Positions 1 through 64,000 of a stretch of 64,000 nucleotides of DNA are shown here, piece after piece (the first letter of the stretch is position 1; each line of letters opens with the position of its first letter). The translations under genes were made by a program, and so were the position numbers. Source of the stretch: an uncultured Acidobacteriota bacterium (GTDB lineage: Bacteria; Acidobacteriota; Vicinamibacteria; Marinacidobacterales; SMYC01); the NCBI GenBank assembly GCA_947259165.1, contig CAMYKY010000004.1, positions 46,481 to 110,480 on the forward strand, written 5' to 3'. The notes beneath the pieces were generated by a model. The model worked only from the letters and a program-made list of their open reading frames with translations, was not told the DNA's origin and ran no database searches.

Positions 1-970
1 GACGGTGGTCTTCATTCTCTATGTCTCGATCGGCGGGATGATCGCAATCACGTGGACGGACGTGATTCAGGGCCTACTGATGCTCGCCGTCGTTGTCGGA
101 ACCGCACTCGTCATGGTGTGGCGCGTGGGCTCACCTTTCGAGCTCATGCAGCAAGCCACTGCAGTGGCACCAGAGCTGGGACAAGTCACGCATCGGACGG
201 TATCGAGCTACATGGGTTATTTCGTCATTTGGGCGACCGCGATCCCAGTCATCCCCCACATCGTCATGCGGGTCTTGACCGCAAGAGATGCCCGAAGCGC
301 TCGCCTGTCCCTCAACGTGGCGATGCTCGCCTACAGCGTTTTGATCCTCGCAGCGTGTCTGGCGATCGTTCCTGTAGGCAAGCTGAACTTCCCGGCTCTC
401 GCGGACGCCGACCAAGTATTCCTGCGAGTCATCGAGTCTGAATTCCCGCCCGTGATCCGCGGTGTGGCAGTCGCAGCGGTTCTAGCTGCGGTGATGTCCA
501 CCACCGACGCACTTCTTCTCGCTTGCAGCTCGGCGATCGCGCATGACCTGCTCGGCAACCTGCTCCACGATCGCGCCAGCGAGAAAACCCTGGCTCTGAT
601 CCGTGTCGGCTCTGCCTGGGGCATCGGCGCGTTGGCGCTGTATTGGGCGTTTTCGCCACCCGAGCTCATCTCCGAGTTCTACACGGCGGGGATCGGTCTC
701 CTGAGCGCGAGCCTGTTCGTGCCGACCGTCGCGGGGCTCTGGTGGCGACAGGCGAACCTCGCGGGGGGCGTCGCCGCACTCGTCGTAGGCGCCGCAACCT
801 ACATTCTCGTCCAGCTCGGGATCTTCGGTTTGGGGCTTTCTCCGATTCTCGTCGCCCTTCCAGCGAGCGCGCTCGCCATGGTCGCCGGAGCGTTGCTTGG
901 ACCTCCGGAAGAACAAGCGATGCTCGAGCAGATCGAAGCGCTCCACCGAGCCCCCGGCACAACTCATTGA
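1..970 (+). CDS. Sodium:solute symporter (SSS) family protein, 5'-truncated by the window edge
   Basis: Hydrophobic multi-TM ORF; SSS-like segments (GGMIAITWTDVIQGLLM, AAVLAAVMSTTDALLLACSSAIAHDLL). No upstream start within the window. Confidence 0.85.
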   Translation, partial: TVVFILYVSIGGMIAITWTDVIQGLLMLAVVVGTALVMVWRVGSPFELMQQATAVAPELGQVTHRTVSSYMGYFVIWATAIPVIPHIVMRVLTARDARSARLSLNVAMLAYSVLILAACLAIVPVGKLNFPALADADQVFLRVIESEFPPVIRGVAVAAVLAAVMSTTDALLLACSSAIAHDLLGNLLHDRASEKTLALIRVGSAWGIGALALYWAFSPPELISEFYTAGIGLLSASLFVPTVAGLWWRQANLAGGVAALVVGAATYILVQLGIFGLGLSPILVALPASALAMVAGALLGPPEEQAMLEQIEALHRAPGTTH

Positions 971-989
971 TCTTGGAAACGGCACAACG

Positions 990-2441
990 ATGATGGACCT
1001 AAAGGCGATTCGACAACTCGAGCGAACGGCACGCGCGCTCGAACCCGACCTCGACGAACGGCAACGCCTGTTCCAGGATGTCGCCGGCTATGCCGAAGCC
1101 TTTTTGCAGGCTATCGACGATTTGCCGGCGTTCGTCGACACTCGCGACCAAGGTATCGGGCTGTACGACTCACCGATTCAAGACGAGCCGCGGCCGATGT
1201 CGAAGCTGCTCGAGCATTTGGGCCATGATGTCGACCGTCCCGGTCTCAACCCAGCATCGGGCGGCCACTTCGGCTATATCCCGGGCGGCGGCATCTACGC
1301 CTCTGCGCTCGGCGACTACCTGGCCGCGGTCACGAATCGATACGCCGGCGTCTTCGTCCCGGGCCCCGGCGCGGTGCGAATGGAGAACTTGCTGATCGAC
1401 TGGATGCGCCAACTCGTCGGCTATCCGAAAGAGTCGACCGCGGGGAACCTCACGTCGGGAGGGAGCATCGCCAATCTAATGGGGATTGTGGCCGCCCGAG
1501 ACGCGATCGGCTTGAAGGGACGCGATTTCGAACGCAGCGTCGTCTACCTGAGCGAGCATGCCCACCACTCGTTGGGCAAGGCTCTGCGTATCGCAGGTCT
1601 CGGCGAATGCATCGAGCGATTCGTCGGGCTGGATGAGCGCCACCGAATGCAACCGGGGTCGCTCGCCAGGATGGTTCGCGAGGATCGCGCGGCCGGACTT
1701 CTTCCATTTTTGATTGTCGCCTCCGCGGGAACCACTGATACTGGCGCCGTCGACCCCCTCGACGCGCTTGCGAACGTCTGCGAGCAGGAAGGGCTCTGGT
1801 TTCACGTGGATGCCGCCTACGGAGGCTTCTTTCTTCTGTGCGACGAAGGAGCAAAGATCCTTCGTGGTCTCGATCGCTCACAATCGCTGGTCATGGATCC
1901 CCACAAGACGCTGTTCGTTCCCTACGGCTCGGGCGCGGTGCTGGTTCGTGACCGTTCGTCGTTGCTCGCGAGTCATCACTACCTGCCGAATTACCTTCAG
2001 GATACGAGGCATGCCCAAGACGAGCTTTCTCCCGCGGACCTGTCACCGGAGCTCAGCAAGCACTTCCGCGGTCTGAGACTTTGGATGCCGCTGTTGCTCC
2101 ACGGTGTCGCCCCGTTTCGGGCCGCGCTCGAGGAAAAACTTCTGCTCGCGCGTTATTTCTATGAAGAGCTTCGAGCTAAACCCGGGTTCGAGGTCGGTCC
2201 TTATCCGGACCTCTCCGTCGTCATCTTTCGCTATATCCCGCGACACGGTGATCCCAACGCGTTCAACCAGAAGCTGGTCCACGCGATCCACCAAGACGGC
2301 ACGGTCTTTCTTTCTTCGACCCTCGTCAACGGCCAGTTCACCCTCAGGATGGCGGTGTGCGCGTTCCGCACGCACCTCGAAACGGTTCAACAAGCCCTGA
2401 AGATCATCGAGACCCTCGCCAAGAAACTCGAGTCGACCTAG
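990..2441 (+). CDS. Pyridoxal-dependent (group II / aromatic-L-amino-acid type) decarboxylase
   Basis: FHVDAAYGGFFLL and SLVMDPHKTLFVPYGSG (PLP-Lys motif) typical of group II decarboxylases. ATG at 990 chosen because the longer ORF overlaps the symporter. Confidence 0.88.
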   Translation: MMDLKAIRQLERTARALEPDLDERQRLFQDVAGYAEAFLQAIDDLPAFVDTRDQGIGLYDSPIQDEPRPMSKLLEHLGHDVDRPGLNPASGGHFGYIPGGGIYASALGDYLAAVTNRYAGVFVPGPGAVRMENLLIDWMRQLVGYPKESTAGNLTSGGSIANLMGIVAARDAIGLKGRDFERSVVYLSEHAHHSLGKALRIAGLGECIERFVGLDERHRMQPGSLARMVREDRAAGLLPFLIVASAGTTDTGAVDPLDALANVCEQEGLWFHVDAAYGGFFLLCDEGAKILRGLDRSQSLVMDPHKTLFVPYGSGAVLVRDRSSLLASHHYLPNYLQDTRHAQDELSPADLSPELSKHFRGLRLWMPLLLHGVAPFRAALEEKLLLARYFYEELRAKPGFEVGPYPDLSVVIFRYIPRHGDPNAFNQKLVHAIHQDGTVFLSSTLVNGQFTLRMAVCAFRTHLETVQQALKIIETLAKKLEST

Positions 2442-2579
2442 TGGACTAGTGCATGGACCCGCTGATCCTGTCGGTAAATTCCGACGTCATTTTGGGTGCG
2501 GACAAGGCGCTCCGACGAATTCATATCTAGATATTTGCCGCCTTCGGAGGAATTTCGTGGCCAGCTCCACGACTCGATT

Positions 2580-3761
2580 TCAGGGATGAGGATCGAGCAG
2601 AAAGAGTCCCTGCTCAATGCCGCTGACCGCCACGACACCGCTCGGGAAAAAGGGATAGACAGACCAGGCGCCGTTGAACTCGGAGGCATTGTCGCTCGGG
2701 TAGATATCGAAGAACCCGACCGGTAGCAGGCGTCCGTCCGCAATCGCATTCAAGCTGAATGTACGCAGCCCCGCACGGTAGTTCGCCTGATAGAGAACAC
2801 CGTCGCGAATATACATGTTGTGATCGATCGCCGGGCTCGCACTCTGGTGCGTCCCGATCAGGACCGGCCGGTCGAGATTAGCGATGTCCCAGATCCGGGT
2901 CAGCGTAGAGTGGCCAAAATTCTTTTCGTCGAGCTCGTCACCCAGCAGCAAGAACAAATGGTCGTCCGTCACCCAGCCCTGGTGGGTGTACGCGATCCCG
3001 TCATAGCTCGTGCGAGAGACCATTATCGGGTTCGCTTTGTCCGTCACGTCCGCGATGGTCAACGTATCCTCGTTAAAAGCGAAACAAACTTCGCGACCTC
3101 GGTAATCGCTATCGACACCGTCGTACGCAACACACTGCAGGTCATGTGTGTAGCCATCGGCAGCGAAACAGCCGGCAAACTTCGGCTGTCTTGGCAGGTC
3201 GATGTTCACCATGTGGAAGCCGAAATTGCAGGTATTGGACCCGACGATGTAGGCGAAACCGGTCGTTTCGTTGATAGCGATATTGTGGGCGTTCGAGAGC
3301 GACTCGCCCGCGTAATGGATTGTCTCGGTAAACGTCACCGGCGCAACCGAAACGTCGCGAAGCTGCAGCAGGTCGAAGACTTGCATGCCGTGATCCGCGG
3401 CCTCGGAAACGACGTAGGCGTGATGCTTGTGAACCTTGATGTCCCGCCAAGGACTCGGCTCACCGTGGGCCGCTAGGTGACCGAGGAATACCGGCGTGAG
3501 AGGATTGGTGATCTCGACGAACGCGGTGCCGTTTCCGAGTCCGAGGAGCACGAACTCACGCCCCGTTTCCGAATCCGCCCATCCCCACAGGTCGTTCGCC
3601 TGCGTGCCGGCCGCGCCGAGCGCAGCAAGCGGGATAACGCTGAGCAGGTCGATTCGGTCACAGGGATATCCGGCCGCCCGCCCCTCCATGCAAGGCTGAG
3701 CGCTAGCCGCTAGCCCTCCACCCATTGTCAGCACCATGACAACCACTGCTCGGAACGACAT
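2580..3761 (-). CDS. Choice-of-anchor B family / LVIVD-repeat secreted protein
   Basis: N-terminal signal peptide; DLWGWADSETGREFVLLGLGNGTAFVEITNP and HNIAINETTGFAYIVGSNTC are characteristic of choice-of-anchor B proteins. Confidence 0.8.
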   Translation of the reverse strand: MSFRAVVVMVLTMGGGLAASAQPCMEGRAAGYPCDRIDLLSVIPLAALGAAGTQANDLWGWADSETGREFVLLGLGNGTAFVEITNPLTPVFLGHLAAHGEPSPWRDIKVHKHHAYVVSEAADHGMQVFDLLQLRDVSVAPVTFTETIHYAGESLSNAHNIAINETTGFAYIVGSNTCNFGFHMVNIDLPRQPKFAGCFAADGYTHDLQCVAYDGVDSDYRGREVCFAFNEDTLTIADVTDKANPIMVSRTSYDGIAYTHQGWVTDDHLFLLLGDELDEKNFGHSTLTRIWDIANLDRPVLIGTHQSASPAIDHNMYIRDGVLYQANYRAGLRTFSLNAIADGRLLPVGFFDIYPSDNASEFNGAWSVYPFFPSGVVAVSGIEQGLFLLDPHP

Positions 3762-3825
3762 AAAGCTATTCTAGCAGCCCCTCTTGTTTCCCGTTCCCGT
3801 TCCCGGCCTCCACCGCTGGAACCGT

Positions 3826-5007
3826 CTAGTCCAACAAATCCGCCACCGACTCCGCGATCGCCAGCGCGCTCGTCGCCGCCGGCGACGGCGCGCTCAAAAC
3901 ATGGACGACGTCACCGTGCCTCTCGATAAGAAAATCGTCAACCAAAGTACCGTCGCGCCGAAGCGCCATCGCGCGAACGCCGGCCTCCGCCGGCTCCAGG
4001 TCCGCTTCCGTCACTTCCGGAACCAACCGTTGCAAGCCACGTACGAAAGCTCGCTTCGAGAACGAGCGCCGGTACTCGTCCACCGCCATCGCCCAGTGCT
4101 TCGCTCCCATTCGCCAAAACCCCGAGAAGCGAAGCATCTCGGAGACATCCCGCCAGTCGACGTCGGACCGGCGATACCCTTCCCGCGCAAACGCAAGTAC
4201 TGCATTCGGTCCAGCTTCGATCTCGCCGTTCATGCGTCGAGTAAAGTGAACGCCAAGAAACGGAAAGCGCGGATCCGGCACCGGGTAGATCATGTGCCGC
4301 ACGAGCCTTCGACTCTCCGGCTTCAATCGATAGTACTCGCCTCGGAAACCGAGCACCAGAACCGATGGGTGCACACCCGACATCTTGGCGACACGATCCG
4401 CCTGCAGCCCAGCGCAGCAAATAACTCGCTTGGCGTGGAAATCGCCCATGCTCGTCGTGAGCGTTGACCCTTCGAGCGATCGGACATCCGCCCCAGTCTC
4501 GATGCGTCCCCCCGCGCGCTGAAAAACCTCCGCGAGCTTCTCAGCAACGGCACGAAACGAGACGATGCCCGTGTCGGATGAGACGAGAGCTTCCACGCCG
4601 TCGGCGTGAGGCTCGATGTCTTTGAGCTCGTCCCGCGAGACGAGGCGCAGCCCACCCACACCGTTGTCACGACCTCTTGCCAACAAACCCTGCAAGCGCG
4701 GACGCTCCTCCTCCGACGTTGCAACGACGACTTTCCCGCACAGCTCGAAATCCACTTCGTTCTCTCGACAAAACTCGATGAGCTTCGCCACACCTCGCCG
4801 GCAATTGCGCGCCCTGAGCGAGCCAGGCCGATAGTAGAGGCCCGAATGGATGACGCCGCTGTTGTGCCCGGTCTGATGCGCGGCTAGCGCGAGCTCCTTC
4901 TCTAGCACTAGCACCGTCTGCCGCGGATTCCGGCACAGGATCTCTCGCGCCGTCGCGAGCCCAACGATACCTCCGCCTACAATCGCAACGTCCACCATGA
5001 CGATCAC
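3826..5007 (-). CDS. lhgO: L-2-hydroxyglutarate oxidase (FAD-dependent)
   Basis: DVAIVGGGIVGLATAREIL Rossmann motif; HQTGHNSGVIHSGLYYRPGSLRARNCRRG is the LhgO/L2HGDH signature; full-length 393 aa. Confidence 0.9.
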   Translation of the reverse strand: MIVMVDVAIVGGGIVGLATAREILCRNPRQTVLVLEKELALAAHQTGHNSGVIHSGLYYRPGSLRARNCRRGVAKLIEFCRENEVDFELCGKVVVATSEEERPRLQGLLARGRDNGVGGLRLVSRDELKDIEPHADGVEALVSSDTGIVSFRAVAEKLAEVFQRAGGRIETGADVRSLEGSTLTTSMGDFHAKRVICCAGLQADRVAKMSGVHPSVLVLGFRGEYYRLKPESRRLVRHMIYPVPDPRFPFLGVHFTRRMNGEIEAGPNAVLAFAREGYRRSDVDWRDVSEMLRFSGFWRMGAKHWAMAVDEYRRSFSKRAFVRGLQRLVPEVTEADLEPAEAGVRAMALRRDGTLVDDFLIERHGDVVHVLSAPSPAATSALAIAESVADLLD

Positions 5008-5067
5008 TTATGGATCGTAGCGCATCACGAGATCAATTCAATTACACTGGGAGCAACGGCTCGATCC

Positions 5068-6162
5068 ATGACGCCACTCATCTCCACGGGAAGAACGTTG
5101 AGAAGACTGATTCTCGCACTGTTGCCGGTCACGGTCGCAACGTTCGCGATCGCGCTCCACTTCCCCAACGTGACCGAATCGCTCTACTCACAGTCGATCT
5201 ACCCGTGGGTCGCGCGGGGGTTCGCTCTCGTCAATCGTGCCCGGTTCTCGCTCGCGGAGACGATTGCGCTCGTCGGTCTCGTCGCCGGCCTCGCGGGGTT
5301 GGTTCGGATTGTCCGTCAGCGCGATCGGCGCTTTACTCGAACGTTGCTCTGGGTCGCCGGCATCGCCGCGGTCGCCGTCACCGTCTTCTTCGTGCTTTGG
5401 GGTTTCAACTACGCGCGGCCATCGTTGGCGACGCGCTCTGCGCTATCGGCGGATGGCGTGAAGGCGGAAGCCGTTCTTGCCGCTGGAATCGAGGCCGCGG
5501 AGCTCGCTTCATCGCTATTCGACACGCTCGAGACGCAAACGATGCCGAGTGTCCTGCCGTTCGGATTCGACGCATTGAATCACGAGCTCGACGAGGCGTT
5601 CGGGCGACTGAAGCTTCCCGGCGACCCTATCGACTTCGAACCGACACCGGCCAAGCCGCTGTCGAGCTCGTGGATGCTGTCGTATCTCGGCATCAGCGGC
5701 ATCTTCATCCCCTTCACGGGCGAGCCGTCCGTCAACGTTCTCCAACCCGATGCCGCGCTTCCGATCGTCGTCGCCCACGAAAAAGCTCACCAACGAGGTG
5801 TCACCCACGAAGGCGAGGCGAACTTCGCCGCGTTCCTCGCGTGCGCGAACGAGTCGAGCCCGCCGTATTTCCGCTACGCCGCCTACCTGTTCGCGACGCG
5901 ATACCTGCTCGGAGAGGCGTCGAGGTACCTGCCGCGAAACAGCATCGAGAGCGCGTGGTCGCACCTCGATGAAGGACCGACCGCCGACGTCAGAGCAATC
6001 CACGAGTTTTGGCGCCGTTTCGAAGGCCCCGCAAGCCGAGTCGCTAGCCGCGCCAACGACCAATACCTACGCACGATGCAAGTCCCCGGCGGGATCCAAA
6101 GCTACGGCACCGTCGTGCAACTATTGATGGCGTTGGACGAGAAGGGCGAGCTGTTTCCGTAG
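5068..6162 (+). CDS. DUF3810-like membrane protein with metallopeptidase-like HExxH motif
   Basis: N-terminal TM segments; VVAHEKAHQRGVTHEGEANFAAFLAC (HEKAH plus downstream HEGEANF) as in DUF3810 proteins. Confidence 0.72.
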   Translation: MTPLISTGRTLRRLILALLPVTVATFAIALHFPNVTESLYSQSIYPWVARGFALVNRARFSLAETIALVGLVAGLAGLVRIVRQRDRRFTRTLLWVAGIAAVAVTVFFVLWGFNYARPSLATRSALSADGVKAEAVLAAGIEAAELASSLFDTLETQTMPSVLPFGFDALNHELDEAFGRLKLPGDPIDFEPTPAKPLSSSWMLSYLGISGIFIPFTGEPSVNVLQPDAALPIVVAHEKAHQRGVTHEGEANFAAFLACANESSPPYFRYAAYLFATRYLLGEASRYLPRNSIESAWSHLDEGPTADVRAIHEFWRRFEGPASRVASRANDQYLRTMQVPGGIQSYGTVVQLLMALDEKGELFP

Positions 6163-6175
6163 CGGCTCTCCTCTT

Positions 6176-6346
6176 GCCGGCATACGGTATTCGGCATACG
6201 GCATACGGTCGCCGCTTACGTGCCAGGGTTTGAGGCGCAGCTCGAGAACAGGTCTCGTGACCAAGTTGACGTTAGCCATGGGGCGTCAGCTAGTCGTGGT
6301 TAGACAGCAACCAAGCGGCAACCCGTATGCCGTATGCCGTTAACCG
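6176..6346 (+). repeat. Dispersed GCATACGG-terminated element, copy A
   Basis: Left arm ccggcatacggtattcggcatacggcatacggtcgccgcttacg; right arm acccgtatgccgtatgccgtt; same architecture and partly shared interior as 9836-9999 (opposite orientation) and 62341-62508. Confidence 0.75.
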
Positions 6347-6349
6347 CTC

Positions 6350-7813
6350 TTACATCGACTCAGCAAGCGCCACAAATGTTTTCACGCCGAAGCCGGTGGC
6401 GCCCTCCGGAAAGTACTTCCACTTCTTTTCCAGGATGAAAGGGCCGGCAATATCGAGGTGGGCCCACTTCGCACCCTCAGGGACGAACTCCTGGAGGAAC
6501 AATCCGGCGGTGATCGCGCCGGCGAGCTTGCCGCCGATGTTGTTGAGATCGGCGTAGGGATTCTTGAGCATCTCGCGGTATTCCTCGATCAACGGGAGCT
6601 CCCAGTAGGCTTCGCCTTGGCTCGCACCAGAATCGATCACCGATCGGATGAGCGCGGGGTCGTTTCCCATGATGCCCGCGACCGAAGTCCCCAACGTTCG
6701 AACGATCGCGCCCGTCAAGGTCGCCGCGTCGACGATGTGCGTCGCCTTTTCTTCACCGGCTCGCGCCAGCGCATCGGTGAGAACGAGGCGCCCTTCGGCG
6801 TCGGTGTTGTCGACCATGATGGACTTGCCGTTTTTCGCGACGATAATATCGCCGGGTCTCTGCGCGTCCGGTCCCGGAAAGTTCTCGGCCGCCGCCACGA
6901 TCCCAGTGACGGCGGTCTTCGGCTCGAGCTTCGCGATCGCTGCCATGGCAGCGATCACCGCGGCACCGCCTGCCATGTCCCCCTTCATCGACCACATCCC
7001 CTCGGAAGGTTTAATGGAGATGCCGCCGGTGTCGAAGGTGATGCCCTTGCCGACGAGGGCAAGGTGACGCTTTGATTTCTTCGCAGGCCGATAGCGTAAG
7101 ACGATCAGGCACGGCGGGTAGATACTTCCCTTCCCGACCGCGACGAGCCCGCTGTAGCCCTGGCGGGCGAGCGCTGCCGCACCCGAGACAATCGTTAGCC
7201 CGAGCTTTCCCGAGCTAGCGATTTTCTTCGCGACCGCCGCGAGCGTCTTGGGATAGATCTTGTCGCCGGGCTCGTTCACGAGATCGCGAGCACGATTCAC
7301 CTCCTCACTCACGATACGGGAGCGCATGAGCTCACCCTCGGCTTTCCGACGAGAGGAAGACGGACACACCAGACTGACCGAAACGCTTCTTTTGGTCTTG
7401 TCCTTCAGGTACTTGTCGAAACGGTAGTCGCCGAGCACATAGCCTTCGGTGACCGCACCGACGTAGTCGACCCCGAGACGCCCGTTGAGGAGAAACGCTA
7501 GCCGTGAAAAACCGAAGTCCGCAGCGTGGCCGAGAGAACGTGCCGCGAAAATCTTCACGCTTTCTCGCAGCTCGTACACCTTTTCGAGAGACGATGAGAA
7601 CACGAGCAGCGCTTTAACCGGCACGCCATCTCCAAAATGCAGGAGCAGCTCACGTTGATACTTCCCCCGCTTGAACGCCTTGGCGGCACCGGCGAGCGCC
7701 TTTCCGAGAACGGAATCGTCGATATCCAGGAGCTCGCCATCGGGATCGATGACGGCTACCGCCAGGTCAGCTTTTAGCTTCGCGAGAGGTTGGGGCGACA
7801 GTGAGATCTTCAT
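6350..7813 (-). CDS. pepA: Leucyl aminopeptidase (M17 family)
   Basis: LVGKGITFDTGGISIKPSEGMWSMKGDMAGGAAV and NTDAEGRLVLTDAL metal-binding motifs. Confidence 0.93.
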   Translation of the reverse strand: MKISLSPQPLAKLKADLAVAVIDPDGELLDIDDSVLGKALAGAAKAFKRGKYQRELLLHFGDGVPVKALLVFSSSLEKVYELRESVKIFAARSLGHAADFGFSRLAFLLNGRLGVDYVGAVTEGYVLGDYRFDKYLKDKTKRSVSVSLVCPSSSRRKAEGELMRSRIVSEEVNRARDLVNEPGDKIYPKTLAAVAKKIASSGKLGLTIVSGAAALARQGYSGLVAVGKGSIYPPCLIVLRYRPAKKSKRHLALVGKGITFDTGGISIKPSEGMWSMKGDMAGGAAVIAAMAAIAKLEPKTAVTGIVAAAENFPGPDAQRPGDIIVAKNGKSIMVDNTDAEGRLVLTDALARAGEEKATHIVDAATLTGAIVRTLGTSVAGIMGNDPALIRSVIDSGASQGEAYWELPLIEEYREMLKNPYADLNNIGGKLAGAITAGLFLQEFVPEGAKWAHLDIAGPFILEKKWKYFPEGATGFGVKTFVALAESM

Positions 7814-7817
7814 GGGT

Positions 7818-9770
7818 CTATTCGGCCTCGTCGGCGTACTTCTCCTTCAGGCTGTCGATAACGCCCGGATCCGCGAGGGTCGTGGTATCGCCGAGCGTTT
7901 TTCCCTCCGCGATATCCCGAAGCAGGCGTCGCATAATCTTGCCCGATCGAGTCTTGGGCAAATCCGCGGTGAGAATGATGTCGTCGGGTCGTGCAATCGC
8001 CCCGATACGCTTCACGACATGTTGTTTCAAGTCATCGATGAGGGACGGTTTTGCTTCCGCGCCTTCTTTCAGAGTGACGAAGGCGGCGATGGCCTGTCCT
8101 TTGATGTCATGCCCACGGCCAACCACCGCCGCTTCGGCAACACCCGGGTATTCAACCAGCGCGCTTTCGACTTCCATAGTCCCAATCCGGTGACCGGAGA
8201 CGTTCAAAACGTCATCGACGCGGCCCAGGATCCAGAAATAGCCATCCGGATCACGCTTGGCACCATCGCCAGGGAAGTAGACGTCGTTCGACCACTTGCT
8301 CCAATAGGTGCTCACGTAGCGTTCCGGGTCGCCGTAGATACCGCGCAGCATCGACGGCCACGGACGTTTGATAGCGAGAAACCCGCCGCCCACTTCCACG
8401 CTGTCGCCGGCCCCGGTCAGGATGTCCATTTGGATACCCGGAAACGCCTTGGTCGCCGAGCCGGGTTTGAGCGTCGTCACGCCGGGCAGAGGCGTGCACA
8501 TGATGGCGCCCGTCTCCGTTTGCCACCAGGTGTCCACGACCGGACAGCGCTTGCCTCCGATGAACTCGTGGTACCACATCCAAGCTTCGGGATTGATTGG
8601 CTCACCCACGGTACCCAGTAGCCTCAGCGACGACAGGTCGTGCTTGCCAGGCCACTGCGTTCCCCACTTCATGAACGCGCGGATGGCGGTGGGTGCCGTG
8701 TAGAAGCAAGTGACGCCGTAGTTGGCGATGATCGCCCAGAATCGATCCTTCTCCGGCCAGTCCGGTGAACCTTCGTACATCACTTCGGTAACGCCGAGCG
8801 CGAGGGGGCCGTAGACAATGTAGCTGTGGCCAGTCACCCACCCAATATCGGCAGCGGCCCACCACACGTCATCATCCTTCAGATCGAAAACGTACTTCGT
8901 CGTTGCCGCAACCTGGGTCAGATAACCGCCAGTGGTATGAACAATCCCCTTCGGCTTGCCGGTGGTGCCGGACGTGTAAAGGATGTAGAGCATGTCCTCG
9001 GCGTCCATCGGCTCGGGCTCGCAATAAGCATCGACATCCTCGACGAGATCATGCCACCAGTGGTCGCGGCCTTCCTCGAAGTGAATCTTGAAGTCGTCGC
9101 GTTTGACCACCACGACGTTCTCGATGCTAGGCGCACCCTCGGCCGCGTCGTCGACGACCTTCTTCAGTGGGACGACATTCCCCCGTCGATAGCCACCATT
9201 GGCGGTGATGACGAGCTTGGCTTCGGCATCGATGATGCGGTCTCGGAGCGAATCCGCACTGAATCCACCGAAAACGACACTGTGCACTGCTCCAATACGA
9301 GTGCAGGCCAGCATCGAAATGGGAAGCTCGGGGATCATCGGAAGGTAGATCGCCACGCGATCGCCCTTCTTCACGCCCAGTTTCTTCAGAGCGTTCGCGA
9401 ACCGGTTGACTTCCCGGTAGAGGTCCCAGTAGGTCAGCGTGCGCTTGTCGCCGGGCTCACCCTCCCAAATGAGAGCCGCCTTGTTGCGCCGCGCGGTATG
9501 GATGTGTCGATCGAGGCAGTTGACGCTAACGTTCAGCTTGCCCCCGACGAACCACTTGGCATGGGGAGGATTCCAGGAAAGGACTTCGCTCCACGGCTCG
9601 ATCCAATCGAGCTCTCCGGCCATTCGCGCCCAGAAGGCTTCGTAGTCCTTGTCTGCCTCTTCGTAGATCGACTCGTCTTTTGCATGGGCTTTCTGGCGAA
9701 AGTCGTCCGGTGGCGCGAACTCCCGCCCTTCCTCTAATAACGCATCGATTTCCGCATTGTCGTCGCTCAT
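7818..9770 (-). CDS. acs: Acetate--CoA ligase (acetyl-CoA synthetase)
   Basis: [21 protein letters not shown]-terminal [19 protein letters not shown] with the conserved lysine; 650 aa. Confidence 0.95.
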
Positions 9771-9835
9771 CGTAATCCTCCTTTAACAGCCAGAGCAGAG
9801 ATTCTATGACAAACGGTCAGGATCCGCGTAACACG

Positions 9836-9999
9836 TTCGGCATACGGTATACGGCATACGGGTGCTGCTCTGGCGCCGGCATGCACAGTTAGCCGAACCC
9901 CGACGGTTGGCGGTAAGTCTGCTTCGAGTCTCGTTCTCGAACAAAACCGGCAACCGGCACCGTAAGCGGCGACCGTATGCCGTATGCCGTATGCCGCTT
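9836..9999 (-). repeat. Dispersed GCATACGG-terminated element, copy B (inverted relative to copy A)
   Basis: Left arm ttcggcatacggtatacggcatacggg; right arm caccgtaagcggcgaccgtatgccgtatgccgtatgccg. Its reverse complement shares ggcatacggtcgccgcttacg...tcgagaac with copy A. Confidence 0.75.
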
Positions 10000-11502
10000 T
10001 CACGCAAGGCGGCGGAAAAACAAGATCACCATCACCGTGTAGAGCTCGAGGCGACCCACAATCATCAACAACGCAAGGACCACCTTCGCCGCCCCGGGCA
10101 CTCCCGCGTAGTTCATGGTCGGGCCGACCCCCGCGAAGCCGGGACCGATGTTGCCGAGGCACGCCGCCGAGGCCGAAAACGCCGTGACTGGATCGACGCC
10201 AAAGATGGTGAGCACGAGTCCGCCGAGCACGAACAGTAGCAAGAACAACACGAAGAACGTCGTTACCGACGATACGACATCATCGGGAATCCCTCGACCT
10301 CCCAGCCTCACCGGCAACACCGCATGCGGTTGGAGCATTCGCTTCAAGTCGACTCCGATCTTCTTGAACACGATATACAAGCGAACGATCTTCACCGAGC
10401 CACCCGTCGAGCCGGCGCACCCGCCAGTGAACATGAGCATGAAGAGGAGCACTCGCGACACCTGCGGCCAGGCGTCGTAGTCGGCGGTCGCGAATCCCGT
10501 CGTGGTCACGATGCTCACCACCTGGAACGCGGAAAGCCTCAGCGCCTCGAATAACGAGCTCGTCGTGCGATCCAACATCAGATCCAGGAACACGACCGAG
10601 GTGCCGATGCATAGGATCCCCAGGTAGAGACGCAGCTCCGAATCGCTCTTCAAGTTAGAAAACTTCCCGCGGAGCCACTGATAGTGGAGAGCGAAGCTCA
10701 TCCCCGCGAGGACCATAAACAGCGTGACGGTCCATTCGACCGGTGCGCTGTCGAACGCGCTGATGCTTGCATTCCTCGTCGAGAAACCGCCGGTCGCCAT
10801 CGAAGCGAAAGCGTGCGCGACCGCGTCGAGCGGGCCTAACCCGAGCGCGAGCAAGATCCCGATCTCGGCGAGGGTCAACACGAGGTAGATGCCCCACAGC
10901 GCCTTCGCGGTTTGCGCAATGCGCGGGGTGAGCTTCTCCTGGATGGGTCCGGGCGCCTCGGCCCCGAGAAGCTCCATGCCGCCCACCGCGAGTTTCGGGA
11001 GGACGGCGATACCGAGAACGATGATGCCCATTCCCCCGATCCACTGTGTCAGCGCCCGCCACAACAAGATCGAGCTCGGCAGAGTCTCGACATCGGTGAA
11101 GATCGAGGCACCCGTCGTCGTGAAACCGGAGGCCGATTCGAAGAGCGCGTTCACCGTGAATGCGACGCCGTTCTCCAACATGTACGGCAGGGCGCCAACG
11201 CTCGTCGCAACGAGCCACGCCGAGCTAACGAGCAGAAACGCTTCGCGTCGGCCGAAGTCGAAATCATCACCTTGATGGAAATACCTCTCGAGAAACAGGC
11301 CGAGCGCACCCGCGATCCCCGCAGCAACATAGAAGGACCACCGCGCATCTTCCTGGAGATACTGCCCGACGAGCGCGGGAATCAGAAGCGAAAGCGCCAG
11401 CGACAGCAGCAAACGACCGAGAAGAAACAAGACGCTGCCGATGTTGACGTTGATGCGAAACCGGCCTGAGAGGGACTTCGCATCGACTTTTCCCGCCATC
11501 AC
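10000..11502 (-). CDS. trkH: Trk-type potassium uptake membrane protein (TrkH family)
   Basis: Multi-TM; SASGFTTTGASIF, TQWIGGMGIIVLG, GGCAGSTGGSVKIVR selectivity-filter/TrkH motifs. Confidence 0.92.
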   Translation of the reverse strand: MMAGKVDAKSLSGRFRINVNIGSVLFLLGRLLLSLALSLLIPALVGQYLQEDARWSFYVAAGIAGALGLFLERYFHQGDDFDFGRREAFLLVSSAWLVATSVGALPYMLENGVAFTVNALFESASGFTTTGASIFTDVETLPSSILLWRALTQWIGGMGIIVLGIAVLPKLAVGGMELLGAEAPGPIQEKLTPRIAQTAKALWGIYLVLTLAEIGILLALGLGPLDAVAHAFASMATGGFSTRNASISAFDSAPVEWTVTLFMVLAGMSFALHYQWLRGKFSNLKSDSELRLYLGILCIGTSVVFLDLMLDRTTSSLFEALRLSAFQVVSIVTTTGFATADYDAWPQVSRVLLFMLMFTGGCAGSTGGSVKIVRLYIVFKKIGVDLKRMLQPHAVLPVRLGGRGIPDDVVSSVTTFFVLFLLLFVLGGLVLTIFGVDPVTAFSASAACLGNIGPGFAGVGPTMNYAGVPGAAKVVLALLMIVGRLELYTVMVILFFRRLA

Positions 11503-12830
11503 CGTGCGCGGAACAACTTCTCGAGCGCGGGAAGTGCTTCCGTCAAGCTGAACACGAGCGCGCGATCCCCGACTTGGAACATGAAGTCACCATCGGGAAC
11601 GTAGCGCTCTTCGCCGCGAATGACGGCCCCCACGATGCTGTCTTTGGGGAGCTTTGTTTTTCTCAACGGCGCTTTCAGGACGCGGGAGCTATCGGGCACC
11701 TGAAACTCCACAACCTCGGCCTCACCGCTCGCCACCAGGTCGAGACTCAGAATCTCGCGACGGTGAACCATACGGAGGATCGTACCGGCGGTAATGAGAC
11801 GAGGTGAGAGCCCGATATCAACGCGGGCTGCGCGCAGCACGTTCCAAAACTCCGGACGTTGATACAAGCTGACGACGATACGGGCCCCGGCCTCGTGCGC
11901 CAGGTACGAGCTGATCACGTTACTTTCATCATCCTGCGTCGCGGCGACGAAGTAGTCGGCGTCGGCAGCGCCCGCTTCCTTCAAGATCCCGGTATCGGTT
12001 GCATCGCCGTGTAGGACGAGCGCCTCGGGCACCTCGGTCGCCAGCGCCAGAGCTTTTTTTGCTTGCCGCTGGATCACGGTCACCTGAACGTTGTCTTCGA
12101 CGAGCCGTTTCGCGAGCCAACTGCCGACGTGACCCGCACCTGCAATCACGACCTTGTGCACCGGTGGCGCTTCGACCCCCAAAGCCCGGAGAAACTCGCG
12201 CGCGGTTTCGGTACGACCCACCGCGTACACGCGTCGCCCAGGCTTGAGCTCGGTGTCACCGCGCGGAATCGTCAGCTTCCCGCCGCGCTCCACGCCGACG
12301 AGAATCCAACCGTCGGGGCCAGATAGCTCTCTGAGCGGACGGCCGTAAATATCGGCGTCGCGAGAAGGACGCGTCCGCAGCAGAATCAATTTTCCGTCTT
12401 CAAAAAAATGCGCCTTGCTAACGCCGGGCACTCGGGTCAAGCCAAGGATCTCTTCGGCGACGAGCCTCTCTGGATGAAGTGGGATGATGTTGGGATCCGC
12501 CTGCAGTAGCGGATTCTCGCCGTATTGAGGGTTTCCGAGGCGGGCGACGCATTTTTTCGCGCCGAGACCTCTCGCCGTCAGGACCGCCAGCAGATTGACG
12601 GCATCCCCGTCGGACACGCTGAAGAACAAGTCGGCGTTGTCGACACCGTGCTCCTTCAATAGCTGTGGCTGACACCCGTCGCCGTGAATGCCCAGGACAT
12701 CGAGCTCCGCCTGAACCTTCTTCGCGCGAGCTGCATCCGCCTCGATGACCACGAGGTCATGCCCTTCGCGAGAGAGAGAGCTCGCGATGTGAAAGCCCAC
12801 TTCGCCCGCGCCGACGATGAAAATGCGCAT
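11499..12830 (-). CDS. trkA: Trk system potassium transporter regulatory protein TrkA (two RCK/KTN domains)
   Basis: MRIFIVGAGEVGFHIASSLSREGHDLVVIE and second nucleotide-binding fold VVIAGAGHVGSWLAKRL; overlaps trkH start. ATG at 12830 chosen as homologous start. Confidence 0.92.
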   Translation of the reverse strand: MRIFIVGAGEVGFHIASSLSREGHDLVVIEADAARAKKVQAELDVLGIHGDGCQPQLLKEHGVDNADLFFSVSDGDAVNLLAVLTARGLGAKKCVARLGNPQYGENPLLQADPNIIPLHPERLVAEEILGLTRVPGVSKAHFFEDGKLILLRTRPSRDADIYGRPLRELSGPDGWILVGVERGGKLTIPRGDTELKPGRRVYAVGRTETAREFLRALGVEAPPVHKVVIAGAGHVGSWLAKRLVEDNVQVTVIQRQAKKALALATEVPEALVLHGDATDTGILKEAGAADADYFVAATQDDESNVISSYLAHEAGARIVVSLYQRPEFWNVLRAARVDIGLSPRLITAGTILRMVHRREILSLDLVASGEAEVVEFQVPDSSRVLKAPLRKTKLPKDSIVGAVIRGEERYVPDGDFMFQVGDRALVFSLTEALPALEKLFRAR

Positions 12831-13018
12831 GAGAGTCCGAAGTTCTAGCTCAACGTCGAAGAGTAAGCAAGGGTTCCATATAGGAAACATCATTGTATTC
12901 ACTAAAGGAAACACGCGCAGAGCCGCGTTGGGACCCCACTGGCAATCCCCGACGCTAGGTGAGACGATAGAGATACACACGAAACCCAAATTTCAGGATC
13001 TTCCTCGCGGCAATCTCT

Positions 13019-14992
13019 ATGCCCAAAGCCGAGATTCCCAGCAAAGTCGGTAAATACGATGTTCGCGGCCTCGTGGGTCGCGGCGCGATGGGTGTTGTCT
13101 ATAGCGCGGTCGATCCGGCGCTCGGCCGGTCTGTCGCCATCAAGACGATGTCGATCGCGGAGTCCCCGAACGAGGCCGAGCTGCGTCTGCGCTTCCTGAG
13201 GGAAGCTCAAGCAGCGGGTCAGCTCCAGCACCCCAACATCATCACCGTGCACGAGCTCTTCGAAGAGGGTGACACCGCGTACCTGGTGATGGAGCTGCTC
13301 GAGGGCGCGGCGCTCTCGTCAATCCTGAAGCGGAAGAAAAGCCTCTCTCTCGGCCAGAAACTGTCGATTATCGATCAAATTGCAACAGGACTCTCCGAAG
13401 CCCACGCCCACAAAATCGTTCATCGCGACCTGAAACCCTCGAACGTTTTCGTCCTCAGAAGCGGCGTCGTCAAAGTGCTCGATTTCGGTGTGGCCAAGGT
13501 CGGCGAAGGAGAGCTCACCAAGGCGGGTACCGTGTTTGGTACCGTCGAGTACATGGCGCCGGAGCAGGTGCGCGGGCAAGTGGTCACGCCCCAGGCGGAC
13601 ATTTTCTCGCTCGGCGTCGTCGCGTACGAGGTTCTCGCTGGAAGGAATCCGTTTCGCGCCGACACGCTCGCGGCATCGGTTTTCAAAATCGTCTCCGACG
13701 ATCCCGGCAAGCTCAGCGACGAGATGGAAGTACCAGCGGAGATCGAAGCCCTCGTCGACAAGGCCCTGGCCAAGCAGATGAGAGAGCGTTTTGTCTCGCT
13801 CGCCGAGTTCCGAACGGCGCTCGCGGCGGCGATGGCGAACGCCAACCTACCGCTGGCCGCGCCGGAGCTCAGCGAGGAGGACGTCGTCATCACAAAAGAT
13901 CGCGGCGACTCGCTCGCGATGTCGGTCGAGCCCCGCGTATCTCAGTGGTCGAACGTCGCGGCGCAGGCGGACCTTCTGGAGGAGGTTTACCGCCGGGGTG
14001 TCGAGTCCTTTAATGAAGGAAACTTCGAGGACTGCGTCTTGAAGATGAGCCAGGTGCTCGATGAGGTTCCCGTGCACGCGATGTCGCTGCACTACCTGGC
14101 CACGAGCGAGGGGAAGCTCCGCCAAAAACGATTGAGTGAAGACGCAAGACGGCGCGCTTCGGCTTACTTGTCAGCGATGCGAGATGCGCACAGGCGCGGC
14201 GACTCGGTGTTGGTCACCGACCAAGCAAACGAGCTCCTCGCGGTCGATCCCGAATCACTCGAGGCGCGATGGTATCGTCGCAACGCCGAGGCGCGCCTGC
14301 GTGCATCCTCCGTCGGAGGCCGTACCCATTCAACATCTACGGCGACCACAGGCGATGGCGGGCGCACGGCGTCCAGGTCGCGGGACGGGTCATTGGCTCA
14401 CCCGGGCGGCAGCTTTGGTTATGCGCCTTCGACCCGCGAGGGACAATTCGGCTCCGGCCGCACGTTCCCAGGCGCTGACGGCGCCCCAAGTGCCATGGCC
14501 TCCCGAGACACGCGCTCCGGAGGCGCCAAAGGGGTCTGGTTTCTCGGCGGCGTCGCGCTCTTGTTCGTCGCGCTCGTCGGCATGTGGCTCGGAAGCTTGG
14601 GCGAGCCGAAGCCCGCGGTGTCCGCGGATCCCATCCAGCTCCCGGGCGTCCGGAACTCTCCGTTCAACGATCTGGACGACGACGAGACCGTCGTCCTCCG
14701 TTTGCCGACACGAGAGCCGGCATTCACGCTCAGCTATGTCATCCCGACGTCGGTCGTCGCGGGAGAATCCACGACGATCGGTCTGTTCGGACGCGACTTC
14801 CCGAGCGACGTGGTTGTGTCCATCGCCGACGAGTCCGTCTCGATCGTCTCGACCACGGTGCATAGCGGAGATCACATCGAGCTCCAGCTCCTCGCGGCCG
14901 AGCCGCGCGAGTCCATCGAGATCCTGGTCGCCGCTACCGGCGGCTACCGAGCGAGCGTCCCAATCGAAGTCGAGCTCGCGAGCGAACCCTGA
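13019..14992 (+). CDS. Membrane Ser/Thr protein kinase (PknB-type) with TPR-like segment and predicted extracytoplasmic TIG/IPT-like C-terminus
   Basis: VGRGAMGVVYSAVDPALGR, HRDLKPSNVF, DFGVAKVG, MAPEQVRG motifs; TM segment GVWFLGGVALLFVALVGMWLG; beta-rich C-terminus. Confidence 0.9.
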   Translation: MPKAEIPSKVGKYDVRGLVGRGAMGVVYSAVDPALGRSVAIKTMSIAESPNEAELRLRFLREAQAAGQLQHPNIITVHELFEEGDTAYLVMELLEGAALSSILKRKKSLSLGQKLSIIDQIATGLSEAHAHKIVHRDLKPSNVFVLRSGVVKVLDFGVAKVGEGELTKAGTVFGTVEYMAPEQVRGQVVTPQADIFSLGVVAYEVLAGRNPFRADTLAASVFKIVSDDPGKLSDEMEVPAEIEALVDKALAKQMRERFVSLAEFRTALAAAMANANLPLAAPELSEEDVVITKDRGDSLAMSVEPRVSQWSNVAAQADLLEEVYRRGVESFNEGNFEDCVLKMSQVLDEVPVHAMSLHYLATSEGKLRQKRLSEDARRRASAYLSAMRDAHRRGDSVLVTDQANELLAVDPESLEARWYRRNAEARLRASSVGGRTHSTSTATTGDGGRTASRSRDGSLAHPGGSFGYAPSTREGQFGSGRTFPGADGAPSAMASRDTRSGGAKGVWFLGGVALLFVALVGMWLGSLGEPKPAVSADPIQLPGVRNSPFNDLDDDETVVLRLPTREPAFTLSYVIPTSVVAGESTTIGLFGRDFPSDVVVSIADESVSIVSTTVHSGDHIELQLLAAEPRESIEILVAATGGYRASVPIEVELASEP

Positions 14993-15095
14993 TGTACCAA
15001 ATCGGCGCAGCCCTGGTGAGGGAGTTTCACCACGACGATATCGAAACCGGGACCAACTATCTTGATTTCCCGCAGTTAAAGCGTGGCGTCACCCA

Positions 15096-15111
15096 TGGCA
15101 CACTACTTGCT
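15096..15111 (+). promoter_or_regulatory. Putative sigma-54 (RpoN) promoter upstream of wzc-like gene
   Basis: TGGCACactacTTGCt: GG-N10-GC spacing with TGGCAC and TTGC elements, intergenic, ~160 bp upstream of the 15273 start. Confidence 0.6.
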
Positions 15112-15272
15112 TTGAAACCTTAGCGAAGCCCCTTAAAATTCTCAAAAAATAATCCATTCTTTTTTGAATCGTTTGGAGAACAAGAACTGCCAAAACCGAC
15201 GCGATCGTCGGTAGCGAGAACGACCCAAACAACTTCTCAGAAACAGTAGATGGATCCGAAAACGAGCTGATC

Positions 15273-17564
15273 ATGTCGAACGCCAAGTGGCCACACGAAG
15301 CCCCGCCAAGGCCCGAGCCCGAAGCGGCCGACTTCTTTCCGCAGACCACCGAGACCCATCTCCGGGACTATTGGTACATCATCCTCAAGCGACGCTGGAT
15401 GATTCTCGCTGTGGTTGTTTGCGTCGTCTCCTACTCGGCCGCTCGCGCTCTGATGCGAAAGCCAGTCTACTCTGCGACCTCCGTGCTGCAGATCGATCGC
15501 GGAAAAATCAACCTCGTGCAAGACGTCATGACGCCCGACTACTGGACCGGTTACAATGAGTTTTATCCGACCCAGCAGCGCGTTCTCCAAAGTCGGAACC
15601 TCGCCCGGCGTGTGGTTCGACAGCTTCGCTTGTGGGAGCATCCGTACTTCACCGGCGGGCATCCGCTCGAAGCCGACGAGCAAACGCTCGAAAATCTCTC
15701 CGGCGCAGTCGTCGGGATGCTACAAATCGACCAGATCCGAAACACCCAGCTCATGGAGCTGCGTTTCACCACGCTCGACCCACAGGTCTCCGCCGACCTG
15801 TCGAATGCGCTCGCACAACAATACATCGCCTTCAGTAGCGAGAGCGAGACGACGCTGGCCCGGGACACGGCCGGATTCATCGGAGAGCAAGTCGAAAAGA
15901 TTCAAAAAGAAATTCAGCAGCGGGAGAAACTTCTCCAGGAGTACAGCCAGCGCGAAGACTTGATGATGGTAAACGAAAAAGAGCTCAGCGTCATGCGCCA
16001 ACTGGAAGAGCTCAATACCGCCTACACTCAAGCACGCGCGGCGCGAGCGAACGCGGAAGCCAACTTCCGCAGTATCTCTGCCGACGCATCCGGTCTACCG
16101 GAAGTCCAGTCGAACCCTTCGATTGAAGATCTGCGTAGCGAACGAGAGCGCGCTCGAAGGAGCGTTGCGGATCTCAGCTCCAAGTTCAAAGACGACTGGC
16201 CCGAGCTCCGGCGTGCTCGCGAAACGCTAGCAGACATCGACCGGCGCTTGGTCCAAGAGCAGCGGACGGTCGCGAAGAAGCTCGTGGCCCAGTCCCAAGT
16301 CGAGTACCGGGCAGCGCTCGAACGAGAAACCCTCCTGCTCCAAGAAGTCGAGGCCCAGAAGCAGGAAGCCCAGGAGCTCACCGAGCTCACGTCGAACTAT
16401 AACCAGATCAAGGCGGAGGTCGACAATCAACGCTCCATGCTCCAGCAGCTCTTGCGGCGCCGCACCGAGACGGGACTCTCCGCCGAGCTCGGCGAGCGCC
16501 AGCCCGTCAACGTACGCATCGTGGAGGCCGCTCTCGTACCGAGAGGAGCGAATGGGCCTGGGCTCAAGAGAAACTTGTTCATGGGGGCGTTGATAGGTAT
16601 CGGACTGGCTCTAGGCGCAGCTTTTTTTCTCGACTACTGGGAAACCGCCATTTACACGATCGAGGATTTGAGAAGGCACGTGCCGCTCCCCTACATGGGG
16701 ATGGTGCCGCGTCTCGAGGCCGCGTCGTTTGCGCTCTGGGCGGGCAGCAGGGGGAAATTCCTAGCTTACGACCCTGGCGAGGCGGTCAGCCCGCGGCGGG
16801 GCAAGAGCATGAATCGAACCCGCTCGGCGCTCGCGCTCTCCCAAACGACGAAAGTCGCGTCGCGCGCCAAAGAAGACACCTCGATGATCGCCGAGCGCTT
16901 CAAATTCCTTCGTGGCTCCCTCCTGCTATCGACCCCCGGAGCGCCGCCGCGAACCGTGCTCGTGACCGGACCCGACAAGAACGCCGGCAAGACGTTCGTC
17001 GCGTGCAATCTCGCGACGTCCCTCGCGGATCTCAACAAGAAAGTCCTTCTCATCGACGCCGATCTGCGCAATCCCCAACTTCACAAGGTGTTCCGCTTCA
17101 AGAATCGAGTCGGGTTGTCGAACGTTCTCTCCGGTCAAACGACGATCGAGAAAGGCTGTATCGTCTCGACTCCCATCCCGAACCTCTATGTCTTGCTTGC
17201 GGGGCCCGCAAGCCCGACACCCGCCGAGCTTCTAGGCTCCTCCAAGATGGAAGAGACGATGGCGCAGTGCATGGAGCACTTCGACTATGTCCTGCTCGAT
17301 TCGGCGCCGCTTCTCCCCGTATTCGACTCGCATTACTTGACGGTGCGCGCCGACGCGAACTTGCTCGTAGTCCGAAGCGGCCACACGTCGCGACACGCGG
17401 TAACGCAGAGTTTGGATCTCATCGATCGCGTCGGCGGCCGTGTCACCGGCGTGGTTTTGAACGATGTCAATCTCGCTGACTACGCTCAAAACTACTACTA
17501 CAGCTACCACAGCTACGAGTACGGCACCTATGCCGAAGACCCGGTAGAGCGAAGGGCGGGTTGA
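15273..17564 (+). CDS. Polysaccharide biosynthesis tyrosine autokinase (Wzc-like, Wzz domain + BY-kinase)
   Basis: Wzz-like N-terminus and coiled coil; Walker A GPDKNAGKTFVACNLATSL, Walker A' VLLIDADLRNP; Tyr-rich C-terminal tail NYYYSYHSYEYGTY. Confidence 0.92.
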   Translation: MSNAKWPHEAPPRPEPEAADFFPQTTETHLRDYWYIILKRRWMILAVVVCVVSYSAARALMRKPVYSATSVLQIDRGKINLVQDVMTPDYWTGYNEFYPTQQRVLQSRNLARRVVRQLRLWEHPYFTGGHPLEADEQTLENLSGAVVGMLQIDQIRNTQLMELRFTTLDPQVSADLSNALAQQYIAFSSESETTLARDTAGFIGEQVEKIQKEIQQREKLLQEYSQREDLMMVNEKELSVMRQLEELNTAYTQARAARANAEANFRSISADASGLPEVQSNPSIEDLRSERERARRSVADLSSKFKDDWPELRRARETLADIDRRLVQEQRTVAKKLVAQSQVEYRAALERETLLLQEVEAQKQEAQELTELTSNYNQIKAEVDNQRSMLQQLLRRRTETGLSAELGERQPVNVRIVEAALVPRGANGPGLKRNLFMGALIGIGLALGAAFFLDYWETAIYTIEDLRRHVPLPYMGMVPRLEAASFALWAGSRGKFLAYDPGEAVSPRRGKSMNRTRSALALSQTTKVASRAKEDTSMIAERFKFLRGSLLLSTPGAPPRTVLVTGPDKNAGKTFVACNLATSLADLNKKVLLIDADLRNPQLHKVFRFKNRVGLSNVLSGQTTIEKGCIVSTPIPNLYVLLAGPASPTPAELLGSSKMEETMAQCMEHFDYVLLDSAPLLPVFDSHYLTVRADANLLVVRSGHTSRHAVTQSLDLIDRVGGRVTGVVLNDVNLADYAQNYYYSYHSYEYGTYAEDPVERRAG

Positions 17565-18730
17565 TCCCCATTCCGGACGCCGCCGAAGGGCCCCCAAGCC
17601 CCGAGAACCTTGCTGCCCTCGACGATGTCGTAAAGACGTGCGGGAGCCGGATCCGCTCCGGCAAAAGCTTCTTCGAAACCGCTGAATCCGAACGTCTGTC
17701 ACCCCTCCTCTACCACGTGTTCGATCGTCTCGGTTGGCCCGACACCGTGTCCAAGGAAGAGCAGCACCACTTCCGGAAGGCTTATTACCTGAGTGCCGGC
17801 CAGAACGTCGAGCTGCTGGGTGCGCTATCCGAGGCGGCCCTCGCTCTGCGCGAACAGGATATCCCCTGTGTCGCGTTCAAGGGCGCCGCACTGGTGAAGC
17901 GAATCTACCCCAACGTCGCCGTGCGTCCCATGGGCGATGTCGACGTCTATGTACCCCCTGCTAGCGCCGAGCACGCCGAGGCAGTGCTCTCCACGCTTGG
18001 CTATCGGCCCTTTTGTCCTGACATGACCCCGGGTCTGAGTCGACGCATTCGTCACGCGCGCCTGTACGTCGGTGGGACCCGGGAGACGACGAGCATCGAC
18101 CTCCACTGGTCCTTGGTCGGACACAGCAACGATGCCCGATCTCCCGATCCACACTGGCTGCGCCGAAATATTGTCGCGCGCAATGGCGATCCTTGGATGC
18201 ATTTTTCCGACACCGCGCACCTTCTCTACCTGAGCGCGCACATGAAGCTGCAACACTACGACGAGGAGATTCCCCTGTTGTGGTGTCTCGACTTCTACCT
18301 CCTCGCGACTCGGGGGGACATCGCTTGGGACCAGCTCTTGAGCGATGCTCGCCGCTTTGGCTGGACCGACGCCGTGAGCGCCGTCGCATTCGATGTCCGA
18401 GAGCGTCTAGGCGTCGCGCTACCCGCACCCCTCGAGCGGATCGCTAGCGCTCCGAAAGCCCCGCTTCATCGTCACGGCGCGCGGAACGAGCCCGAGCGCG
18501 TCTTGAACGAGCTCCGAGCCCTGGGGTGGTCGGGTCGCCTCGCGCTTGTGAGAGCCTACGTCCTGCCGTCACCCACCTACATCCGCTTCCGCTACCAGAC
18601 GCTGAGCTGTCCTCTCGGGTATGCCAAACGTTGGAGCACGATGCTCGCCCGGGCGGGCACTATTCTTCTGCGCGCACTGCGGCGCAAGCCCGGGACTCGC
18701 CCACTATTGACTTCGCGAGAAAATTGCTAG
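17561..18730 (+). CDS. Nucleotidyltransferase family protein (NTP_transf_5-like)
   Basis: VAFKGAALVKRIYPNVAVRPMGDVDVYVPP (DxD after RPMGD); TTG start overlapping the wzc stop. Confidence 0.75.
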   Translation: MIPIPDAAEGPPSPENLAALDDVVKTCGSRIRSGKSFFETAESERLSPLLYHVFDRLGWPDTVSKEEQHHFRKAYYLSAGQNVELLGALSEAALALREQDIPCVAFKGAALVKRIYPNVAVRPMGDVDVYVPPASAEHAEAVLSTLGYRPFCPDMTPGLSRRIRHARLYVGGTRETTSIDLHWSLVGHSNDARSPDPHWLRRNIVARNGDPWMHFSDTAHLLYLSAHMKLQHYDEEIPLLWCLDFYLLATRGDIAWDQLLSDARRFGWTDAVSAVAFDVRERLGVALPAPLERIASAPKAPLHRHGARNEPERVLNELRALGWSGRLALVRAYVLPSPTYIRFRYQTLSCPLGYAKRWSTMLARAGTILLRALRRKPGTRPLLTSRENC

Positions 18731-18753
18731 GATCGTTTTGTCATCTAAAACCC

Positions 18754-19671
18754 ATGAGCACTGAGAGCCTTGGAGCGCGCTACCTCGCCCACCCAGATCG
18801 ATTTCCCGAGTGGGGCGAGGGAGCGCCGTTCGGCCCGCGAGAGACCTCGATGACCATCTGCGGTACGCGCGTTCGCATCTCGGGACTGAGCCACGAGCAA
18901 GACCGCGCGATTCACGCTTTGTGGCCTGACTTCGTGGGCGAGGACGTCGCTGAGCCAGCCGCTTTGAGCGTTTTTCGGACTCCTGAGTCGACATTCAAGA
19001 AACTGGATCGCTGGGTCTACGAGCTCGACTTCGACTACCAGCCAGGGTCCTTGCGCCTCGCCGGGCTCGATCTCATGGCGCGGGTCGACATGAGCTCACC
19101 GCTACGCGCCGCACTCTGGATCGCTACCGAGTCGCCCGACACCTTCCACGGTGCGTTTGAGAACTTTCTTCGTGTCGTCGTCGCGTATGCGGCGATGCAT
19201 CGAGGCGGCGCCTTGGTGCACAGCGCTGCCGTCGTCGACGGTGACGACGCCTGGCTGTTCGTCGGCCACTCAGGCGCCGGCAAGTCGACGGTCTCCCAGC
19301 TAGGACTCGACTCGGGTCGGCGCGTGCTCAGCGACGACCTGAACCCGATTCTCCCACGCGAGGACAACGGGATCGACGTCGTCGGTAGCCCCTTCCTCGG
19401 CGATCTCGGCACACGCTCGCCCGCGCGCCATCGACTCTCGGCTATCTATCGCCTGGAACAAGGAACAGAGGATAGTCTCCGCCCCATGGGCGCCGCCGAA
19501 ACGCTCGCGTGTCTGATGGCATGCGCACCTTACATCAACCGTGATCGGCACCGAGCCGATACGCTTTGTTCGAACCTATTGGAGATGGCACAACAGGTGC
19601 CTGCCAAGGTTTTGACCTTTCGTCGGGACGGAACGTTCTGGCCGCTTCTAGAGAGGACAGCGCTTGCCTGA
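18754..19671 (+). CDS. HPr-kinase-related (HprK-like) kinase
   Basis: P-loop WLFVGHSGAGKSTVSQLGLDSGRRVLSDDLNPI typical of HprK-related kinases; located between nucleotidyltransferase and PqqD genes. Confidence 0.78.
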   Translation: MSTESLGARYLAHPDRFPEWGEGAPFGPRETSMTICGTRVRISGLSHEQDRAIHALWPDFVGEDVAEPAALSVFRTPESTFKKLDRWVYELDFDYQPGSLRLAGLDLMARVDMSSPLRAALWIATESPDTFHGAFENFLRVVVAYAAMHRGGALVHSAAVVDGDDAWLFVGHSGAGKSTVSQLGLDSGRRVLSDDLNPILPREDNGIDVVGSPFLGDLGTRSPARHRLSAIYRLEQGTEDSLRPMGAAETLACLMACAPYINRDRHRADTLCSNLLEMAQQVPAKVLTFRRDGTFWPLLERTALA

Positions 19672-19966
19672 TTTGAATCTCGTATTTAGACGTAAGGATG
19701 ACATTCGCTACCGTGTCGTCGGAGACGAGGCCATCGTCGTTCGCCAGAACGCCGCGGAGGTTCTTGCGCTCAATGACGTTGGCGCGCGTGTTCTCGAGCT
19801 CATCGACGCCGACAAGACGCTCGCACAGGTGATCGCGACGATGTCGGGTGAGTACGACGTCCGCCCAGACGAGCTCGCGAACGATGTGCAACGTTTTGTT
19901 GCCGCTATCCGGGATGCCGGTATCGTCGTGGATGTCAGCGAGGAAGTCAGCGAAAAGGTCCGCTGA
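19664..19966 (+). CDS. PqqD family peptide-chaperone / RRE-like protein
   Basis: VVGDEAIVVRQNAAEVLALNDVGARVLELIDADKTLAQVIATMSGEYDV matches the PqqD fold pattern; ~100 aa. Confidence 0.8.
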   Translation: MPDLNLVFRRKDDIRYRVVGDEAIVVRQNAAEVLALNDVGARVLELIDADKTLAQVIATMSGEYDVRPDELANDVQRFVAAIRDAGIVVDVSEEVSEKVR

Positions 19967-19971
19967 AAATC

Positions 19972-21072
19972 GTGCGTACCAAGAGAGAGCGTAAGGTTTC
20001 GAGCTCCCAAAGCCTGGAGCCGAGCTACGACGAGACCATCCTCGGGACGTGGGAGAACCATCACCTGTTCTCCGCTCTCGTGGAGTTGACCTATCGATGC
20101 AACCTCGATTGCTACTTTTGTTACAACGATCTCGATCTCGCCGGAGACCCCCTGCGTCTCGCCGACTACGAGCGTCTGTTCGAAGAAATGCGCACGCTCG
20201 GTTGCCTGCATTTGACGTTGTCCGGCGGCGAACCGCTCGCCCATCCAGATTTTTTCGCCATCGGAGCCAAAGCGCGCGAGCTCGACTTCGTAGTCCGAGT
20301 GAAAACTAACGGGCATGGGCTCGATCGTGAGCTCGCGGGCAGACTCCGAAGCGAAGTCGACCCGTTCATCGTCGAAGTCAGCCTGCACGGCGCTTGCGCT
20401 GAAACCCACGATCGACAAACGCGCGTTGCCGGAAGCTTCGATCGGCTCGTGCACAACCTGGACGTGATGCGAGCGACGGGCCTGCGCGTCAAAATCAACA
20501 CCGCGCTGACCCGTTGGAACGAGCGCGAGATCGAAGGTATGTTCGCGATTGCAGACCGCTTTGCCGTACCGCTCACCCTCGATCCTGAGGTCACGCCGCG
20601 TGACAACGGAGACCGGGACCCGATGCGCATCAGCGCGTCACCGGAGGGATTGCGCCATCTCGTCGCGGTACAGGCGAGTCGGCGCAAGGGGACACAAGCC
20701 GAGGTCCTGCGAGAAGGCGACGCTGAGATTCACAGCCGGGATCCCGACAGGCACTGTGGCGCGGGCGCGTCGGGCATCGCGATCGATCCTTATGGCAATG
20801 TCTACCCGTGCGTTCAATGGCGACGGGCCATCGGAAACGTCCACGGAAGCTCGCTCCAGGGGATCTGGCGCGCGAATGGAAAACTCGATGAAATCCGGCG
20901 ACTCACCGTCGAAGCCAAAGGAGTCGTGAGCGGCCACGACTCCGAAGTCCCACTCGTCGGATTCTGTCCCGGTGTCGCCGAGATGTTGACGGGCGATCCT
21001 CTGGCCGTTCCCGAGAGTACATCAACCCGCGCCAACGTCCTGTCGGAGTTGCCGCTCCACCCCGTCCAATAA
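19972..21072 (+). CDS. Radical SAM/SPASM domain protein
   Basis: CNLDCYFC (CX3CX2C), LTLSGGEPLAHPDFF, C-terminal HCGAGASGIAIDPYGNVYPCVQWRRAIGN...FCPG cysteine motif. Confidence 0.9.
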   Translation: MRTKRERKVSSSQSLEPSYDETILGTWENHHLFSALVELTYRCNLDCYFCYNDLDLAGDPLRLADYERLFEEMRTLGCLHLTLSGGEPLAHPDFFAIGAKARELDFVVRVKTNGHGLDRELAGRLRSEVDPFIVEVSLHGACAETHDRQTRVAGSFDRLVHNLDVMRATGLRVKINTALTRWNEREIEGMFAIADRFAVPLTLDPEVTPRDNGDRDPMRISASPEGLRHLVAVQASRRKGTQAEVLREGDAEIHSRDPDRHCGAGASGIAIDPYGNVYPCVQWRRAIGNVHGSSLQGIWRANGKLDEIRRLTVEAKGVVSGHDSEVPLVGFCPGVAEMLTGDPLAVPESTSTRANVLSELPLHPVQ

Positions 21073-21275
21073 AACTCACCACGGAGTCACGCAGGGTTCG
21101 AGAGGACCGCAGGGCGTTCGGTTATCGGTTCTGTGCTGCTAGCGCCTGGTAGTCATTCTCTTCGGCAACAACCTCTGTGAACGCTGGCGCCATGATGCCG
21201 GTTTCGAGATCCCGGGCGTTTCCAAAGATAGGGTCTCGTTTCTCCGTGAGAGCCGTGCCTCCGTGGTGAAAACCT
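21073..21275. repeat. Intergenic inverted pair of a CACCACGGAGnCACG repeat
   Basis: 21073-21100 actcaccacggagtcacgcaggg and reverse complement of 21241-21274 (ggttttcaccacggaggcacggctctcacggaga). Confidence 0.5.
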
Positions 21276-21297
21276 TCGAAAGCGCGCAGAAGGTAGT

Positions 21298-21474
21298 TCA
21301 GGAGCGCTGGGCGAGCGGGCAGGTGCCGACGTTTGCCTTGGCGGGCGGGCGCGGGGTGCACAGCGCGGCCATAGCTTCGAGCGGCTCGCGGTAGAGGATC
21401 TCGGGCCGGCGATATTTCTTCTTGGTGGATGCGGGTCCGTTGGCGGAGGCTCGTTTCTTTTCGTCGTGTTTCAT
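21298..21474 (-). CDS. Small RiPP-precursor-like peptide (58 aa from the ATG)
   Basis: MKHDEKKRASANGPASTKKKYRRPEILYREPLEAMAALCTPRPPAKANVGTCPLAQRS: charged leader, K/R-x-PEI motif, short Cys/Gly/Pro core; converges with the rSAM/PqqD cassette. Confidence 0.6.
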   Translation of the reverse strand: MKHDEKKRASANGPASTKKKYRRPEILYREPLEAMAALCTPRPPAKANVGTCPLAQRS

Positions 21475-21606
21475 GGGTGTCACTACTATGTTAGCAGAGT
21501 TGGAGTTCGGTCTGCAGATTCTGAATCCGGAGCGAACGGCGTCGCGCCCGCGAGTGTGTCCGGTCCCAACAAGCCGCTGCGTCGTCGCGCCTCTATCCCC
21601 CTCTCC

Positions 21607-22890
21607 CTAGGGTCTCAGGATTAGGTTGAAGTTGGCGACCACGCGGCCTTTATCGAACGCGACGACGTTCGAGCGACGATCGAAGTACTGAGTAGTCACG
21701 CCCACGAACCAGGATCTTTGGATGTTGTACTCGAACGACAACTGCAACGACAGATGCTCGTCCACGATCTCTTCCTCAACGATCTCGCCGTCGACGTCTT
21801 GCGTGATCCTCGGTCGGGGATAGTTGTTGTCACCGACAATCGCTCCTGGCTCGATCGAAAATCTCTCGTGGAGCTGCCATCTAAAGAAAGCTCCGACGCG
21901 ATTCTGAACGAAGTACCAGTTGTCAGTGAGGATCGACGGCACGACATCGCGCTCATAGACGCCGCGTAGCCGATGCCGGCTGGCGGAAGTCAGCCGAACG
22001 TCGGCGGCACCGATGGGCCCGGTATAACCGAACCGAGAGTCCGCAACGGGCACGAGCTTTCGAAAGCCAACCATCACTCGTCCGGTAATACCGGTCTCGT
22101 TCGTCGACGGAACCAGCGCCCGGGGCGACTTGGGCGAAAAATCGAACCCCGCTCGTGCACCGTACGACTCGTTGTCTCTGATGTCATCGTCAAAAGCTTG
22201 CGTTTCGAAAAAGCCCTCGACTATGGCTCGCGTCTTCGAAGTGACTTGCCGAGCGAAGTCCACCGAGATCGAGTCCTGGACGTTGTTGAGCCGCGACGGA
22301 ATGGTCGGGTCCTCGAGCGTCTGGTCCCGAATTTCGGTTTTGTACTGATGGTATCGAGCCCGAAGCTCATGCCGCCAACCCAGCGCCATGGTCAACGATG
22401 TTTCGAAATGATTCGTCCGGGTCTCGACAGGAAAATCGAACTCGCTGGTCGGACGCTGGGTCTCGTCGCGAAACTCGTCGTCGACTGCAAGAAGGAATCG
22501 CCGACTACCCCATCCACCTCCGACACGCGTGATGTTGAAGACTTGTCGCAGCGCGACTTGCTCGCGGTAGTAGACAAAATCGACTTCTTGATACACGTCG
22601 AAAAATGCCCGGGAACCTAAGGGCAGACGGAGCTGAATCCCCGGACCGAACATCGCGCTGATGTCCTGCTGTGGATCCGGCGTCGACAACGTGTTTGAGT
22701 CATATCCAGTCGAGAATCGAACGACCGGCGTTGCATAAAACGGCCCGAGCTCGAAGAGTCCGTCGCGGACGCCGTCGAGCTCGTTTTCGATCAAGTTCAC
22801 AGACTGGGAGCTAGCAGAGGCGGACGCGAGCAACGCAACCGCAACCGACGTCAGGACAGTGCCGACACGGCCAGAGAAGGAAATCATCAT
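21607..22890 (-). CDS. Outer-membrane beta-barrel protein (EPS-associated)
   Basis: Signal peptide, alternating amphipathic strands, C-terminal VVANFNLILRP; inside EPS locus. Confidence 0.72.
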   Translation of the reverse strand: MMISFSGRVGTVLTSVAVALLASASASSQSVNLIENELDGVRDGLFELGPFYATPVVRFSTGYDSNTLSTPDPQQDISAMFGPGIQLRLPLGSRAFFDVYQEVDFVYYREQVALRQVFNITRVGGGWGSRRFLLAVDDEFRDETQRPTSEFDFPVETRTNHFETSLTMALGWRHELRARYHQYKTEIRDQTLEDPTIPSRLNNVQDSISVDFARQVTSKTRAIVEGFFETQAFDDDIRDNESYGARAGFDFSPKSPRALVPSTNETGITGRVMVGFRKLVPVADSRFGYTGPIGAADVRLTSASRHRLRGVYERDVVPSILTDNWYFVQNRVGAFFRWQLHERFSIEPGAIVGDNNYPRPRITQDVDGEIVEEEIVDEHLSLQLSFEYNIQRSWFVGVTTQYFDRRSNVVAFDKGRVVANFNLILRP

Positions 22891-24104
22891 GCGGCTCCTA
22901 GAATGCGACCCACGGCCCCATGCCGAAACACCGCATCGATCAACCCCCGGTGCCAGTCGAAATTTGCCTTTTCTTGAATGATTCTCATGACGGTCTCACG
23001 CCGGGCGAGCGACATCAGCCGCTCGATGCCCCAATCATTCATGAGTTTGAAGCTCCGTCTGAGTTTCAGCCCGGTCTCGATCTCTCGCTGAAGCAACGCG
23101 CGCCAACGGTGCTCATAGGCGCTTAGCGCAGCAGCGTCCAGGTGATCCGAAGCAAGGGACGAGTCCAGGGTTTCCGCCGCGAGCTCGGCAGTTCGCATCC
23201 CGTAGTAGATGCCGCCGCACGTAGTGGTCTTGATATGACCCGCGGCTTCCCCCACGACCAGGATCCGGTCGCCAAAACTCTGACGGAGAAACCCGAGCGG
23301 AAGCACGCTACATTGAATCGGCCCCGGCGCAGTTTCGGCCCGCGACGCGAGATCAGAGCGCGCGAGAAAACGTCGTAGCGTGTTCGGCCCGTCCCGCCGA
23401 CACAAAAGTCCAACCTTCGCACGGCCTTCCCCGAGAGGAACGACCCACGCGAAACCCTCGGGCGCCCATCTCTGGCCAAAGTACACCTCGACCTGCCGGG
23501 CTGAAAGCGCGAGCTCCGTCTGAACCCCTAGCAGGCGAGACGGCACGTCGTTGAATCCAAGGGTTCTTAGCAGCGGCATTCCGGCGCCGGTCGCGACAAC
23601 GACCGCACGGCACCGCAGCGCCCGCTGGGAGGGCTCCTCGGACGCTGCGTCGGAGACTCTGACATTCACGCCACCGAAGACCGTTTCGACGGCCGTGGCG
23701 CGATGGCTCAACAACACGTGCGCTCCAGCCTCGCGCGCGCGTGCGCCGAGGTAACGGTCGAACTCCCCGCGCACGACGACATGGGCCAGCTCGTTTGCGG
23801 TCTCGAACTCCCAACGAAGCCCTCGCGGCGAAACGAACTCGAGATTCGATAGGCTATGCTGGATGAGATCGTTCGGCAAATGGAACCGCTCGAAGGCCTC
23901 GACACCAAGAACCCCGCTGCAATTCACCGGGGTTCCAATCTGCGCATGCTCCTCGAGCACCGCCACGTGCCATCCTCGTTCGGATAGACGCGTGGCTGCA
24001 GTCAGACCCGCAGGGCCAGCTCCCACGACGACGACGTCGTACTTCTCTTGAACGGTCAGAGCTTCTTCTCCCTTATCTCCCACTTGCCTCGGAACGTGAT
24101 CCAA
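22887..24104 (-). CDS. FAD-dependent oxidoreductase, geranylgeranyl-reductase-like
   Basis: YDVVVVGAGPAGLTAATRLSERGWHVAVLEE, GTPVNCSGVLGVEAFE, ILVVGEAAGHIKTTTCGGIYYGM. Confidence 0.85.
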   Translation of the reverse strand: MDHVPRQVGDKGEEALTVQEKYDVVVVGAGPAGLTAATRLSERGWHVAVLEEHAQIGTPVNCSGVLGVEAFERFHLPNDLIQHSLSNLEFVSPRGLRWEFETANELAHVVVRGEFDRYLGARAREAGAHVLLSHRATAVETVFGGVNVRVSDAASEEPSQRALRCRAVVVATGAGMPLLRTLGFNDVPSRLLGVQTELALSARQVEVYFGQRWAPEGFAWVVPLGEGRAKVGLLCRRDGPNTLRRFLARSDLASRAETAPGPIQCSVLPLGFLRQSFGDRILVVGEAAGHIKTTTCGGIYYGMRTAELAAETLDSSLASDHLDAAALSAYEHRWRALLQREIETGLKLRRSFKLMNDWGIERLMSLARRETVMRIIQEKANFDWHRGLIDAVFRHGAVGRILGAA

Positions 24105-24784
24105 AACGAGAGGGCGATCAGTTTGATGTCTAGCCAGAAAGATTGATTTTCGACGTAGAGTCGATCGTAGCGAAATTTATGTCGCCGCGGCAGGTCGCGC
24201 GGCGCATAAATCTGGGCGATACCGGTCAGACCGGGAGTGACGCTATGGCGCATCGCGAAACCCGGGATGGTCGAAAGTGCAACCGGCGCGCCCGACGCTC
24301 CCACTTCCACTTCAGCGCTCGCGAGGGCGCGCGGGCCGACGAACGACATGTCACCCCGAAAGATGTTCCACAGCTGTGGCAGCTCGTCCATGGCGGTGCC
24401 ACGCAAAAGTCGACCGACGGGTGTAATTCTCGGATCCCGTTCGCTCGCCTGCACGGCTCCGAACCGTTTGTCGGCGTCGGGAACCATCGAGCGAAACTTG
24501 AGACCGCGGAAAGTTCTTCCGCCTTTGCCAACCCGATCCTGGCTAAAGAACACCGGGCCGCCGTCCGACAATTTCACCGCAGCCGCGATGAGACTCGCAA
24601 GGGGCAAAGCAACGACGAGCCCAATGCCCGACAGCATCACGTCAAGACCTCGCTTCGCAAGAGGCCCGACGATGTTGCCGCTCGTGAGAACCGACGTCGG
24701 TATCGAGTGGCTCTCCCTTGAAGAGCTCTCCGTAGGCACGGACTTGTTTTCTGCGATCGAATCGAACACCGGCTCGTCGAGCAT
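24056..24784 (-). CDS. Undecaprenyl-phosphate sugar transferase (bacterial sugar transferase family)
   Basis: LAKRGLDVMLSGIGLVVALPLASLI, GPVFFSQDRVGKGGRTFRGLKFRSMV, DELPQLWNIFRGDMSFVGPR. Start uncertain because of overlap with the upstream GT. Confidence 0.9.
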   Translation of the reverse strand: MLDEPVFDSIAENKSVPTESSSRESHSIPTSVLTSGNIVGPLAKRGLDVMLSGIGLVVALPLASLIAAAVKLSDGGPVFFSQDRVGKGGRTFRGLKFRSMVPDADKRFGAVQASERDPRITPVGRLLRGTAMDELPQLWNIFRGDMSFVGPRALASAEVEVGASGAPVALSTIPGFAMRHSVTPGLTGIAQIYAPRDLPRRHKFRYDRLYVENQSFWLDIKLIALSFWITFRGKWEIREKKL

Positions 24785-25898
24785 TCTGACCGAGTCTCTC
24801 GGCGAGCTCTCGATCGCGGTAAAAGCGCGTGATCTCATGAACCAACCCTCCCACATCACCCGGGGTAATGACCGAGCCGCAATCGTACTCGGTAGTGATC
24901 GCCGCAACTTCTGTCTTCGCCTCCACCGCGGCGACATAGGGACGCCCCGCGGCCAGAATTCCATAGAGCTTGCTAGGGACGATGTAGCCCGCCAACCCGG
25001 GCTTTAGCGAAACGATAAAAACGTCAGCGGTGGCATACGAGTCCCGCAAGCTCTCACGAGGCTGATACGGCAAAAAGACGACATTGTCGAGCTCCCGGCG
25101 CGCGACCTCGCTCTGAAGGGCCTCGCGACGAACCCCGTCACCGACAATCAGAAAGACCACATCGCGCTCGCTCACGATTATAGAAGCGGCCTCGATCAAA
25201 CAATCTAGATTCTGGGACAGGCCAATATTGCCGGAATGCATGACGACGAATTTGTCGGCGAGCCCATGGGCCCGGGAGAACTCGTTGTCTTTCGGTGCCG
25301 GTGAAATCGCCTCGGTATCCGCCCAGTTGTGAATCACCGAAACTTTGGACGGATCCGCATTTTTTCCCTCGACGAGACGACCCTTCATCGTGTCACCGAG
25401 GGCAACGATTCGATCGGCACGCTTGACCAGAAAACAGTTCACCTGTTGCAAGATGGCGTTGACGGTCTCGCTACGGAAATCCTCGAGGAGAGTCGCGACT
25501 TCCGGGAAGATGTCCTGGCACAAGAAGACGAATCGTGCGCCCATGCGCTTGGACGTCATCCATGCTACCAGGCCGATGATTGGGGGATCGGTCAGTGCCA
25601 CGACGATGTCCGCACGTGGTAAACGCAGCGACACCCAAAAAGCCACGAGAAAATAGGTGACATAGTTCGCAAACCGTCCCAAAAAACCGCGTCGGGCGAG
25701 TCGCGTGCCGCGGGCGCGAACGATTCTCACGCCTTCGTGGGTGATGGCGTCCGGCTTCGAGCCGTCCGGCGAAGGCCCGGAGACCACCGTGACGTCGAAG
25801 CCGTGCTCTCGCACCAGATCCTGGGTGAGCTCGGTCAGTAGCTGGCCGGTCGCACCGGTGTCAGGGTAGTAAGAGCGATTAAAGAATACGATCCGCAT
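24642..25898 (-). CDS. Glycosyltransferase family 4 (WbuB-like)
   Basis: MRIVFFNRSYYPDTGATGQLLTELTQDL; GT4 C-terminal signature around PSKLYGILAAGRPYVAAVE. Confidence 0.88.
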   Translation of the reverse strand: MRIVFFNRSYYPDTGATGQLLTELTQDLVREHGFDVTVVSGPSPDGSKPDAITHEGVRIVRARGTRLARRGFLGRFANYVTYFLVAFWVSLRLPRADIVVALTDPPIIGLVAWMTSKRMGARFVFLCQDIFPEVATLLEDFRSETVNAILQQVNCFLVKRADRIVALGDTMKGRLVEGKNADPSKVSVIHNWADTEAISPAPKDNEFSRAHGLADKFVVMHSGNIGLSQNLDCLIEAASIIVSERDVVFLIVGDGVRREALQSEVARRELDNVVFLPYQPRESLRDSYATADVFIVSLKPGLAGYIVPSKLYGILAAGRPYVAAVEAKTEVAAITTEYDCGSVITPGDVGGLVHEITRFYRDRELAERLGQNARRAGVRFDRRKQVRAYGELFKGEPLDTDVGSHERQHRRASCEARS

Positions 25899-25901
25899 GC
25901 G

Positions 25902-28666
<2,765 letters not shown>

Positions 28667-28879
28667 GGTCGATCCGCGAAAGCCTCCGCGCCAACGGGCA
28701 ACCCGGCGACACCGGGCCACAACCCACTCGCGCACTAGTGCGAACTCGGTTTTGATGAACGTGGTTGAAATTTGGATATCTAAGTTACGTCAAGTATAGA
28801 TGATGGAGAGTTGGGTGTAAATTCCTACATGGTGCGAAGTTTGCCGGTTTTCAGTTGCGGGCTCTCGGCGGGAAATGAT

Positions 28880-29881
28880 TCATACCAGGGAGATCGCGCC
28901 ACGGTCTTCACCCAGTCTCAGCGCCTTTCGGCTCTCCCCGCTGTAGACGGGTTGCGGCCGGTACACTCGCGTGTTGGCGGTGACGAGCCATAACGTCGCA
29001 ACGAGCGCTGCGTTGTGCCATCGGTGGACGTCCTTCAGCAGGCTCCATGCATAGCCGGGCTCGCCACGCAGCAACGCACGCACTGCAGCATGAACATAGG
29101 GAGCGCAATGAATTAGCCGGCCATAGCGCTCTCGCGCTCTCCGGGTCTCGCTCGGCAGTCGTTCATGAAGTCGGCGATAGATCTCTCGGCATTCGCGGAG
29201 AAAAACGAGCTCGGCTCCGTCGCTCCGACTCAGCTGTGCTCGATGGCAACGCAGAGACATGAGCACTTCGTTCACGAAGCCGACCGGATACTTTTCGTGA
29301 ATTCGGATCCACAGCTCGAAATCGGAAGCGAGACGCATTTCTGTCGTGAAGTATCCGACGTCGTCGAATACCACCCGAGGCAGCGTTACTGTGGAGATGT
29401 TGCCAGGCATCGAGCCCCAGTTGAACGAGACTTCGTCGGCCACCCGACCGGACACGACGGGTGGCGTCCCGTCCTCGGACGACGAGTGCGATGCACTCCC
29501 GTCCTCGCTAATGATCTCGCGCCGACAGTAAAACAGACCCACCTGGTGGTGTCGATGCCAGAATTCTTGTTCCCGAGCAAGGCAGTGAGGTTTCATGACA
29601 TCGTCCTGGCTCCACAACCGGACGAGCTCGCCGCGCGTGCGCTCTAGTGCTTGATTGAGATTGGGAAACAGGCCGAGGTTGCTCTGCTGGCGATGAGCCG
29701 TAATGCGGGGGTCCCGGTATTGCCCAATCAGCTCCCAACTACCGTCAGTCGAGGCGTCATCCCAGACGAGGAACTCGAAATCGGCGAATGTTTGCCCGAG
29801 GACGCTCTCGATGCTTTTCGCCAGGTGGCGCAGACCATTGTAAACCGGGAGTACCACCGAAACCTTCGGCTCGGGACTCAC
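28880..29881 (-). CDS. Glycosyltransferase family 2
   Basis: VSVVLPVYNGLRHLAKSIESVLGQTFADFEFLVWDDASTDGS. Confidence 0.92.
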   Translation of the reverse strand: MSPEPKVSVVLPVYNGLRHLAKSIESVLGQTFADFEFLVWDDASTDGSWELIGQYRDPRITAHRQQSNLGLFPNLNQALERTRGELVRLWSQDDVMKPHCLAREQEFWHRHHQVGLFYCRREIISEDGSASHSSSEDGTPPVVSGRVADEVSFNWGSMPGNISTVTLPRVVFDDVGYFTTEMRLASDFELWIRIHEKYPVGFVNEVLMSLRCHRAQLSRSDGAELVFLRECREIYRRLHERLPSETRRARERYGRLIHCAPYVHAAVRALLRGEPGYAWSLLKDVHRWHNAALVATLWLVTANTRVYRPQPVYSGESRKALRLGEDRGAISLV

Positions 29882-30603
29882 GGCTCAGCTCCGTCGCCGC
29901 GATGAGCCTCGGCTTCACCGGCAGCGTCATTTGCGCTGCGAGCCACAAAAATCAATTGGTAGCCGAAAAGGCCCGGGACCCAACGACAGCACAGTCGGTC
30001 GATTCGTGCACTCGCACTCGATGGCAGAATCCTGCGAACGGGCCCGAGCGGCGCACTTCCGTCGGCCACGCGCCTATCCACTCGGAACCCCGCAGCTTCC
30101 AGGAGTTGCTGGCAACTATCGAACGTGTACCACTTGTAGTGCGTCTCGTCCATGAGCCCAGCGTCTTGATACTCGACGCGTCCGAGAGCCAAGGCCGCGC
30201 GATTCTTGTAGAAGAGCAAGTTGGGGATGGCAACGATCAGCCGACTCGTGGGAGTCCCCAGAATTCGGCGGATGTCACCTAGCAAAACCTCAGGTTGCCG
30301 TATGTGTTCGAGCACGTGCGAGGCGAGCACCACATCGTAGTTCGGCTGCAATTCAGGCGGCAGTCCTTGCTCCAGGTCGTGAATGAACACCTGCTCACAC
30401 CATTGCATGGCGGACGCCTTCTCGGACACGGAAGCCGTGACACCGTGCACGACGAAACCTCGTTCCTGGAGGACTCGCGCGTTTGACCCAGCGCCACATC
30501 CCAAGTCGAGTACCGTCCGTTCTGTCGTCAGGAAAAGCCGCAACACCGCTTCGTTCGACGGCCCGTCGTAGTGCACGGTCGAATTCATCTTCACATCTAT
30601 CAC
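29878..30603 (-). CDS. Class I SAM-dependent methyltransferase
   Basis: VLDLGCGAGSNARVLQERGFVVHGV; VLASHVLEHI. Confidence 0.88.
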   Translation of the reverse strand: MIDVKMNSTVHYDGPSNEAVLRLFLTTERTVLDLGCGAGSNARVLQERGFVVHGVTASVSEKASAMQWCEQVFIHDLEQGLPPELQPNYDVVLASHVLEHIRQPEVLLGDIRRILGTPTSRLIVAIPNLLFYKNRAALALGRVEYQDAGLMDETHYKWYTFDSCQQLLEAAGFRVDRRVADGSAPLGPVRRILPSSASARIDRLCCRWVPGLFGYQLIFVARSANDAAGEAEAHRGDGAEP

Positions 30604-31577
30604 TGCACCGAGTGAAGCTTTGACCGCCTGTCGCCAGTTTCGGTGACCCGAAGCGGAACGATGTAGTCTCCGTTGTCGTCAACGGGCGAGCCTGTTTTTG
30701 GATCGTCGCAGCGCTGCGGCGGAAAGCGAACCAAATCCACGAATCGAATCCCCGCCACCTTCACCCGGAAGCGAACGAGGGACCAGCGCCCTGCACGCGC
30801 ATCTTGGTAGGCGAGCCGCAGTAGCTGATGCGTGCAAGCTCGTTTCGCGTGGGCGAGCTCCTCTCCCGACAAGGGGCAATCTTCGGACAACAGCGCTCGC
30901 CAAGACTCGCCGGTGGTCGTCGCGTAATCCCGCACCGCCGCCGGATTCGCAAGCTCTTGGCCGTCGTGAACGCGGTACCAGAAAAGATCACCGGGCACGA
31001 GCAGAACGGACGTCGTTCGACACGCGTTGATCCAAAAACAGAAATCGGACGCTGCGCCTCGAAGGGGGAACCCGCCGTGATCGCGCAAGACTTCGGTTCG
31101 AAACAGCGCACCCGATGGCCCGCAATGAAATAGCCCACCCCCAAGAAATTCGCGACGGTACGCCATTTGCGGGGTCAGGAGCATTGGGCACGGTCCGCCG
31201 CGCCAGGGGCGTGATGAACTCAAGGCAAAGCCGGCGTCGGAAGCATCATCCAGCAGCGCCACCATAGTTTCGAGACAGTGCGGGTACATGAGATCATCAG
31301 AATCGTGATACTTCAGATACGGTGCCGTAACATAGCGGAGCGCATGGTTGCGATTAGGATAGTCTCCCAGGTTCTTCTCGTTAACGACGACGCGGACTCT
31401 CTTGTCAGCGCGAGAATACGATTGCGCAATCTCTACCGAGGCGTCTGTCGAAGCATCGTCCACGACGATGAGCTCGAAGTCCTCGAAGCGATTCGTGAGA
31501 ACGCTCTCGATCGAGTCGGCGAGAAACTTTTCCCGATTGAAACAAGTTACGACGACAGAAACTCTCGGCCTCACCAT
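30600..31577 (-). CDS. Glycosyltransferase family 2
   Basis: RVSVVVTCFNREKFLADSIESVLTNRFEDFELIVVDDASTDAS; ATG at 31577 overlaps upstream GT stop. Confidence 0.9.
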   Translation of the reverse strand: MVRPRVSVVVTCFNREKFLADSIESVLTNRFEDFELIVVDDASTDASVEIAQSYSRADKRVRVVVNEKNLGDYPNRNHALRYVTAPYLKYHDSDDLMYPHCLETMVALLDDASDAGFALSSSRPWRGGPCPMLLTPQMAYRREFLGGGLFHCGPSGALFRTEVLRDHGGFPLRGAASDFCFWINACRTTSVLLVPGDLFWYRVHDGQELANPAAVRDYATTTGESWRALLSEDCPLSGEELAHAKRACTHQLLRLAYQDARAGRWSLVRFRVKVAGIRFVDLVRFPPQRCDDPKTGSPVDDNGDYIVPLRVTETGDRRSKLHSVQ

Positions 31578-32755
31578 GCCGCTACCTGACCCCGCAGTCG
31601 ACGCGAGCTGAAACGCAGGAGCCTCACGAACGCATTCGGAATCCACGGCTTGTCCAATCGGCTGCCGTACGGAAGCGAAAGCTCCGCGGGCCGGTCTCGG
31701 CGAAGCTCACGCCAGCGTGAGAAAAGATTCTGATAACTTTTCACCCGCTCTCGAACGTCGAACTGTTCCAACACGAGCTGTCGGCATCGACCACCAAGAG
31801 TCTCAAGATGGTCGCGATCGCGGTCGAGCTCGATGACGGCGCGCGCGAACGCTGCGGCATCTCCTGCCGCTGGATGGTAGCCAGTAACGGCCTCTTGCAC
31901 CACTTCGGTAATTCCACCCGGCAAAAGGCTCACGACCGGCACCAGCCCGCTCGCCATGGTCTCGAGCAGGGAGACCGGGAATCCTTCAAAACGTGTGGGA
32001 AGTACGAACACGTCGTGCTCAGCAGCGAGCTCGAAAATATCGTCGTTCGCGTTAGGGACAACGTGTCGCATCGGCGCTTTCGGAGTCCACTCTTCCAACA
32101 GACGACGACGCTCCGGCCCATCGCCGACGAGCGTCCATTCCACTTCGACGCCGGCCTCGTCGAGCAACCGATCGATTTCGGGAAGATCGAAAATTCCTTT
32201 CTGCGAGGTCATGCGTCCGATGAACAAGAGCCGTAGCGGACCCGATGACGGCTGGCGAGAGGCTTCGGGAATCGGGATTCCATAGGGAAGATAGTGAATC
32301 GATTCGTGGCGATGAGGAAGCTCGCTGCGCAACCGGTCATAGAAGATTTTGCTATGCGCGATGAACCCATCGACCACGACCTCATGTCTCAACGCTAGCC
32401 CGAGATGATACTCGTCGTGAACGATCTGAACGATAGCCCGCTCCAAGTCATACGCGGTCGCTAGCGCGAGCTCGAGCCAGTCGTTCGCGACGACAACACC
32501 CCCGCCACCGGAGCCGACTTCGCTGCGCAGCCGTCGTAACACGGCATAAATGTTCTCGACGGGAAGACTGTACTCGAACGCTCGCTCGCGCTCGGCGCCG
32601 ACCGGCCGTGCCCATCGTGTATCCGCATCCACCCGGTTGTGCAATAGCAAGACCTCATGACGGAATCGGTCTGGATGGCGGAAGCGCACGAGGTTCGAGT
32701 TCAAACTCAACACGCCGCCGATTTTGTCGGGAACGATGTATAGGACGCCCTCCAC
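31571..32755 (-). CDS. Glycosyltransferase family 4
   Basis: LRLLFIGRMTSQKGIFDLPEIDRLL, PTRFEGFPVSLLETMASGLVPVVS. Confidence 0.9.
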   Translation of the reverse strand: MEGVLYIVPDKIGGVLSLNSNLVRFRHPDRFRHEVLLLHNRVDADTRWARPVGAERERAFEYSLPVENIYAVLRRLRSEVGSGGGGVVVANDWLELALATAYDLERAIVQIVHDEYHLGLALRHEVVVDGFIAHSKIFYDRLRSELPHRHESIHYLPYGIPIPEASRQPSSGPLRLLFIGRMTSQKGIFDLPEIDRLLDEAGVEVEWTLVGDGPERRRLLEEWTPKAPMRHVVPNANDDIFELAAEHDVFVLPTRFEGFPVSLLETMASGLVPVVSLLPGGITEVVQEAVTGYHPAAGDAAAFARAVIELDRDRDHLETLGGRCRQLVLEQFDVRERVKSYQNLFSRWRELRRDRPAELSLPYGSRLDKPWIPNAFVRLLRFSSRRLRGQVAAW

Positions 32756-32773
32756 CGATTGCTCCGTTCAACC

Positions 32774-33700
32774 TCAGGTGTCGAGCTCGGACCGGCACCA
32801 GGTGGCGAAACCGGCGAGCCCGTTCTCGAGGCTCGTCTCGGGCGTGAAACCCAAATTCTCGAGCTTAGAGATATCGGCCCTCCAGTTGCGCGGATTCCCC
32901 GTCGGCACCACGCCGTCGAACTCGGGCTCGGACTCGGCGCCGAGGGCGGTGACGATCTTGGCGGCCAAATCCTTGATGGCAATCTCGACACCGCTCGCGA
33001 CGTTGTAGACCTCGCCCGCCATCGCCGCTTTGTTCAAAACCGCCCTGGTCGCTCTAACAATATCCTTGACGTAAATGAAGTCGCGACTTTCCTCGCCCGT
33101 ACCTTTCAGGAGTAGCTTCCCTTCGGTGAGGATGCGGTAGCAGAGATCCCAAATCACCTGACGCCGCAGCCCCGGACCGTAGGCGGAGAAAATCCGAAGC
33201 GCTGTCGTCGGCATTGCGTAAATCGACGCGAACTCTTCGCACAATAGCTCGCACTGTCGTTTATGAAATCCGTACGGAGAAATCGGTTTGGTCGGCTCGA
33301 GCTCGCTCACGGGCAGAGTATTGGGCTCACCATAAACCGCAGCACTCGACAAGAAAATGAACTGGCAGCCCGGCGCGCGCCGCCGAAGCGCATCGAGGAG
33401 CTCGAACGTCACGACGGTCCCGCAGTGAAAATCGGCGCTCGGATCGTCGAATGACAAACCCACGGAAGCTCGTCCGGCGCAGTGAATCGCTGACTGGGGC
33501 CGATGCTCCGTGAGCACGTCCTCGAGATCGCGGTCCGGCAATCGCATTTGAACGTAACGCGTCAAGCTTGCAGTCGGCGCATTTTCTGGCGGCGCCATGT
33601 CGATGCCGATGACGTGCTTACCCTCGGAGCGAAGAGCTCGCGCCATGGCTCGCCCAATGAACCCGGCGGCGCCGGTCAACAAAACGGTCTCAGTCATCAC
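32774..33700 (-). CDS. NAD-dependent epimerase/dehydratase (extended SDR)
   Basis: VLLTGAAGFIGRAMARAL; YGFHKRQCE (YxxxK); RDFIYVKDIVRAT. Confidence 0.9.
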   Translation of the reverse strand: MMTETVLLTGAAGFIGRAMARALRSEGKHVIGIDMAPPENAPTASLTRYVQMRLPDRDLEDVLTEHRPQSAIHCAGRASVGLSFDDPSADFHCGTVVTFELLDALRRRAPGCQFIFLSSAAVYGEPNTLPVSELEPTKPISPYGFHKRQCELLCEEFASIYAMPTTALRIFSAYGPGLRRQVIWDLCYRILTEGKLLLKGTGEESRDFIYVKDIVRATRAVLNKAAMAGEVYNVASGVEIAIKDLAAKIVTALGAESEPEFDGVVPTGNPRNWRADISKLENLGFTPETSLENGLAGFATWCRSELDT

Positions 33701-33808
33701 AGTTTTGAAGGAGTGTTCTTTTCAGAGTACATCATCCGCCGATGCGAAACCACTTCCGATGTAGTATTCTTGAAACACACCTTCTTCACAAAAAAAACGA
33801 GCCAGACC

Positions 33809-34696
33809 GTGCCCATCGCAAACGGTGACGATGCCGTCACCTCCGAAACCAGCCTGCGTGCGCCCGAGCGCGGCACGACCAAGATCCATCTCGTCATCGA
33901 GCCCGGCAGTCGCGCGATCCGTGAAGAGCTGGGCGATCTTCTGCACTACCGTGACCTGCTCTACTTTCTGGTAAGGCGAGAAATCACCGTCCGCTACAAA
34001 CAAACGCTCCTAGGGGCGGCGTGGGCCGTGCTCCAGCCCTTCATGACGATGGTCGTGTTCAGTGTTTTCCTCGGCCGACTCGCCGGGTTACCGAGTGACA
34101 ACATCCCCTACCCCGTGTTCGCCTATCTCGGCCTGCTCCCGTGGACCTATTTTTCCGGCTCCGTGAGCCGTGCGAGCGCGAGCCTCGTCGGTAACGCCAG
34201 CCTTCTCGGCAAAGTCTATTTCCCGCGGGTCTTGATCCCATTGAGCTCTACTCTCGCCGCGCTCGTCGACTTTTGTATCGCTGCAACCGTTCTCGTCGGG
34301 CTCATGCTTTGGTACGGGCTTTGGCCGTCGGCGAGCGCACTCTTCTACATACCGCTCACCGCACTCACCGCGGTACTCGCGCTCGGCGTCGGCATGTGGC
34401 TCGCATCCATCAACGTGCAGTTTCGAGACGTTCAGCAAGCGACACCGTTCTTGCTACAGATCTGGATGTTCGCCACCCCGATTGTCTACCCCGGAAGCCT
34501 GGTGCCCGAGCGTTACCGCTTCATTTATGACCTCAACCCCATGTCCGGGATCATCACCGCGTACCGAGCGGCGGCGCTCGGGGAACCGATCCATTGGCAA
34601 TCCGTCGGCATCGCAGCGCTCGTCGCACTGGCGTTTCTGCTGACAGGTTGGTGGCAGTTCCGGCGGATGGACCGCCATTTTGCCGACATTGTGTGA
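33809..34696 (+). CDS. Polysaccharide ABC transporter permease (Wzm-like)
   Basis: REITVRYKQTLLGAAWAVLQPFMTMVVFSVFLG; GLLPWTYFSGSVSRASASLVGNASLLGKVYFPR. GTG start at 33809 inferred. Confidence 0.92.
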   Translation: MPIANGDDAVTSETSLRAPERGTTKIHLVIEPGSRAIREELGDLLHYRDLLYFLVRREITVRYKQTLLGAAWAVLQPFMTMVVFSVFLGRLAGLPSDNIPYPVFAYLGLLPWTYFSGSVSRASASLVGNASLLGKVYFPRVLIPLSSTLAALVDFCIAATVLVGLMLWYGLWPSASALFYIPLTALTAVLALGVGMWLASINVQFRDVQQATPFLLQIWMFATPIVYPGSLVPERYRFIYDLNPMSGIITAYRAAALGEPIHWQSVGIAALVALAFLLTGWWQFRRMDRHFADIV

Positions 34697-34699
34697 ATC

Positions 34700-36025
34700 G
34701 TGACTCAGCCCATCATCCGTAGCGAGAACCTCTCCAAGCGATACCGCGTGGGTGGAGCTCCGCGCCGTCACGCAGACTTTCGCGAAGCATTCGACAACTT
34801 GCTGCGCGCCCCGCTGCGTCGGCTGCGATCGATGCGGATCGAACCTTCGTGCGAAGAGGAGACCTTCTGGGCAGTCCGCAATCTCGACTTTGAAATCGCT
34901 CCGGGTGAGATTCTCGGGATCATCGGCCGCAACGGCGCCGGCAAGAGTACGTTGCTCAAGATTCTTTCGCGAATTACAGCACCGACAGAAGGCCGGATCG
35001 AGCTTCGCGGCAGAGTGGCAAGCTTGCTCGAGGTTGGCACGGGGTTTCATCCTGATCTCACCGGACGCGACAACATCTATCTAAACGGAACCTTTCTTGG
35101 CATGAGGAAGAAGGAGATCGATCGCAAATTCGACGAGATCCTCGACTTCGCCGAAGTAGAGCGCTTCATCGATACGCCGGTGAAGCGATATTCGAGCGGC
35201 ATGTACGTTCGACTGGCGTTCGCGGTCGCGGCTCATCTCGAGCCTGAGATTCTCCTCGTCGACGAGGTCCTTGCCGTTGGCGATGCCAACTTCCAGCGCA
35301 AGTGCCTCGGCAAGCTCGGCGACATCGCGGAGACTGGCCGGACCGTCGTCTTCGTCAGCCACAACCTCGCCGCCGTCCAACGGCTTTGCCGCAGGGCCAT
35401 ACTCTTACGACAGGGACGCATCGCCGATCAGGGGCCCGTCGGCGACGTCGTCAAAGAGTACCTCCGCGTCTCAGCCGAGGAAGTCTCCGTGTCCCAGTTT
35501 CGCACCGACGCCCGACGCGGCACGGGCTGGGCCCGCATCATCGATACGAAGTTGGTAGACGACGATGGAAACGCCATTGGTTCGCGCGCATGCGATCAAG
35601 CCCTCAACCTAGTCGTCGATGTCGAGACCACCGAAGGGCACGGCACTCAGACGCTCCGGGGGTTGGTTCTCGAGCTGATGTTCGTTTCGGACGAAGGGCA
35701 CCCGGTCACGAGTGTCATGAACGTGGACGACGGCGCCGCCGAGTTTCCGAGCACCAACCGCTGTCGGCTGCGAGTGCGAATCCCGAGTCCTACATTCATG
35801 CCCGGTCGCTACCGGCTCGGGCTCTTTCTCGGTATCCCATTCCTCCAGCACGTCGATGATATCGATAACGCCCTGAGCTTCGAGATTCTCCCCCCCGAAA
35901 TGCCGTGGCGACCGTACGAGCTGCATCCGAGTCGAGGCGTCGTGTGTGTCAAAGCAGAGTGGGAGTGTGAGCCGAACCCTTCTTTGACACGAAAACACGA
36001 AGAGACGGTCGGAGGAAGACAGTAG
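34700..36025 (+). CDS. Polysaccharide ABC transporter ATP-binding protein (Wzt-like) with C-terminal glycan-binding-type domain
   Basis: GRNGAGKSTLLKILSR, YSSGMYVRLAFAVA, LLVDEVLAVGD; ~160-aa Wzt_C-like extension. Confidence 0.93.
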   Translation: MTQPIIRSENLSKRYRVGGAPRRHADFREAFDNLLRAPLRRLRSMRIEPSCEEETFWAVRNLDFEIAPGEILGIIGRNGAGKSTLLKILSRITAPTEGRIELRGRVASLLEVGTGFHPDLTGRDNIYLNGTFLGMRKKEIDRKFDEILDFAEVERFIDTPVKRYSSGMYVRLAFAVAAHLEPEILLVDEVLAVGDANFQRKCLGKLGDIAETGRTVVFVSHNLAAVQRLCRRAILLRQGRIADQGPVGDVVKEYLRVSAEEVSVSQFRTDARRGTGWARIIDTKLVDDDGNAIGSRACDQALNLVVDVETTEGHGTQTLRGLVLELMFVSDEGHPVTSVMNVDDGAAEFPSTNRCRLRVRIPSPTFMPGRYRLGLFLGIPFLQHVDDIDNALSFEILPPEMPWRPYELHPSRGVVCVKAEWECEPNPSLTRKHEETVGGRQ

Positions 36026-36088
36026 TCACACTCGACGTCACCTCCGAGTGGATTCTCGGACGGCGACCGTAGGGCTCAGCCGGGGCCC

Positions 36089-36910
36089 TCAGCTGCGGAT
36101 GGCGAGGCCGACGCCGAAGCCGAGATCACGAAACTCCCACGTGCGGAACATCGGGTTCGTCACAACCACGTTGTTCCACACCGCGGCGAGCTCGGGGTGG
36201 TGAGGGTGAGAGATGTCATCGAAAACGAGGACCCCTCCGCGTTTGAGCCGCGGTATGACGGTATTGAGGTCTTCGCTCGCTCCTTGCTCGGTGTGATCTC
36301 CGTCAACGGTAATCAGGTCGAAAAACAGATCCGGATGCTCCAGAAAATATCGCGGGACGGTCTCATGGCTCGATCCCGATACCAGCTCGAGCGTTCCTTT
36401 CATCCCGAGTCTTCCGATCTCCTCGCGAACAAAGTCGGGGCCAGGGTTGGGCATCCCGGCATAGTCCTGCAGCCAAAGATCAAAGCCAACGATATGACAA
36501 TCGGTGCAGGCGTCGGCGACAACGGCCATGCTACGTCCGCGTCGAACGCCGATTTCGAGATAGCTCTCCGGCCGCAGCAACTGACTCGACGCACTCAAAA
36601 CGCTGAGGATGTCAGCGTAGACCCAGGAGCCACCGTAACGAGTCAGCCCCTCCCGGTAGTAGCTCGTGACGAATTGCTGGTAGTCGTCGGAGTCGAGCTT
36701 GCCGAGAAGATCGACAACGCCTTCTAGAGTCGCTTTGTCAGTCGCAAGTCTCCCCACCGTCGCTGGACTCAAGAGAATCGGGTCATACCAGTCGGCGCCG
36801 TTGTCTCTGGTGAAGCCAGCGCGAGCAGAGAAAGGAACAGCGGGCGCAGCCGGTCCTCGCAAGGCGTTTTTCACTCGCGCGACCGCCGAGCGCGCTGCCC
36901 GTAGTCTCAC
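36089..36910 (-). CDS. Class I SAM-dependent methyltransferase (Methyltransf_24-like)
   Basis: SYLEIGVRRGRSMAVVADA; DLITVDGDHTEQGASEDLNTVIPRLKRGGVLVFDDI. Confidence 0.8.
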   Translation of the reverse strand: MRLRAARSAVARVKNALRGPAAPAVPFSARAGFTRDNGADWYDPILLSPATVGRLATDKATLEGVVDLLGKLDSDDYQQFVTSYYREGLTRYGGSWVYADILSVLSASSQLLRPESYLEIGVRRGRSMAVVADACTDCHIVGFDLWLQDYAGMPNPGPDFVREEIGRLGMKGTLELVSGSSHETVPRYFLEHPDLFFDLITVDGDHTEQGASEDLNTVIPRLKRGGVLVFDDISHPHHPELAAVWNNVVVTNPMFRTWEFRDLGFGVGLAIRS

Positions 36911-37137
36911 GAACCCTTTCTCCTAGTGTGCGTCACTGCGTTTCAGAATACAGGACGAACTGGCATTGCACCACTGCGTTGACGAATCGAAGGACTGTGG
37001 TGACCCGCCGACTGCGTTTCCCTGAATCGTTCGACCGATCGCGTGCATCGTCACTACTTTCGGTCACGAATCCATGCGCCCCGCGAGCGAGACCGTTTCT
37101 AACAGCTCAACGACAGGACGCGGACGGAGCCAAGCGA

Positions 37138-38208
37138 TCACCCACTAGCTTCGATCCCAAGCGCCGACTCCAAACGTTCGCGAAAGTGCGCACTGGTGAA
37201 GCATCGCTCGAACCGCTTGCGTCCTCGCGCTCCCATCTCGGCGCGACGATCGGATTGGTGGAAGAGCTCGGCGAGGTTTCGGGTAAGCGCGGCACCATCG
37301 TGCGGGTCGACGATGAATCCGGTCGTTCCGTTCTCGATTATCTCTGACGCTGCGCCCACGCCGCCAATACACGCTTTCGAAGCCCGCATCGCTTCGAGAA
37401 AGACGAGGCCGAAGCCTTCGTTGACGCTCGGCATGACGAAGAACGAGCACCGAGCGTACAATCGCTCGAGCTCCTCATCCGACACGGACCCGGTGAACTT
37501 GACGACGTTTGAGAGGCCAAGCTCCTTCGATTTCTCGGCCAAACGCTCGCGATCGTCACCGTCACCCACGATCATCAGTTTGGCCTGTGGCGCCGCGTCG
37601 ATGACGTCGACCCAAACATCCAGGAGCACGTCATGGCCCTTGTAACGCTCCGATGACGCCATCCGTCCGACGATGAGAGCGAAGCCGTCATCGCCGAGCT
37701 GACCAGAGTCTGCCCGATCAGCCCGATCAGGAAGACCCGAGTGGCACACCAGCGTCTTCTCGAAGCCAGGATTCACACGATCGAAAGCGCGCGCGGAATG
37801 GGCCGACACACACAAGAGTCGCTCTGCGACGCGAAACGCTCGAGCTTGCAGGGCGCTCAGCGGTTTCCAAATCTCAATCCCGTGAAGAACATGAAAGATC
37901 CGGGCCCTTCGGGCGCGAAGCGGGAGGCACAGCGGAGCGAGATGCGCGTGCATGACTACCACGGTTAAATCTCGACAATCTCGTAGTAAGCTCGCGAGCG
38001 ACCACGTCGCGATCCGCGCTTTGGCACCCCCGGCTCCACGAACGGAGAAACTTTTCTCGCCAACTTCCAAAACAGTGCCGGGCTCTTCAGATAACGACCA
38101 GATCTCGACGTCACCCCCGAGCTCGGAAATGGCGATCGCGACGCGACGCGTCAACGACGCAATACCATCCCTGCCGCCCGCACTCGGAGTCAAAATCAAA
38201 TAGCGCAT
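37138..38208 (-). CDS. Glycosyltransferase family 4
   Basis: LIVGRMASSERYKGHDVLLDVW; PSVNEGFGLVFLEAMRASKACIGG. Confidence 0.9.
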   Translation of the reverse strand: MRYLILTPSAGGRDGIASLTRRVAIAISELGGDVEIWSLSEEPGTVLEVGEKSFSVRGAGGAKARIATWSLASLLRDCRDLTVVVMHAHLAPLCLPLRARRARIFHVLHGIEIWKPLSALQARAFRVAERLLCVSAHSARAFDRVNPGFEKTLVCHSGLPDRADRADSGQLGDDGFALIVGRMASSERYKGHDVLLDVWVDVIDAAPQAKLMIVGDGDDRERLAEKSKELGLSNVVKFTGSVSDEELERLYARCSFFVMPSVNEGFGLVFLEAMRASKACIGGVGAASEIIENGTTGFIVDPHDGAALTRNLAELFHQSDRRAEMGARGRKRFERCFTSAHFRERLESALGIEASG

Positions 38209-38217
38209 GAGCAGACG

Positions 38218-39366
38218 TCACGCCACCACGCGCTGGTATTGTGCCGACATCTCTCGACCGATCACAGACCACCGATACCGATCTCCTACGAGCTTCCGAC
38301 CGCGTTCTCCCATCGCAACCGCCTGCGCGTGACTCCGAAGCACCTTCAGAATCGCTTCGGCAATCTCCTCGGCACTCTGCGGAACCCAAAACCCCGCCTG
38401 CTCGATCTCGACTTCTTTCCACGGACAGGTTAGCGTGGTCACCACCGGCGTTCCCATGGCCATGGCCTCCACAACGCTCATCCCGAAGCTCTCCGAGTCC
38501 GAGCACGACACCAGGACATCCGCCTCCGACAGCAGCGCCCACTTGTCGTCTGCCGTCACCGTGCCGATCCATTCGACGGCCCGCGGATCGGTTGCCTGTC
38601 GGATCAGCTCTCCCGCGTCGAGCCCGTCCTGGGGCCCAGCAAGAATGAGTCGCGCGTTGCCCTTCACGGCTCGTACGATTTCGAACGCAGACAACACCAG
38701 GTCGAGACGCTTCATCGGGTGCAACCGTCCGAGAAAAACGACGAGGCCCTCATCCACGGTCAAGCCGAGGCGCTCACGAAAACGAGCGGACGGTGCGCTC
38801 GACGGCGGTGAGACTCCGTTGGGCAAGCGAACGATCCGGGGCCCGAGCGACAGCCGCTCCAGGTTTTCCTCCTCGTCGAACGAAGTCGCGTGTAGAAGCG
38901 CAGCGTTACGCAGGTACTTCCGCTCCCACATCCAGTACCCGAGCTGTTTTCGCCAACGGTGATGCGCCAACGAACCTGCATCCAGCATGCCGCGGGGCGA
39001 GACCACGAACGGGACGCCCGCGCGCTGGCACTCCCAAGCCGCAATCCAAGCGGGAAAGCTCCACAGGCCGTGCAGGTGTACCAGCTCGACGCTCGGCAAT
39101 GCTTGGCGCAAAGCGACGGACAAGCCAGTCGCGTTGAAGTAGCGCCGCGGGAAGCCGAGCGGCAAATAGCGAACGGGAATGCCTTCGTATTCTCCCCGTT
39201 GAACCACATCGCTCGAGATCTCCTCGTCGCCGTCAGCCGTCGTCGTAAGAACCTTCACGTCGATTCCGGCCGAGCGCAGCCCGTGGCAGAGCCCGAGAAT
39301 GCTCTGCGGCGGTCCGCCATAGCGAAAAGCCGGCGCGAAGTACGGTGTGACGTGAAGAGCTCTCAC
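38218..39366 (-). CDS. Glycosyltransferase family 4
   Basis: FAPAFRYGGPPQSILGLCHGL; VVFLGRLHPMKRLDLVLSAF; SCSDSESFGMSVVEAMAMGTPVV. Confidence 0.9.
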   Translation of the reverse strand: MRALHVTPYFAPAFRYGGPPQSILGLCHGLRSAGIDVKVLTTTADGDEEISSDVVQRGEYEGIPVRYLPLGFPRRYFNATGLSVALRQALPSVELVHLHGLWSFPAWIAAWECQRAGVPFVVSPRGMLDAGSLAHHRWRKQLGYWMWERKYLRNAALLHATSFDEEENLERLSLGPRIVRLPNGVSPPSSAPSARFRERLGLTVDEGLVVFLGRLHPMKRLDLVLSAFEIVRAVKGNARLILAGPQDGLDAGELIRQATDPRAVEWIGTVTADDKWALLSEADVLVSCSDSESFGMSVVEAMAMGTPVVTTLTCPWKEVEIEQAGFWVPQSAEEIAEAILKVLRSHAQAVAMGERGRKLVGDRYRWSVIGREMSAQYQRVVA

Positions 39367-39537
39367 CTGGATCCCGGCCTCATCAATCCCTCGTCGGAAA
39401 ATATCAATCTGCGGATCGTCGGTAGGCGAGCGTCAGGGCTCGGCCGGAGAGCTCCTTGGAACGACGTGGCTTGCGAACGGATCCAAGAGCTACGTCGCAA
39501 CCACCAAGAGCGAGCACTAGTCGACTGTAACGGTCCA

Positions 39538-41004
39538 CTAGGCGCTCCGCCGTTCGCGCGCTGCGATTCCGGCACGCTCTCTTGCTTTTTTCCGCAGCAG
39601 TGCACGATCTAGCACGATGACGAGAGCACCGATGGACAGAAAAAGGGTCAATGAGGTGCCAAGGGTTTTGATCCACGAACGCTCGAACAAATAGAGCGAG
39701 AGCCAGAAGACCACACACGCCAACCCCACGGCGAGCTCGTGATGGTAGACGACTCGAAACACGGTTCGATACGCGACCCCCATGACTACGCCGAAAAGCA
39801 GAGCAGGCGCGAACATCCACGGCAACCCGAAATCAATGTAGGACTCCGCGGCATAGCCGAACGCGATGCTCGTTCCCTCTTCCGTGCTAGCGACGAAGAT
39901 ACCGGAATACTTTCTGACCATCTCGCTATCGGATGGAAGGGCGCCTTTATTGGGAAAGAGTATTCGCGGTGTCACGATGTGCCGAACCGCAGCTCGCAAA
40001 ATGGCTCCCGACGCGTGCGGCAAAACATCCGGAACTCGAGCGATGGCGAGGGCCGGATAATAGATCGCCCATAGCCGTTCGACTAGACGATCGAGGTCGT
40101 CGACGACCGTGCTCACGTCACCTCCGAGCCACTCCGAAGACAGCTCCCCGACTCGTCCGAGCCTCTCGATTCGTGAATCCGCGAGCTCCCCCGCATCGAT
40201 CTCCGAACGATACACCGTTCTGATTCCGATCCAAGTTAGACCGGTTGCGCCAATGAGGCCCGCAACCGCAACGATGCGCAGCCAATGATTAATCGAGCGC
40301 GGTCGGAATACCTCGAGAAGCGCTAACGCTGCGAGCATCAGCGGTTCGCGGAACCCTGCAAAATATCCGGTAAATCCCAGTATCAGCTCGATGAGCAAGA
40401 ACCCGACGAACCATTGCCAACGAAAGCGGTTTCGCACCAGACGCCGAAAAATCAGAAACAAGACGCCCAGACGAACGAACCCCAGCGCGAGAAGAGCTTG
40501 AGCGAAACCAGAGATGCTCCAAGCCATCTGCAGCAGGATCGCATTCGCTAACGAGCTGGCCACGTAGCCCACCATCAACGTCCGCCAAGTCACTGTAAAC
40601 GAACCGAGCTCGACCGGATTTCGGATTCGAAAGCGCGCTAGCTTCAACCCGATGGCGAGCCCAACGCTCAGCGCGCCGACGCAGCCCAAGCCAATGAGCA
40701 CCATCGGACGATAATCGCTCGCGTAGTGAGCCTCGAGCTCGCGGCCAGCGAGCGCAAGGTAGTAAACCCCGCAGGTGACCTGAAACCACTGGAAACTCAT
40801 CGCCAGGGGCAACACCGGCGGTTCTCGCTCGTCAGAAAGAAGAAACCAAATCAGCCACAGCACGACGAGCCCCGCCCCCGCGATCCAGTCGGCAGCGACT
40901 CCCGCAGCCAAGACGGCTGTGCAAATGGCGAGGATCGGCGCGACATGCCGAGGCAGCGCAGCCGTCGACGCCGCGCGGCGGCGCGCGGATGGACGCCTCG
41001 ACAT
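39538..41004 (-). CDS. Multi-TM O-antigen/EPS polymerase-like (Wzy-like) protein
   Basis: About 10-12 hydrophobic segments; in EPS locus. ATG at 41004 chosen; the longer ORF N-terminus is not protein-like. Confidence 0.65.
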   Translation of the reverse strand: MSRRPSARRRAASTAALPRHVAPILAICTAVLAAGVAADWIAGAGLVVLWLIWFLLSDEREPPVLPLAMSFQWFQVTCGVYYLALAGRELEAHYASDYRPMVLIGLGCVGALSVGLAIGLKLARFRIRNPVELGSFTVTWRTLMVGYVASSLANAILLQMAWSISGFAQALLALGFVRLGVLFLIFRRLVRNRFRWQWFVGFLLIELILGFTGYFAGFREPLMLAALALLEVFRPRSINHWLRIVAVAGLIGATGLTWIGIRTVYRSEIDAGELADSRIERLGRVGELSSEWLGGDVSTVVDDLDRLVERLWAIYYPALAIARVPDVLPHASGAILRAAVRHIVTPRILFPNKGALPSDSEMVRKYSGIFVASTEEGTSIAFGYAAESYIDFGLPWMFAPALLFGVVMGVAYRTVFRVVYHHELAVGLACVVFWLSLYLFERSWIKTLGTSLTLFLSIGALVIVLDRALLRKKARERAGIAARERRSA

Positions 41005-41115
41005 GGGCAAGGCGTTCTCTTGAGAGAGCGTCACCGTCGTCAATACTCCGATCGATGTTTGTGTTTTGATCAAGTTTAACGCTATTCTCGCTCTACGTCT
41101 TCCCAACATCGTTCG

Positions 41116-42447
41116 ATGAAAATCCTGCACGCTCTGGGCTGGTATTTCCCCGAGACACTCGGAGGTACCGAAATCTACGTCAAGGCACTCGCCGACCGGC
41201 AAAAAGCGAATCGACACGACGTCGAAATCGCGGTGCCGAAGCCCGGCGCACCGCAAACCGAGCCCACCCACTTCGACGGAATCCCCGTCCTTCGGTATCC
41301 AACACCACAAACACCGACACGGGATGAGGCTCAAGGGCGCTTGGAGGCTCGCGGCAGCGAACACTTTCGGAACTACTTGGAGGCATCGCGACCCGACATC
41401 CTTCACGTCCATACGCTCACGACCGGACTCGGCGTTCACGAGCTCGAACGAGCGAGCGAGCTAGGCATCAAGACGGTGGTCACCAACCATCTCGGTAGCG
41501 TCGGTTTCTTGTGCCAGCGCGGAACGCTGATGCGTTGGGGTGAACACCCCTGCGATGGAGTCGTCCAGGAATCGAAGTGTGCTGCGTGTGAACTGCAGAA
41601 TCGAGGCTTCTCCAAAGCCGCAGCTTGGACGGTAGCACTCGCGGGTCAGTTTTCGGGCTCTCTCGGGTCCAGGCTCCCAGGCAAGATCGGTACGGCTATG
41701 GGCATGACGCATCTGATCGCCCACAATCAAACTCTCCAGCACCGGATGCTCGAAACGGTCGACCGCTTCGTACTCCTCAACCGAGCGGCCCGGGAGGTCG
41801 TCGTCCAGAACGGGGGCGATCCGAAAAAGCTAGATCTCAACTATCTCGGTCTGAGCCATCAAGACTCGCGTCGAAAGCCCTCTCCCGCAGAGCTGCCAAC
41901 AAAACGCCCGGTGACTCTCGGCTACTTGGGGCGCTTTATCGCCATCAAGGGAGTTCTCGATCTAGCTCGTGCCGTCGCCTCACTGCCTAAAGAGCTCGCT
42001 TTTCGTCTGGTGATCCGGGCTCCCTTCGATGACGAAGCAACACAGGTGCGCAAGCGCTTCGATGCGATCGCTGGAAACGATGCCCGCATCGACTTCGCAC
42101 CTGCCGTCCCGCCCGACCAGGTCCCCGAGGTGCTGACGAGCTACGACGTTTTGTGCGTGCCCTCCGTCTGGTTCGAAAACGGTCCGACCGTCGTGAGCGA
42201 GTCCCACGCTGTTGGAACTCCGGTCATCGGCACGCGAATCGGCGCAATGCCAGAGCTCATCGAAGATGGTGTCAACGGGGCGCTGACGGATCCCGGCGAT
42301 TGGAAAGCGCTCGCCGACATCCTTGGTGGCATTGTCGCCAAGCCGAACGCGACCATCGACGTATGGCGCGATGCGCTGCCGCCGGCGCGAACGATGAACG
42401 CCGTCGCCGAGGACTACGAAGCCCTGTACCGAGAGGTCCTCGATTAG
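41116..42447 (+). CDS. Glycosyltransferase family 4
   Basis: ALGWYFPETLGGTEIYVKALADRQ; LGYLGRFIAIKGVLDLARA; GPTVVSESHAVGTPVIGTRIGAMPE. Confidence 0.92.
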   Translation: MKILHALGWYFPETLGGTEIYVKALADRQKANRHDVEIAVPKPGAPQTEPTHFDGIPVLRYPTPQTPTRDEAQGRLEARGSEHFRNYLEASRPDILHVHTLTTGLGVHELERASELGIKTVVTNHLGSVGFLCQRGTLMRWGEHPCDGVVQESKCAACELQNRGFSKAAAWTVALAGQFSGSLGSRLPGKIGTAMGMTHLIAHNQTLQHRMLETVDRFVLLNRAAREVVVQNGGDPKKLDLNYLGLSHQDSRRKPSPAELPTKRPVTLGYLGRFIAIKGVLDLARAVASLPKELAFRLVIRAPFDDEATQVRKRFDAIAGNDARIDFAPAVPPDQVPEVLTSYDVLCVPSVWFENGPTVVSESHAVGTPVIGTRIGAMPELIEDGVNGALTDPGDWKALADILGGIVAKPNATIDVWRDALPPARTMNAVAEDYEALYREVLD

Positions 42448-42454
42448 GAGCCCG

Positions 42455-43612
42455 TCATGCTATTAAACGACGGCACGCAGCGACGAGGCCCTGAGTCGCG
42501 GCGCGGAAGCTGAAGCGACCTACGTGCTCCTGGCAAGCTATCGCGCGGTCGGGGTCCGAGCGTACTCGCTCGAGCGCGATTGCCAACGCCGCGGGATCCC
42601 CAAAAGAAAACGATTCTCCCGTCACGCCGTCTAGGATCATGTCAGGTGCACATCCAACACGATCGCTGACGACGCACGGAAGCCCGGATGCCATCGACTC
42701 GTTGACGACGAGCCCCCAGGTTTCGCCCCAGCCGCTCGGCAGCACGAGGCAGTCAGAAATACCATAAGCTCGTCCCAGCTCGGTTTGGTTGAGAAAGCCG
42801 CACCAGCGAACGCTCACACCTAGCTCGGCGGCAAGCTCGCGACACGCTGTTTCGAGCGGTCCGCCTCCAACAACAACGAGCACGGAAGGACGCCTCATCA
42901 GCGGCAGAGCTCGAAGGAGATCCGCAAGGCGTTTCTTCGGCTCGAGCTTTCCCACGAAGAGAACGACGAAGTCGTCTTCCGCGATCTCGAGCTCACCGCG
43001 AGCGCGAGCGCGGTTGTCTCGTTCCCGAAACGGCCGCGCCCTTTCCGCGAAGAACTCGTTGTGCACCGCGTGGGGTGAATCGTGAATCGACACGTCGGGG
43101 GTGCCAAAGCTTCGGAGGTATTCCCGCGCCCGCACACCGACACTCAGATACCGATCGAAACGGCTCAGAAGCAACCGCGTGCGTATCCGCCACAAGGGAT
43201 TCGATCCACGATCCGCGAGATGGGTATCGCCGCGATACACCAACGGAATCCTGCGACGCCGGCACGCGAGAATCGCTCGAACCAGGCTCACCGAATGCCA
43301 CCCGCTGAGCAAAACGACGTCCGGTCTCGTCTGCTCGATGGCGCCTCCAATGTCTGAAACGTTGAGACCCCAGAAACGATCGCTTCCAAAATCGTTACCG
43401 GAGCGAGCTGGCAGGAGCACATCATTGGGGTAGCCGTCGCGAAGAGGCACATCCCACGCGAAGTGGGTTCCGAATTGAGCACCCTGCTGCTCGGGCAACG
43501 GCTCGGACAAATAGAGCACCATCAGCTCGAGGCTAGGCGTCTCGCGTGCGATGAATCGAAACCACGGCGAGTAGTATTGGATCGGGTGGGTCATCAGCAC
43601 GGTGAGTCGCAT
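42455..43612 (-). CDS. Glycosyltransferase family 4
   Basis: LTVLMTHPIQYYSPWFRFIA; VLFVGKLEPKKRLADLLRAL; ESMASGLPCVVSDRVG. Confidence 0.9.
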   Translation of the reverse strand: MRLTVLMTHPIQYYSPWFRFIARETPSLELMVLYLSEPLPEQQGAQFGTHFAWDVPLRDGYPNDVLLPARSGNDFGSDRFWGLNVSDIGGAIEQTRPDVVLLSGWHSVSLVRAILACRRRRIPLVYRGDTHLADRGSNPLWRIRTRLLLSRFDRYLSVGVRAREYLRSFGTPDVSIHDSPHAVHNEFFAERARPFRERDNRARARGELEIAEDDFVVLFVGKLEPKKRLADLLRALPLMRRPSVLVVVGGGPLETACRELAAELGVSVRWCGFLNQTELGRAYGISDCLVLPSGWGETWGLVVNESMASGLPCVVSDRVGCAPDMILDGVTGESFSFGDPAALAIALERVRSDPDRAIACQEHVGRFSFRAATQGLVAACRRLIA

Positions 43613-43632
43613 TTTCTCGCCGACCGTGTCCA

Positions 43633-44979
43633 TCACTCGGGTTGCGCGTGAGCGTTGGCGCTCGACGAGGCGACGTCGAGAACCTCCGCGAGGCGACCCG
43701 CCATCGCGCACGCCGAAAACTCATGCACTACGTCGAGATCCAACAGCGCCGGGTCTGGGGGAGGCGTTGTCACCAATGCAATCAGCTCGTCGTAAATCGT
43801 CTCGACCCGACTCGCCGCGGGATGTTGATCGTCATAGCTCACCAGCCGTCCCCACGGTGTCGGTGCCGCCCTGCGAAGGATTGACACGACCGAGCTCTCT
43901 TCATGATAGAGGGCGATCAGGGGGCGACGCGCGAGCAGCGCAGGGTAGAGCTTGCTCGCTGTGTAGTGCCGCTCGCTACTGCCCATGAGCAGGATGGCGC
44001 TCGAGTGAGTCAGAACCGTCAGAGCATCGAGGTAGTCAATGCGGATTGGGATCTCGTCGACGACATCGTCGACTCCGACACGCTCCGCCTCGGGAAACAC
44101 GCGAGGTCGAGGTTCTCCGACCGATTGATTGCTGGTGCCAAGAAAGTGCACTCGCAATCGGCGGTACACGTCGCCGTTGCGCTCTTTGAGAACCGCCACG
44201 GCAGACAGGAAAGCCCGTACCGTCTCGAATCCCTTCGGCAAGAGTGTTCCCACGTAGGAAAGATGGAACGCACCATCTTGGCGGTCGAAAAAGGCGTTCT
44301 CACGCGGGGATTCACGAAGGCGTTCGAAGTCGCCGCGCTCCCCCCCGAGCGGAATCTCGGCGCAAGGTCTGGACGTCGCAACCGCATTGCGCTCCTGCAC
44401 GTCACGATAGGTCGCCTCGGAGACCGCTGTGATCGCGTCGGCGGCACGAACCGCCATCGGCTCGAGCCTCGTCGCAATCCACCGTGACACCCGGCTCTTC
44501 AAATCGGGAACCCCCCCGGCAGAGGGGCCGGCTGTGAGACCCCACGCACCTACCCATGGGTCCTGATAGTCGAGAACGAACGGCACACCGGGGTCGCGTT
44601 TGAGCATCGGACCCAGCAGCGCGGGGTACGACGGGAAGATGGTGACGAACAAGCAGTGGTAATGTTGCTGTCGTAAAAGCTCACGACATTTGCGCAAGAG
44701 CGCCGGAAACGCACGAATACCAAGATCGCCGAAACCGACACGACGCGTCCAACCGGAGGACCAGGCGCAAACTCGCACCACGTCGAGAGACTCCGGCACT
44801 GTCGCGAGGAGTCCCGCGTCAGGGCGCGCCTCGTAGTCGTCCGGCCGAACGGTCACGATCGTCGGCTCCCAGCCGTAGTCTCCGAGATACGGCGCCAGCA
44901 ACCTTACCCGGTGCGACGCAGCAGAAGAGTCCGGCGGAAAGTGGGGACTGACCATCAACACCCTGCGAGGCGGCGTCAT
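43633..44979 (-). CDS. Glycosyltransferase family 4 (WcaI/WbuB-like)
   Basis: VLMVSPHFPPDSSAASHRVRLLAPYLGDYGWEPTIVTV; FHLSYVGTLLPKGFETV. Confidence 0.85.
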   Translation of the reverse strand: MTPPRRVLMVSPHFPPDSSAASHRVRLLAPYLGDYGWEPTIVTVRPDDYEARPDAGLLATVPESLDVVRVCAWSSGWTRRVGFGDLGIRAFPALLRKCRELLRQQHYHCLFVTIFPSYPALLGPMLKRDPGVPFVLDYQDPWVGAWGLTAGPSAGGVPDLKSRVSRWIATRLEPMAVRAADAITAVSEATYRDVQERNAVATSRPCAEIPLGGERGDFERLRESPRENAFFDRQDGAFHLSYVGTLLPKGFETVRAFLSAVAVLKERNGDVYRRLRVHFLGTSNQSVGEPRPRVFPEAERVGVDDVVDEIPIRIDYLDALTVLTHSSAILLMGSSERHYTASKLYPALLARRPLIALYHEESSVVSILRRAAPTPWGRLVSYDDQHPAASRVETIYDELIALVTTPPPDPALLDLDVVHEFSACAMAGRLAEVLDVASSSANAHAQPE

Positions 44980-46046
44980 CGAGACGACTCCACCATCGCC
45001 TCGTACAGACTCTCGTACGCCGATACGATGACGTCGGCACCAAATCTCTGCTGGGCGTCACGGCGGACCCCCTCACGTGGGAGCGATGCGAGCTGGTGTA
45101 CCGCGGACGCTGCGTCTGGCAAGCCGGACACAACGAAACCGCTAACACCATCGCGCACGACCTCGGGAACACTCCCCCGCGCAAAACCGATAACCGGCGT
45201 CCCACACGCCATCGCCTCCGCCATGACGATCCCGAACGGCTCCTCCCAGTCGATCGTCATGAGCAAAGCGGCGGAGCGTCCTAAAAGCTCGTTCTTCTGA
45301 ACGTCGTCGACCGGACCGAGGTAGCGAATGGTGTCGTCGTCGAGCTCCGGAGCCACTCTCTCGTCGAAATAGTCTTGGTCGGCAACATTGCCTGCAATCA
45401 GAAGCTGGCGTCGTGTCGCCTTCGCCAGCGCGATCGCGTGATGCGTGCCTTTGATGTGCTCGATCCTTCCGAGAAACGCAAGCGGTGCCGCCGGCCCGAC
45501 GAAGGGGACGAAGGTGTACTTATCGAAGTCGACACCGTTGTAAACGGTCGTCCACTCCGGCGCCGTCGCTTCCGGGGCCATCGACTCCGTGGCCCTCGCC
45601 TCCGGGAATCGACACGCGTACATTTGAGTAGAGCACGCAGTGAACTTCAGCGAGCCGCCGGCCATGAGTCGCGCCCGGCGTATACCCTTCATCGGCAACA
45701 CGTCACGTTGGTAGCTCTGCAATTTCGGCAGCGAGCGCACTGGCAACACCGGCAACAGCGCCGCGAGACGTCCGAAGCTATGCACGATGTCGATGCGACG
45801 ACGGAGCCGGTACAGGCACGCGCCGACTTGCCAGAGCTCGCGCACCCGCGGCCACAACCCCTCATGAGGCGGCACGCCGTAGCGGACGAGCGTGGCGTCA
45901 GTTTCCGTGTCGGGATGCGCGAACAGCGTCACCTCATGACCCCGCTCGAGCAGACCGCGAACGAGGAAGTCGACCACGCGTTCGATCCCGCCGTAGTATC
46001 GTGGAGGGATCGGGATGTACGGATCGACGGTCACGGCGATTCTCAT
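44976..46046 (-). CDS. Glycosyltransferase family 4
   Basis: MRIAVTVDPYIPIPPRYYGGIERVVDFLVRGLLERGHEVTLFAHPDTET; LAFLGRIEHIKGTHHAIALA; EPFGIVMAEAMACGTPVIGFARG. Confidence 0.92.
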   Translation of the reverse strand: MRIAVTVDPYIPIPPRYYGGIERVVDFLVRGLLERGHEVTLFAHPDTETDATLVRYGVPPHEGLWPRVRELWQVGACLYRLRRRIDIVHSFGRLAALLPVLPVRSLPKLQSYQRDVLPMKGIRRARLMAGGSLKFTACSTQMYACRFPEARATESMAPEATAPEWTTVYNGVDFDKYTFVPFVGPAAPLAFLGRIEHIKGTHHAIALAKATRRQLLIAGNVADQDYFDERVAPELDDDTIRYLGPVDDVQKNELLGRSAALLMTIDWEEPFGIVMAEAMACGTPVIGFARGSVPEVVRDGVSGFVVSGLPDAASAVHQLASLPREGVRRDAQQRFGADVIVSAYESLYEAMVESSR

Positions 46047-46053
46047 CGGGGTG

Positions 46054-47943
46054 TCATCGTGGCGGGGTTGCCGCCAGCACCGGCACTTCAGGGCTTTTGG
46101 CCGCAACGCCTTGCAAGCGTTCGACCCACGCACTGAACGCAACGAGCGCCCACGGCCGTGACCAATGCGCTCGGCCGCTTTCGAACTCATTCCAGACGCC
46201 ATCCACCGCTCCCGGACGGAACAAATCTTCGTTTTGCGCCCGATCTCGAAGCTCTGCGCGGTGAGCGAGAAGAAAACGCCGGAACGGAAACGTAAACCCC
46301 TGCTTGGGACGATCCCACACCTCGCGCGGCAGGCGATCCGCGAGCGCCTCGAGCAGAAGCGGCTTGTTGACGCTATGCGCGAGCTTGGATGCGTGCGGAA
46401 GCCGATACACCGCTTCGACGAGTCGATGGTCGAGAAACGGTACCCGGGCTTCGATCGAGTGCACCATGCTCATCGCGTCGGTGTCGCGCAGAAGTTGGTT
46501 TTGCAAGTAGTGTTCGAACTCGAGGCGCACCGCCGAGTCGAGCAGGTCGCGCGAGGATCCGTCACCGAGCGAAGCGCTTTGCGTACTCGGCATCGCGCCT
46601 ACAGAATCAGGGTCGTTGACAAGTCCTGCCACTTGCCGGGGGCTGAACAGACCGCGAAACATCCGGTACACGTTGGGCGCGCTTGGCTCTGCAAGATAGT
46701 CGAGTCGGTCCTTGCCGCTCAGGGATCGCGCCGCCGCCGCAAGGGCGACGCGGACGCTTCGGGGCAGGCGCGCGAAAGCACTCGCGTAAGGAGCCAAGCG
46801 CGACAACGTTTTGTGGTGCGGGTACCCGAGAAAGACCTCGTCGCCACCAAGTCCGGTAAGCACGACGGTGAGGCCTGCCTGTTTCGCGGCGCGCGAAACG
46901 AAGTAAGTATTGACGCCGTCCACGGTAGGTGAGTCCATCGCATCGAAGACGCGCGGCAGCGTCTCGAGAAAATCATTGGCATCCACCGAGACCTCGCGAT
47001 GATCGGTCCGATAGCGCTCGGCAATCATCCGCGCGTAGCGTGCCTCACTGACCCGGATGTCATCGAAAACCACGGAGAGCGTCGTCAGCGGTGCCTCGGC
47101 ATCCGCGCTCGCAAGCGCAACCAACGTCGCGGAGTCGATCCCGCCACTCGAGAACACACCGAGAGGGACGTCGCTCACCAGGTGAAGCCGAACCGACTCG
47201 GCAAGAATCTCCGAGATCGTCGTCGAGTCATCGCGAGTCGTATCGTCGTCCGAGTCGAGACTCCAGTAGCGCACGAGCGACGTGCACTCGCCACTGATCT
47301 CGAGATAGTGCGCCGCGTGAAGCGTCTCCACACCCTTCAACGCCGTATTCGGACCGGGTATCGACCCGAGCTCGAGAAACGACGCCAGCGCCCGCGGGTC
47401 GAGCTCGGGCGCCACCACGCGGCTCGCAACCAGTGCCGTCAACTCCGACGCGAAGACGAGCGCGGCACTGCGTCGCGCATAGTAAAGAGGCTTGATACCG
47501 AAGCGGTCCCGGACCAAGTACGACTTTTCCCGACCCGAGCGGCGAGCGTCGTGCAGAGCGAAAGCAAACATCCCGCGAAGCCGTAACACCAAACCGTCAA
47601 TGCCCCACTCCTCATAGCCGTGCACCAAGACCTCGACGTCGGTTCCGGAGGCGAAGGCGTGTCCCGACGATTCGAGCTCCGACTTCAGCTCGCGAAAGTT
47701 GTAGATCTCGGCGTTCGCGCTGACCCAAACGTTACCAGCCTCGTTGGTCATCGGCTGACGTCCGCGGTCGGAGAGATCGATGATTGCGAGTCGTCGGTGT
47801 CCGAGACACACGATGTCGTTCTTTAGTAGGTGCTCGCCGTCGGGGCCTCGATGCGCTTCGGCTTGCAGCATGCGCAAAACTGCCGCACGGTCTTCTTCGT
47901 CGATCCGTCCCTGCGGACGAATCAGGCCAGCAATACCACACAT
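46054..47943 (-). CDS. asnB: Asparagine synthase (glutamine-hydrolysing)-like amidotransferase
   Basis: MCGIAGLIRPQGRIDEEDRAAVLRMLQAEAHRGPDGE (Cys2 GATase II); VFSSGGIDSATLVALAS; full-length 629 aa. Confidence 0.92.
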   Translation of the reverse strand: MCGIAGLIRPQGRIDEEDRAAVLRMLQAEAHRGPDGEHLLKNDIVCLGHRRLAIIDLSDRGRQPMTNEAGNVWVSANAEIYNFRELKSELESSGHAFASGTDVEVLVHGYEEWGIDGLVLRLRGMFAFALHDARRSGREKSYLVRDRFGIKPLYYARRSAALVFASELTALVASRVVAPELDPRALASFLELGSIPGPNTALKGVETLHAAHYLEISGECTSLVRYWSLDSDDDTTRDDSTTISEILAESVRLHLVSDVPLGVFSSGGIDSATLVALASADAEAPLTTLSVVFDDIRVSEARYARMIAERYRTDHREVSVDANDFLETLPRVFDAMDSPTVDGVNTYFVSRAAKQAGLTVVLTGLGGDEVFLGYPHHKTLSRLAPYASAFARLPRSVRVALAAAARSLSGKDRLDYLAEPSAPNVYRMFRGLFSPRQVAGLVNDPDSVGAMPSTQSASLGDGSSRDLLDSAVRLEFEHYLQNQLLRDTDAMSMVHSIEARVPFLDHRLVEAVYRLPHASKLAHSVNKPLLLEALADRLPREVWDRPKQGFTFPFRRFLLAHRAELRDRAQNEDLFRPGAVDGVWNEFESGRAHWSRPWALVAFSAWVERLQGVAAKSPEVPVLAATPPR

Positions 47944-48088
47944 GTCAAGGAGTACTTCACGATGATAACCCTTCTTTGCCAGAAAGGCTATGCGTCACCC
48001 CGTCGCGATCGTCTCGAGATCCTTTGACAGAAAAGACTATGGCGGCTAGACTTGAAACACTACCAATCAAACAAACCGATACTCGACC

Positions 48089-49486
48089 GTGAAGCTATTT
48101 CTTCTCCTGGCTCTGTTCGCTCCCCTGTGGAGCCCACTCGCCCAACAAACGGCGAGCGAGCTGACGTCGCTTACCTTGACACCGACTCAGGACGGGCTCG
48201 TCGCCGTTTTACAAGGTGATGGAGCGCTCGAACATCGTGTCGTGGAGGAGCAAAACCCGGGTCAACGTTTGATCATCGACGTGCTTGGCGTCAGGAATCC
48301 GCTGAGGCACTACTACCCTAGCGAATCGCACCCTTTTCTGGAACGCGTTCTCATGTACGAATACCCCGAGGCGACCAACCCGAATCAGTCGGGTCCGCTG
48401 GCGCGGATCGTATTCGAGCTCAAGCGAGACGTTGACTACGAGGCAACATCGCACCACGACGAGATTCATGTGACCTTCTGGGAGCCCGGCACGCTCCCGG
48501 CGGCCGAAAGTAGCGTCGATCCAATTGCGGCAGTGGCTCCCATGGACCTCGACTCGGATCCAGCCGATTCGCTCGACATACGCGCCGGAGAAGGGACACC
48601 CGACGACGAGGGAGTCGACGCGCCTCCGGAGATCGAGATAGATCCCAATATTCCCGAGAACGTGAACATCCAACCGGCGGACATACCGCTGTCTTTGTTC
48701 TTCTACCCTTCGTCGACCGAGAGCGGCGACTACCGTCTCGGCCCAGAAGATGTCATCGAAGTGCGCGTCTTCGAGCTCGACCAACTCAACCGCAAAGTCC
48801 GAGTTTCGGGTGACGGGTTCATCGACCTGCCGCTCGTAGGGAGCTTTCGCGCCGCAGGCCTTTCCGCCGAAGAAGTCGCTCTCGCGGTCGCCGACCGGCT
48901 GCGCGACCGTTACGTGCAGAATCCCCAGGTATCGATCTTCATCGTGGAGTTCAACTCTCAGAAAGTATCGCTCCTGGGCGCGGTGCAAGCCCCATCGACG
49001 TACCCGCTCGTCGGTCAACGGCAGCTACTTCAAATCCTTGCGGAGGCCGGAAGTTTGGCTGCGGACGCAGGCAAGACGCTTTATATCTTCCGACAAACTG
49101 AAGATGGACGAAGCGCGCGGCTGACGGTTCCCTTGAACGAGTTGCTGCTGCAGGGCGATCCTCGGTGGAACATCACGCTACTGCCAGGCGACGTGGTCAG
49201 CGTGCCTCCGGAAGAGGCCATCGCCATATCGATTCTCGGTGCGGTGAACTCGCCAGGCGTTCACAAACTGCCCGTCGGAGACGAAGCGACGCTTTTGAAG
49301 GCGGTCGCGCTTGCCGGCGGTCTCAATGAGCGCGCGTCCAAGAAAGGGATTCAAATCAAGCGCCGCGAACCCGACGGGCACGAGACAATCATCAAAGTGA
49401 ACCTGGGTGACCTCCTTGCGGGCAAGCAAGCGGACGTGATTCTCATCGAGGGCGACGTCGTCGTCGTGAACGAGAGTTTCTTCTAA
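48089..49486 (+). CDS. Polysaccharide export protein (Wza/SLBB type) with N-terminal AMIN-like domain
   Basis: LTSLTLTPTQDGLVAVLQGDGALEHRVVEEQNPGQRLIIDVLGV (AMIN pattern), then YRLGPEDVIEVRVFELDQLNRKVRVSGDGFIDLPLVG and SLBB repeats VSLLGAVQAPSTYPL / ISILGAVNSPGVHKL. Confidence 0.88.
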   Translation: MKLFLLLALFAPLWSPLAQQTASELTSLTLTPTQDGLVAVLQGDGALEHRVVEEQNPGQRLIIDVLGVRNPLRHYYPSESHPFLERVLMYEYPEATNPNQSGPLARIVFELKRDVDYEATSHHDEIHVTFWEPGTLPAAESSVDPIAAVAPMDLDSDPADSLDIRAGEGTPDDEGVDAPPEIEIDPNIPENVNIQPADIPLSLFFYPSSTESGDYRLGPEDVIEVRVFELDQLNRKVRVSGDGFIDLPLVGSFRAAGLSAEEVALAVADRLRDRYVQNPQVSIFIVEFNSQKVSLLGAVQAPSTYPLVGQRQLLQILAEAGSLAADAGKTLYIFRQTEDGRSARLTVPLNELLLQGDPRWNITLLPGDVVSVPPEEAIAISILGAVNSPGVHKLPVGDEATLLKAVALAGGLNERASKKGIQIKRREPDGHETIIKVNLGDLLAGKQADVILIEGDVVVVNESFF

Positions 49487-49530
49487 TACGCCAGAGAGGT
49501 ACCCGCGTCGTCGGTGCTTCTTTTGGCTGG

Positions 49531-49705
49531 TCTTAGGGTCCGGGCAAGAATAGATTTCCATCCTTGGGCCCCTTTCAGTAAAGGACGCCCGCCTGGCAAG
49601 GCGCAAGGAGCGAATCATACCTAGATCTATGAACGACTTGCAGCGAAGCCAGGCGGGATGCATCGGCGTCCAAGAATGGGGAGTTATTCTTGCCCGGGCT
49701 CTTAG
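49531..49705. repeat. ~175-bp imperfect inverted-repeat (MITE-like or structured) element
   Basis: Left arm ccgggcaagaatagatttccatccttgg; right arm ccaagaatggggagttattcttgcccggg; inner cccgcctggc / gccaggcggg pair. Confidence 0.75.
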
Positions 49706-49820
49706 TTGCCCTGAGTTTTCTTTCCCTCTGGGGCGAGGCGAGAGGCGGCCACGAGTGCCCAAGCAGGGTGCGATGAGCGGCGTCCCTTTCAGCGTGACCG
49801 TCTGGTAGGCCGGCGGTCCT

Positions 49821-51011
49821 ATGCGCCTACTCGTCTTGTCGCTTTTCGGCGCCGCCGGCGTTTTGTACTCTCGCGCGGCGATCGAGTCGTACCGCGAAGA
49901 AGTATTGGCCAGACAGGCGTCATCGCCCGACGCTCCTGGTGCGCTCACGTCAAGTAACCCGAGCGAGCCACGGCTGCACCCCGAGGCAAACCTGGGACGA
50001 CTCAGAGCAGCGTTCGCATCTGGAGAGTACACCGACGACCTGCAACCGTATCTCGAACGCGCGCTCGCCCAGGCGCCCACGTTTTATCAACCTCCGTTTC
50101 TCTTGGCAGCGTTCTACGCAAACCGGCTAGAACACCCCGACGTCATCCAGAGCAGCTTCGAGGCCGCCATCTCCCGCTTCCCTAGCAACGGCCGCCTTCA
50201 CCTCAGCTACGCGGAGTGGCTTCTGGCTCCCAGAACCACCGCCGCTTACCGTTCATATCGCTCAGAGTCGAGCTCCGACGAACGAGACGCCGCGGAGAAG
50301 GCGACCCGGCATGTGTCGCGGGCCACGACTCTCGAGCCCGACCTGGTGGCTCGCGCACTCGAACTGATGCTTCGATTCCGAATTCCCGTGAACACCTGGA
50401 CCGACGTCCTGCCCGACAACGAGACATCGCGCCAGTTGATCCTTCGCGCCGTCGATCGCGCTCCGCGCGATCGCAGTGCACGCCGCGACCTCCTCACGAC
50501 TTATCTTTCTCGAGCGAACGACTTCTCAACTCTCAAAGACCTGTCCCAGTTCGGACGCACCTGGGACGAGCCCGAAATCGCACTTGCCGCGTCCGAGACC
50601 TGGCACCACAAGGCGCTCTCGGACAGCACCGGCTCGCAGCTCACGCAAGCGACGTTGAGTCTCGCGCGCGATTGTCTCGACAACGCACAGCCCGATCGCG
50701 CCTACGACGTCGTCCGAACGACCGTCTCGGTCCTTGCGGAGCGCGAGCTCGTCGAGGCCAACGCGGAGCTGCTCGTGGGTACGGGGGATTTGTACCTCGC
50801 GCGCGGGCAGATCGCGATGGCGCAGAGTCTGTTCACCGAAGCCGCAACCCTGTTTCCTTATCATGCAAAGGCCTACCTTGGGCTGGCCCATGCCTACCAG
50901 CAGGCCGGCGACCCAGACAGTGCGATCGTGGAGCTACGCCGCGTCCTAGAGCTCGACCCGGAGAACAACCAGGCCCGCGCGCTGCTCGACGCGACGCAGG
51001 AGAGGCGCTAG
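49821..51011 (+). CDS. TPR-repeat protein (EPS locus)
   Basis: N-terminal hydrophobic anchor; TPR-like helices incl. AKAYLGLAHAYQQAGDPDSAIVELRRVLELDPENNQARALL. Confidence 0.75.
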   Translation: MRLLVLSLFGAAGVLYSRAAIESYREEVLARQASSPDAPGALTSSNPSEPRLHPEANLGRLRAAFASGEYTDDLQPYLERALAQAPTFYQPPFLLAAFYANRLEHPDVIQSSFEAAISRFPSNGRLHLSYAEWLLAPRTTAAYRSYRSESSSDERDAAEKATRHVSRATTLEPDLVARALELMLRFRIPVNTWTDVLPDNETSRQLILRAVDRAPRDRSARRDLLTTYLSRANDFSTLKDLSQFGRTWDEPEIALAASETWHHKALSDSTGSQLTQATLSLARDCLDNAQPDRAYDVVRTTVSVLAERELVEANAELLVGTGDLYLARGQIAMAQSLFTEAATLFPYHAKAYLGLAHAYQQAGDPDSAIVELRRVLELDPENNQARALLDATQERR

Positions 51012-52645
51012 TGCCGTTCGCGTTGGCTGCACTGATCGGCGTCGTCGCGTGGGGCCTCGGAGGCTATGCGCCGTGGGCAATGTTGTTTCTCGAGATCGCC
51101 TGCGTCGCTCTGACCGGGTGGCTGGTAACGACCGTCGTCTTTTCGACGAGCCGAACAACGCGCGAGCGAAACCTCGCCATCGCGCGCAGCCAGCGGCGTT
51201 TTTGGGGGCTCTTCCGCAAAGGAGGCAGACGCAGCACTAGCGAAGTCGAGATTCTCACGCCGCCCGACCCGGTGGATCGGGAAACGAAGCCACCGGCTCC
51301 GCAACACCCTGACGCGCCTCCGGGACCCGCAGCCTTCTACGTCTTCGGCTACCGGTTCACGCGTACGGGAGTCGGCACCCTGGCGCTCGCGATTACGACT
51401 TGGATGGGGCTGTCCCTCGTCCCGTTGTGGGCATCGTGGCTAGCAGTGGTCTCGCCGAGAGCCTTGGCATTGCGAAACGAGATCGCCTCCCTCATAAATG
51501 GCGACGCGGTGACGTCCGCGCCGTGGAGCGTGACGCCGTTTCTCTCCTATCAGGACGTGCTGCTATGGATCGCGTACATGATGGTTTTCTGGATTACGTA
51601 CCAGCTCGCCGCATCATCGCGCTCGGTGCGCCGACTCAGTGTCGGGCTCGTTGCCGTCGGTGTCGCATCGGGGGCTTACGGGCTCGTGCAATGGTTGACA
51701 ATCGTGGGGGCAACTCTAGATGAAGGTGGACCGAGTGGCGGCTTCATGGCTACCGGCAGCTTCGGCAATCGGAACCACTACGCTTTCTTTCAAGAGATGG
51801 TGCTTGGGGTTAGCTTGGGTTGGCTGTTGTTGCGTTGGAGCGAAGCAGAGACGCGTGCGCGGGACCGCGTAGCCCGGCAAGAGGCGCGCGCACAAAGCGC
51901 TCTGATCGCGATCGGCGTAGCCTGCATCACGCTGAGCCTACTTTTCTCGTTGTCTCGCTCTGGCATTACGTTCGCGTGCGCCGGCGGTGCAGTCTTTTTC
52001 TTCCTGTCTCGAACGTCGAGAAACCGCTCCCAAGCGAAGCCGGCGTCGAATGTCACGGCTGTCGTGGCTACATTCGGACTTCTCCTCGTCGCCGCGACCT
52101 TGTGGATCGGGATCGATCCCGTTTTGTCCCGATTCGAGCTCGTTCCACAGGAGCTGCAAATGAGTGAGGACGGCCGGGCGGCCGTTTGGCGCGACAGTCT
52201 GGGGGCGGTCGAGGATTTCTGGTTAACGGGCTCCGGGTTGAGCTCGTTCCAATACATCTACCCCGCATACCGAAGCTTTGGGGGTCGGCGTTTCTACTCA
52301 TGGGCCCACAACGACTATCTTCAGATTGCGATCGAGTTAGGACTTCCTGGACTGCTGCTCATAGCACTCATCATTGGGTGGATCGTTCGCCGCGCGCGGC
52401 GAGTTCGCTCCCTGCTTCACGGCCAACCTGCCTGGGCTCACCTCCACGCCGGGTATTGTGCCGGCGCCCTCGCCGTTGCGCTGCATAGCTTCACCGACTT
52501 CGGGCTCCACCTTCCCGCAAATGCAGCGCTGTTCGCAGTGTTGATTGGTGTCGTCACCGGGCTCTCGCCCGATCGTGTATCCAGCCGCCGGAGAAAGACG
52601 ATACGGAAGAAGAAGCTGCGTCGGTCCGCGCCAGTGGTTGCGTAG
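51011..52645 (+). CDS. O-antigen ligase / Wzy_C family membrane protein
   Basis: Multi-TM; SFGNRNHYAFFQEMVLGVSLGWLLL, ITLSLLFSLSRSG, GSGLSSFQYIYPAYRS...WAHNDYLQIAIELGLPGLLL. GTG start overlaps the TPR stop. Confidence 0.88.
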   Translation: MPFALAALIGVVAWGLGGYAPWAMLFLEIACVALTGWLVTTVVFSTSRTTRERNLAIARSQRRFWGLFRKGGRRSTSEVEILTPPDPVDRETKPPAPQHPDAPPGPAAFYVFGYRFTRTGVGTLALAITTWMGLSLVPLWASWLAVVSPRALALRNEIASLINGDAVTSAPWSVTPFLSYQDVLLWIAYMMVFWITYQLAASSRSVRRLSVGLVAVGVASGAYGLVQWLTIVGATLDEGGPSGGFMATGSFGNRNHYAFFQEMVLGVSLGWLLLRWSEAETRARDRVARQEARAQSALIAIGVACITLSLLFSLSRSGITFACAGGAVFFFLSRTSRNRSQAKPASNVTAVVATFGLLLVAATLWIGIDPVLSRFELVPQELQMSEDGRAAVWRDSLGAVEDFWLTGSGLSSFQYIYPAYRSFGGRRFYSWAHNDYLQIAIELGLPGLLLIALIIGWIVRRARRVRSLLHGQPAWAHLHAGYCAGALAVALHSFTDFGLHLPANAALFAVLIGVVTGLSPDRVSSRRRKTIRKKKLRRSAPVVA

Positions 52646-52747
52646 ATCTTGTTGCGGCTTCGGCTCGACGGAAGCGCGGGCACGGGCACGGGCACGCACA
52701 CGATCTGAAACTCCTCGAGGAAGAGCGGCTTGTTGCGGTGTGTTAGG

Positions 52748-53749
52748 ATGTCGGCGTTTTTTGAAGGTGACGGCGGGGACGTCGAGGCGCGGGAGGGGAT
52801 TTTGAACGGGACAACGGCAGCCTTGGTTTTTTTTGTACTCGTCGGCATTTCGATGTCGACGGCATTGGGCAATGACGACAGCATCTTGCCGGAGGTTCCG
52901 GACGGGGCGCAGGCGGTGTCGTTGTTCGGAGAGGCCTTGATGTCGTCCGCACCCAGTGACGCGGCGGTTGAGAAGTATTTGGCTGCGAAAGCAGACTATG
53001 AAGCCAATCCGGCGGATGCGGACAACATCATTTGGTACGCACGACGAGCTGCGTATACAGGCGACTACCGCGAAGCCATCCGCATTTTCTCCGAAGGCAT
53101 CGAGCGCTTCCCCAGCGACGCCCGTATGTATCGGCATCGAGGTCATCGATACGTCTCTATCCGGGAGTTCGACCGGGCGATCGTCGACCTAGAGCACGCG
53201 GCGAGCTTGATCGAAGGCACTGCAGACGCCGTCGAGCCGGACGGCTTGCCCAACGCAAAAAACATCCCCATCGGAACGCTGCACAGCAACGTCTGGTATC
53301 ACCTCGGACTTGCGTATTACCTGAACAACGACCTGGAAAACGCGCTGCGCGTCTACCGCACGGCGACACAAAACGCCCGTAACGACGACAAGATCGCCTC
53401 GACCACCCACTGGCTCTACATGACGCTGCGTTTACTCGGACGCGACGCAGAAGCGGAGAAAGCCCTCGAGGCGATTCGCGCGGACATGGACATCATCGAG
53501 AACTTCGTCTACCAGCAACTCTGCCTCTTCTATAAAGGCGAGCTTGCCGAAGACGCCATGACCGGTGGTGACCTAGCGTCGAACGACGCCATGGAGTACG
53601 GCATCGGCAATTGGTACTTCTACAACGGGCAGCCGGACAAAGCGCAAGACGTGTTCGAGCGTTTGATGCAAGGAGAAAGCTGGGCGTCGTTCGGACGCAT
53701 CGCCGCCGAAGCCCACTTGCACCGCACCTCTACGGGCGAGAGCCAATAG
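52748..53749 (+). CDS. TPR-repeat protein with N-terminal signal/anchor
   Basis: AALVFFVLVGISMSTALG anchor; repeated helices (GDYREAIRIFSEGIERFPSDARMYRHRGHRYVSIREFDRAIVDLEHAASL). Start codon uncertain. Confidence 0.72.
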   Translation: MSAFFEGDGGDVEAREGILNGTTAALVFFVLVGISMSTALGNDDSILPEVPDGAQAVSLFGEALMSSAPSDAAVEKYLAAKADYEANPADADNIIWYARRAAYTGDYREAIRIFSEGIERFPSDARMYRHRGHRYVSIREFDRAIVDLEHAASLIEGTADAVEPDGLPNAKNIPIGTLHSNVWYHLGLAYYLNNDLENALRVYRTATQNARNDDKIASTTHWLYMTLRLLGRDAEAEKALEAIRADMDIIENFVYQQLCLFYKGELAEDAMTGGDLASNDAMEYGIGNWYFYNGQPDKAQDVFERLMQGESWASFGRIAAEAHLHRTSTGESQ

Positions 53750-53816
53750 CGCCAGATCTTCCTTTCCATCAGGAGCTTGACGGCGAGCGGGTGGTTCCTC
53801 TACGCTCATCGCATTC

Positions 53817-54887
53817 ATGACATCGCTACCTGATGGAAAGCTACCCAACAAGCTCTTGAAAGAGCTCTTGTCGAAGCTCGCATTCGACGACGTCCATCTC
53901 ACCGTAGGGCCGGCTCCCGGCGAGGACGCCGCGGCAATCGACCGCGGTGATCACTACTTACTGCTTGCCGCCGACCCCATCACGTTTCTGCCGAAACGCA
54001 TCGGTTGGTACGCAGTGCAAGTCAACGCAAACGACATTGCGGCCATGGGGGGCAAGCCCCAATATTTTCTATCGACCATCCTCCTGCCCTCGGGCCAAGC
54101 GACGGATGAGATGGTCCGCGAGATCCTCACCGATATCGGAAGTGCTTGCCGCGAGCTCGGATGCCTCGCCGTGGGCGGCCATACCGAAGTGACGGGAGGG
54201 ATCGATCGGCCGATCGTCGCGGGCGCCATGGTAGGCGAGGTCGAGCGCGAAAGACTGGTCACGTCGGCTGGTGCCACTCCCGGCAACATGGTGCTCATTA
54301 CCAAGGGGGTCGCGGTCGAAGCGACGGCAATCCTCGCGCAGGAGAAGGCTGACGAGATTCGCAAGGAGTTCGGCGACACATTCCTCGACAAAGCGTCTCG
54401 ATTCCTTGACGATCCCGGACTCTCGATCGTCCCCGACGCTACCGCGGCCGCTGATGCCGGCGGGGTCACTGCGATGCACGACGTGACCGAGGGAGGAGTC
54501 GCCACCGCCCTGTGGGAGTTGGCTGAAGCGTCCGGCGTCGGGCTGGTCGTGAGTGTGTCGGAGATCCCACGCTTTTGGGAGTCTACGCAACTCGCCGAGC
54601 ACTTTCATTTCGATTTGTTGGGGGCGATTGGCTCGGGCGCGCTCGTTTTGACCGTGAGCGAGCCCGAGACCAAGGGCGTTCTCGAGAGCCTAGAAGAGCA
54701 CGGAGTCGAAGGGTTCGTGATCGGTCGCGTGACGGAACAAGATCAGGGCGTCAAGATGCTACGTGGCCAAGAACAAGTGGACCTTCCGCGGTTCCCAACG
54801 GACGAAGTCTCGAGAGTTCTCGCCACGAGCTCCGCCGCCTCGGCGAGCTCGGACACTTCGGCCATCTCGGGAAATGAAGAGAGTTGA
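53817..54887 (+). CDS. AIR synthase-related protein (HypE/PurM-like fold)
   Basis: GPAPGEDAAAIDRGDHYLLLAADPITF, VQVNANDIAAMGGKPQYFLSTILLP, AVGGHTEVTGGIDRPIVAGAMVG. C-terminus lacks a HypE-type terminal Cys. Confidence 0.82.
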   Translation: MTSLPDGKLPNKLLKELLSKLAFDDVHLTVGPAPGEDAAAIDRGDHYLLLAADPITFLPKRIGWYAVQVNANDIAAMGGKPQYFLSTILLPSGQATDEMVREILTDIGSACRELGCLAVGGHTEVTGGIDRPIVAGAMVGEVERERLVTSAGATPGNMVLITKGVAVEATAILAQEKADEIRKEFGDTFLDKASRFLDDPGLSIVPDATAAADAGGVTAMHDVTEGGVATALWELAEASGVGLVVSVSEIPRFWESTQLAEHFHFDLLGAIGSGALVLTVSEPETKGVLESLEEHGVEGFVIGRVTEQDQGVKMLRGQEQVDLPRFPTDEVSRVLATSSAASASSDTSAISGNEES

Positions 54888-55315
54888 ACACGCCGCTATC
54901 GACTGCAGCAAAACTCTGCCTGTCCGCATCCGGCTTTTTTTTGTTGGCAGGATTGTGTTTCGGCGTCTGGAAGTATTGGCACATTTTCAATAGTTTTGAT
55001 CATCGCGCTCCGGTTTACGTCGACATCGCGCATCGCGCGTCGCTTCTCTATAGCTTCGCCGCTCTCGTCATGATGACGCTCGTTGCGTACTCGCCGTACT
55101 CAATAACCGTGCAACTGATAGCCACCGTGGTGCCAATCTTCTTCTTCGCGGCCGCCATCGCCTCGTACGTGTTGCACGGTTTTCGCGACGACACCGAAAA
55201 TCAGTTCGAGCAGAGAAATTTTATGACGACTTGGGGGATGGTGGCTCTCGTCGCCGGCGAAATCGGCGGGATTTCCATTTTGCTGTGGGGATTTCTAGCT
55301 AACGAGGTCTTTTGA
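54884..55315 (+). CDS. Small membrane protein, about 4 TM, unknown function
   Basis: 143 aa, four hydrophobic segments; start/stop overlaps with both neighbouring genes imply an operon. Confidence 0.6.
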   Translation: MNTPLSTAAKLCLSASGFFLLAGLCFGVWKYWHIFNSFDHRAPVYVDIAHRASLLYSFAALVMMTLVAYSPYSITVQLIATVVPIFFFAAAIASYVLHGFRDDTENQFEQRNFMTTWGMVALVAGEIGGISILLWGFLANEVF

Positions 55316-57859
55316 GTGAGCCCGCGCTCGCGCATCGCCCCCGCTCTGACGCTGCTTGCGATCGCACTACTTCCTTTCGTCTTTCACTGGAAGCTGTTCG
55401 CACTCGATGTCGAGGAGCGGAAGATCTTTCGCGGCGATTTTCTCAATCAGCACTATGTTTGGAAAAGTTACGCGCTCTCGCGGGTCGCCAAAGGTGAACT
55501 TCCACTTTGGAACCCGCACGTTCTCGGAGGCGTGTCGATCCACGCGAATCCGCAAGTCGGAATTTTCTACCCGCCCACTTACCTGCTCTTGCCGTTTCAG
55601 CTCGACGGCCAAGTGAACTACGTCGCCCTGGAAGCGTACCAACTGCTGCACCAGGTGTTCGCCGGCCTCGGGATGTGGCTTTTGATGCGCTCGTTCGGCG
55701 TTTCGAATCTCGGCGGGCTCATCGCGGCTCTGGTTTTCACTTTCACGGGGTTTTTCACGACGCCGGGACACCACGCCATCGTCCTCACGGCAAGCTGGAT
55801 TCCCTGGACACTCTTCGTGGTGAATCGTGCGCTGCACGCGCCCGGCACCGCACCGATGGGCGTCGTCGCGCTCGTCGTCGCGGCGATGGTCCTGGCCGGA
55901 CACCCACAGGTGGCTTATTACGGGATCTTACTGGCGATAGCGTTCGCACTCGCGACTGGAGGTCTCAGAAGAACTTGCATCCGCATCGTCCCCGCGGCAC
56001 TGTTGGCACTCGGCATCAGCGCTGTGCAGCTGCTGCCTACCTATCGGCTCGCACAGGACTCGTCACGATCGGATTTGGGCTATGAGTACTCGACATCGTT
56101 CGCATTGTCCCCGTACTCGTTGTCGGCCGCGTTTGTCCCGCGGGAACAGGTTCGTTTGCCGGGCCAAGCCGACGCCGCACCACTTCACCTCTACGCGGGC
56201 ATCGGCACTTTGCTTCTAGCCGCCGTGGGACTCCTGCTCGCGCCGGAGCGATGGCGCCTGTTTTTTGCAGCGTCCGCTCTCGTGGCACTGTTTCTGTCCT
56301 TCGGCGACGATTCGCCCCTGTTTGATTGGTTCTATGCCGCGGTTCCCGGCTTCAGGAAATTCCGCGTCCCCTATCGGCTCCTTGGAATCTACACGCTGGG
56401 CATGGCTGTTCTTGCCGGGCTCGGCGTGCAGGTGCTCGAAGACGCGGGCCGCAGGGTTCGACTTCGGTTGCGGGGGATCGTCAGGGCGGCGTTCGTCGTG
56501 TTGGCTCTGCTCGGAGCCTGGATCGCGTACCTTCACTCGAGCACACTGAGCACCGGTGCGCTCGAGCCGGAGCAAATCGAGCGCCTCATCGGCGGCGGGT
56601 ACTGGGCGGTCCTGTTGGGCACGTTGAACGTCGTTCTTCTCACCTATGTGATTTGGCGCCCGAAAGAGCGTTGGGTTGTTCCAGTCCTCCTCGCCATCAC
56701 GATCGTGGATCTGGGAGCGTTCGTGAAGGATCGGGGCGAGCATCCGTACCGTACGCTGGCACGCGCGGGCGAGCGAGTGGTCCATTCCATGGTCCGCTCG
56801 CAAGGCGAACGCAGCCGTTACGTTTCCGAATCCAACCTCGAGAACTACGCGATCCTCCACGGCGTGGACTTCGCGGGGGGTCACGCCGCACTCGTCGATG
56901 CCCGTTATTCCGAGCTGCTCGATCTGAGCCACTCGAGCGCGAACGCGCTCGCGCTTCTAAACGTCAAGTTCATCGCGCGTGGTGCATCACCGGCCAACTA
57001 CCCTTGGTGTGGGTCACGCTTCTCGTCACCGCTGCCACTCGTCGATATCGTTCCTGAGCTCGCACCGGCATCGATCCGCGTGCTGCCCGCAGTCGCAGCG
57101 TCGAGCTTCCGGCTCGATTGGCACTCCTTGGGGGCGCCGACGAGCATCGAGATCGAGCTTGCCGGCACCACCCATCGCCTCGAGCCAGGAACTCCGCTCG
57201 AGGTTCGTTTCGAGGAGACGCAAACGATCGAAGGCTTTACTGTACGACTCGATACGCCGAGCGACGGAGTCAGCGTCGACTCTATCGAGATCGATCTGAA
57301 CCCATTGGGGCTCAAAGCAGATTTCCTCGCAGTCGATGGCATCAAGATCAACTTGCACGCGTTGCCCCGCGCCTACTTCATGGTGCCGTCGCCGGTGCCG
57401 GCCGAGCTTCAGACGCTCGAAAGCCTAAGGTGTTGGAGCGTGCATCAGGGGGTGCAGGTTCAAGACGCGGAGACCGGCGAAGGGGCATCCGGCTTCTTCC
57501 GCAAGGACGCGGCGAGAATTCATCACTATCAACCCGAGACGGTCGAGCTCGAAACGCGCTCGCCCCGCGACGGCTTCGTGGTGCTGGCGGACACGTTTCG
57601 CCCCGGGTGGGTCGCCGACGTCGATGGCGTAGAAGCCCCGATCCTGAGAGCCCAATGGACGATGCGCGCGGTGGCCGTGCCCGCGGGCGAGCACCGGGTG
57701 ACATTTCGGTACCGCCCGGATTCGCTGCGATTGGGTGCGATCGCGACCGGCACATCCTTATTAATAACGATCGCGTTGCTGGCGGTAGCGTGGCTCCCCC
57801 CTCGCACAACAGCCCGTCTCGACGAGCCCCCCGATGACGATTTCGTCGCCGCACCCTGA
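55316..57859 (+). CDS. YfhO-family integral membrane protein
   Basis: LPLWNPHVLGGVSIHANPQVGIFYPPTYLLLPF, large multi-TM region, C-terminal DGFVVLADTFRPGWVADVDGVEAPILRAQWTMRAVAVPAGEHRVTFRYRP typical of YfhO. Confidence 0.88.
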   Translation: MSPRSRIAPALTLLAIALLPFVFHWKLFALDVEERKIFRGDFLNQHYVWKSYALSRVAKGELPLWNPHVLGGVSIHANPQVGIFYPPTYLLLPFQLDGQVNYVALEAYQLLHQVFAGLGMWLLMRSFGVSNLGGLIAALVFTFTGFFTTPGHHAIVLTASWIPWTLFVVNRALHAPGTAPMGVVALVVAAMVLAGHPQVAYYGILLAIAFALATGGLRRTCIRIVPAALLALGISAVQLLPTYRLAQDSSRSDLGYEYSTSFALSPYSLSAAFVPREQVRLPGQADAAPLHLYAGIGTLLLAAVGLLLAPERWRLFFAASALVALFLSFGDDSPLFDWFYAAVPGFRKFRVPYRLLGIYTLGMAVLAGLGVQVLEDAGRRVRLRLRGIVRAAFVVLALLGAWIAYLHSSTLSTGALEPEQIERLIGGGYWAVLLGTLNVVLLTYVIWRPKERWVVPVLLAITIVDLGAFVKDRGEHPYRTLARAGERVVHSMVRSQGERSRYVSESNLENYAILHGVDFAGGHAALVDARYSELLDLSHSSANALALLNVKFIARGASPANYPWCGSRFSSPLPLVDIVPELAPASIRVLPAVAASSFRLDWHSLGAPTSIEIELAGTTHRLEPGTPLEVRFEETQTIEGFTVRLDTPSDGVSVDSIEIDLNPLGLKADFLAVDGIKINLHALPRAYFMVPSPVPAELQTLESLRCWSVHQGVQVQDAETGEGASGFFRKDAARIHHYQPETVELETRSPRDGFVVLADTFRPGWVADVDGVEAPILRAQWTMRAVAVPAGEHRVTFRYRPDSLRLGAIATGTSLLITIALLAVAWLPPRTTARLDEPPDDDFVAAP

Positions 57860-57874
57860 TCTTTGCCGCCCCAA

Positions 57875-57904
57875 CGAATACGCCTGAAATCCCGGGGGTA
57901 TTCG
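57875..57904 (+). terminator. Possible hairpin terminator after yfhO-like gene
   Basis: cgaatac-N16-gtattcg stem (7 bp), followed by ggttttcg; weak U-tract. Confidence 0.35.
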
Positions 57905-57979
57905 GTTTTCGCAGCAGCAGTTTTCTGGGGGATGAATCCCTCAGCTCGACAAAAAGCGTCACCCTCCAGATTTCATTTC

Positions 57980-58010
57980 TTGACACGCCCTCTCCGTTAC
58001 TCGCTATTTG
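57980..58010 (+). promoter_or_regulatory. Possible sigma-70-type promoter for the HEAT/HD-GYP/GGDEF genes
   Basis: TTGACA (57980-57985) with TATTTG at 58005-58010; spacing 19 bp, weak -10. Confidence 0.3.
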
Positions 58011-58081
58011 ACAGCAGTTTACGGCCAACTCTCGGCTGGTCCGGATATTGCTAGTTTGGCCACGGAGGATTCTCCCTCAAA

Positions 58082-59815
58082 TTGTCGACCGAGAACGTAT
58101 TGCGCGAAAATCCCGCCACGGAAGTGGGTCACGCTCCCGAGAACCAACGCCACCACGGTGTCCGAGAGCTGATGCGCTTGCTGGTCAAGGCTCAGAAAAC
58201 ACAGCGGCTGTACGACGGCAACAACGCAGTTTCGGAGCGGCTCGCAGCTGACCTGTTCGAGCGTATGACGGAATTTCTCGCAGCCGAGGGGGAAATCCAA
58301 TTGGTCGTGCTCGAGTTCCATCTAAAGTTCGAGGAGGAGGTCGTCTACGATAGTCAGGATCGTAACAACAGTCTCGCGTTTCTGCTGTACCGTGACGGCG
58401 TCCGGCGACTGAGTTTTCATCCGGGGCTCGAGCTCGACGAACTGCAGGCGTTTGTGAGCTGCCTCAACCGGGTGGCGGTGCTCGCCAACGAACAAGACGA
58501 CCTGGTGACACTTTTCTGGGACCAGGATTTCCACGCGATTCGCTACTTCGCGATCGAGGAGCTATCGAATCAGGAGTCCTACCCACGCCTCGAGGATCAA
58601 CTCGCTTCCGGAGACCTCGACTGCGAGGGTGCTATCGGCGGCGGCGAAGGAGTGAGTCTCGACCTGGAACAGCCGGTGAGCTCCGTTCCGGTGGAGGCCT
58701 GCCGGCTCGAGGACGCCGAGATAGACGCCTTGCGGGCCGAGCTGGCCAGCGAGGTCGCCATGCCATTCCAACACGTCGTAGCAGAGCTTGCGATCGAGTT
58801 GACGCTTCTGGACGAAGACGATGGCCAACAGCTCGACCTCGTTCGTCACCTCGTCGCAATCAGCGACCGACTCATTGTCGATGGCGCGCTCGGCGAACTC
58901 GCCGCAATGGAAGAGCACATGGACGGTCTCGCGACCATGGTCTTCGGCAACGAGGAGCGCGTTCGAGACCTGGCCTCCGCGTTTACGAAACACCTGTCGG
59001 AACGCGCACGCGTCGAGGCGTTTCTTGCAAAAGTCGACGAGCACAACGCACCCAAACCCGAGGTGCTGACTGCGTATCTGGCGCGCATGGGGTCCGCCTG
59101 CACCGACGTGCTCCTCACTTGGATGGGCCGACTCTCCTCGTCCGCGTACCGCCGCGCGGTCACGAACGCAGTCTTGGTATCCGAAGACGGGGGTCTGAGC
59201 ACCCTGGCGACGAATCTGCCCGTTGATGCGTCGAGCGCGACACCCCGGGACCAGCTCGAACGCCGACAATTCGTCCGTGAGCTGCTCTACGCGTTGTCGC
59301 ATCACCCAGCCGAACGTGCGATCCCGCTGCTCGAGCGACTTCTCGGCGCGAGCGATCTCGAGACCCGTCGCGAGAGTTTCGTTGCCATCAGCCGATATCC
59401 GGACGAGCGTGTCGACGAGATTTCATTGGCGCAACTGAAGGATCGCGATCCAGAAATCCGTGCAACTGCGCTCGATACTCTCGTGCGTCGCGGAAAGAAA
59501 GATCTCGGACAGCGTGCCCTCGGTCAAGCCCTCCGCACGCGCGATCTCGATGAGCAACCACTCAACGAGAAACGGCGCTTTTTCGCAGCCGTCGCCAAAC
59601 TTTGCGGGGACTCCGCCCTGGAAGAATTGAGCCAGCATTTGACCGGCGAGGAGGATCGCTGGTTCACGTCAAAAAGGGACAAGGAGCTCGCAGAAGCGGT
59701 GGCTCATGGGATCCGAATGATCGGAACCGATCGAGCGAAAGATATTCTGAAACGTTGCTCGGAGGACGGCGCCCGTTTTGTTCGCGCGGCGTGCGCGAAG
59801 GAGCTAGACCTATGA
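58082..59815 (+). CDS. HEAT-repeat-containing signalling-associated protein
   Basis: C-terminal HEAT-like repeats (LLERLLGASDLETRRESFVAISRYPDERVDEISLAQLKDRDPEIRATALDTLVRRG); TTG start as given by the ORF track. Confidence 0.7.
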   Translation: MSTENVLRENPATEVGHAPENQRHHGVRELMRLLVKAQKTQRLYDGNNAVSERLAADLFERMTEFLAAEGEIQLVVLEFHLKFEEEVVYDSQDRNNSLAFLLYRDGVRRLSFHPGLELDELQAFVSCLNRVAVLANEQDDLVTLFWDQDFHAIRYFAIEELSNQESYPRLEDQLASGDLDCEGAIGGGEGVSLDLEQPVSSVPVEACRLEDAEIDALRAELASEVAMPFQHVVAELAIELTLLDEDDGQQLDLVRHLVAISDRLIVDGALGELAAMEEHMDGLATMVFGNEERVRDLASAFTKHLSERARVEAFLAKVDEHNAPKPEVLTAYLARMGSACTDVLLTWMGRLSSSAYRRAVTNAVLVSEDGGLSTLATNLPVDASSATPRDQLERRQFVRELLYALSHHPAERAIPLLERLLGASDLETRRESFVAISRYPDERVDEISLAQLKDRDPEIRATALDTLVRRGKKDLGQRALGQALRTRDLDEQPLNEKRRFFAAVAKLCGDSALEELSQHLTGEEDRWFTSKRDKELAEAVAHGIRMIGTDRAKDILKRCSEDGARFVRAACAKELDL

Positions 59816-61279
59816 GCGTCGCCGTCGCGACGAAAACGTCGGCGTCGAACATGGACAATCGCGTGTTCCTCGAACGCTCGCGTGACGCCTTGCAACAGCT
59901 CGCCGTTCTCCTGCGCAATTCCTACCTGCACGATCTCGCAAACCAGGTGTTCGAAGAGCCCCTCGCGAAAGCAGAAGAGGTGTTGGGACAATTGCTGCAA
60001 AGCGAGGGCCAGTTCCGACTCGAGCGGGGCGGGGAGGAGTTATTCGCGAACGGTGTACGGCTCAGGATGGAAATCAGAACCCTCCACGCCTACAAGTACG
60101 TCCTGAACGAGCTCCAAAAACGCGATTTTGGCGGCATCGCTTTCGAGTCCCCGCCTTCGGCAGAATCACTCGTCGCGCTCCTCGTGGCCTTGTCGAAGCA
60201 TCGAGCGGTGGACCCGGACGACGACGCCTCACCGCTTCTTCTCGGCGTGGTCAACGGGGAGCTCGCACAACGCGGCATCGCCGAGATCCGGCTTCTCGAG
60301 GTGCGCGAAGAACCACCCGTCGACGACGAGGTCAAAGCACCGGACCGGCGCGATCGAGCCGTGAACGCCTACCAACAGGCCCTCGATTTCATTCGCGACT
60401 CGATGCTCAACGCAGACTCACCGGCTCAAGTGAACCTTAGCCAAGCGAACGGTCCAGAAACTCGTCGACCTGAGCTACGAGGAAGGCGGGGGATTTTCAC
60501 TCGCCGGCATGGCTTCGATCAAACAACACGACGACTACACGTTCAACCACATGGTGAACGTGTGTGTTCTCGCAATCGCATTTGGTCAACGGCTAGGTTT
60601 GAGAAGGCAAGACCTAGCACAACTCGGCTTGTGCGCTCTGTATCACGACATGGGAAAGCTTCATATTCCTCTCGAGGTTCTCAACGCCAACACCAACCTG
60701 TCCGAGAAGGAATGGGCCGTCATGGGAAACCATACGGTTTTCGCGGCACGAACTTTGTTTCCCTTGATCGAGGCGGACCGCGGCACCGTGAACCGCATTC
60801 TCACCGCACTCCAGCACCATCTCCGTTACGACGGCGCCGGCTACCCGCGCCTTCGGATTCGTACGACCCAGAGCCTCTACGCGCGCATTACTGCCATTGT
60901 CGACACCTTCGACGCAATGACGACGAAGCGAATCTATCAACGGCAGTACCTCCCCGACGAGGCGATCGCTCTGCTGCACCGCTTCGCGGGCGAACGCTAT
61001 GACCCTCTTCTGGTCAAAGCGTTCGTCAACTGTATGGGTATCTACCCTATCGGCTCGACGGTTGCGCTATCGACGGGCGAGCTCGCTGTGGTCGTCGAGT
61101 CCAACCCAGATCCCGATCGCATCCATCAACCCAAGGTCCGCATCGTGACCGACAACGCCCAACTCACCGTACCGGCGCAGTTCGTCGATTTGTCTCATCC
61201 AGTGCACCGGGGACGAACCATCCGGCACTGCGTCGACCCTGAAAAGTACGGCATCAACAGCTCACATTATGTCTTCTGA
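59812..61279 (+). pseudogene. HD-GYP domain phosphodiesterase, interrupted by a frameshift near 60433-60442
   Basis: N-terminal part in frame 1 (MSVAVATKTSASNMDNRVFLERSRD...LNADSPAQVNL), remainder in frame 2 (AKRTVQKLVDLSYEEGGGFSLAGMASIKQHDDYTFNHMVNV...LYHDMGKLHIP...HHLRYDGAGYP). Confidence 0.8.
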
Positions 61280-62339
61280 AAAGAAAACCCCTTTGAAAGC
61301 TGCCGACACCCGGTCGAATCGCCCGATCCTGTGGATCGGGGGGCGCGGCCTCCCCAGCGGGGCAACCGGGAAAAAACTGGTTGCGCTCGGATACCCGCTG
61401 TATTGGGAGCCGTCGTCCGGGCAGGCCGCTCGCGCTGTGGCGACGTTGCAACCCGTCATGGTCGTGGTCGAGTCGGAGAGGATCACCGATTCGCTGCGTG
61501 CGTTTCTGTTTACTATCACGGAGCTCAGATCGACCATCGACATGGTCGCGTTTCAGTTACGCAAAAGCGAGCCTCGCGTTCCCGTTGCCGGTTTCGACGG
61601 AACGCTTTTGAAAGGAAGCGGTCTGATTCCCCAGATTAGGGCCGTGCTCGCGGCGGTGGAAGGCAGCAGAGTTTTCAAGTCCGCCGGGATTCGTGCACAG
61701 AAGCGAATCGCCAAGCTGCGGACGGAGCTCGACCGCCTGCGGACGCTGGCGGTGCGCGACGACTTGACGAGTCTGTACAACCTTCGGTTCTTCAATCGCT
61801 CCCTCGAGACCGAACACCAGCGAGCGACCCGTTTCGGTCGGAGCTATACCCTCATATTTCTGGATCTCGACGGACTCCGAGAAGTCAACGCCCGTCGCGG
61901 TCACCTTGCCGGCGGGCAAGTCTTGAAAGACGTCGGCGAGTTCCTGAAAGGGCGCATCCGACGCATCGACCTCCCCGCACGCATTGGCGGGGACGAGTTC
62001 GTGGTCATCTGTCCCGAGACAACCAAAGCCGCTGCGCGGCTCGTCGCCGATCGACTCAGGCAAGGCATTCAAAGACTCCAAGACTCCCGCGGAAAGTCGC
62101 TCGGCATCACCGCCAGCATCGGGGTCGCGTCTTTTCCGGAAGACGGCGACCTTCCCGAAGACGTCTTGCAACGCGCGGACCGTGCCTTGTACGAGGCAAA
62201 GGCCCTCGGCAAGAACCGCGTCTGCTGCTGGGGCGAGTTCGTCACCGACGACGACGAGAAAAGCTTCCTCGGCTCTGTCCACCACACCGACGACGCCACA
62301 CCGATCCAGCGCACGAAGAAGAAGCCGACGGTGAATTGA
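61269..62339 (+). CDS. GGDEF-domain diguanylate cyclase
   Basis: DDLTSLYNLRFFNRSLETEHQRATRFGRSYTLIFLDLDGLREVN; RRIDLPARIGGDEFVVI (intact GGDEF plus RxxD I-site). Confidence 0.93.
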   Translation: MSSEKKTPLKAADTRSNRPILWIGGRGLPSGATGKKLVALGYPLYWEPSSGQAARAVATLQPVMVVVESERITDSLRAFLFTITELRSTIDMVAFQLRKSEPRVPVAGFDGTLLKGSGLIPQIRAVLAAVEGSRVFKSAGIRAQKRIAKLRTELDRLRTLAVRDDLTSLYNLRFFNRSLETEHQRATRFGRSYTLIFLDLDGLREVNARRGHLAGGQVLKDVGEFLKGRIRRIDLPARIGGDEFVVICPETTKAAARLVADRLRQGIQRLQDSRGKSLGITASIGVASFPEDGDLPEDVLQRADRALYEAKALGKNRVCCWGEFVTDDDEKSFLGSVHHTDDATPIQRTKKKPTVN

Positions 62340-62340
62340 A

Positions 62341-62508
62341 GCGGCGATCGGTATACGGCTAACGGCATACCGCATACGGGTTAGTCGCGTGGTGCCTGTA
62401 ACCAGTCATCTCTCTAAGCGGCACGACCCTGCTCGATCAGCAACGACGCCCGCAACCGGCAAGTTGTAAGAACCGTATACGGTATACCGTATACCGAAAC
62501 CGTTCTGA
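62341..62508 (-). repeat. Dispersed GCATACGG-terminated element, copy C (diverged; same orientation as copy B)
   Basis: Left arm cggtatacggctaacggcataccgcatacggg; right arm gcaaccggcaagttgtaagaaccgtatacggtataccgtatacc; compare copy B caaccggcaccgtaagcggcgaccgtatgcc. Confidence 0.65.
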
Positions 62509-62523
62509 TACCATACCCGCCGT

Positions 62524-63753
62524 ATGATGACACGCCGGATTGGGCTTTCGCTTGGAGCGGATCTTTGTTGGCCTGTCTGTTATGAAGAGATTCTCGAACG
62601 GTGGGCTCCGCAGCTCGAGATAGGCGGCGAGCAGGTGCGCTTCGAAGTATCGCGCCTCGATATCGAGCCCTTCGACCTCAAGCAAGCGTGCCCGTACGAT
62701 GTGGTGCTCGACCGGCTCACCCATTGGTACCACACGAGCCGTGAGTGGATAAAAAAGTCCGTCGTCATGGACGACCTCTACGTCTTGAACAACCCCTGGA
62801 CTCTTCAGTCCATGGAAAAGCAGACGACGTACTGCGCGATGATGGACCTCGGCCTACCCGTACCCGACACATGGATGCTGCCGCCAAAGGAGTACGAGCC
62901 GGTCCCCGATCTGGAGCATACCCTCGAGCGATACGCGAAGCTCTTCGATCTCGAAGAAGTGGGCGCCAAAGTGGGCTACCCTCATTTCATGAAGCCTTAC
63001 GACGGCGGTGCGTGGGTCGCGGTGACGCGGATCGAAAACCCTGAGCAGCTAAAAACAGCGTATGACAACAGCGGTCGACGGATTATGCATCTCCAACAAG
63101 CGATCGAACCGTTTGATCTCTTCGTCCGGTGTCTCGGAATTGGTCCTGACGTTCGCTTCATCCGCTACGACCCCACGGCTCCGCTCCACGAGCGCTATCA
63201 GACCGACACCGATTTCCTGACGTCCGAAGAGAAGAGTCTGCTGCGCGACATGACCCTCACCATCAATTCGTTCTTCGGGTGGGACTTCAACTCGTGTGAA
63301 GTCATTCGGAAAGACGGCGTGTTCTACCCCATCGACTTCGCCAACGCCTGTCCCGACTCACAGGTGACATCGCTTCATTACCACTTTCCGTGGCTGGTCA
63401 AGACGATGCTCCAGTGGTCGATCTTCTGCGCGGCGACGAACCGCCCGATGCGCACCAACCTGGATTGGCATCGCTACCACGCGATTCGAGACGAAAAACT
63501 GACCTACCGTGAGAGCCTGTCCGCCTACGCCGACATCGCCCGTCAAAACTTCGACTTCGATCAGTTCGAGGAGTTCCGACGAAGCCACCTCGGTGGCCTC
63601 GATGAGGTGACGTGGACGTATTTCGGCGAGCCACGTGCCAAAGAAGTGATCCGTGCCAAGGTCGAAACGCTATTCCCAGACGACGAGCACGACGAGTTCA
63701 CCGAGCTCTTCTGGGAACACATTCAAGCGTGGCGACGAAACGAATCGTCTTGA
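62524..63753 (+). CDS. ATP-grasp-like protein of unknown substrate
   Basis: LGLPVPDTWMLPPKEY, GYPHFMKPYDGGAWVAVTRI (ATP-grasp lysine region), DFNSCEVIRKDGVFYPIDFANACPDSQ (metal-binding end). Confidence 0.65.
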   Translation: MMTRRIGLSLGADLCWPVCYEEILERWAPQLEIGGEQVRFEVSRLDIEPFDLKQACPYDVVLDRLTHWYHTSREWIKKSVVMDDLYVLNNPWTLQSMEKQTTYCAMMDLGLPVPDTWMLPPKEYEPVPDLEHTLERYAKLFDLEEVGAKVGYPHFMKPYDGGAWVAVTRIENPEQLKTAYDNSGRRIMHLQQAIEPFDLFVRCLGIGPDVRFIRYDPTAPLHERYQTDTDFLTSEEKSLLRDMTLTINSFFGWDFNSCEVIRKDGVFYPIDFANACPDSQVTSLHYHFPWLVKTMLQWSIFCAATNRPMRTNLDWHRYHAIRDEKLTYRESLSAYADIARQNFDFDQFEEFRRSHLGGLDEVTWTYFGEPRAKEVIRAKVETLFPDDEHDEFTELFWEHIQAWRRNESS

Positions 63754-63754
63754 G

Positions 63755-64000
63755 TCACTCGGCGATGCGCGAATCGTCACGAAGCGCCTTCAAAATCAGA
63801 ATTGTCGACGCGTCGAGCGCTCCGTTTCGGATCAAGAGTCGAGGACAGTCCGGTTCTCCTTCTGGTCGGAAGCGCGCCTGAATCTCGCGGGCGGTTCTTC
63901 GATGCTGGAACGAAGGCCATTCGAACCGATAGCGTACGTCGTCAAAGTCTGGATAACTCCTCAGTGACTCGTACACGGTATACAACGGGTCATTGACTCC
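63755..64000 (-). CDS. C-terminal fragment of an unidentified protein, truncated by the window edge
   Basis: Open frame through the window edge: ...YTVYESLRSYPDFDDVRYRFEWPSFQHRRTAREIQARFRPEGEPDCPRLLIRNGALDASTILILKALRDDSRIAE*. Confidence 0.4.
   Translation of the reverse strand, partial: GVNDPLYTVYESLRSYPDFDDVRYRFEWPSFQHRRTAREIQARFRPEGEPDCPRLLIRNGALDASTILILKALRDDSRIAE

Follow-up and report, generated by a model that had tools for sequence, protein, structure and literature searches.

Organisation of the cassette and its EPS setting

The window analysed here, a stretch of 64,000 nucleotides, carries four tightly packed genes on its plus strand directly after wzc, as a preliminary description of this DNA had reported. 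The first gene (17561-18730) encodes an NTP_transf_5 nucleotidyltransferase (NTase; PF14907, E 1.5e-47), which is an optional member of the cassette. The second (18754-19671) encodes an HprK-like kinase, the proposed kinase of a C-terminal serine, and its best NCBIfam match was ScmC at 31.7 bits, below the cut-off of 125. These are followed by a putative PqqD-like leader-binding (RRE) protein (19664-19966; PF05402, E 3e-14) and a radical SAM enzyme with a SPASM-like C-terminal region (19972-21072; PF04055, E 3e-19; SPASM, E 2e-7). The TTG start of the PqqD gene at 19664 agrees with the PqqD start of the orthologue in G002, a genome from another genus of the window's family. The wzc stop and the NTase start overlap by 4 bp, the NTase and HprK genes are separated by 23 bp, the HprK and PqqD genes overlap by 8 bp, and a gap of 5 bp precedes the radical SAM gene. 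The upstream gene (15273-17564, plus strand) encodes a wzc-like EPS tyrosine autokinase (TIGR01007, 158.8 bits, above the cut-off) and is context, lying outside the proposed pathway.

The cassette sits within a large EPS locus, again in agreement with the preliminary description. Downstream of it, minus-strand genes encode a sugar transferase, glycosyltransferases, epimerases and a carbamoyltransferase, and the locus also holds an ABC-2/Wzt-type transporter and a Wzy_C protein. The full-length asparagine synthase (46054-47943) and the carbamoyltransferase (26870-28735) inside the locus suggest amidated or carbamoylated sugars. A beta-barrel porin gene (BBP2_2; 21607-22890, minus strand; PF10082, E 1e-5) was also regarded as context. 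No exporter or obvious leader protease adjoins the window cassette.

A conserved precursor peptide beside the cassette

The span first assigned to the cassette, 17561-21072, leaves out a short open reading frame on the minus strand (21298-21474, stop codon included). This encodes a peptide of 58 residues, MKHDEKKRASANGPASTKKKYRRPEILYREPLEAMAALCTPRPPAKANVGTCPLAQRS, which is the proposed substrate on the basis of short-ORF clustering, a profile search and conservation. The preliminary description had made the presence of a conserved small Cys-containing ORF its key test, and such an ORF was found. When short intergenic ORFs around the cassettes were clustered with no motif given, one family emerged from 16 sources including the window, with the L066 member being a doubtful match, and a profile search added further members beyond the cluster. 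A profile that excluded the window copy retrieved it from the six frames of the window at E=3e-20, the next best match having an E-value of 0.14. The window peptide was the sole precursor copy found in its genome. Four loci (L067, L072, L075 and L143) carry more than one copy each.

The family follows the pattern of a YxxP…ExLE leader, a C…K…C stretch and a terminal serine. In the alignment of 23 precursors, the Pro of YxxP, Glu33, Ala36, Cys39, Lys46 and Cys52 were invariant, and the last residue was Ser in all 23. The leader motif Y21-E33 (YRRPEILYREPLE; 21376-21414, minus strand), in which Pro24 and Glu33 are invariant in 23/23, is the proposed PqqD-binding site. The proposed core extends from C39 to S58 (21301-21360, minus strand) and contains the invariant Cys39, Lys46, Cys52 and C-terminal Ser58 (codon 21301-21303). 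The last residue is Ser in 67 of the 68 distinct precursors from the fetched loci and Thr in the remaining one; the Cys-Lys-Cys order is kept in 65. Core length and Cys-Lys-Cys spacing differ between relatives, and the variable spacing makes the bond formed unpredictable.

In G002, the peptide is located at the end of a contig, and the genes that lead up to it are those of the window in unchanged order (carbamoyltransferase, epimerase, glycosyltransferase, sugar transferase, reductase and beta-barrel); a separate contig of that genome ends in wzc–NTase–HprK–PqqD. Comparison of the window and G002 precursors over 58 codons gave a dN of 0.27 and a dS of 1.28 (dN/dS of about 0.2), which indicates purifying selection on the gene. 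A precursor match was present in 69 of 396 sampled Acidobacteriota genomes. Searches of Pfam and NCBIfam against the precursors gave no match at E up to 1, and no family model or paper describing the precursor was found; the family is apparently undescribed.

A sister precursor group with the pattern KKxYExPxIxHTEKxEARAVxCxKxDD.C..GPIxS was observed in other Acidobacteriota (L150, L161, L162, L163, L170, L173 and L175). Its loci mostly contain PqqD, radical SAM and C25 genes, with the kinase genes farther off in the genome.

Distribution of homologous loci and optional members

A scan of genome contigs with the radical SAM enzyme delineated a tight group (L055-L078) at 47-59% identity. Identity falls to 40% at L079 and then below 33%, and a fragment, L090, also matches at 56%. 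The hosts of the tight group include Acidobacteriota, Myxococcales, Competibacter and other Beta- and Gammaproteobacteria. The HprK-PqqD-rSAM triad occurs in about 25 genomes of several phyla, a recurrence that argues against chance, and the three genes lie together, in more than one gene order, in almost all members whose flanks were long enough to show them.

The preliminary description had listed the NTase among the four cassette genes, and had counted homologues of the radical SAM and PqqD genes without the NTase or the kinase against its proposal. The NTase accompanies about 11 of the 24 radical SAM subfamily members and is thus optional, so radical SAM and PqqD genes without an NTase do occur. 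Absence of the kinase was seen only locally, at L060, an apparent exception: the HprK, PqqD, NTase and S24-like genes of that genome lie on a different contig. EPS-type genes flank some members only, namely the window, G002 and L061; L055 carries a Wzy_C protein and L070 an epimerase. The coupling to EPS genes is kept in two genera of the window's family but absent from many homologous loci, and an EPS function would be at most lineage-specific. The notion of a peptide-modification cassette with a kinase tag thus gained support, whereas its links to the NTase and to EPS are not general.

Farther HprK and radical SAM loci of the same class also contain Cys-bearing YxxP peptides with a terminal Ser (L023, L025, L026, L028, L029 and L031); a similar Cys-bearing YxxP peptide is present in L024, in a stretch that showed no kinase. 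Precursors of the CK...C type with a terminal GS were located in L023 (10741-10968), L025 (11454-11727), L026 (11010-11216), L028 (9844-11172) and L029 (10114-10332). Those distant CK...C precursors that were tested matched no NCBIfam or Pfam model, and the group could be the peptides that belong to ScmC-like cassettes.

Protease neighbours

Peptidase family C25, the gingipain family, is also that of the Porphyromonas sortase PorU. A C25 peptidase gene was located within 5 kb of the precursor for 13 of 21 subfamily-like precursors and 13 of 25 others, often immediately before it on the same strand. In the window, this position upstream of the precursor is occupied by the same-strand beta-barrel porin gene, which is placed in the same order in G002. 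Very large proteins that look secreted and carry Peptidase_C25 as their C-terminal domain directly precede the precursor in L055 (11011-15492), L061 (11268-15809), L067 (3669-12850), L072 (3996-8762) and L075 (1-9235), and C25-precursor pairs are sometimes repeated.

A small S24/S26-like protease, with Ser or Cys as the expected nucleophile, precedes HprK in more than 10 loci. The nucleophile is Cys instead of Ser in about half of these proteases, and a His stands where many signal peptidases have Lys; examples are found in L057 (8303-8719), L069 (8351-8767) and L064 (6061-6489). Neither protease type adjoins the window cassette. The window genome contains seven C25 matches, all outside the window, and an S24-like match on contig C20 (E 6e-12).

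Two further roles for the C25 proteins were considered. The C25 genes of the window genome were rejected as linked partners, there being no precursor within the fetched flanks. The C-terminal tails of neighbouring C25 proteins were rejected as the modified site, because several loci lack such tails, as do the C25 proteins encoded by the window genome itself.

The kinase and the terminal serine

Lasso-peptide kinases with a His-Lys-Asp-Asp motif phosphorylate a C-terminal Ser, and in pseudomycoidin the addition of one or two hexoses to that phosphate requires an annotated nucleotidyltransferase (PMC9266682, PMC8498205). Both features of the HprK-like kinases of phosphorylated RiPPs, the His-Lys-Asp-Asp motif and a precursor with a C-terminal Ser, were found here. 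In an alignment of 22 kinase sequences, H156, K177 and D194 were invariant and position 195 was Asp or Glu (Asp in the window); residues H156, K177, D194 and D195 are the proposed catalytic motif. The AlphaFold model of the kinase (pLDDT 90) has a fold matching PEPCK and L. casei HprK/P.

Kinase profile matches were present in 66 of the 69 precursor genomes as compared to 61 of the 327 others (Fisher p 2e-35, without correction for ancestry), and in all 56 genomes with strong precursor matches. The terminal Ser is retained even where no kinase lies within 8 kb, in genomes that encode the kinase elsewhere, which makes the Ser-kinase link a genome-level correlation. The idea that a kinase at the same locus explains the terminal Ser was not discriminating, because genomes whose locus has no nearby kinase encode one elsewhere, often 7-16 kb off on the same contig.

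Two arrangements of the kinase gene were observed in individual loci. One radical SAM gene and one precursor are flanked by two HprK-PqqD pairs in L069 (8764-12555), and in G002 (L036, 80-290) about 200 bp of repeat-like A-rich DNA (gcgtaacgcaaaggcgcaaagtcgcaaagg) separate the HprK and PqqD genes, which abut in the window.

The radical SAM enzyme

The enzyme carries the CxxxCxxC motif and SPASM-like C-terminal region of radical SAM/SPASM RiPP maturases. The invariant cysteines of the alignment were those of the motif (C43, C47 and C50), plus C262, C280 and C332. A full SPASM set consists of seven Cys for two auxiliary clusters, while C262, C280 and C332 alone are invariant in that region; these three might ligate a single auxiliary cluster that has an open site. 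The closest solved structures were PqqE by profile and SuiB, BlsE, PqqE, CteB, anSME and SkfB by fold. The mycofactocin maturase had the top NCBIfam score, with NirJ and PqqE also high.

Comparison with known systems

The cassette resembles several described systems, each in part. Phosphorylated lasso peptides (paeninodin; pseudomycoidin with PsmK and PsmN) share with it a PqqD-type leader binder, an HprK-like kinase with His-Lys-Asp-Asp, a precursor ending in Ser and an optional annotated nucleotidyltransferase (PMC9266682). The window differs from them in having a radical SAM enzyme in place of the B2 protease and cyclase, and in the Cys-Lys-Cys core of a different precursor family. By analogy, the cassette would work like phosphorylated lasso tailoring plus a radical SAM maturase.

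SynChlorMet (Scm; TIGR04248-TIGR04251) likewise brings together HprK-like (ScmC), PqqD-like (ScmD) and radical SAM/SPASM genes, with separate ScmE and ScmF models as compared to the single radical SAM gene of the window. None of its cut-offs was reached (ScmC 31.7/125, ScmD 25.2/100, ScmE 77.1/400 and ScmF 68.2/400 bits), and none of the Scm precursor models matched the window peptide. HPr-rel-A (TIGR04352, TIGR04353), to which the cassette had been likened, shares the HprK-related kinase and the PqqD-related chaperone, to which the window adds a radical SAM enzyme and a precursor; the likeness did not hold by the model cut-offs (HprK_rel_A 19.7/200 and PqqD_rel_X 18.7/35 bits). The PQQ biosynthesis cut-offs were also missed (PqqD 37.7/46 and PqqE 89.2/381 bits). 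By these tests, the cassette lies outside the SynChlorMet, HPr-rel-A and PQQ families. The SPASM enzymes SuiB, CteB, PqqE and SkfB share the fold and domain order and act on leader-bearing peptides; the window enzyme differs in its three invariant auxiliary-region Cys, its precursor family and its link to a tail kinase. Literature searches on HprK with PqqD and radical SAM, on SynChlorMet, and on radical SAM RiPPs with C25 found nothing relevant.

Proposed pathway and alternative explanations

We consider it likely that the locus encodes a RiPP pathway in which the precursor is bound by PqqD, modified in its core by the radical SAM enzyme and phosphorylated by the kinase on Ser58, with an NTase addition where that gene is present. 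The observations cover the genes and folds, the precursor family with its invariant residues, and the co-occurrence; from these we infer the chemical steps, their order and the biological role. The YxxP leader of the 58-residue precursor would be bound by PqqD, and the radical SAM enzyme would introduce a radical-based change, probably a cross-link, into the Cys...Lys...Cys core. The kinase would then phosphorylate the invariant C-terminal Ser on its side chain, and the NTase, where present, would attach a glycosyl or nucleotidyl group to the Ser phosphate, the product perhaps being glycosylated in such cases. In many relatives, the S24/S26-like protease and the secreted C25 peptidase are probably the enzymes that mature the peptide or make use of it; those of the window genome would need to act in trans. 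A further extension, in which the NTase joins the peptide via its C-terminal phosphoserine to a sugar or the local EPS and the C25 peptidase of relatives places it at the surface, is quite improbable; if true, the product would be a phosphodiester-linked, radical-SAM-modified surface glycopeptide.

The high scores for the mycofactocin maturase, NirJ and PqqE, together with PqqE as the nearest solved relative by profile, would also suit a precursor that serves as the scaffold of a small redox cofactor (PQQ- or mycofactocin-like) completed by the kinase and NTase. We regard this as unlikely, given that core length and Cys-Lys-Cys spacing vary among relatives, unlike such a scaffold, that the terminal Ser fits a tail kinase, and that the PqqD and PqqE cut-offs were missed.

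Another explanation is that the cassette targets EPS or an EPS-linked protein, with the NTase and kinase regulating or decorating the polysaccharide machinery and the short ORF being a bystander. The overlap with wzc and the conservation of the EPS gene order in another genus of the family agree with it. However, the precursor accompanies the triad in genomes of several phyla with loci showing no EPS genes, and its occurrence follows that of the kinase throughout the phylum, which makes this explanation decidedly doubtful.

The weakest alternative, a lasso cluster with an added radical SAM enzyme and a B2 protease and cyclase acting in trans, draws on the YxxP-type leader, PqqD, HprK and NTase, which resemble phosphorylated lasso clusters, and on a Transglut_core3 protein close to the set in L057, with a similar protein in L068, but is very improbable. 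No B2-like gene lies near the window cassette or in most loci, and two Cys and a Lys are kept invariant rather than a lasso ring Gly with Asp/Glu. The window's full-length asparagine synthase (46054-47943), a candidate for the asparagine synthase-like cyclase, carries a glutaminase domain and is located 25 kb off within a group of EPS genes. In agreement with the preliminary description, profile scans gave no match to a B2-type transglutaminase-like protease near the window cassette; a B2-like match does occur in L057 and L068. In these two loci, lasso-type sets lie beside the radical SAM cassette (L057, 13398-16333; L068, 2825-6226), with PqqD, Transglut_core3-like and NTase genes and, in L057, HprK; the identity of L068 1237-2781 as an asparagine synthase was not confirmed.

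Implications of the proposed RiPP pathway

The RiPP reading names a likely substrate of the HprK–PqqD–rSAM cassette, the 58-residue peptide, and its function therefore becomes directly testable with a defined peptide, enzymes and a predicted modification site. It also draws attention to a family of precursors, apparently not described before, whose members often occur with gingipain-family peptidases. The results suggest that phosphorylation of a C-terminal Ser by HprK-like kinases extends beyond lasso peptides, where it is known, to RiPPs more widely and combines with radical SAM chemistry.

Follow-up and report, generated by a model that had tools for sequence, protein, structure and literature searches.

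Known phosphorylated peptides and a related gene cassette

The nearest known systems to the peptide cassette described here are the linear polyphosphorylated peptides (LPPs) and the paeninodin-like lasso peptides. In the LPPs, a leader with the motif YxxPxVLxHQxIxFET is cut after T(-1), Ser3 is phosphorylated, and the genes lie in capsule loci (PMC13381572). Two kinases, LppK for the LPPs and BsfK for BsfA, phosphorylate this core Ser3 and not the terminus (PMC13381572). In the paeninodin-like lasso peptides (PadeK/ThcoK/SyanK, PsmK, PsmN), an HKDD motif is reported for the kinases that phosphorylate the C-terminal Ser of the precursor, and PsmN glycosylates phospho-Ser in pseudomycoidin (PMC9266682). 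Leaders of both lasso peptides and LPPs carry the published RRE-binding consensus [YW]xxPx[IVL] (PMC13381572).

The window, by which is meant the whole 64,000-nucleotide stretch of Acidobacteriota DNA that was analysed, holds a cassette with features of both. Its precursor gene, P0001, is short, encodes a conserved leader, and lies beside modifying enzymes, as in RiPPs generally. An HprK-like kinase, a discrete RRE, and an NTP transferase are shared with the LPPs; a C-terminal Ser, an HprK-like kinase with HKDD, an NTP transferase, a PqqD-like B1 counterpart, and a [YW]xxP leader are shared with the paeninodin-like lasso systems (PMC9266682). A polysaccharide-locus setting is common to all three. 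In place of the lasso cyclase there is a radical SAM (rSAM) enzyme, and the core contains Cys. The LPP paper (PMC13381572) nowhere uses the term radical SAM. The rSAM/SPASM enzyme is the added element relative to LPP, and the conserved hydroxyl is, judged by eye, at the C-terminus as in paeninodin-type lasso precursors. Unlike the LPPs, the family extends beyond Bacillota.

A scan of the window's genes on either side of the cassette showed no Asn-synthetase-like lasso cyclase (C) or transglutaminase-like B2. In the other sister loci, where the check covered the 25 commonest Pfam families, Transglut_core3 occurs only in a set adjoining the cassette at L112. This is one of two cases (L102:9183-12330 and L112:9778-12112) in which a lasso-type set directly adjoins the rSAM cassette, echoing the co-localisation of LPP and lasso genes; its parts include a precursor, MKKTYRKPSLRRLGLLRQITRFSF, and an NTP_transf_5 gene in L102, and the Transglut_core3 gene in L112.

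The precursor gene

P0001 occupies positions 21298 to 21474 on the minus strand (ATG at 21474, TGA at 21300-21298) and encodes 58 amino acids. It and the rSAM gene (19972-21072, plus strand) point toward each other across a gap of 225 bp. The first-pass annotation had described exactly this open reading frame in this arrangement, and the sequence it quoted matches. Searches of Pfam and NCBIfam with the peptide gave no match.

A chance open reading frame would be in keeping with the modest coding score of the ORF taken alone, but the substitution pattern and the homologues already refute that reading, leaving it with a negligible probability. For example, the orthologue in genome G002 is 72% identical, and across the 38-residue conserved part the two genes differ at 4, 4, and 15 sites in codon positions 1, 2, and 3, respectively (pN 0.097 versus pS 0.49); none of the other reading frames has this pattern in the same comparison. 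G016 has a 57%-identical copy, which likewise lies behind the orthologous rSAM gene and converges with it. The G002 copy is at the end of one contig and the matching kinase gene starts another (G002:C226), so the PqqD and rSAM genes of that genome probably fall in an assembly gap. The 58-residue frame is a real gene, selected at the protein level as its substitutions indicate, and the reality of both gene and family is close to certain. The first-pass annotation had proposed that a lack of conservation near homologous cassettes, or a non-coding substitution pattern, would dispose of the peptide; what was found is some 83 relatives and a coding-type pN/pS.

Distribution of the family

A search of the phylum with the rSAM protein gave matches in 88 of 396 genomes, from which 40 loci were fetched, and a scan of species genomes added 79 more loci. 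Iterated peptide profiles then recognised the relatives of P0001, approximately 83 short ORFs beside homologous rSAM genes. A local profile was used that made no demand for a terminal Ser, and matches were limited to those ending no more than 12 residues from the stop. The family ranges over Acidobacteriota (Thermoanaerobaculia, Holophagae), Gammaproteobacteria (Competibacter, Chromatiaceae, Solemya symbionts, Sedimenticola), Betaproteobacteria, Myxococcota, Desulfobulbus, and Verrucomicrobia. It is a widespread, previously unnamed precursor-peptide family. This breadth, the leader peptidase, and the kinship to LPPs described below had no place in the first-pass annotation.

Of 193 genomes of the class, three carry the peptide and the same three the kinase, a coincidence with P = 8e-7 if the two were independent. 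Two of these genomes also have the rSAM gene; the cassette of the remaining one is broken by contig ends. Such a pattern bears on the idea of a translated peptide that works without modification, as a regulator or structural element, its place beside the rSAM cassette being incidental. Convergent transcription relative to the cassette in the window's clade would suit this idea. Against it, the peptide accompanies the cassette in several phyla and in both orientations, its phyletic pattern is identical to that of the kinase, and it carries the RRE motif, all of which make an unmodified peptide very improbable. It is instead highly probable, from gene context and sequence, that P0001 is a precursor acted on by the cassette enzymes.

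The searches found no peptide in several homologous cassettes (e.g., L064, L069, L075, L076, and L078-L083). A motif scan found no such ORF in L007 or L008, which were dropped as peptide carriers, and weak tblastn matches in G015, G064, G069, and others were set aside since the alignment-based search gave three genomes of the class only. Some loci are more elaborate. L066 has a second, divergent precursor (L066:14284-14469, minus strand) with three Cys and a Ser end, accompanied by its own kinase, PqqD, and rSAM genes, and a standard cassette lies on the same contig. L181, L182, and L183 are variant cassettes with two rSAM genes and two to three HprK-like genes; in L181 the precursor again ends in Ser.

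Conserved residues of the peptide

Conservation was counted over 69 unique precursors with a complete C-terminus, including 44 representatives below 60% identity. The leader segment Y21-R-R-P24-E-I26 (21397..21414, minus strand) is the predicted RRE-binding motif, from its conservation and the published consensus. Position 21 is Tyr or Trp in 100% of the 69, and P24 and E33 are each kept in 99%. The proposal of the first-pass annotation that the ORF is a RiPP precursor with an RRE-type leader is thus supported, with [YW]xxPx[IVL] in essentially all relatives. The predicted leader end, A34-M-A36 (21367..21375, minus strand), is an A-x-A sequence in which A36 is kept in 97-100% and position 34 is A, V, L, or T; its register matches that of the cleavage site in LPPs.

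Cys39, the third residue of the predicted core (21358..21360, minus strand), is present in 100% of the 69. Cys52 (21319..21321, minus strand) is kept in 97% and lies 4-8 residues before the C-terminus. These counts, in precursors adjacent to rSAM genes, support the earlier suggestion that the Cys pair suits rSAM chemistry; the spacing given with it, 15 residues, needs correcting to 13 positions. The distance between the two Cys varies, mostly from 7 to 24, but that from Tyr to Cys39 is 18 residues in 64 of the 69. This is the Tyr-to-core-residue-3 register of the LPPs, as compared by eye, not statistically, with the published motif YxxPxVLxHQxIxFETxxS. Spacing and hydrophobic positions of that motif are kept and its H, Q, F, E, and T changed, the pattern common to both leaders being YxxPx[VI]L..[QE].[IL]; the leader ends in Ala where that of LPP ends in Thr, and Cys takes the place of LPP Ser3 at core position 3 in all 64 peptides with standard spacing.

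Also unlike LPP, the P0001 family has a nearly invariant C-terminal Ser. In P0001 this is Ser58 (21301..21303, minus strand), the predicted phosphorylation site, and Ser is the very last residue in 66 of the 69 precursors and in 42 of the 44 divergent representatives; the three other ends are Thr, Ala after Ser, and Phe.

The kinase and its predicted target

The HprK-like putative peptide kinase (18754..19671, plus strand) has the HKDD motif and a predicted PEPCK/HprK-type fold. Among 98 homologues, H155 and K176 are kept in 100%, D193 in 99%, and D194 in 86%. The AF2 model of the window's kinase (pLDDT 93.9) matches PEPCK structures, and the sequence match to HPr kinase 1jb1 is weak; HprK belongs to the PEPCK fold class. 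A longer ORF from a GTG at 18526 (18526-18754) overlaps the preceding NTP_transf_5 gene, and the ATG at 18754 is the likelier start.

Because Ser is nearly always last and the kinases keep the HKDD of lasso-precursor kinases, S58 is predicted to be the phosphate acceptor, as the first-pass annotation had guessed, and by analogy this is likely. One alternative is a rSAM RiPP whose terminal Ser is not the acceptor: the kinase would act on a core Thr or another substrate, and the Ser would serve, for instance, in glycan attachment, kinase recognition, or trimming. The core Ser3 phosphorylated by LppK and BsfK offers a precedent, and the P0001 core does hold T40 and T51, but the terminal Ser is the only near-invariant hydroxyl of the core and core position 3 is Cys throughout, which makes the alternative unlikely.

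The other cassette enzymes

The rSAM gene is the constant gene of the cassette. Its product, a putative maturase (PF04055 3.1e-19, PF13186 2e-07), is a radical SAM/SPASM protein in which CxxxCxxC and the auxiliary C262, C280, and C332 are invariant in 44 aligned homologues. Three auxiliary Cys suggest a twitch-type domain and not a full SPASM. The PqqD-like discrete RRE (19673..19966, plus strand; PF05402 3.3e-14) lies between the kinase and rSAM genes; domain matches to it, and the motif and predicted fold of the kinase, establish as real the two neighbours that the first-pass annotation had named. The order SpI>HprK>PqqD>rSAM>peptide< is repeated in 11 listed loci, some of which represent the same contig fetched twice. 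All 15 genomes checked have HprK, in several of them not adjacent but 5-11 kb off. An accessory nucleotidyltransferase-like gene of PsmN/LppN type, NTP_transf_5 (17561..18730, plus strand; PF14907 1.5e-47), turns up next to cassettes more often than any other Pfam family (7 of 126 neighbours), but it is not constant across loci and was rejected as a core gene. Peptidase_C25 (gingipain-like) genes adjoin several cassettes (L145:2391-4574, plus strand, and three other neighbours). No dedicated exporter was recognised in the cassette, and, unlike in LPP, none of the MsbA-like type.

None of the three, peptide, rSAM protein, or kinase, attains the cut-off of any curated NCBIfam family. The closest named model for the rSAM is the mycofactocin maturase (105 bits against a cut-off of 265), PQQ scores 89 against 381, and the nearest solved structure is PqqE. 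These affinities favour a reading in which a small redox cofactor derives from the peptide, cut out as from PqqA or MftA, with the kinase regulating or activating the cofactor. However, the region between the Cys varies in length and sequence with no fixed cofactor-forming dipeptide, there is no PqqC- or MftC-type partner among the genes scanned, and kinase and NTP transferase indicate phosphopeptides. A cofactor source is accordingly improbable, and a modified peptide is preferred; that the rSAM modification would involve the Cys carries somewhat better than even confidence.

Other rSAM systems offer partial likenesses. SynChlorMet (ScmC/D/E/F) and HPr-rel-A/B of NCBIfam bring together HprK-like, PqqD-like, and SPASM rSAM proteins as here, but SynChlorMet has two rSAM where the P0001-type cassette usually has one. 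The window's proteins fall short of the curated cut-offs of ScmC (30.9 versus 125 bits), HprK_rel_A (19.3 versus 200), and ScmE (77 versus 400), and membership was rejected; the two-rSAM variant L182, also below the cut-offs, was rejected as well. Sactipeptides and ranthipeptides share the rSAM/SPASM enzyme and a Cys-containing precursor with the P0001 system, which differs from them in its separate RRE, its kinase, usually only two Cys, and the lack of any NCBIfam maturase model at cut-off. Literature searches, which covered a minority of subscription papers, returned no description of a radical SAM, HprK, and PqqD peptide cassette.

A candidate leader peptidase in sister cassettes

The SpI-type (archaeal-type) leader peptidase of LPPs has a counterpart in 53 sister loci. 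This gene of approximately 130 residues in most cases either immediately precedes the kinase gene or follows the rSAM gene, and its product is related to archaeal-type signal peptidases (TIGR02228, scoring below cut-off; SEC11A match). The model (pLDDT 95) has the signal peptidase/LexA fold, and the member modelled leaves no space for a membrane anchor ahead of the catalytic box. Every aligned member keeps His62, Arg63, and Asp80. The catalytic Ser is replaced by Cys in 35 of the 53 (e.g., L107:4429-4809, plus strand, in a locus whose precursor is at L107:7094-7267), so that, unlike in LPP, the P0001-type peptidase is mostly Cys-type. An A-x-A leader end fits the specificity of signal peptidases, and cleavage after A36 is a reasonable, if not strong, expectation from the sequence.

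The window itself has no signal-peptidase gene. The single match in its genome is Ser-type, on contig G000:C20 beside another NTP_transf_5 gene, and was rejected as part of this system since the locus is EPS-like and no peptide of the P0001 family was recognised there. At that locus (L184), the signal-peptidase relative precedes the second NTP_transf_5 gene (L184:8411-10044), and a large gene, Wzc-like by eye, lies upstream of the pair (L184:467-2599).

Proposed pathway and significance

From the gene, its conservation, the cassette, motifs, and folds, we infer the chemical steps and the role of the product as follows; a RiPP family not described before, with P0001 as a precursor processed in this way, is the best explanation and a likely one. 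The PqqD-like protein would bind the leader at Y21-x-x-P24, for which the motif gives good grounds for confidence, and hand the peptide on to two enzymes. One of these, the radical SAM/SPASM protein, would modify the core at a C-H position, for instance by a cross-link, either between the residues Cys39 and Cys52 or beside them. The other, the HprK-like kinase, would phosphorylate Ser58. Where NTP_transf_5 is present, as in the window, it could add a sugar or nucleotide to the phospho-Ser in the manner of PsmN; such NTP-dependent glycosylation at this locus is put forward tentatively, at slightly less than even confidence. A soluble archaeal-type signal-peptidase relative, which the window's cassette lacks, would remove the leader after A36.

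The product would probably act at the cell surface with the surrounding exopolysaccharide. An exopolysaccharide cluster flanks the cassette and includes a Wzc-type tyrosine kinase, glycosyltransferases, a sugar epimerase, a carbamoyltransferase, and an ABC-2 membrane protein; a role of the peptide with exopolysaccharide is possible and is advanced with reserve. The boldest version joins all of these parts into a new multi-phylum RiPP class with a two-Cys rSAM cross-link, an invariant C-terminal Ser that receives a phosphate and, at some loci, a sugar or nucleotide as well, release by a signal-peptidase relative with Cys in place of Ser, and coupling to exopolysaccharide assembly or attachment. 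Taken whole, this is speculative and rather doubtful.

The finding brings together, within a single conserved cassette of several Gram-negative phyla, two separate kinds of RiPP: phosphopeptides tailored by kinases (paeninodins, LPPs) and the products of radical SAM enzymes. It yields a testable rule, that the last residue is Ser and that the kinase requires H-K-D-D, and it puts forward soluble signal-peptidase relatives of the Cys type as a candidate class of leader peptidases. It also provides further systems outside Bacillota for asking why phosphorylated RiPPs occupy polysaccharide loci. If the proposal is true, the P0001 family would add a new branch to the phosphorylated peptide natural products.
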